This document shows positions 1 to 21,075 of a stretch of 21,075 nucleotides of DNA, in pieces. The notes beneath the pieces are model-generated. The model worked only from the letters and a program-made list of their open reading frames with translations, was not told where the DNA came from and searched no databases. A program made the translations under genes and the position numbers. This stretch comes from a virus. The stretch is from the IMG/VR virus record IMGVR_UViG_3300008448_009956, positions 1 to 21,075 of that record; one strand, 5' to 3'. Within the stretch, counting starts at the first letter, position 1, and the number at the start of each line of letters is the position of its first letter.

Positions 1-1
1 C

Positions 2-1684
2 GAGGTCTTTAAGAGATATTATGAGGCTAATAGAACAAGTTTAGACTTTCCTGTAAGGGGCGGTGCAATATCACAGCTATTAGCCGGCGAGTTTGGTATC
101 ATATCATCTACTATTGATAGAGAGAGAATTCAAGAATTTTTTAAAAGCGCTCCACGCGGTAAAGCTTTTCTAGATAAGCAAGCAGGATTACAACTATCTA
201 ATCCTAGAACTCAAGTACCTAATACCTTATTCTTCTTAGACGGAACACAGGGAAATGTTTTCTTACCGGTAACTAACGTATATAATCCTGTTAATACTCT
301 AGCACAGGTACAGGCAATGGGAACCGGTGCTTTTTTTAATAGGCATGGACTTGCTCCTACTATTTACGAAAATCCTCGAAATACTTATGCTTACATAGCC
401 GGTGCTCCTCAAAACAATACCGGAACTACAAATAGGTTAGCTGTCTTACGAGCTCTAAAGCTTCTAAACAGTACTGCATTTCTAGCTCAAGGAACAGCAG
501 GAAGAAACAGCGGTATTGATCCAGAGCTGGTAACCAGGATGGGTATTTCTCAATTTCAAGATCAAATATTCAACTACCCTGGAGGACCAGGTTCAGTGTA
601 CGGTATTGGATTTACGAGAATTTTTAGAGCTACAAACACTAATGTAACTACTCTTAGTAATACAAATCCTGATCCTAATTTTACAGTTAACGGGAAAAGT
701 CAACCTTATTCTGCTATTTCTCTAACCTACCAACAGCTTGCAGAACAAAAAACTCGTAACGGAACCTCCCCTGTTCAGCCTGTAATACAAGATTTTAGAC
801 AGTACCTGCCAACAGGATCAGGAGTACCTAGAAGTAATTATGAGCTTTACAATATAGCAAATACAAACAATAATAACATAGGGATTGGAAATCCCGGTAA
901 ACCTAATGCAAGAGTCGACTACACCGATACGGGCAGTCTTGGGGATGTAGGAGCCGATGCTTTGAATTTAGGGAATCCGTTTTTTTACAACCCTCAAAGA
1001 GATCTTTGGACTGCAGGAAAAGAAAAAGGAGTACACACAAAAGATATTATTAAGTTTGGATTTGAATGTTTAGATAATGATAATATTGAAAATTCAATAG
1101 GTTTAGTGTTTAGAGCATTCTTAGACGGACAGATAAGCGATACTAACCAGGCAGAATATAATACTTTCAAGTACTTGGGAAGAGGAGAGACTTTCAGAAC
1201 TTACAAAGGGTTCGATAGAACTATCGGATTTTCATTTAAGATGTTTGTACAGAGCCGTAAAGAAATGAGACCTCTCTTTAAAAAACTAAACATATTAATA
1301 TCACAAGTATATCCAGATTACTCAAGTACCTACGCTTTAATGAGAGGTAATGTTGTTAGATTGACGATTGGAGATTATATTTATAGGACACCTGGATTTC
1401 TTGAAAACGTAAATGTGTCTATTGATAATAATAACACCCCGTGGGAAATTTTGTTAGGAGAGTATGCTGAAGGAGATGATGTAAGACAATTGCCACATAT
1501 GGTAACAGTGCAGTGTAGTTTTAAGCCAATTATGGATATACTACCGCAAAAAGTAAATTATAAAAATCAGTTTGTACCGCTAATTGCGAATAAGGATCAT
1601 TACCTAGACCTAAAAGCTACTACTTCTGATACTATAAATGAACTAGTAGTTCCTGTTACAGTAGACGCACCTAACGCTTCTTAA
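2..1684 (+). CDS. Tail/baseplate structural protein, 5'-truncated by the window edge
   Basis: The reading frame is open to the left edge, so an internal Met codon at 317 is not the start; at least 560 residues are present and the N terminus is missing. The first three quarters is rich in Asn, Thr, Gly and Pro, as in many tail proteins. The C-terminal part, about fragment residues 385-540, looks like a compact domain with the pieces IGFSFKMFVQSRKEMRPL, PDYSSTYALMRGNVVRL and VTVQCSFKPI. Repeated short beta-type segments and an LPHM..V.CSFKPI pattern recall tail-tube initiator or baseplate proteins, but I cannot name the family. It lies 10 bp upstream of a gp53/LysM-like baseplate gene and a hub gene, which supports a baseplate role. 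The coding call is firm; the exact role is inference. Confidence 0.75.
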   Translation, partial: EVFKRYYEANRTSLDFPVRGGAISQLLAGEFGIISSTIDRERIQEFFKSAPRGKAFLDKQAGLQLSNPRTQVPNTLFFLDGTQGNVFLPVTNVYNPVNTLAQVQAMGTGAFFNRHGLAPTIYENPRNTYAYIAGAPQNNTGTTNRLAVLRALKLLNSTAFLAQGTAGRNSGIDPELVTRMGISQFQDQIFNYPGGPGSVYGIGFTRIFRATNTNVTTLSNTNPDPNFTVNGKSQPYSAISLTYQQLAEQKTRNGTSPVQPVIQDFRQYLPTGSGVPRSNYELYNIANTNNNNIGIGNPGKPNARVDYTDTGSLGDVGADALNLGNPFFYNPQRDLWTAGKEKGVHTKDIIKFGFECLDNDNIENSIGLVFRAFLDGQISDTNQAEYNTFKYLGRGETFRTYKGFDRTIGFSFKMFVQSRKEMRPLFKKLNILISQVYPDYSSTYALMRGNVVRLTIGDYIYRTPGFLENVNVSIDNNNTPWEILLGEYAEGDDVRQLPHMVTVQCSFKPIMDILPQKVNYKNQFVPLIANKDHYLDLKATTSDTINELVVPVTVDAPNAS

Positions 1685-1694
1685 ATTTTTTTAT

Positions 1695-2003
1695 ATGCCT
1701 TCTAGATATCAGAACATACCAATCACTAAAGCAGACGTAACAGGAAGTCAATACTATCAGACTAACGTGTACCCTACTATACAACCAACCGATAGTGATT
1801 ATTATGTTATTACCACAGTAGAAGATAGATTAGACCTCATAGCATTAGATTTTTACCAAGATCAAAGCCTATGGTGGGTAATTGCTTCTGCAAATGCATT
1901 ACCGGGAGATTCTCTATACCCTCCTATTGGAGTACAGTTAAGAATCCCGACAGACATTAAAACAATTTTGGATAACTATACCTTGATAAATAATGGCTAT
2001 TGA
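1695..2003 (+). CDS. Baseplate wedge protein, gp53/LysM-like
   Basis: A 102-residue protein whose residues 35-85 match the LysM-like pattern of T4 gp53 and tail protein X families. It reads as a Y..I...D.LD.IA..FY segment, then SLWWVIASANAL, then a G.....PP.G..LRIP ending. In T4, gp53 helps join baseplate wedges around the hub; that role is inferred here. The protein is much shorter than T4 gp53 (about 196 residues) and consists of little besides this domain. The last codons overlap the hub gene start by 11 bp, suggesting coupled translation. No Shine-Dalgarno is visible before the ATG, only a run of T and A. An alternative reading is a general LysM tail protein that stabilises the hub. Confidence 0.7.
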   Translation: MPSRYQNIPITKADVTGSQYYQTNVYPTIQPTDSDYYVITTVEDRLDLIALDFYQDQSLWWVIASANALPGDSLYPPIGVQLRIPTDIKTILDNYTLINNGY

Positions 2004-5000
2004 TAAGTTTACTAAGTTATCGAATGTTATTGGTGCTCCTTTTCCTGAGTACGTTCTAAGACAATTGTCTATTAGAGCGTATCGGAGTAGTACAGGAAAC
2101 ATATCTCAATTCGGAGTTCGTACAAACGAAGAGCTTTTATATTTAGCTAATAAGACAGCATGGGTACGTTTTATTTCTTCTGTAGATTTAGAATTTCCGC
2201 CCGGTTCGAGTTATTCTACAACAGACTATAAAGGATATTTGAAAGCATTAGGAATAGAAAATTCAGGTATATACAACGATGAAAAAAGTCTTGCTAAGAA
2301 CTGGATTTTACAAGCAGGAACTTCTATTCAGAACGGAAACGGAGTTACTCTAAGACAAGGATTAGGTCCTAACGGAGCTTACGGACTAGGAGGGACAGAA
2401 GAATTAGGCTATAGGCCTATGCCTGGTTTAAGCTCTATAACCGTAGATACAGCAGGTAGGTTAGGATCTCTTAGAACAGCTACTATCAATTTCCAGGTTT
2501 GGAACATGAATCAGCTTAATGTTATCGAAGCTTTATATTTCAGACTAGGATACTCTATGTTACTCGAGTGGGGACACACTCAGTACTTTAAGAACTACGG
2601 CAAAGATTTACAGACTGAAACTACAGAGGGAGTTTTTGTTTCAAAAGAGGTCTACGGAATTAACGATCCGTTTAGAAATAATAGAAGAAAAGAAGACATA
2701 CAGCAGGAAATAGCAGCCAAGAGATACGAAACTAGCGGCAATTATGATGGCATGTTAGGAATAGTGGTTAACTTCAACTGGTCTTACAACCAAGAAGGAG
2801 GATACGATTGCTCAGTAAAGCTAGTAGGAATGGGAGCGATAATAGATTCGGTGAGGATTAATCAAGCCTACACTTTACCTCCCGGTATTCTAAAAAAATT
2901 TAAAAACAGTGAGGATGCGATTGCAGCCTACGTGAGAAGAGTAGCAGAGCAAGCTGCAAAAGATGCTATTAAAAAAGCAGGAAGCCCAGGACCTGGCTCT
3001 GAACCACCACCTATTGACCCAGCACCGAAAAATAGGAGTGAATTATTAGCGCGTGAGAAAAAGTACGATAATTTTAATGGAGGCGATGCAGCATTTCAGA
3101 ATACATACAGTCCCCTGTCTTTTCCTGCAGTCAATCCTACAGTTGATAATTATCAAAGATTTAATGGAACGTCGATAGACTATATTGCAGCTTTTAGAAC
3201 TCCGCAAACAGGAATTACCGCTTTTGATAGTAAGGAAGCACAAACTAAGTATGGAGGTTTATATTTAAACCGCGGTGGACAGTTTATTTATGTTGGAAAC
3301 GCTCCAACTCCTATAAAATTAGACATTAAACTTATCTCCAGATTTATAGAAGGCATACAGGTAGACGACCGCAGTCTCGACCCAGGATTACCGAGAATCT
3401 CAGCAGGATTTGCTTCCGGATGGAAACAAGTATACCCGGGAGGTGCTACCTTCTTAGTACCTTTAAGAGCAGAGGTAGGACGTCGAGGCTATGATTTCAA
3501 CGGTTTTACTGCAGCTCTTGCTTGGCAGTTATCCGTAAAATCAGAAGAAGTAAACGAAGGTGTAAGAATAGCGACATCGAATAATTATGTATCACTAGTC
3601 GATACTCCACAGGCTACAAGATCTTCTTCTAATGCCTCTCTTAATAACAGAAAATGGGAAGATACTTTAAAAGTTAGTGACGGAACAGAATACAATGTTT
3701 TTGTTGATTTTAACTACACAGTACCGGTAGGAGATGCATTGAACCTCTTTCAAACTAGTTTAATAGAGGTCGTAGATGCTATAGCTAAGTTTAGCAGTAG
3801 CGACGGCCAAGCATTACTGTCTAAAGTCGATTTTATAGGAGGTCCAACTAGTCCTTCTCTAGCTACTTTCGAGATTGGGTTTCAAATAACTGTAAGATCT
3901 TATTTTAAAGGAGGAACTCCAAATGCAGGACAGATAGCTTCGTTTACAAGAAACAATATACCAAAAGATAGTAACGGAAACTATTACCAAGATTACCCGG
4001 GAAAAATAACCTTTAAAACAAATAATCCGGCTTTTATTTTAGGACCTGGAACGCCGCCTGCTGCTGGTCCAACATCTAATACAACTACTGCTGCCGATCA
4101 AGGATCAAGTGCTGCTGCTGAACAGGTTGCAACAGATAAACAAGTTAGTTCGGATATTGGATTTGAATCTGCTTTACATGCAATGCTTACAACTGTTCAA
4201 ACTGTAGCTCAAGCACAAGCAATTAAAAGTAAAGCAGGAATAGTAGTTGTACCTATTACAGAAGATACAAAGCAGTTTTTTAAAGGGGGTGCTCTAGATG
4301 GAGTATTAGATCTAACCGGTACACAGACTGTACCTACTACTTTTGATTTAAAATTGTATGCAGCAAAAGGATTTAGCAGTCAATTGATGACCAATCCTGA
4401 GAACTTCAATAACATACCGTACGTTGGAGGAGATAAGGATAAACCAGACTTTGCAAAGCTCTGCCAATCTGTTGTTATAAAGTACTTACAGAATAACATA
4501 GACCAAGTACAGTACCCGGGACAATACCAAACCTACATACCATTAGGGTACTTACTAGCCTTTATAAACAATATGTGTTTGTTTTACGATACGAAAGAGA
4601 AACAAACTAATGCAACAACGCCACCTCCTTCAGGAAATCAAAAACGCCCGTACGTTTATTTAGACTTTAACCCAGAAACAAATTTCTGTTTAACCTCCCC
4701 GGAACAATTTTCTGTAGATCCGAATATTTGCATAGTACCGGCTAACTTAACTCAAAAGCAATATCTAAGTATTTTCCCTGAAAATATACGGCCTAAAAAT
4801 CCATGGAATCCAGACAGTGCTAATCTACTTACACAGGAAATAGTTAAGAGTGGGTTAGGTTATAAAGGTAAAGATAGTACTTACCAAGGTAAGACGATGC
4901 ATATCCTAGTATGTACACAGTACCTGCTTAAACTGCTAAAAGAGTTTTCTACTGGAAATCCTCAACATGCTGTTGCTCTGCAACCTTACCTAGATAGAAT

Positions 5001-6597
5001 AATGAAAGATATTAATAAATCTCTAGGTAATACAAACCTATTTAGAGTTGCGTACAGAGATGATACTAACACTGTTCAGATACAGGACGATCAGTATGTA
5101 CCACGTTTACTTGAAGATAAAACTGTACTTGAAAGAACAACATTCTTAGAAAAACTACAAGAAAAATCTCTAGAGTCAGGAGAGTTACCTCTTTTTGCAT
5201 CACAGATACAAGGAGAGAAAGGTCCTCTCGCTATTCCTTCCTTAGGCATAGCTAGAGAGATGCAATTAAGAACTGTGATGTCTACTAAGATGGCCAGCAT
5301 GCTAGCAATATCTGCACAAGCTGCTACAAGCTCCATAAACGCAACAGACCACTCGGAGTTTAGTTGGTTAAATCAAAACTTTAAAGATAGGTATAAACCT
5401 TATGTAGAGGATTCTAGTAAGTCTAGTGGAACACCTCCTCCTCCGAATAAAGTTGATAAGACTAACAACCAATCTTCAAATACGCCGCCTGTCGTTAAAG
5501 CTAACGATCAAGAAGCAGCAGATAAGTTTGACGATCATGTACAAAGCGTATACAAAAATTATAGGTTATTAGAAGATGCCATTAATGCACAGAAGAACTA
5601 CTACATCGAAAGAATGTCAAAAGTAAAATCAGAAGATGCTGTAACTTCTGCTGCTCCTTTTATTCCTGCAGAGATAGAAATAACTATGGACGGTATTAGT
5701 GGAATTATAATGGGTAATGCGTTTAATATTCCACCACAGAGACTTCCAAACACTTATAAGCAGAATGGATTTCCGCGAGTAGGTTTTATTGTAAACGGAC
5801 TAACTCATACTGTAGAGAATAACGAATGGGTGACCAAGATAAAAGGTCAGATGATTAAGTTAAGAGAGCAAAGCGGCTTAAAAGCTTCTGTAGCGATTCC
5901 TACCGGTAAACAGACAGACAATCCTTTGAACGGAAGTACAGGAGGCGGTGCTTTAGTAGCAGGAGGCGGAACCGTAGATTTTACTGCCGGCACTTGCACG
6001 AGACAGTCTTTAGCAGCTGTGAACAGACGTGCAGCTGAAATTCAAGCTTTAAAGAAAGCTTTAATAGAGGGAGGTATAACAGGAAAATACGCTTTAGCTT
6101 CTATTATAGCAGTAGCAGGAGGAGAATCAGGATGGGATCCTGAAAAAATAGAAAGTTATAAGTACAGTGATACGCAGTTTGCAACTTTGTTTGGACTTTC
6201 TCAAGATCAACAACAGAGAGCAATAGTAGCTCGTAATAAAAATGACGGCCCGGGAGTCTTTGCTATCATTTACGGAGAAAGACAGAGAGCAGGTAATCGT
6301 AACGCTGAAGATGGACGAAAGTATTACGGTAGAGGTTATATGCAACTTACAGGGTGGGAAAATTACGACGTAATGGGAAGAGATACCGGTTTAGATTTAG
6401 TAAACAATCCGGATCTCGTTGCAAGCAAACAGTACGCAGGAAAGGTAGCAGCGGCTTATTATAAAAGGAGAATTGGAAATGTAGATCAGAACGATCCAGA
6501 TTATATGAATAAAGCAGTAGCAGCTACAGGTAAACCTGTTCGCCCAGAAGTAAAAGCTGATTATTATGCCTGTCTTATCGAGTCAAACTTAATATAA
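1993..6597 (+). CDS. Giant baseplate hub protein with C-terminal GH19 lysozyme domain
   Basis: At 1534 residues this is the largest gene in the window. Residues 1-310 hold a conserved-looking baseplate segment (RPMPGLSSITVDTAGRLGSL, then EALYFRLGYSMLLEWGHT). Low-complexity Pro/Ser/Thr linkers near residues 329-345, 684-712 and 1141-1172 divide it into modules. Residues 1257-1290 carry a gp27-type hub strand pattern (GFIVNGLTHTVENNEWVTKI). A Gly-rich linker at 1315-1334 leads into a GH19 chitinase/lysozyme-like domain (1335-1534), with candidate catalytic E1378 in GGESGWDP and the signature GRGYMQLTG at 1446-1454. By analogy with T4 gp5 and gp27, it should form the spike hub and cut peptidoglycan during DNA entry. 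T4 uses a separate GH24 lysozyme, so a GH19 fused to such a long hub is unusual. The ATG overlaps the upstream stop by 11 bp. Confidence 0.8.
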   Translation: MAIDKFTKLSNVIGAPFPEYVLRQLSIRAYRSSTGNISQFGVRTNEELLYLANKTAWVRFISSVDLEFPPGSSYSTTDYKGYLKALGIENSGIYNDEKSLAKNWILQAGTSIQNGNGVTLRQGLGPNGAYGLGGTEELGYRPMPGLSSITVDTAGRLGSLRTATINFQVWNMNQLNVIEALYFRLGYSMLLEWGHTQYFKNYGKDLQTETTEGVFVSKEVYGINDPFRNNRRKEDIQQEIAAKRYETSGNYDGMLGIVVNFNWSYNQEGGYDCSVKLVGMGAIIDSVRINQAYTLPPGILKKFKNSEDAIAAYVRRVAEQAAKDAIKKAGSPGPGSEPPPIDPAPKNRSELLAREKKYDNFNGGDAAFQNTYSPLSFPAVNPTVDNYQRFNGTSIDYIAAFRTPQTGITAFDSKEAQTKYGGLYLNRGGQFIYVGNAPTPIKLDIKLISRFIEGIQVDDRSLDPGLPRISAGFASGWKQVYPGGATFLVPLRAEVGRRGYDFNGFTAALAWQLSVKSEEVNEGVRIATSNNYVSLVDTPQATRSSSNASLNNRKWEDTLKVSDGTEYNVFVDFNYTVPVGDALNLFQTSLIEVVDAIAKFSSSDGQALLSKVDFIGGPTSPSLATFEIGFQITVRSYFKGGTPNAGQIASFTRNNIPKDSNGNYYQDYPGKITFKTNNPAFILGPGTPPAAGPTSNTTTAADQGSSAAAEQVATDKQVSSDIGFESALHAMLTTVQTVAQAQAIKSKAGIVVVPITEDTKQFFKGGALDGVLDLTGTQTVPTTFDLKLYAAKGFSSQLMTNPENFNNIPYVGGDKDKPDFAKLCQSVVIKYLQNNIDQVQYPGQYQTYIPLGYLLAFINNMCLFYDTKEKQTNATTPPPSGNQKRPYVYLDFNPETNFCLTSPEQFSVDPNICIVPANLTQKQYLSIFPENIRPKNPWNPDSANLLTQEIVKSGLGYKGKDSTYQGKTMHILVCTQYLLKLLKEFSTGNPQHAVALQPYLDRIMKDINKSLGNTNLFRVAYRDDTNTVQIQDDQYVPRLLEDKTVLERTTFLEKLQEKSLESGELPLFASQIQGEKGPLAIPSLGIAREMQLRTVMSTKMASMLAISAQAATSSINATDHSEFSWLNQNFKDRYKPYVEDSSKSSGTPPPPNKVDKTNNQSSNTPPVVKANDQEAADKFDDHVQSVYKNYRLLEDAINAQKNYYIERMSKVKSEDAVTSAAPFIPAEIEITMDGISGIIMGNAFNIPPQRLPNTYKQNGFPRVGFIVNGLTHTVENNEWVTKIKGQMIKLREQSGLKASVAIPTGKQTDNPLNGSTGGGALVAGGGTVDFTAGTCTRQSLAAVNRRAAEIQALKKALIEGGITGKYALASIIAVAGGESGWDPEKIESYKYSDTQFATLFGLSQDQQQRAIVARNKNDGPGVFAIIYGERQRAGNRNAEDGRKYYGRGYMQLTGWENYDVMGRDTGLDLVNNPDLVASKQYAGKVAAAYYKRRIGNVDQNDPDYMNKAVAATGKPVRPEVKADYYACLIESNLI

Positions 6598-6598
6598 A

Positions 6599-7258
6599 AT
6601 GCCGTTAAAATATTATCCTCTTTCAAGAATTAAGACCAACCTATATACTCGAGGAGATCAATTTATTTTATCGAATGGAGCTCCGTATACAGGGAGATAT
6701 TACACCACCTACACGGGAGAATCTTTTACTGGATCTAACCCTGTACTGGGTACTAGCGAACCCTTACTCCCAGTTGCTCTTCGACGTACACGGTTAGAGT
6801 TTAGCACTAAGTATCCTACCAGTATAACTTCTGATAATAACTCAGCAGCTTATAGCTTAGCTACTCGTCAAGTTGAACTTTCAAATGAAGAAGATAGTTT
6901 AGCAGAACTTAAACCTTACTACCCAACCCCGGGAGAAGATGATTATCAAAGAGGGTACTTTACAAGATACTTTGCTAAGAACGTTAGCGGACCAGGTTAT
7001 ATTTTTGAGATATCTAGAAAAGCTTGGGGCATGATTCAGAACGGAGAAATTCCAGACAACGTACTGGCTTACGAAACTGCAGATATACTTTGGCAGTTAA
7101 CAGGGCCTTTGAACAACAAAAGAATTTCACAGTATCAAGTGCAAGGAGGAGTCTACGATACCAACAAGAGAGTAACAGAAGCAGAAGCAAAAACATTTAG
7201 AGGTTTAGTAGAGTTTATAGGAGGTGATTATACAAAATTTGCCCGCATTACACCTTAG
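6599..7258 (+). CDS. Phage structural protein of unknown function
   Basis: A 219-residue protein beginning one base after the hub gene stop, hence almost certainly cotranscribed with it. The N terminus has a repeated Tyr/Gly/Thr pattern (GAPYTGRYYTTYTGESFTG) of a kind seen in small virion proteins of marine myoviruses. The middle is acidic (ELSNEEDSLAEL). The C-terminal half (residues 120-219) looks globular, with YFTRYFAKN, ISRKAWGMIQNGEIPD and LWQLTGPLNN. No enzyme motif, signal peptide or membrane segment is visible. Position directly after the hub, and before the switch to replication genes, suggests a baseplate or tail-fibre attachment component. I do not recognise a named family. Confidence 0.6.
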   Translation: MPLKYYPLSRIKTNLYTRGDQFILSNGAPYTGRYYTTYTGESFTGSNPVLGTSEPLLPVALRRTRLEFSTKYPTSITSDNNSAAYSLATRQVELSNEEDSLAELKPYYPTPGEDDYQRGYFTRYFAKNVSGPGYIFEISRKAWGMIQNGEIPDNVLAYETADILWQLTGPLNNKRISQYQVQGGVYDTNKRVTEAEAKTFRGLVEFIGGDYTKFARITP

Positions 7259-7260
7259 TG

Positions 7261-7291
7261 TTGGTAACTGCTGAAAATAGACTTATATTAA
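7261..7291 (+). promoter_or_regulatory. Candidate Bacteroidota-type promoter before the DNA polymerase gene
   Basis: TTGG at 7261-7264, preceded by TG, lies 19 bp before TATATTAA at 7284-7291. This agrees with the TTTG / TAnnTTTG form of Bacteroidota primary-sigma promoters in the first six of eight -7 positions only. The same 19 bp spacing recurs at 9052, 11018 and 16918. Predicted transcription would start near 7297, about 17 bp before the ATG. It sits exactly at the boundary between structural and replication genes. Confidence 0.5.
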
Positions 7292-7313
7292 TGTTAAAGG
7301 TTGTAAATAGGTT

Positions 7314-8615
7314 ATGTACTTTGTTGTCGAAACAGAAGAGCAGTTAAGCAAGCTTACTCTCCCTGAAAAATGCTTTATCGATCTAGTTTCTCTTTCAGAA
7401 GAAACTCACCCAACACTCACCTCACCGTGTGTACTCTACTATAACGATTTCGAAAAAGGGTACATTATTCCAATTAATCATTCAGAAGCATTTTCAATTA
7501 GTTCCGAGAAAATGCAGGAATTTCTAAAAGACATTCCGGTAGTCTATCTTCTTGATAAGAAGTGGCATTCGTACTTTTTGGATTTACCGCAAGCTATTGA
7601 TCTCTACTTTACCGTCCTTGACATAGACGGAGATATTAAAGACTTTCAATGTTATACGAACGTACATCTAGACTTTAATAACAAATTTAAATACTCAGCA
7701 GAAGCTAATACGCTCGTTCCGATTTCTAAGCATTACGAGAAATGCGAATGTATGTTCGAAGCCGTAAAACCTTATGTTGGACAGGAAAGTAATACAGAAT
7801 GGCAGAGTAAATACGTAGAGGCGTATAAATGGGTGGAAGAACAGGGTCTCGCTATAGATGAACGGGTTTTTGATAAGTTCTTCGAACCCGTATGGAAAGG
7901 TAGGTCTGTGATAAATAACGTGATATACACAAGCTATAACCTTTATAACATAACCTCACGTCCTACGAATGCTTTTAATGGAATTAATTTTTTAGCATTT
8001 AATAAGGAGAATGGTTCACGAGCTGCTTTTATCCCGCAGAACGATGCATTTGTAGAATTCGATTTCGATGGATACCACATTCGATTGATTGCAAATATGC
8101 TCGGAGTTGAGATTCCAACTAACGATTCCATTCATACCGTTCTCGGTAGAATGTATTTCGGTAAAGAAGAATTAACACCGGAAGAATATCAAGAATCTAA
8201 GAAAATTACGTTTAGACAGCTCTACAACGGAATTGAGGATCAATACAAAGAACTTGAACTATTTAGGGAGATTGCAGAGTTTATAGATGCAATGTGGACA
8301 GAGTATAGGCGCACAAAGAGACTTATTCTCCCGAACGGAAGAAAGTTAACAGGTAAGGAGTTTACTCCGCAAAAGCTTTTCAACTATTACGTACAATGTC
8401 TTGAAACCGTTAATAACGTTAAGAAACTCATAGCTCTCAAGGAGTTACTGCAAGATAAGAAGAGTAAAGTAGTACTCGTTGTGTATGATTCTATACTCAT
8501 CGACTATTCAGCAGAAGATGAAAAAGGTCTGCTTATGCAAATCAAGAATATATTAGAATCTGACGGATATAGAATAAAAGCACAGAAAGGGTATAACTAC
8601 GACTTTTCCAAGTAA
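7314..8615 (+). CDS. Divergent family A DNA polymerase, polymerase domain only
   Basis: A 433-residue protein whose C-terminal half contains the three family A polymerase motifs. Motif A at 250-261 keeps the metal-binding Asp (D250) and the Arg and Ala that follow, but a His (H255) stands where E. coli Pol I has Glu710. Motif B keeps K296, F300 and Y304, matching K758, F762 and Y766. Motif C keeps D392 (equivalent to D882) but has YDS in place of HDE. The N-terminal ~200 residues show no recognisable 3'-5' exonuclease motifs, so proofreading may be encoded elsewhere; Rhodothermus phage RM378 is a known case of a split family A polymerase. It is followed by gp32-like, UvsX and helicase genes, consistent with being the replicative enzyme. 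The start lies in an AGGTTATG context. Confidence 0.75.
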   Translation: MYFVVETEEQLSKLTLPEKCFIDLVSLSEETHPTLTSPCVLYYNDFEKGYIIPINHSEAFSISSEKMQEFLKDIPVVYLLDKKWHSYFLDLPQAIDLYFTVLDIDGDIKDFQCYTNVHLDFNNKFKYSAEANTLVPISKHYEKCECMFEAVKPYVGQESNTEWQSKYVEAYKWVEEQGLAIDERVFDKFFEPVWKGRSVINNVIYTSYNLYNITSRPTNAFNGINFLAFNKENGSRAAFIPQNDAFVEFDFDGYHIRLIANMLGVEIPTNDSIHTVLGRMYFGKEELTPEEYQESKKITFRQLYNGIEDQYKELELFREIAEFIDAMWTEYRRTKRLILPNGRKLTGKEFTPQKLFNYYVQCLETVNNVKKLIALKELLQDKKSKVVLVVYDSILIDYSAEDEKGLLMQIKNILESDGYRIKAQKGYNYDFSK

Positions 8616-8630
8616 TTAAGACTATTTATT

Positions 8631-9050
8631 ATGGATTATATTGAATTAACACAGTACCAGTTGAAGAATAAGTTATTTTGTACGTTTTCGGCAAAGGACA
8701 AGCTCCAAGATACGCTTGATACAGTTACTCATGAGTATACTATCATGTATCATAAAATTTTCGTTTTAGAATCTATTGATTCAGACGAATACCTTTGCAC
8801 CTATAATATTGAGGTACAAACTACTGGCACACGAATTCTCCCCAACACAATTCTCCTACATAGAAAAAAAGAGACTAATACTCTATACACTATCAACAGT
8901 CTCAACTTACTCATTAAATCTTTAAACGAAGGTATCTTAGATACTTCTTATAGAATTAATTGGCAAGACTACAAGAACACCGTACTTCTAACTCAAGGAG
9001 AAGAGTTGAAGAAACTTTCTACAAAAATTCACAAAATAGTTGCCGTATAA
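8631..9050 (+). CDS. Hypothetical protein between the polymerase and ssDNA-binding genes
   Basis: A 139-residue protein beginning 15 bp after the polymerase stop, with TATTTATT just before the ATG and no Shine-Dalgarno. It is rich in Thr, Leu, Tyr and Lys with alternating hydrophobic residues, which suggests a small mainly beta protein (for example YTIMYHKIFVLESID and NTILLHRKKETNTLYTIN). No signal peptide, membrane segment or catalytic motif is visible. Its place between the polymerase and the ssDNA-binding protein suggests a replication accessory role, but nothing in the sequence proves this. I do not recognise the family. Confidence 0.6.
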   Translation: MDYIELTQYQLKNKLFCTFSAKDKLQDTLDTVTHEYTIMYHKIFVLESIDSDEYLCTYNIEVQTTGTRILPNTILLHRKKETNTLYTINSLNLLIKSLNEGILDTSYRINWQDYKNTVLLTQGEELKKLSTKIHKIVAV

Positions 9051-9051
9051 G

Positions 9052-9082
9052 TTGGCAGTGTGAGTTTTTCTCCTTACATTTC
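9052..9082 (+). promoter_or_regulatory. Candidate Bacteroidota-type promoter before the gp32-like gene
   Basis: TTGG at 9052-9055, preceded by AG, stands 19 bp before TACATTTC at 9075-9082, one base from TAnnTTTG. It lies in the 68 bp gap before the ssDNA-binding gene, one of the longest gaps in the window. Predicted start of transcription is near 9088, leaving a leader of about 30 bases. A strong separate promoter would fit a protein needed in large amounts. Confidence 0.55.
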
Positions 9083-9118
9083 TTTATATAGTAATCTTTA
9101 ATTAAAAACAGATAAGTT

Positions 9119-9931
9119 ATGGCTATGGACCTTAGCGCGATCAAGTCTAAATTGAGCGCATTACAGAATCAGAAACAAGGCGGACAGAAAAGAGATATGT
9201 CTCTTATTCTATGGAAGCCGACAGTAGGTAAGCACTCTGTGCGTATTGTTCCTGCTGTATGGGATCGTTCAAATCCCTTTAAAGAGATGATGGTACATTA
9301 CGGAATTGGTAACCGTACTATGGTCTCTCTTGTTAACTTCGGAGAAAAAGATCCGATTGTTGAGTTTGCTAAACAGCTAGCTACTACCGGAGACAAAGAA
9401 AATTGGATGATGTCTCGTAAGCTAGAACCAAAGATGCGCGTATTTGCTCCCGTGATTGTTCGCGGCGAAGAGGAGAAAGGTGTCCGTCTTTGGGAATTCG
9501 GTAAGCAGATTTATGCTGAATTGCTCAGCCTTGCTGATGATCCGGATGTAGGTGACTATACCGATCCAATTCAGGGCCGTGACATTACTATCGAAACTAC
9601 CGCACCTGAACAAAACGGTACTAGCTTTAATCAGTCTAAAGTACGCGTACGTACCAAGACTACTGGTCTTTCTGATGACCCTAAAGAAGTCGAAAAGTGG
9701 ATGAACGAACAGCCCGATCCGCTTAGCATTTTCAAGAAGTACAGCTACGATGAGATGAAAGAATCTCTTCTGAGTTGGTTACATCCTGAAGATAGCACCG
9801 AAGAAACTACTCCGGCTACAAAGCCTGTAGAAGAAGCTCCTAAAGCTGCTCCTGCTAAACCCGCATCATTTGCTCTTAATGCTAAGAAGAATACGAGCAT
9901 TGATGAGGAATTCGACGAACTCTTTAAATAA
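9119..9931 (+). CDS. gp32-like single-stranded DNA-binding protein
   Basis: A 270-residue protein with the order expected of T4 gp32. It has a basic N-terminal region (residues 1-30, KLSALQNQKQGGQKRDMSL), a core with the SVRIVPAVWDRSNPFKEMMV stretch (about 40-62), a Pro/Ala-rich linker (about 226-250) and an acidic tail (IDEEFDELF at the end). In T4, the N terminus gives cooperativity and the acidic tail recruits UvsX, gp41 loader and other partners. The protein contains no Cys at all, so the zinc-binding site of T4 gp32 is absent. The gene has its own candidate promoter and ends 5 bp before uvsX. The ATG is in an AAGTTATG context. A second ATG two codons later is possible but less well placed. 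Confidence 0.85.
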   Translation: MAMDLSAIKSKLSALQNQKQGGQKRDMSLILWKPTVGKHSVRIVPAVWDRSNPFKEMMVHYGIGNRTMVSLVNFGEKDPIVEFAKQLATTGDKENWMMSRKLEPKMRVFAPVIVRGEEEKGVRLWEFGKQIYAELLSLADDPDVGDYTDPIQGRDITIETTAPEQNGTSFNQSKVRVRTKTTGLSDDPKEVEKWMNEQPDPLSIFKKYSYDEMKESLLSWLHPEDSTEETTPATKPVEEAPKAAPAKPASFALNAKKNTSIDEEFDELFK

Positions 9932-9936
9932 TCTAA

Positions 9937-11016
9937 ATGGCAAAATCGACAAAAGCATCGCTTAACGAAAGTGTAGCGAGTGCTGTAAAAGGAACGTTTA
10001 ATCTAGATAGTTTTAAGCAAGCTAAAAACCTGTCTAGTACGTCTATCAAAATGAAAGAACAGACGTGGATTCCTCTGTCAAAAGCCTTTCAAGACTGTTT
10101 ATCAATTCCAGGCATTCCAGTTGGACATATTACTCTCCTACGAGGACATTCTGATACAGGTAAGACTACTGCACTTCTAGAGGCCGCTGTTAGCGCACAG
10201 AAGATGGGTATCTTACCTGTTTTCATTATTACGGAGATGAAGTGGAACTGGGACCATGCCCGTCAAATGGGATTGCAGTTTGAAGGAATAGCTGACGAGG
10301 ATGGAGTAGTTACAGACTATAAAGGATTTTTTATCTACATAGATCGTGAAAGGTTAAATACTATCGAAGATGTAGCGGCGTTTATTGCAGATCTTCTTGA
10401 CGAGCAAAAGAACGGACGACTGCCTTACGATCTTCTTTTCCTTTGGGATTCTGTAGGATCAATTCCCTGTCGTCTATCTGTTGAGTCTAATAAGAACAAC
10501 AACGAATGGAATGCAGGTGCTATGTCTCAGCAGTTTGGTAATTTTATCAATCAGAAGATTGTACTCTCACGTAAGCAAAGTCAACCCTATACCAACACCA
10601 TGCTTGTTGTAAACAAGATCTGGGTAGCTAAGGCAGAGACTATTATGTCGCAGCCTAAGATGAAAAACAAAGGCGGTGATACTATGTTCTTTGACTCTTC
10701 TCTTATTGTTACTTTTGGTAATGTAACCAACTCAGGAACTAATAAGATTAAAGCTACTAAGAACGGCAAGGATGTTGAATTTGCAAAACGTACTAAGATT
10801 AGCTGCGATAAGAATCACGTCAATGATGTAACCTCTGCCGGAAAGGTAATTATGACTGCGCATGGCTTTATCGATGATACTAAGCAAGCAATCGATGCTT
10901 ACAAAAAGCAATACTCTAAAGACTGGTTAAAAACTTTAGGTACTACAGACTTCGACGTTATAATTGAAACTGATGAAGATAATAAAGATATCTTCGATGC
11001 TTCAGAGACAGAATAA
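9937..11016 (+). CDS. uvsX: UvsX-like RecA-family recombinase
   Basis: A 359-residue ATPase with Walker A GHSDTGKTT at residues 70-78 (K76, T77), a candidate catalytic Glu in FIITEMKW about 30 residues later, and Walker B LLFLWDS ending near D171. The following segment (about 195-260) with MLVVNKIW and KNKGGDTMFFDSS corresponds to the DNA-binding loop and Gly-rich region of UvsX/RecA. Length is close to T4 UvsX (391 residues). It would pair homologous DNA for recombination-dependent replication and repair, on ssDNA coated by the gp32-like protein encoded 5 bp upstream. The C terminus is acidic. RadA/KaiC-like ATPases are an alternative, but the neighbours favour UvsX. Confidence 0.85.
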   Translation: MAKSTKASLNESVASAVKGTFNLDSFKQAKNLSSTSIKMKEQTWIPLSKAFQDCLSIPGIPVGHITLLRGHSDTGKTTALLEAAVSAQKMGILPVFIITEMKWNWDHARQMGLQFEGIADEDGVVTDYKGFFIYIDRERLNTIEDVAAFIADLLDEQKNGRLPYDLLFLWDSVGSIPCRLSVESNKNNNEWNAGAMSQQFGNFINQKIVLSRKQSQPYTNTMLVVNKIWVAKAETIMSQPKMKNKGGDTMFFDSSLIVTFGNVTNSGTNKIKATKNGKDVEFAKRTKISCDKNHVNDVTSAGKVIMTAHGFIDDTKQAIDAYKKQYSKDWLKTLGTTDFDVIIETDEDNKDIFDASETE

Positions 11017-11017
11017 G

Positions 11018-11048
11018 TTTGTAGTTAGCTAAGTTTTACCTACCTTTA
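11018..11048 (+). promoter_or_regulatory. Candidate Bacteroidota-type promoter before denV
   Basis: TTTG at 11018-11021, preceded by AG, stands 19 bp before TACCTTTA at 11041-11048, matching TTTG and the first seven bases of TAnnTTTG. Predicted transcription would start near 11054, about 9 bp before the denV ATG. The -33 box begins two bases after the uvsX stop. Confidence 0.6.
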
Positions 11049-11062
11049 TTGAAATAAAAGTT

Positions 11063-11524
11063 ATGACACGAATTAACGCAGGTATTTCACCCAGACAGCT
11101 TACTAATAAGCATCTTATTGCAGAACATCGAGAGCTTAAACGTATTCCTAACGTTGTAGCTAAAGGTAGATGTAATCTTAAGAATATTCCTTCTAAGTTC
11201 ACACTCGGTAAAGGTCATGTATCATTCTTTTACGACAAGCTAGGCTACTTAAAAGACAGGTACAGAGACCTTTACAACGAGTGTATTGCTAGAGGCTTTA
11301 ACGTACAAAACTACGAGGCTTCTTGGAACGATGTTCCGCAAGAGTTAATGAACGGGTATACTCCTACGGAAGACGACGTACGTATAATCACCGAAAGGAT
11401 AGCTGAGAGATTAGCTAATCCGATTGCAAAACAAAAGAAGAATGGACTACAGGAAAATGTTCGCAGAGATGGAGAGTCAGAAGCCGCTAGAGTTACACAA
11501 GAACAGCAGAGTATTAATTGTTGA
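11063..11524 (+). CDS. denV: DenV-like pyrimidine dimer DNA glycosylase (T4 endonuclease V)
   Basis: A 153-residue homologue of T4 endonuclease V, which excises UV-induced cyclobutane pyrimidine dimers and nicks the abasic site. The N terminus MTRIN is the same as T4, giving T2 as the attacking amine after Met removal. R23, E24 and R27 in AEHRELKR match T4 R22, E23 and R26 with a one-residue shift. GKGHVSFFYDKLGYLKDRYRDL matches the T4 GAGHVTFFYDKLEFL region in the pieces GHV.FFYDKL and the following helix. The DVPQELMNGY segment matches the T4 DIPQEF. The C terminus differs: it lacks the T4 WYKYYGKA end and instead runs on as a polar tail encoded in DNA that also starts the next gene. Confidence 0.88.
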   Translation: MTRINAGISPRQLTNKHLIAEHRELKRIPNVVAKGRCNLKNIPSKFTLGKGHVSFFYDKLGYLKDRYRDLYNECIARGFNVQNYEASWNDVPQELMNGYTPTEDDVRIITERIAERLANPIAKQKKNGLQENVRRDGESEAARVTQEQQSINC

Positions 11525-12458
11525 TTCGTTAAATACTTTTCTTAGAAACTTTGCTGCTATTGGACATATAAATCCAAGCGGTTCACACATCGGAGGTTTA
11601 GCCGGTTTTTTAAAGTCTGTAGGTTCGGCAATTAAACAGTTACAACCTACGCGAGTTATTCTCGTATTTGACGGACAGGGAGGTTCTACCAATAAAAGAT
11701 ATCTCTACCCTGAGTATAAAGCTAACCGTCACATTGCTAAAATTTCAAACTGGGATGCTTTCGACAATCAAGAAGAAGAGTCAGAGTCGATAACAGCTCA
11801 AATTGTACGTCTGATTGATTATCTCAAGTGTCTCCCAGTTGATTTAGTAGTTATAGATAAAGTAGAAGCTGACGATGTGATTGGGTATCTCGCAAAGAGA
11901 TTTACAGATAAAGTAACTATTCTATCTACCGATCAGGACTATTTGCAACTAGTGTCTGAAAACATTTCTGTTTTCTCTCCAATTAAAAAACTTCTGTACG
12001 GACCTACACAGGTAATCAGAGATTACGGAATACCTCCGCATAATTTCCTTTTACACAAAGTAGTGACGGGGGATAAAGGAGATAACGTACCGGGAGTAAA
12101 AGGTATAGCAGCTAAAACTCTAATTAAACTATTTCCTGCACTAACCAGTGAGGAGAGAATATCTCTCCAAGAGTTAATTAGTGAATGTGAAAATAAAGAT
12201 AAGAGGTATGCTGATATTTACAATTTTAGAAAGCAGCTTGAGATAAATGAGAAGTTAATGGATTTACATAATCCAAATATTCCAGATGAAGACAAAGTAG
12301 TTTTAGAACATATCTTAGCTAATCCGCAAAATAATTTTGATCCTACCTGTTTTTTAAACTTGTACAGAGAAGATCAATTAGGAAAAACTTTAGTGAGTCC
12401 GCAGCTATGGCTCGGAGAGACTTTTGCAAAATTAGCTCAATTTAAGTTGAAAGATTAA
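11442..12458 (+). CDS. 5'-3' exonuclease / RNase H-type flap nuclease
   Basis: A 338-residue FEN/T4 RNase H-family nuclease that would remove RNA primers and flaps on the lagging strand. Acidic metal-binding motifs appear in order: LIVDSLN (D28), VILVFDG, EADD at 142-145, STDQDYLQL, and the helix-hairpin-helix with GDKGDN at 210-215 followed by VPGVKGI. I chose the ATG at 11442 because MDYRKMFAEME resembles the short acidic N terminus of T4 RNase H. An upstream in-frame ATG at 11424, or later ones at 11457 and 11469, are possible. With this start the gene overlaps the denV coding end by 83 bp in another frame. Together with the helicase and polymerase it completes the lagging-strand set. Confidence 0.85.
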   Translation: MDYRKMFAEMESQKPLELHKNSRVLIVDSLNTFLRNFAAIGHINPSGSHIGGLAGFLKSVGSAIKQLQPTRVILVFDGQGGSTNKRYLYPEYKANRHIAKISNWDAFDNQEEESESITAQIVRLIDYLKCLPVDLVVIDKVEADDVIGYLAKRFTDKVTILSTDQDYLQLVSENISVFSPIKKLLYGPTQVIRDYGIPPHNFLLHKVVTGDKGDNVPGVKGIAAKTLIKLFPALTSEERISLQELISECENKDKRYADIYNFRKQLEINEKLMDLHNPNIPDEDKVVLEHILANPQNNFDPTCFLNLYREDQLGKTLVSPQLWLGETFAKLAQFKLKD

Positions 12459-12477
12459 ATAGAAGTTCTTATAATTA
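12447..12477 (+). promoter_or_regulatory. Weak candidate promoter before the helicase gene
   Basis: TTGA at 12447-12450, preceded by AG, stands 19 bp before TATAATTA at 12470-12477. Spacing fits the stronger copies, but the -7 box has a mismatch and the ATG follows only 4 bases later, so a transcript from here would be leaderless or nearly so. Read-through from the exonuclease gene is an equally good explanation. Confidence 0.25.
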
Positions 12478-12481
12478 AGTT

Positions 12482-13855
12482 ATGGTATTAAATCAGTTAA
12501 ATCAGTACGGTGTAGGCTTCCAAATTAAGGTTCTATCAAGTCTATTTAAGCATAAAGAATTCTTACAAGGTATCCATGATATTTTAGAATCGGAGTACTT
12601 CGATAATCCAGCACATAAATGGCTTGTAGAAGAAGTTTTACGGTACTACTACAAGTACCACGCTACTCCTACTCTCGACTCACTGCAGGTAGAGGTAAAG
12701 AAAATCGATAATGAAGTTCTTAGAATTTCTGTAATCGAACAGTTAAAAGAAGCTTATAAAGCTTCGAACGAAGATCAAGAATTTGTAGAGCAAGAGTTTT
12801 CTAACTTTTGTAAGAACCAGCAGCTAAAAAAAGCTTTACTTTCTTCTGTAGATCTTCTTGAGAAAGGACAGTACGACGATATTCGTTACCTAATTGATAC
12901 TGCGCTGAAAGCAGGTCAAGATAAAAATATCGGTCATGAATATGAAAAAGATACCGAGACTCGTTATAGAGAAGAAGAGAGAAGCCCGGTAGCTACTCCA
13001 TGGCCGCACATTAACGAATTGCTGATGAACGGACTAGGAGCGGGTGACTTAGGAATCATTTTCGGTAACCCAGGAGGCGGTAAGAGTTGGATGCTAACAG
13101 CATTAGGCGCTATGGCAGTCTCTGCCGGATATACCGTATGCCATTATACTCTTGAATTATCTGAAGCCTATATGGGTCGCCGTTACGACGCTACCTTTAC
13201 TGGGCTAGAAATTCAAGAACTGATGAAGCATAGAGATAAGGTAGACGAAGCTGTAGGTAAACTTCCCGGTAAGTTAATTATTAAGGAGTTTCCTATGGGT
13301 AAAGCGGGAATTTCTGCTATTGAATCGCATGTCCAGAAAACTACCGATTTAGGACATAAACCAGATCTTATAATTATCGATTACGTAGACTTGTTAAAGT
13401 CTAAAAGAAAGTCTATAGACCGTAAAGATGAGATCGATGATATCTATATATCAACAAAAGCTTTAGCTCGTGAACTAAAAATTCCGATTTGGACTGTATC
13501 GCAGGTAAACCGTGCTGGTGCAAAAGACGATGTAATTGAAGGAGATAAAGCAGCTGGGTCTTATAATAAGATTATGATTGCGGACTTCGCAATGTCTCTA
13601 TCCAGAAAAAGGTTAGATAAAGTAAACGGAACCGGACGGGTACATATTATGAAAAACCGCTACGGACAGGACGGAATGACCTATGCCGTAAAAATTAATA
13701 CTAAGAACGGTAATATCGAAATTAGCGCTAGTGAAATGAGCGAGGATGAACTTACTACTGAATCTGCAGCAATTCCTACAAGGACTCAAGCTACCGGATT
13801 TAGTCAAGAAGAGAGAAATTATTTGCAGCAAAGGTTCTTTGAATTAGGGAAATAG
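12482..13855 (+). CDS. DnaB/gp41-like replicative DNA helicase
   Basis: A 457-residue RecA-fold hexameric helicase, close in length to T4 gp41 (475). The N-terminal domain (about 1-150) is helical, as in DnaB. The ATPase part has Walker A GNPGGGKS at 195-202 (K201), CHYTLELSEAYMGRRYD (DnaB motif with Glu and Arg), Walker B DLIIIDYVDLL ending in D300, and an SQVNRAG motif (H3-type sensor) near 340. AGSYNKIMIADFAMSL followed by HIMKNRYGQDG matches the DnaB motif 4/arginine-finger region. It should unwind the fork ahead of the polymerase. No primase or helicase loader is in the window. The start is in an AAGTTATG context, 23 bp after the exonuclease stop. Confidence 0.9.
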   Translation: MVLNQLNQYGVGFQIKVLSSLFKHKEFLQGIHDILESEYFDNPAHKWLVEEVLRYYYKYHATPTLDSLQVEVKKIDNEVLRISVIEQLKEAYKASNEDQEFVEQEFSNFCKNQQLKKALLSSVDLLEKGQYDDIRYLIDTALKAGQDKNIGHEYEKDTETRYREEERSPVATPWPHINELLMNGLGAGDLGIIFGNPGGGKSWMLTALGAMAVSAGYTVCHYTLELSEAYMGRRYDATFTGLEIQELMKHRDKVDEAVGKLPGKLIIKEFPMGKAGISAIESHVQKTTDLGHKPDLIIIDYVDLLKSKRKSIDRKDEIDDIYISTKALARELKIPIWTVSQVNRAGAKDDVIEGDKAAGSYNKIMIADFAMSLSRKRLDKVNGTGRVHIMKNRYGQDGMTYAVKINTKNGNIEISASEMSEDELTTESAAIPTRTQATGFSQEERNYLQQRFFELGK

Positions 13856-13886
13856 TGCTATTTATTAATGAAAAATAGATAATCTT

Positions 13887-14198
13887 ATGGGTCTTGCAAC
13901 ACTATATAGCGAAAAGAAGTCTGCTTTTGCACCGCCTCCGGCTCAAAACACGTATGAGCAATTTGTTTTTACAATGGAAAGAAACGGAGTAAATGATTTA
14001 GTAACTAGAGCTGAAGCTGATGCTGCTTTTGCGCCTGCTCCAAATCTAGGTACTTATGCGCAAACTTCTTTTGCATTAGAGACAGCAGGAGCTAATAAGC
14101 TGGTTACAAGATATGCAACCACTCCCTATCGAACCCCTGTAGTAGCTGATTCTTATATTGCTAATCTTTTTGCAGGCGGAGAGATAAGCCAACTCTAA
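13887..14198 (+). CDS. Small hypothetical protein with two tandem 34-residue repeats
   Basis: A 103-residue protein between the helicase and ribonucleotide reductase genes. Residues 13-45 and 47-79 are imperfect copies at a 34-residue period with about 16 identities in 33: each begins AFAP.P, continues TY.Q..F...E..G.N and ends LVTR. Ala, Pro, Thr and Tyr are frequent and there is no Cys, membrane segment or catalytic motif. The repeats suggest a small structural, decoration or adaptor module rather than an enzyme, but I do not recognise a family. It starts 31 bp after the helicase stop. A weak TTTG/TATTTATT pair with 17 bp spacing lies just upstream and is not called. Confidence 0.65.
   Translation: MGLATLYSEKKSAFAPPPAQNTYEQFVFTMERNGVNDLVTRAEADAAFAPAPNLGTYAQTSFALETAGANKLVTRYATTPYRTPVVADSYIANLFAGGEISQL
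13923..14123 (+). repeat. Diverged tandem duplication within a small gene
   Basis: Two coding copies, 13923-14021 and 14025-14123, offset by 102 bases. They are evident at protein level (about half the residues identical) and strongly diverged in the DNA, so the duplication is old and under protein-level selection. Confidence 0.7.
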
Positions 14199-14233
14199 AT
14201 ACCGAATAAAGTTATAAACTATAACGGTGATCG

Positions 14234-14263
14234 TAGGATCTCCGAATGAAAACTCTATCTTTA
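14234..14263 (+). promoter_or_regulatory. Candidate promoter before the ribonucleotide reductase gene
   Basis: TATCTTTA at 14256-14263 matches seven of eight positions of TAnnTTTG. The upstream box is poor: TAGG at 14234-14237 with an 18 bp spacer. Transcription would start near 14269, before the ATG at 14287. It lies in the 88 bp gap at 14199-14286, in which I see no tRNA and no room for a full cobalamin riboswitch. Confidence 0.4.
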
Positions 14264-14286
14264 AAATTTTAAAACAAACATGCAAA

Positions 14287-16143
14287 ATGGACATCTCGCA
14301 GAGCATCTTAAGTGACATTACAGTGTACATGAAGTACGCAAAGTTCAACCCAGAAGTACAGAGAAGAGAATCTTGGTACGAACTAGTAGATCGGAATAAA
14401 CAAATGCACTTAAAAAAATTTCCACATTTAGCAGAGGAAATTGAAGATGCCTATACGTTCGTGTACGATAAAAAAGCTTTACCTTCAATGCGTTCTATGC
14501 AGTTTGCAGGTAAGCCTATTGAGATTAGTCCCAACCGTATTTACAACTGTGCCTATTTACCTATCGATGATTGGAGAGCATTTAGTGAAACAATGTTTCT
14601 CTTACTAGGAGGTACAGGTGTAGGATATTCTGTACAAAAACATCACGTAGATCAGCTCCCTGAAATTAGAAAACCAGACGCTAAGAAGCATCGCCGCTTT
14701 TTGATCGGTGATAGTATTGAAGGGTGGGCTGATGCTGTTAAAGTATTAGTACGTGCTTACTTCGAAGGAGGATCAACTCCAGTATTTGATTTTTCTGATA
14801 TTCGTCCAAAAGGTGCTCAATTAATTACCTCTGGCGGTAAAGCACCCGGTCCTCAACCTCTTAAGGAATGCTTGTTAAAGCTTCAAGGAATTCTTGATAG
14901 TAAAGATAATAACGATAAACTAACCCCGGTAGAAGTACATGACATGGTTTGCCATATTGCAGATGCAGTACTGACTGGCGGTATTCGTAGAGCAGCTCTT
15001 ATTAGTCTTTTTAGTGCTGACGATGAGGATATGATTGCAGCTAAATCTGGTGCTTGGTGGGAATTGAACCCACAAAGAGGCCGTGCTAATAATTCAGCCG
15101 TACTACTTCGTAATAAAGTGACTGAAGAGTTCTTTATGTCTCTCTGGGATAAAATTAAAGCTTCAGGAGCTGGAGAACCGGGTATTTACCTTTCTAATGA
15201 TAAAGACTGGGGAACTAATCCGTGCTGTGAAATCGCACTACGTCCTTATCAGTTCTGTAATCTCTGTGAAGTAAACGTATCAGACGTAGTAGATCAACAA
15301 GATTTAAATGAGAGAGTAAAAGCAGCTGCATTTATTGGAACACTTCAAGCCTCCTATACTAACTTTCACTACCTACGTCCAGTATGGCAGCGTACTACTG
15401 AAAAGGATGCATTGATCGGTGTAGGTATGACCGGTATTGGATCTGGTGCAGCTCAAAAATTAGACCTCAAAGAAGCTACTAAGATTGTAAAAGAGGAAAA
15501 TGAACGTGTAGCCGAGTTGATCGGAATTAATGCTGCTGCAAGATGCACTACTATTAAACCTTCAGGTACTTCTTCTCTTACTCTCGGAACTTCTTCTGGT
15601 ATCCATGCTTGGCATAACGACTACTACGTACGTCGAATTCGCGTAGGAAAGAACGAAGCTATCTACAACTACCTTGCAATCTATCATCCAGAGCTTATCG
15701 AAGACGAGTATTTCCGTCCGCACGATACAGCTGTTATTTCTGTACCGCAGAAAGCACCGCAAGGAGCTATTCTCCGTCACGAGTCTGCTTTAGATCTTCT
15801 AGAAAGAGTAAAATTCTTCTATCAGAACTGGATTAAGCCTGGACACCGTACAGGCCAAAATACTCACAACATATCTGCTACAGTTTCTATCAAAGCAGAA
15901 GAATGGGAAGAAGTAGGAAAGTGGATGTGGGAGAATCGTAAATTTTATAACGGACTCTCAGTACTCCCTTACGACGGAGGTACTTACAAACAAGCTCCTT
16001 TTGAGGATATTACAGAAGAGCAATTTAAAGAAATGTCCAAGTACCTGCATGATATCGATCTATCTAAGGTAGTTGAGATTGTTGATAATACAAACTTAAT
16101 GGGAGAGGTAGCTTGTGCAGGAGGTGCTTGTGAAATAGTCTAG
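14287..16143 (+). CDS. nrdJ: Monomeric class II (adenosylcobalamin-dependent) ribonucleoside-triphosphate reductase
   Basis: A 618-residue enzyme converting ribonucleotides to deoxyribonucleotides for phage DNA synthesis. It matches the Lactobacillus leichmannii RTPR layout. C88 in NRIYNCAYL pairs with C324 (equivalent to C119/C419). The thiyl-radical Cys is C313 in TNPCCEI, with E315 two residues on, and C313 and C324 are 11 apart exactly as C408 and C419. The C-terminal swinging pair C610 and C615 (ACAGGACEIV) matches the family. LLGGTGVGYSVQ and GTSSLTLGTSSGIHA are further signature segments. It is shorter than the 739-residue L. leichmannii enzyme, so the regulatory insertion is probably reduced. 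I chose the ATG at 14287; a GTG at 14227 would add 20 unconvincing residues. No small subunit or thioredoxin is nearby, as expected for this class. Confidence 0.9.
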   Translation: MDISQSILSDITVYMKYAKFNPEVQRRESWYELVDRNKQMHLKKFPHLAEEIEDAYTFVYDKKALPSMRSMQFAGKPIEISPNRIYNCAYLPIDDWRAFSETMFLLLGGTGVGYSVQKHHVDQLPEIRKPDAKKHRRFLIGDSIEGWADAVKVLVRAYFEGGSTPVFDFSDIRPKGAQLITSGGKAPGPQPLKECLLKLQGILDSKDNNDKLTPVEVHDMVCHIADAVLTGGIRRAALISLFSADDEDMIAAKSGAWWELNPQRGRANNSAVLLRNKVTEEFFMSLWDKIKASGAGEPGIYLSNDKDWGTNPCCEIALRPYQFCNLCEVNVSDVVDQQDLNERVKAAAFIGTLQASYTNFHYLRPVWQRTTEKDALIGVGMTGIGSGAAQKLDLKEATKIVKEENERVAELIGINAAARCTTIKPSGTSSLTLGTSSGIHAWHNDYYVRRIRVGKNEAIYNYLAIYHPELIEDEYFRPHDTAVISVPQKAPQGAILRHESALDLLERVKFFYQNWIKPGHRTGQNTHNISATVSIKAEEWEEVGKWMWENRKFYNGLSVLPYDGGTYKQAPFEDITEEQFKEMSKYLHDIDLSKVVEIVDNTNLMGEVACAGGACEIV

Positions 16144-16349
<206 letters not shown>

Positions 16350-16366
16350 ATTATAAATCCTAGTTT

Positions 16367-16831
16367 ATGAGTAATTATAAGTCTACTAAGTTATTTGATG
16401 GCTATTCTACTTGTTTTCGTCAATGGAAAGCCGAAGGCACGCATTGTAAATTTTTACACGGATACGCAGTATCCTTTCGAGTCTGGTTTGAAGGAGAGCT
16501 AGACGAAAGAAATTGGGTATGGGATTTTGGCGGAATGAAACGCGCAAAGAATACCATTCAAGGTAAAACCCCTAAAGACTTTTTTACCTGGTTGCTTGAT
16601 CATACGACAGTAGTATCCGAAGACGATCCTTATCTAGAGCAGTTTAAACAAATGGATAAAGAAGGTATTATTCAGTTACGTATACTTCCTGCTGTAGGAT
16701 GTGAGAGGTTTGCTGAATACCTGTACGGAGTTATTAACGAATTTTTAGCGGTAGAGACCAGCGGACGAGTAAAAGCTGTAAAAGTAGAAGTATACGAACA
16801 CGAAAGGAATAGTGCTAGCTACGAAGGCTAA
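16367..16831 (+). CDS. queD: QueD-like 6-carboxy-tetrahydropterin synthase
   Basis: A 154-residue member of the PTPS/QueD fold that would convert dihydroneopterin triphosphate to 6-carboxy-tetrahydropterin, the second step to preQ0. The catalytic Cys is C27 in THCKFLHGY; the active-site His lies in LLDHTTVV and the C-terminal Glu in VEVYEHER. VWDFGGMK matches the family's DF..LK segment. Numbering happens to match E. coli QueD, so the metal ligands can be compared: H31 is kept, but H16 is C16 (STCFRQW) and H33 is Y33. I have a general memory of this HGY variant among alphaproteobacterial and marine phage proteins, so it is likely a subfamily rather than a broken enzyme. queE follows 374 bp downstream, and queC is further on. 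Confidence 0.8.
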   Translation: MSNYKSTKLFDGYSTCFRQWKAEGTHCKFLHGYAVSFRVWFEGELDERNWVWDFGGMKRAKNTIQGKTPKDFFTWLLDHTTVVSEDDPYLEQFKQMDKEGIIQLRILPAVGCERFAEYLYGVINEFLAVETSGRVKAVKVEVYEHERNSASYEG

Positions 16832-16848
16832 TTAAAAGTATAAAGGTT

Positions 16849-16971
16849 ATGTTTGAAGCAATTACACATGCATTAGGTCTTTGCGGAGACTCTCATCCTA
16901 CTTTGGTAGCTTTTTTGTTGGAATATCCACAAATAAATCATATCTTTAATTACATTAAAACATGGAGGTAA
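16849..16971 (+). CDS. Small hypothetical protein, 40 residues
   Basis: A short frame starting in an AGGTTATG context identical to that of several firm genes here, 17 bp after queD. It encodes MFEAITHALGLCGDSHPTL and then a hydrophobic, Tyr- and Ile-rich end. The LGLCGDSHP piece looks like a conserved motif rather than random translation, with Cys, Asp and His that could bind a metal. The good start context and tight fit between neighbours support it. A strong promoter candidate (16918-16948) lies inside the frame, which argues for caution. No function is assigned. Confidence 0.5.
   Translation: MFEAITHALGLCGDSHPTLVAFLLEYPQINHIFNYIKTWR
16918..16948 (+). promoter_or_regulatory. Candidate Bacteroidota-type promoter upstream of the queE pair
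   Basis: TTGG at 16918-16921, preceded by TG, stands 19 bp before TATCTTTA at 16941-16948. This is among the best matches in the window. Transcription would start near 16954, about 20 bp before the ATG at 16975, and would cover the small Lys-rich gene and queE. It lies within a 40-residue reading frame. Confidence 0.5.
16964..16968 (+). promoter_or_regulatory. Shine-Dalgarno-like GGAGG, unusual for this window
   Basis: GGAGG ends 6 bases before the ATG at 16975, ideal spacing for a classical ribosome-binding site. Most other starts here lack one and use A/T-rich contexts, so this is an exception. It also encodes the last residues of the upstream 40-residue frame. Confidence 0.5.
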
Positions 16972-16974
16972 ACT

Positions 16975-17202
16975 ATGAAGTGTTTAAAAAACTCAAAAAC
17001 AGGTACTATTATTCGTGTACCTGATCAGCAAGCAAATCAAATGACTGGTTCAACTTGGAAGTATGTTTCTAAGACTGAATGGAAAGAATCGAATCGTTCT
17101 AGTAAAGAAGAGGTAGTTTCTGAAGAACCTGAAAAAAAGAAGAATCAAAAACAAGACCTGCCCGATAACGGAAAGAAATTTGTAAAAACAAGAAAGAAGT
17201 AG
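16975..17202 (+). CDS. Small hypothetical Lys-rich protein
   Basis: A 75-residue protein with a short ordered-looking N terminus (MKCLKNSKTGTIIRVPDQQA, then TWKYVSKTEWKE) and a charged, probably disordered C-terminal half rich in Lys, Glu and Ser. The VSKTEWKES ending of the ordered part recalls small phage proteins that act as adaptors, but no family is recognised. It lies 3 bp before queE and shares its candidate promoter. It has the only clear Shine-Dalgarno-like site in the window. No membrane segment or enzyme motif is visible. Confidence 0.6.
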   Translation: MKCLKNSKTGTIIRVPDQQANQMTGSTWKYVSKTEWKESNRSSKEEVVSEEPEKKKNQKQDLPDNGKKFVKTRKK

Positions 17203-17205
17203 TAT

Positions 17206-18042
17206 ATGAGTAAAATAGATCCAAATAAGCTTTTAATTTCTAGTGACTTCTACTCTGTCCAAGGTGAGGGTATCTCGTCTGGAGTGCCCTCCTACTTTGT
17301 TCGTTTAGGTATTTGCAACCTAACCTGCGGTATGAGTAGAGCGTTTGCTAATATGCTTGCTAAAGAACAGAAACTAGAAGACGGAGAAATATTCGTAGGT
17401 GATTTGCATGCTGAAGGTAAAGCAACCTGGACCTGCGACTCTACAAGTCAATGGATGTGGCGCGGTGAAGATAAAGAGTTTGAATACTTGATTAACCGCT
17501 GGAAAGAGCAAGGTATTTACGATGATATCCTAGAAGGTAATATTCATATTATCTGGACTGGCGGTGAACCAACAATCAAAGGACATCAAGAATCAATCGT
17601 CAAGTTTACTAACCATTGGCTAGGTCGACACCTAGATAACACTGTTAGACCATACTACGAAATAGAAACTAACGGTACAGTTTATATTGACGATAAGCTA
17701 TTCAAGATGCTCGATCAGATTAACTGCTCACCTAAACTATCTAACTCAGGAATGAGTGAAAAACAACGTATTGTTCCCGAAGCTATTAAACGTATAATGC
17801 AACATGGAAATTACCAATTCAAGTTTGTTATTTCGACTGAAGAAGATGTACAAGAACTTTTCCGTGACTTTGTCGTACCATTTAGCATACCGCTTTCCAA
17901 AGTGGTTTGTATGCCAGGACTAGACGATGTTAAAGACTTCGAAGAACGTACTCAATTCTGTTTGGAAATGGCTAAGAAGTATAAGTTCCGTGGATTGACT
18001 CGTTTGCATATTGCTGCTTGGAATAAAACGTTAAATGTATAG
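17206..18042 (+). CDS. queE: QueE-like 7-carboxy-7-deazaguanine synthase, radical SAM
   Basis: A 278-residue radical SAM enzyme that would contract 6-carboxy-tetrahydropterin to 7-carboxy-7-deazaguanine. Family marks include SVQGEG near residue 17, SYFVRLGICNLTC, the SAM-binding GGEP at 119-122, YEIETNGT, and SPKLSNSG. The cluster motif is split: C37-x3-C41 is followed by 35 residues before C77 in TWTCDS, whereas the common form is CxxxCxxC with CxWCDT. The extra ~33 residues (GMSRAFANMLAKEQK onward) look like a real insertion because reading is open and flanking motifs stay in frame. All three Cys are kept, so activity is plausible. It follows a small Lys-rich gene by 3 bp; QueD lies upstream and QueC downstream. 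Confidence 0.83.
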   Translation: MSKIDPNKLLISSDFYSVQGEGISSGVPSYFVRLGICNLTCGMSRAFANMLAKEQKLEDGEIFVGDLHAEGKATWTCDSTSQWMWRGEDKEFEYLINRWKEQGIYDDILEGNIHIIWTGGEPTIKGHQESIVKFTNHWLGRHLDNTVRPYYEIETNGTVYIDDKLFKMLDQINCSPKLSNSGMSEKQRIVPEAIKRIMQHGNYQFKFVISTEEDVQELFRDFVVPFSIPLSKVVCMPGLDDVKDFEERTQFCLEMAKKYKFRGLTRLHIAAWNKTLNV

Positions 18043-18045
18043 GTT

Positions 18046-18312
18046 ATGAATGACCGCAGATCATTTTTTAAAGGACTAGCAGCATTCGCTAGTGGAGTAG
18101 TAGCAGCTAAAGTAGCATCGTATACTCCAAAGAAAGAAGAACCAAAAGAAGTAATGATGGTATCTAGTACAATTACTCTTAAACATGGAGAGGAAGAATA
18201 TCATCCGCTTGTAGTAAAGAAAACAGACGCTGATGGAATGATATACGAACAGCCTAAAACTCCATTTCATATAGCTGGTGTAACACCTAAAATTAGAGAA
18301 GCAAACGTATAA
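18046..18312 (+). CDS. Small protein with a twin-arginine-type signal
   Basis: An 88-residue protein that begins MNDRRSFFKGLAAFASG, matching the Tat consensus (S/T)RRxFLK with R4 and R5. A moderately hydrophobic Ala-rich stretch (about 10-25) and a polar segment with several Lys follow. The remaining ~55 residues show no catalytic motif (VMMVSSTITLKHGEEEYHP and so on) and no Cys. If the signal works, the host Tat system would export it folded or anchor it in the membrane, which is unusual for a phage accessory protein. The gene starts 3 bp after queE in an AGGTTATG context. It could instead be a short N-terminally anchored protein; function unknown. Confidence 0.6.
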   Translation: MNDRRSFFKGLAAFASGVVAAKVASYTPKKEEPKEVMMVSSTITLKHGEEEYHPLVVKKTDADGMIYEQPKTPFHIAGVTPKIREANV

Positions 18313-18313
18313 T

Positions 18314-18457
18314 ATGAATAAAGAACAAGCAACAACAGCTTTACTTGAGCTTTACGAAAACCAGATTACGGACTTAACTGTAATGTCTAAAATTGAACTT
18401 GGTGATGATGTAATTAAAGAAATTAACCGACTAAAAACTATCATCACTAATAATTAG
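18314..18457 (+). CDS. Small hypothetical helical protein, 47 residues
   Basis: An ATG one base after the upstream stop, in an ATAATATG context like that of the Smr gene, opens a 47-residue frame. The product (MNKEQATTALLELYENQITD and then a Lys/Glu/Ile-rich end) is predicted to be mainly helical, with heptad-like spacing of Leu and Ile. No motif is recognised. Tight packing between neighbours and the Ile/Lys-rich composition typical of this window support it being real. Confidence 0.55.
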   Translation: MNKEQATTALLELYENQITDLTVMSKIELGDDVIKEINRLKTIITNN

Positions 18458-18474
18458 ACCCTAGAATTTATAAT

Positions 18475-18681
18475 ATGGAAGAGCTAGATCTTCACGGCTT
18501 GAAGCATAGTGAAGTAGAAGACCGAGTAGAAGATTTTATTTTAAGAGCTAATACTCCTTTTAAGATCATAACAGGTAATTCAGAGGAGATGAAACGGATA
18601 ACTTTACGACTGTTAGATCATTATGATTTTAAATTTTATAGCCCTGCACATAATGCAGGAGAAATAATCGTAACAGACTAG
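18475..18681 (+). CDS. Stand-alone Smr-domain protein
   Basis: A 68-residue protein that is essentially one Smr domain, the C-terminal domain of MutS2 and a nuclease or nucleic-acid-binding fold. The signature LDLHG is at residues 4-8, followed by a helix (HSEVEDRVEDFIL), the strand and loop FKIITGNS corresponding to the TGxG region, and a final AGEIIV strand. The canonical TGxG reads TGNS, so the second Gly is replaced. Stand-alone Smr domains occur in marine myoviruses; activity there is not established to my knowledge. It starts 17 bp after the preceding small gene and ends 3 bp before the epimerase. Confidence 0.75.
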   Translation: MEELDLHGLKHSEVEDRVEDFILRANTPFKIITGNSEEMKRITLRLLDHYDFKFYSPAHNAGEIIVTD

Positions 18682-18684
18682 ACT

Positions 18685-19524
18685 ATGCATGCATTAGTAA
18701 CAGGTGGGTGTGGATTTATAGGACATGCTTTATCTAAGGAGCTTGTTAAACGTGGATGGAAAGTCGACATTATGGATAATTTGTCTATAGGAAAAGAATC
18801 TAAACTTGCCGACGGGTGTAACTTTCTAGGAGGTGATATTAGAGCGATTGAGAATATTAAAGATTCTAACTATCAAGTAATTTTTCACTTAGCTGCTCTA
18901 AGCAGGATTCAACCCTCTTTTGAAAATCCACGACTTACTTTTTCTACAAACGTAGATGGAACTAGACAGGTAGTAGAGTACGCTATACGTAATAACTGTA
19001 AAGTAGTATACGCAGGCTCTTCTTCTCGACATCATAACCCTGAACTATCTCCTTATGCTATGACCAAACACATGGGAGAGGAGTGGATTAAGATGTATAA
19101 GAAAGTTTTTAAATTAAATGCAGAAATTACTAGATTTTATAACGTGTACGGTCCGGGTGAGTTAGTAGATTCTAATATGGCAGCAGTGATTGGACTGTGG
19201 CGTGCAGCTATTAAGAAAGGAGAGTCTATTAAGATTCACGGAGATGGAGAACAGCGTAGAGACTTTACGCACGTAGAGGATATTGTAGATGGATTAATTC
19301 GTGTAGCAGAAAGTGATGAGAAGCATGAAGATGCTTGGGAATTAGGTACAGGGACAAACTACTCTATAAACGAAGTTGCAGAAATGTTTGGCAATGTTAA
19401 AAAGGAGTATGTAGAGGATGTGCAGGGAAATTATAGAAAAACATTACGTCTTAACAACGATGCTATTGAAAGATTAAAATGGAATCCTCAAGATAGATTA
19501 AAAGATTATATTCATTCGTTATGA
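18685..19524 (+). CDS. NAD-dependent sugar epimerase/dehydratase
   Basis: A 279-residue extended short-chain dehydrogenase. The Rossmann motif GGCGFIG occupies residues 7-13 and an acidic residue follows the second strand (DIMDNLSIG). The active-site YxxxK is Y124-K128 in SPYAMTKH, with SSS upstream, and RFYNVYGPGE and GDGEQRRDFTHVEDIVDG are typical of nucleotide-sugar epimerases. It is shorter than the usual 310-340 residues, with a trimmed C-terminal substrate domain. The substrate cannot be read from sequence. Phage enzymes of this class may modify host surface sugars or supply sugars for phage glycans. It overlaps the next gene by 4 bp (ATGA). Confidence 0.8.
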   Translation: MHALVTGGCGFIGHALSKELVKRGWKVDIMDNLSIGKESKLADGCNFLGGDIRAIENIKDSNYQVIFHLAALSRIQPSFENPRLTFSTNVDGTRQVVEYAIRNNCKVVYAGSSSRHHNPELSPYAMTKHMGEEWIKMYKKVFKLNAEITRFYNVYGPGELVDSNMAAVIGLWRAAIKKGESIKIHGDGEQRRDFTHVEDIVDGLIRVAESDEKHEDAWELGTGTNYSINEVAEMFGNVKKEYVEDVQGNYRKTLRLNNDAIERLKWNPQDRLKDYIHSL

Positions 19525-19766
19525 TTAAAGAGTCTACAGTATTCTGGACCTGTAAATATTGCGGAAAAGATACTTCACATGTTGAAGCAGATTATTTGAG
19601 CGGATATAACCATTTAAGTTGCGTTTTAAAGTACGAAGTACAGTCTAAAGAAGTGAAACCTAAATACCTAAACATCCCGTTTGATTTGATTCATAACACA
19701 CCTAATGATTTCAAATTAGGAGAAAAAGTAAGACGATTATATTATGAGCAAAAAAACAACAGCTGA
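19521..19766 (+). CDS. Small zinc-type protein, CxxC and HxxC
   Basis: An 81-residue protein whose first half has C11-x2-C14 and H31-x2-C34 (WTCKYCGKDTSH then YNHLSC), a likely zinc site of treble-clef type as in many small DNA- or RNA-binding phage proteins. The second half is Lys/Tyr-rich with KYLNIPFDLIHNTPNDF and no further Cys. Function unknown. Its ATG overlaps the epimerase stop by 4 bp and its end overlaps the next gene by 23 bp, so translation of the three genes is probably coupled. Confidence 0.65.
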   Translation: MIKESTVFWTCKYCGKDTSHVEADYLSGYNHLSCVLKYEVQSKEVKPKYLNIPFDLIHNTPNDFKLGEKVRRLYYEQKNNS

Positions 19767-20001
19767 AGAGTATTACGAGGCTTTAGGTAACAGTGCCGGC
19801 ACTCTGTTTTATCTGAAACGCAAAAACGGATCTAAGACTGAGTTTGTTTTTGAAGCGCTAAATATTGATGCTAAGAAAAAAGATTTAACAATTAGGATAC
19901 TGAAGCGAGCTATGAACGATTCAGACTTCATAGCTTTTCCCGGTACTCCAGAGTTTTATGACTTTATTAACGAAGAAGTTGACGATTCAAAAAATAAATA
20001 G
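19744..20001 (+). CDS. Hypothetical protein, 85 residues
   Basis: Starts inside the end of the preceding zinc-type gene (23 bp overlap) in an ATTATG context. The product is mixed alpha/beta with a Lys-rich core (TLFYLKRKNGSKTEFVFEAL, then KKKDLTIRILKRAMND) and an acidic C terminus (NEEVDDSK). It has no Cys, signal or membrane segment. I do not recognise the family; the basic middle could bind nucleic acid, but this is only a guess. Gene packing and open length support it being coding. Confidence 0.6.
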   Translation: MSKKTTAEEYYEALGNSAGTLFYLKRKNGSKTEFVFEALNIDAKKKDLTIRILKRAMNDSDFIAFPGTPEFYDFINEEVDDSKNK

Positions 20002-20009
20002 TATATTTA
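19979..20009 (+). promoter_or_regulatory. Weak candidate promoter before the small membrane protein gene
   Basis: TTGA at 19979-19982, preceded by AG, stands 19 bp before TATATTTA at 20002-20009. Box and spacing are good, but the ATG at 20013 lies only 4 bases downstream, so transcription would begin at or just after it. If used, translation might start from the next in-frame ATG at 20040. Confidence 0.3.
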
Positions 20010-20012
20010 AAT

Positions 20013-20249
20013 ATGACCTTTACTGTAACTGAAACGCAAATGTACACCGCTGTCTTACTACTACTAATGGTATTACAAGTATATCAATACAGGCTAATTA
20101 AGAAATTAGAAAAGGATAATTCAGACATATGGGCACAGTTAGGTACTCTGGTAGCTAACCTCACTACTCAAATGCTACAGATGCAAAAAGATATTAATAG
20201 TAAACAAGATAAAACCTCCGGTTCAGAAGCTAATCGGAATACAAAATAA
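20013..20249 (+). CDS. Small single-pass membrane protein with helical cytoplasmic tail
   Basis: A 78-residue protein with one hydrophobic segment at about residues 10-27 (YTAVLLLLMVLQVYQY), followed by a charged boundary (RLIKKLEKD). A long amphipathic helix with Leu/Met/Ile spacing comes next (WAQLGTLVANLTTQMLQMQK), likely a coiled coil, and then a polar end. The shape fits a holin-like, spanin-like or superinfection-type phage membrane protein, but none can be claimed. An internal ATG at 20040 would give a protein starting directly with the membrane segment. It lies 11 bp after its neighbour and 29 bp before queC. Confidence 0.65.
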   Translation: MTFTVTETQMYTAVLLLLMVLQVYQYRLIKKLEKDNSDIWAQLGTLVANLTTQMLQMQKDINSKQDKTSGSEANRNTK

Positions 20250-20265
20250 TACGCTTCTAACTTTA
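20234..20265 (+). promoter_or_regulatory. Candidate promoter before queC
   Basis: TAACTTTA at 20258-20265 matches seven of eight positions of TAnnTTTG. The upstream box is only fair: TCGG at 20234-20237 with a 20 bp spacer. Transcription would start near 20271, about 8 bp before the queC ATG. The -33 side lies in the end of the membrane protein gene. Confidence 0.4.
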
Positions 20266-20278
20266 ATTTGTTTAAATA

Positions 20279-21075
20279 ATGAAAAAACAAGCAGTACTTT
20301 CGCTCAGTGGAGGGATGGATAGCTCCACTTTATTGCTTCATCTACTTGCCAACGGCTATGAAGTTACAGCATTATCTTTTGATTACGGACAAAAGCACAA
20401 AGTAGAACTTGAGCGTGCTACATCGTTGGTAGAGTATATCAATGATAGGATGTTCTACACCAGACAAGACAACTATGTAAAACATCAGATTATTAAGTTA
20501 GATGGATTACAACAACTCCTTAACTCAGCTCTTGTAACAGGCGGTAAAGACGTTCCTGAGGGACATTACGAGCAAGACAATATGAAAGAGACTGTTGTGC
20601 CTAACCGTAATAAGATTTTTAGCTCCCTTATACAAGCAGTAGCGTTGTCTATAGCAACTAAAGAAGAAAGACAACACGTCGCTATTGCACTAGGTATTCA
20701 TGCTGGCGATCACGCTATCTATCCTGACTGTAGACAAGAGTTTCGTGATGCTGATATGACAGCGTTTAAAATTGGAAACTGGGATTCAGATTTAGTTAAT
20801 TTCTATACTCCGTACCTTGCTATGAATAAGTTTGATATTCTTAAAGATGGAGAGGTATGCTGTGAAGAGCTAGGTTTGGACTTCAACGAAGTGTATAAAC
20901 GTACTAACACCAGTTATAAGCCGATTAAGCATTACTACCGTCCTGAAACAAACGCGTACAAGTGGTATTCTGATTATAAGTCTGCTGCGTCGGTAGAACG
21001 TATTGAAGCTTTTATTAAGCTAGAACGTCCCGATCCTGTAGAGTATGCTAATGAAACCGGACCTGTAAAATGGGA
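20279..21075 (+). CDS. queC: QueC-like 7-cyano-7-deazaguanine synthase, 3'-truncated by the window edge
   Basis: At least 265 residues of an ATP-dependent enzyme that would turn 7-carboxy-7-deazaguanine into preQ0; the frame is still open at the right edge. The PP-loop SGGMDSS at residues 10-16, SFDYGQKH, VVPNRNKIFSS and YPDCRQEF are diagnostic of QueC. The usual zinc site, a TWSCY segment followed by CxxCxxC, is replaced by RTNTSYKP and then KWYSDYKSAASVERIEAF. None of the expected four Cys is present, although ER.EAF after it is conserved. Typical QueC is about 220-235 residues, so a C-terminal extension is also present (LERPDPVEYANETGPVKW onward). It is the third preQ0 gene in the window. 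The start is the ATG in TTTAAATAATG. Confidence 0.85.
   Translation, partial: MKKQAVLSLSGGMDSSTLLLHLLANGYEVTALSFDYGQKHKVELERATSLVEYINDRMFYTRQDNYVKHQIIKLDGLQQLLNSALVTGGKDVPEGHYEQDNMKETVVPNRNKIFSSLIQAVALSIATKEERQHVAIALGIHAGDHAIYPDCRQEFRDADMTAFKIGNWDSDLVNFYTPYLAMNKFDILKDGEVCCEELGLDFNEVYKRTNTSYKPIKHYYRPETNAYKWYSDYKSAASVERIEAFIKLERPDPVEYANETGPVKW

Follow-up and report, generated by a model that had tools for sequence, protein, structure and literature searches.

The queD, queE and queC genes at the right end of this viral contig are, with a probability that we put at roughly 0.8, part of a phage 7-deazaguanine DNA hypermodification module that would also comprise FolE, a zinc-free TGT-fold transglycosylase, QueF and a formyltransferase, would rely on a zinc-free QueC and would protect the phage against restriction. 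Gene identities, motifs, synteny and fold carry this reading; from them we infer which genes follow in the window's phage, that DNA and not tRNA is the target, which base is inserted and that it is protective. The window, by which we mean the whole stretch of DNA analysed, is 21,075 nt long (positions 1 to 21,075 of IMGVR_UViG_3300008448_009956, a record that is itself only 21 kb in length). It is a 21-kb fragment from an Immutovirus-like phage of a freshwater family, whose host is probably a member of the Bacteroidetes, and its genes have close relatives on hundreds of viral contigs.

As the preliminary description of this DNA had proposed, queD, queE and queC lie within 5 kb of one another; all three are genuine ORFs at the coordinates below, with profile matches far above chance. 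The contig ends inside queC, and sequence beyond position 21075 is deduced from relatives alone.

14227..16143, + strand: class II (B12) ribonucleotide reductase, nrdJ (phrog_367, 3.5e-128)
16144..16344, + strand: DUF5522 ORF (PF17653, 1.6e-18)
16367..16831, + strand: queD (6-carboxytetrahydropterin synthase), CxxxHGY variant (PF01242, 8e-15; phrog_2389, 1e-37)
16975..17202, + strand: 75-aa ORF between queD and queE
17206..18042, + strand: queE (phrog_2076, 2e-38; top PDB matches by sequence are to QueE)
20279..21075, + strand: queC (PF06508, 3e-40), truncated by the end of the contig at aa 265 of ~290

The DUF5522 ORF is the conserved left neighbour of queD among relatives, and the 75-aa ORF keeps its position in two syntenic relatives, L084 and L082.

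In the pathway that we propose, FolE (encoded off the contig), QueD, QueE and QueC would convert GTP to preQ0, and a short zinc-free transglycosylase with a TGT fold (the phrog_19058 or Campylobacter CP220 type), predicted to be encoded directly 3′ of queC, would remove guanine from the phage's own DNA and put a 7-deazaguanine base in its place. QueC is predicted to be active without the structural zinc knuckle, the place of which would be taken by a beta hairpin. The window's sub-clade has in addition a bimodular QueF, which would reduce preQ0 to preQ1, and a formyltransferase, which would probably formylate the aminomethyl group, be it before or after insertion. The modified DNA would be shielded from host restriction, a protective function for which 7-deazaguanine DNA in phages is known.

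Metal sites of QueC, QueD and QueE

All three enzymes score under the NCBIfam equivalog cut-offs (QueD 25/89 bits with TIGR03367, QueE 43/260 bits, QueC 134/150 bits), so the label "unusual" given to them in the preliminary description is fair. Its further statement that each departs from the standard metal site holds for QueC and QueD; QueE differs in spacing only and keeps its three cysteines.

A four-cysteine zinc motif is a hallmark of canonical QueC, for which a set of catalytic motifs, the one scored here, has also been named (PMC13329287). The window's QueC does not match the C(x)8CxxCxxC zinc motif of the canonical enzyme (PF06508 cluster 1), and in an alignment that included E. coli and phage QueC all four zinc cysteines are absent from 115/115 family members. 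The same alignment shows that the SGGxDS, YxQxHxxE, VPxRN and YPDC motifs and Y213 are retained in the window's protein, as is the Tyr beside the first zinc Cys position. Among the relatives, the Ser, Arg and Tyr columns are conserved in 115/115 and the Cys of YPDC in 113/115. The AlphaFold model (pLDDT 85.6) retains the fold (VIA Z 18.4 vs B. subtilis QueC, 3bl5), with a beta hairpin standing in for the zinc knuckle.

The complete absence of its hallmark motif might suggest that this QueC does not synthesize preQ0 at all and has another role, such as producing no more than the amide (ADG) or, in the manner of Cap9 and QatC, attaching CDG to a protein. We consider this improbable: every canonical catalytic motif is in place, including the Tyr beside the first zinc Cys, and the zinc-less QueC co-occurs with QueF, which requires the nitrile preQ0, in 19/19 loci of the window's clade. 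Furthermore, Cap9 and QatC both retain their zinc motifs. Zinc loss does not track with an amide product either, because the QueC of phage CP220, whose DNA contains dADG, retains the zinc cysteines; for this reason, and because QueF accompanies the zinc-less enzyme, we abandoned the idea that zinc loss leads to ADG as the end product. A natural QueC with a full catalytic signature that lacks the zinc site, as we predict this one to be, can test the need for zinc in the canonical enzyme.

QueD/PTPS-I proteins are recognized by a CxxxHGH signature (PMC5041015), which in the window's QueD reads CxxxHGY. Aligned to E. coli QueD, two of its three zinc histidines are replaced (H16->F17 and H33->Y33); among relatives, H16->F is found in 131/141 and H33->Y in 141/141, with C27, H31 and E110 kept. 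The catalytic Cys, Asp-His and Glu (C27, D78-H79 and E144) do not vary when the protein is aligned with the QueD of E. coli and of phages, and the window's protein keeps H31 as well. A CxxxHGY QueD also occurs alongside a canonical QueC in bacteria and alongside a zinc-type QueC in phages such as phi38:2, which has been reported to be 7-deazaguanine-modified (PMC11515303). CxxxHGY is a common functional variant of CxxxHGH.

For QueE, the Pfam radical SAM match is marginal (E=0.04); the three radical-SAM cluster cysteines C37, C41 and C77 are invariant across the window, E. coli, 9g, Seurat, nt-1 and HCTV-5. Their spacing is CX3CX35C rather than CX3CX2C in the window and is common to 94/95 relatives. 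Spacing varies among known phage and archaeal-virus QueE proteins, and a widened form is also found in HCTV-5, nt-1, phi38:2 and immuto.

Because the QueD form is a common functional variant and QueE differs in spacing only, the divergence shared by the three enzymes is not the mark of a co-evolved lineage that it had been taken for, and we rejected joint metal-site loss as such a signature. To judge from these alignments, the QueC zinc loss is the only one of these departures that is particular to this lineage.

FolE and the transglycosylase in relatives

The window itself yielded no FolE, QueF or transglycosylase, in agreement with the preliminary description; the contig stops inside queC, and relatives carry all three just past that point. 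The same description had suggested looking in flanking sequence for folE and a DpdA/TGT-like gene. Among 30 large relatives, all of them metagenome contigs whose completeness is not stated and which are not independent samples, both FolE and a guanine transglycosylase are present in 30/30. This supports the phage preQ0 pathway that it described, with DNA modification as the most likely use. The transglycosylases divide without overlap into a 260-aa family (25 relatives) and a ~416-aa DpdA/TGT homologue (5 relatives; PF01702, 30 bits). No canonical TGT scores above the cut-off in the 30 genomes. PF01702 misses the 260-aa protein, giving no genome-level match over its cut-off in these genomes, and the gene was located by neighbourhood and fold.

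AlphaFold predicts a TGT/DpdA fold, a TIM barrel, for the 260-aa protein with high confidence (pLDDT 94.9). The best PDB match is the DNA preQ0 insertase DpdA (7ui4, VIA Z 16.8), all of the VIA top 50 are TGTs and Foldseek gives E 1e-7 to a TGT, a likeness of fold that has no power to separate a DNA from a tRNA target. The sole relevant PDB sequence match, a weak one (E=0.016), is a DNA-guanine transglycosylase. Its motifs DNxxFE, QG, HLLG and DTSxP can be aligned to motifs of the 416-aa DpdA, where DSGGFQ and DSSSP take the places of DNxxFE and DTSxP. D53 and D203, which by analogy to TGT are probably catalytic, are present in 118/118 family members, and the TGT zinc motif CxCxxC in 0/118. 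The family (phrog_19058) is also found in Campylobacter phages CP220 and CPt10, and in Cellulophaga phiST it adjoins folE/queD/queE. We did not file the protein as DpdA2 of the 2019 survey, as nothing links the two.

QueD, QueE, QueC, FolE and QueF are queuosine enzymes too, and Hutinet et al. propose a tRNA queuosine role for phages without DpdA (PMC6884629); preQ0 or preQ1 might accordingly serve to boost the queuosine content of host tRNA in infected cells and so improve translation. This seems very unlikely here, given a phage-type TGT-fold gene of one or the other family in every large relative, the lack of canonical TGT matches above the cut-off among them, and a 260-aa family held in common with CP220, whose DNA is wholly modified.

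QueF, the formyltransferase and the predicted base

The relatives fall into two types. Bimodular QueF and the formyltransferase are present in 19/19 testable loci of the window's clade vs 0/53 of the other QueC-bearing type. NCBIfam scores for both are under the cut-off (QueF 181/293 bits, formyltransferase 51/150 bits), and QueF detection by PF14489 alone, which is weak and confounded with FolE, was resolved with whole proteins. Downstream in L084 lie, in this order, QueF (88 and 40 bits), the formyltransferase (45 bits) and then a kinase-like ORF followed by FolE. Of the relatives that share the window's layout, including an epimerase, L082 is the nearest; in it the transglycosylase ATG overlaps the queC stop. 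We took the class II ribonucleotide reductase as a clade marker: nrdJ, which adjoins the queD region upstream, is 86-90% identical to most relatives with QueF and the formyltransferase, and 66-71% identical in the sampled loci of the sister type that has neither.

Because gene order, layout and nrdJ identity match, the window's phage most likely belongs, by synteny, to the type with QueF and the formyltransferase, and the base that it puts into its DNA is most likely preQ1 or formyl-preQ1. The end use, which the preliminary description had left open, is thus less so than it had claimed, although the formyltransferase could instead serve purine synthesis. The phage might alternatively make only preQ0 (or the amide ADG) and insert that, as in the QueF-less sister type, and most relatives do lack QueF and the formyltransferase (all 53 of the QueC-bearing loci that lie outside the window's own clade and could be tested). 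We regard this as unlikely, since the sister type places the transglycosylase upstream of queC in 101/101 loci and the window has none there, and since the window agrees with the QueF type in each of the features just described.

Known phages and implications

Flavobacterium phage vB_FspM_immuto (Immutovirus, NC_055915) resembles the window in its QueC (66% identical), QueD (62%) and UvsX/RecA-like protein (62%), and its QueC is likewise zinc-less. Its genome carries QueD, QueE, FolE, a gene annotated DpdA, a formyltransferase and QueF. However, its QueE is only 26% identical and has another spacing, its queC lies ~11 kb from the other pathway genes, and its transglycosylase and that of the window's relatives belong to different clades. 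In CP220 and CPt10, where dADG accounts for 100% of dG (PMC8306585), the transglycosylase is 33-35% identical to that of the window's relatives, and QueD and QueC are present as in the window; unlike the window, they have a QueC with zinc cysteines, a QueD without CxxxHGY and scattered genes.

The minimal dPreQ0 set, found in Rosebush and CAjan, is FolE-QueD-QueE-QueC-DpdA (PMC6884629), of which the window holds QueD, QueE and QueC, with FolE and the transglycosylase known from relatives only. The window's lineage shares the four preQ0 steps and likewise has a transglycosylase, but the latter is from a different, shorter, zinc-free TGT branch, QueC is zinc-less, and the window's sub-clade adds QueF and the formyltransferase. 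In the work of Cui et al. 2023, DpdA3 reportedly gives complete replacement of G, and DpdN is said to formylate preQ1 in DNA. These properties would suit the transglycosylase of 260 aa and the formyltransferase as candidate members of those families, and the link to CP220 speaks for DpdA3. A zinc-less QueC is not known from that study. The pathway itself is already known, but its QueC has here lost the zinc site that other QueC enzymes possess.

A fuller picture can be offered tentatively, at somewhat less than even odds: the lineage would replace guanine with formyl-preQ1 by way of a zinc-less QueC that makes preQ0, and near relatives would have swapped transglycosylases (the short zinc-free one or the ~416-aa DpdA) and end products (preQ0, formyl-preQ1 or CDG) on a conserved FolE-QueD-QueE core. 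With these assignments phrog_19058, listed as unknown, gains a likely function, and the 260-aa family may point to the transglycosylase of Campylobacter phages of the CP220 type, a group recorded as DpdA-less in the 2019 survey. Gene content (transglycosylase clade and position, QueF, formyltransferase and loss of QueC) would then serve as a key that predicts the modified base of each related phage.

Metal sites of QueC, QueD and QueE

The genes queD, queE and queC are indeed present where they had first been placed, and the three products each score under their NCBIfam equivalog cut-offs. The preliminary description had each enzyme departing from its standard metal site, which holds for QueC (four Cys lost) and QueD (CxxxHGY, with H16 replaced by Phe) and for QueE in spacing only (CX3CX35C), its three cluster cysteines being retained.

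The QueC departure is the most complete: in our alignment none of the zinc ligands of E. coli QueC (C188, C197, C200 and C203) is kept in any family member (115/115), those positions reading TSYKP and SDYKSxxSVER. The family retains the Tyr following the first zinc Cys and the catalytic signature SGGxDS, YxQxHxxE, VPxRN and YPDC, mutation-tested in E. coli QueC (PMC13329287). For the window QueC, AlphaFold (pLDDT 85.6) predicts that a beta hairpin replaces the zinc knuckle, and residues 2-251 of this model align with B. subtilis QueC at a Z of 18.4, clearly higher than matches outside the QueC family in the same comparison (13.3 and below). Among sampled sequences, zinc loss is limited to the window lineage and phage immuto.

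In QueD, CxxxHGY takes the place of the PTPS-I signature CxxxHGH (PMC5041015), and the catalytic Cys, Asp-His and Glu are all retained. Relatives with the motif FRQW...HC..LHGY were found in cyanobacterial, Flavobacteriales and other genomes; as the sole PF01242 protein found beside a strong QueC in six genomes, the CxxxHGY protein very probably serves as QueD there. The variant also occurs in Cellulophaga phages phi38:2 and phiST and in Pseudomonas phage Knedl, the last of which has a full FolE-QueD-QueE-QueC-TGT module. Widened QueE spacing recurs in HCTV-5, nt-1 and phi38:2, and in HCTV-5 and phi38:2 it stands beside a zinc-type QueC, unlike that of the window. The suggestion of a co-evolved divergence common to all three enzymes thus fails, only the QueC zinc loss being confined, among the sequences sampled, to this lineage and immuto.

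Three marine Flavobacteriales genomes (L335, L339, L327) carry CxxxHGY QueD and no QueC over the cut-off. Four bacterial MAG contigs (L316, L317, L318, L328; Flavobacteriales, Pelagibacter and unclassified) bear window-lineage QueD and QueC, two of them also a transglycosylase and folE and one nrdJ and dnaB; these are probably phage contigs binned with hosts.

Gene content of the window phage

The virus record is a 21,075-base fragment with a myovirus-like block of replication and structural genes: a baseplate protein with a GH19 domain, a gp32-like protein, a RecA-like recombinase, a 5'-3' exonuclease, DnaB helicase, B12-dependent ribonucleotide reductase (nrdJ), DUF5522 and then the queDEC region. 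Among these lie:

1993-6597, structural protein of 1534 aa whose C terminus is a GH19 domain of the chitinase/lysozyme type (PF00182)
7314-8615, ORF of 433 aa whose match to the phage DNA polymerase profile phrog_17 is confined to the C-terminal part of that profile
11063-11524, pyrimidine-dimer DNA glycosylase (PF03013, E=8e-14)
18685-19524, NDP-sugar epimerase, an insertion separating queE from queC

The remainder of the polymerase does not adjoin the 433-aa ORF, and the glycosylase overlaps the beginning of the frame annotated as exonuclease. The epimerase occupies the same position in relatives L082 and L034 and other places in L088 and L052, and is therefore a mobile neighbour of the que genes. 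Among cultured phages the nearest is Flavobacterium phage immuto, at 62% for both the RecA-like protein and QueD and 66% for QueC. No clear Shine-Dalgarno sequence lies upstream of start codons in the window, a weak hint of a Bacteroidetes host, which such an absence would fit.

Transglycosylases and module architectures in relatives

The folE and DpdA/TGT-like genes that the preliminary description proposed to seek were found in relatives of the window phage. Among 30 large relatives (110-197 kb), all 30 encode FolE and no TGT passes the Pfam cut-off; 25 carry a 260-aa protein (phrog_19058, a family of unknown function), and precisely the remaining 5 a longer homologue of DpdA/TGT (about 416 aa; CxxxCxxC in 12/15 such homologues). 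Under random placement this non-overlapping split has a chance of 7e-6, on co-occurrence counts drawn from related, and so not independent, phages. The 260-aa protein is predicted with high confidence to adopt the TGT/DpdA fold: its top VIA match is the DNA preQ0 insertase DpdA, 7ui4 (Z 16.8, rmsd 3.4, 234 aligned), and many tRNA TGTs tie with it. The TGT zinc motif is found in 0/118 family members, and two Asp are retained in 118/118. Campylobacter phages CP220 and CPt10 carry this family, and dADG is reported to account for the whole of their dG (PMC8306585).

Three architectures can be distinguished. In type I, the transglycosylase is upstream of queC, and QueF and the formyltransferase are absent (101/101 loci, some sharing contigs; 53/53 distinct proteins with downstream room). 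In type II, the transglycosylase adjoins queC on its downstream side; next come a bimodular QueF, a formyltransferase resembling PurN, a kinase-like ORF and, in most loci, FolE (31/31 loci; 19/19 of those testable in the second count). In type III, which is without queC, the transglycosylase adjoining folE is either the DpdA of 416 aa or a divergent member of the 260-aa kind. Four loci (L072, L079, L044, L229) have queD, queE and folE, no queC found, and the divergent transglycosylase directly 3' of folE, as in Cellulophaga phage phiST, where a 260-aa family member adjoins queD, queE and folE. The five genomes with the 416-aa homologue (G008, G015, G022, G023, G027; e.g. L234:1195-2445) may insert CDG or a derivative, since they have FolE and QueD and lack QueC.

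By layout, the window is of type II; its own downstream genes, base and target we infer. It has no transglycosylase between nrdJ and queC. Its syntenic relative L082 shares the layout, inserted epimerase included, and there the transglycosylase (beginning MTKISHEIPKQLF...) has an ATG overlapping the queC stop. Syntenic L084, with a QueD 94% identical to the window's, shows the full order: queC, transglycosylase, QueF (QueF_N 88 bits, QueF 40 bits), formyltransferase (45 bits), kinase-like ORF, FolE and a dCTP-deaminase-like gene. The window's nrdJ is 86-90% identical to that of most type II members, versus 67-68% for L088 and L107, and 66-71% identical to that of sampled type I loci.

Relation to known deazaguanine systems

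The substrate of QueF is the nitrile preQ0, and its constant presence beside the zinc-less QueC in type II argues that this QueC still makes preQ0. Cui and colleagues reportedly defined, in 2023, DpdA3, with complete G replacement, and DpdN, which formylates preQ1 in DNA; the 260-aa transglycosylase appears to resemble the former and the formyltransferase the latter. In the literature searched, we found no description of the zinc-less QueC family or of position-dependent module types. FolE-QueD-QueE-QueC-DpdA is the minimal phage set, and its protection against restriction is already known (PMC6884629). Given these resemblances, the window-lineage system is a variant of already known deazaguanine systems; judging from the enzymes, type I would yield preQ0, type II preQ1 or formyl-preQ1, and type III a CDG-like product.
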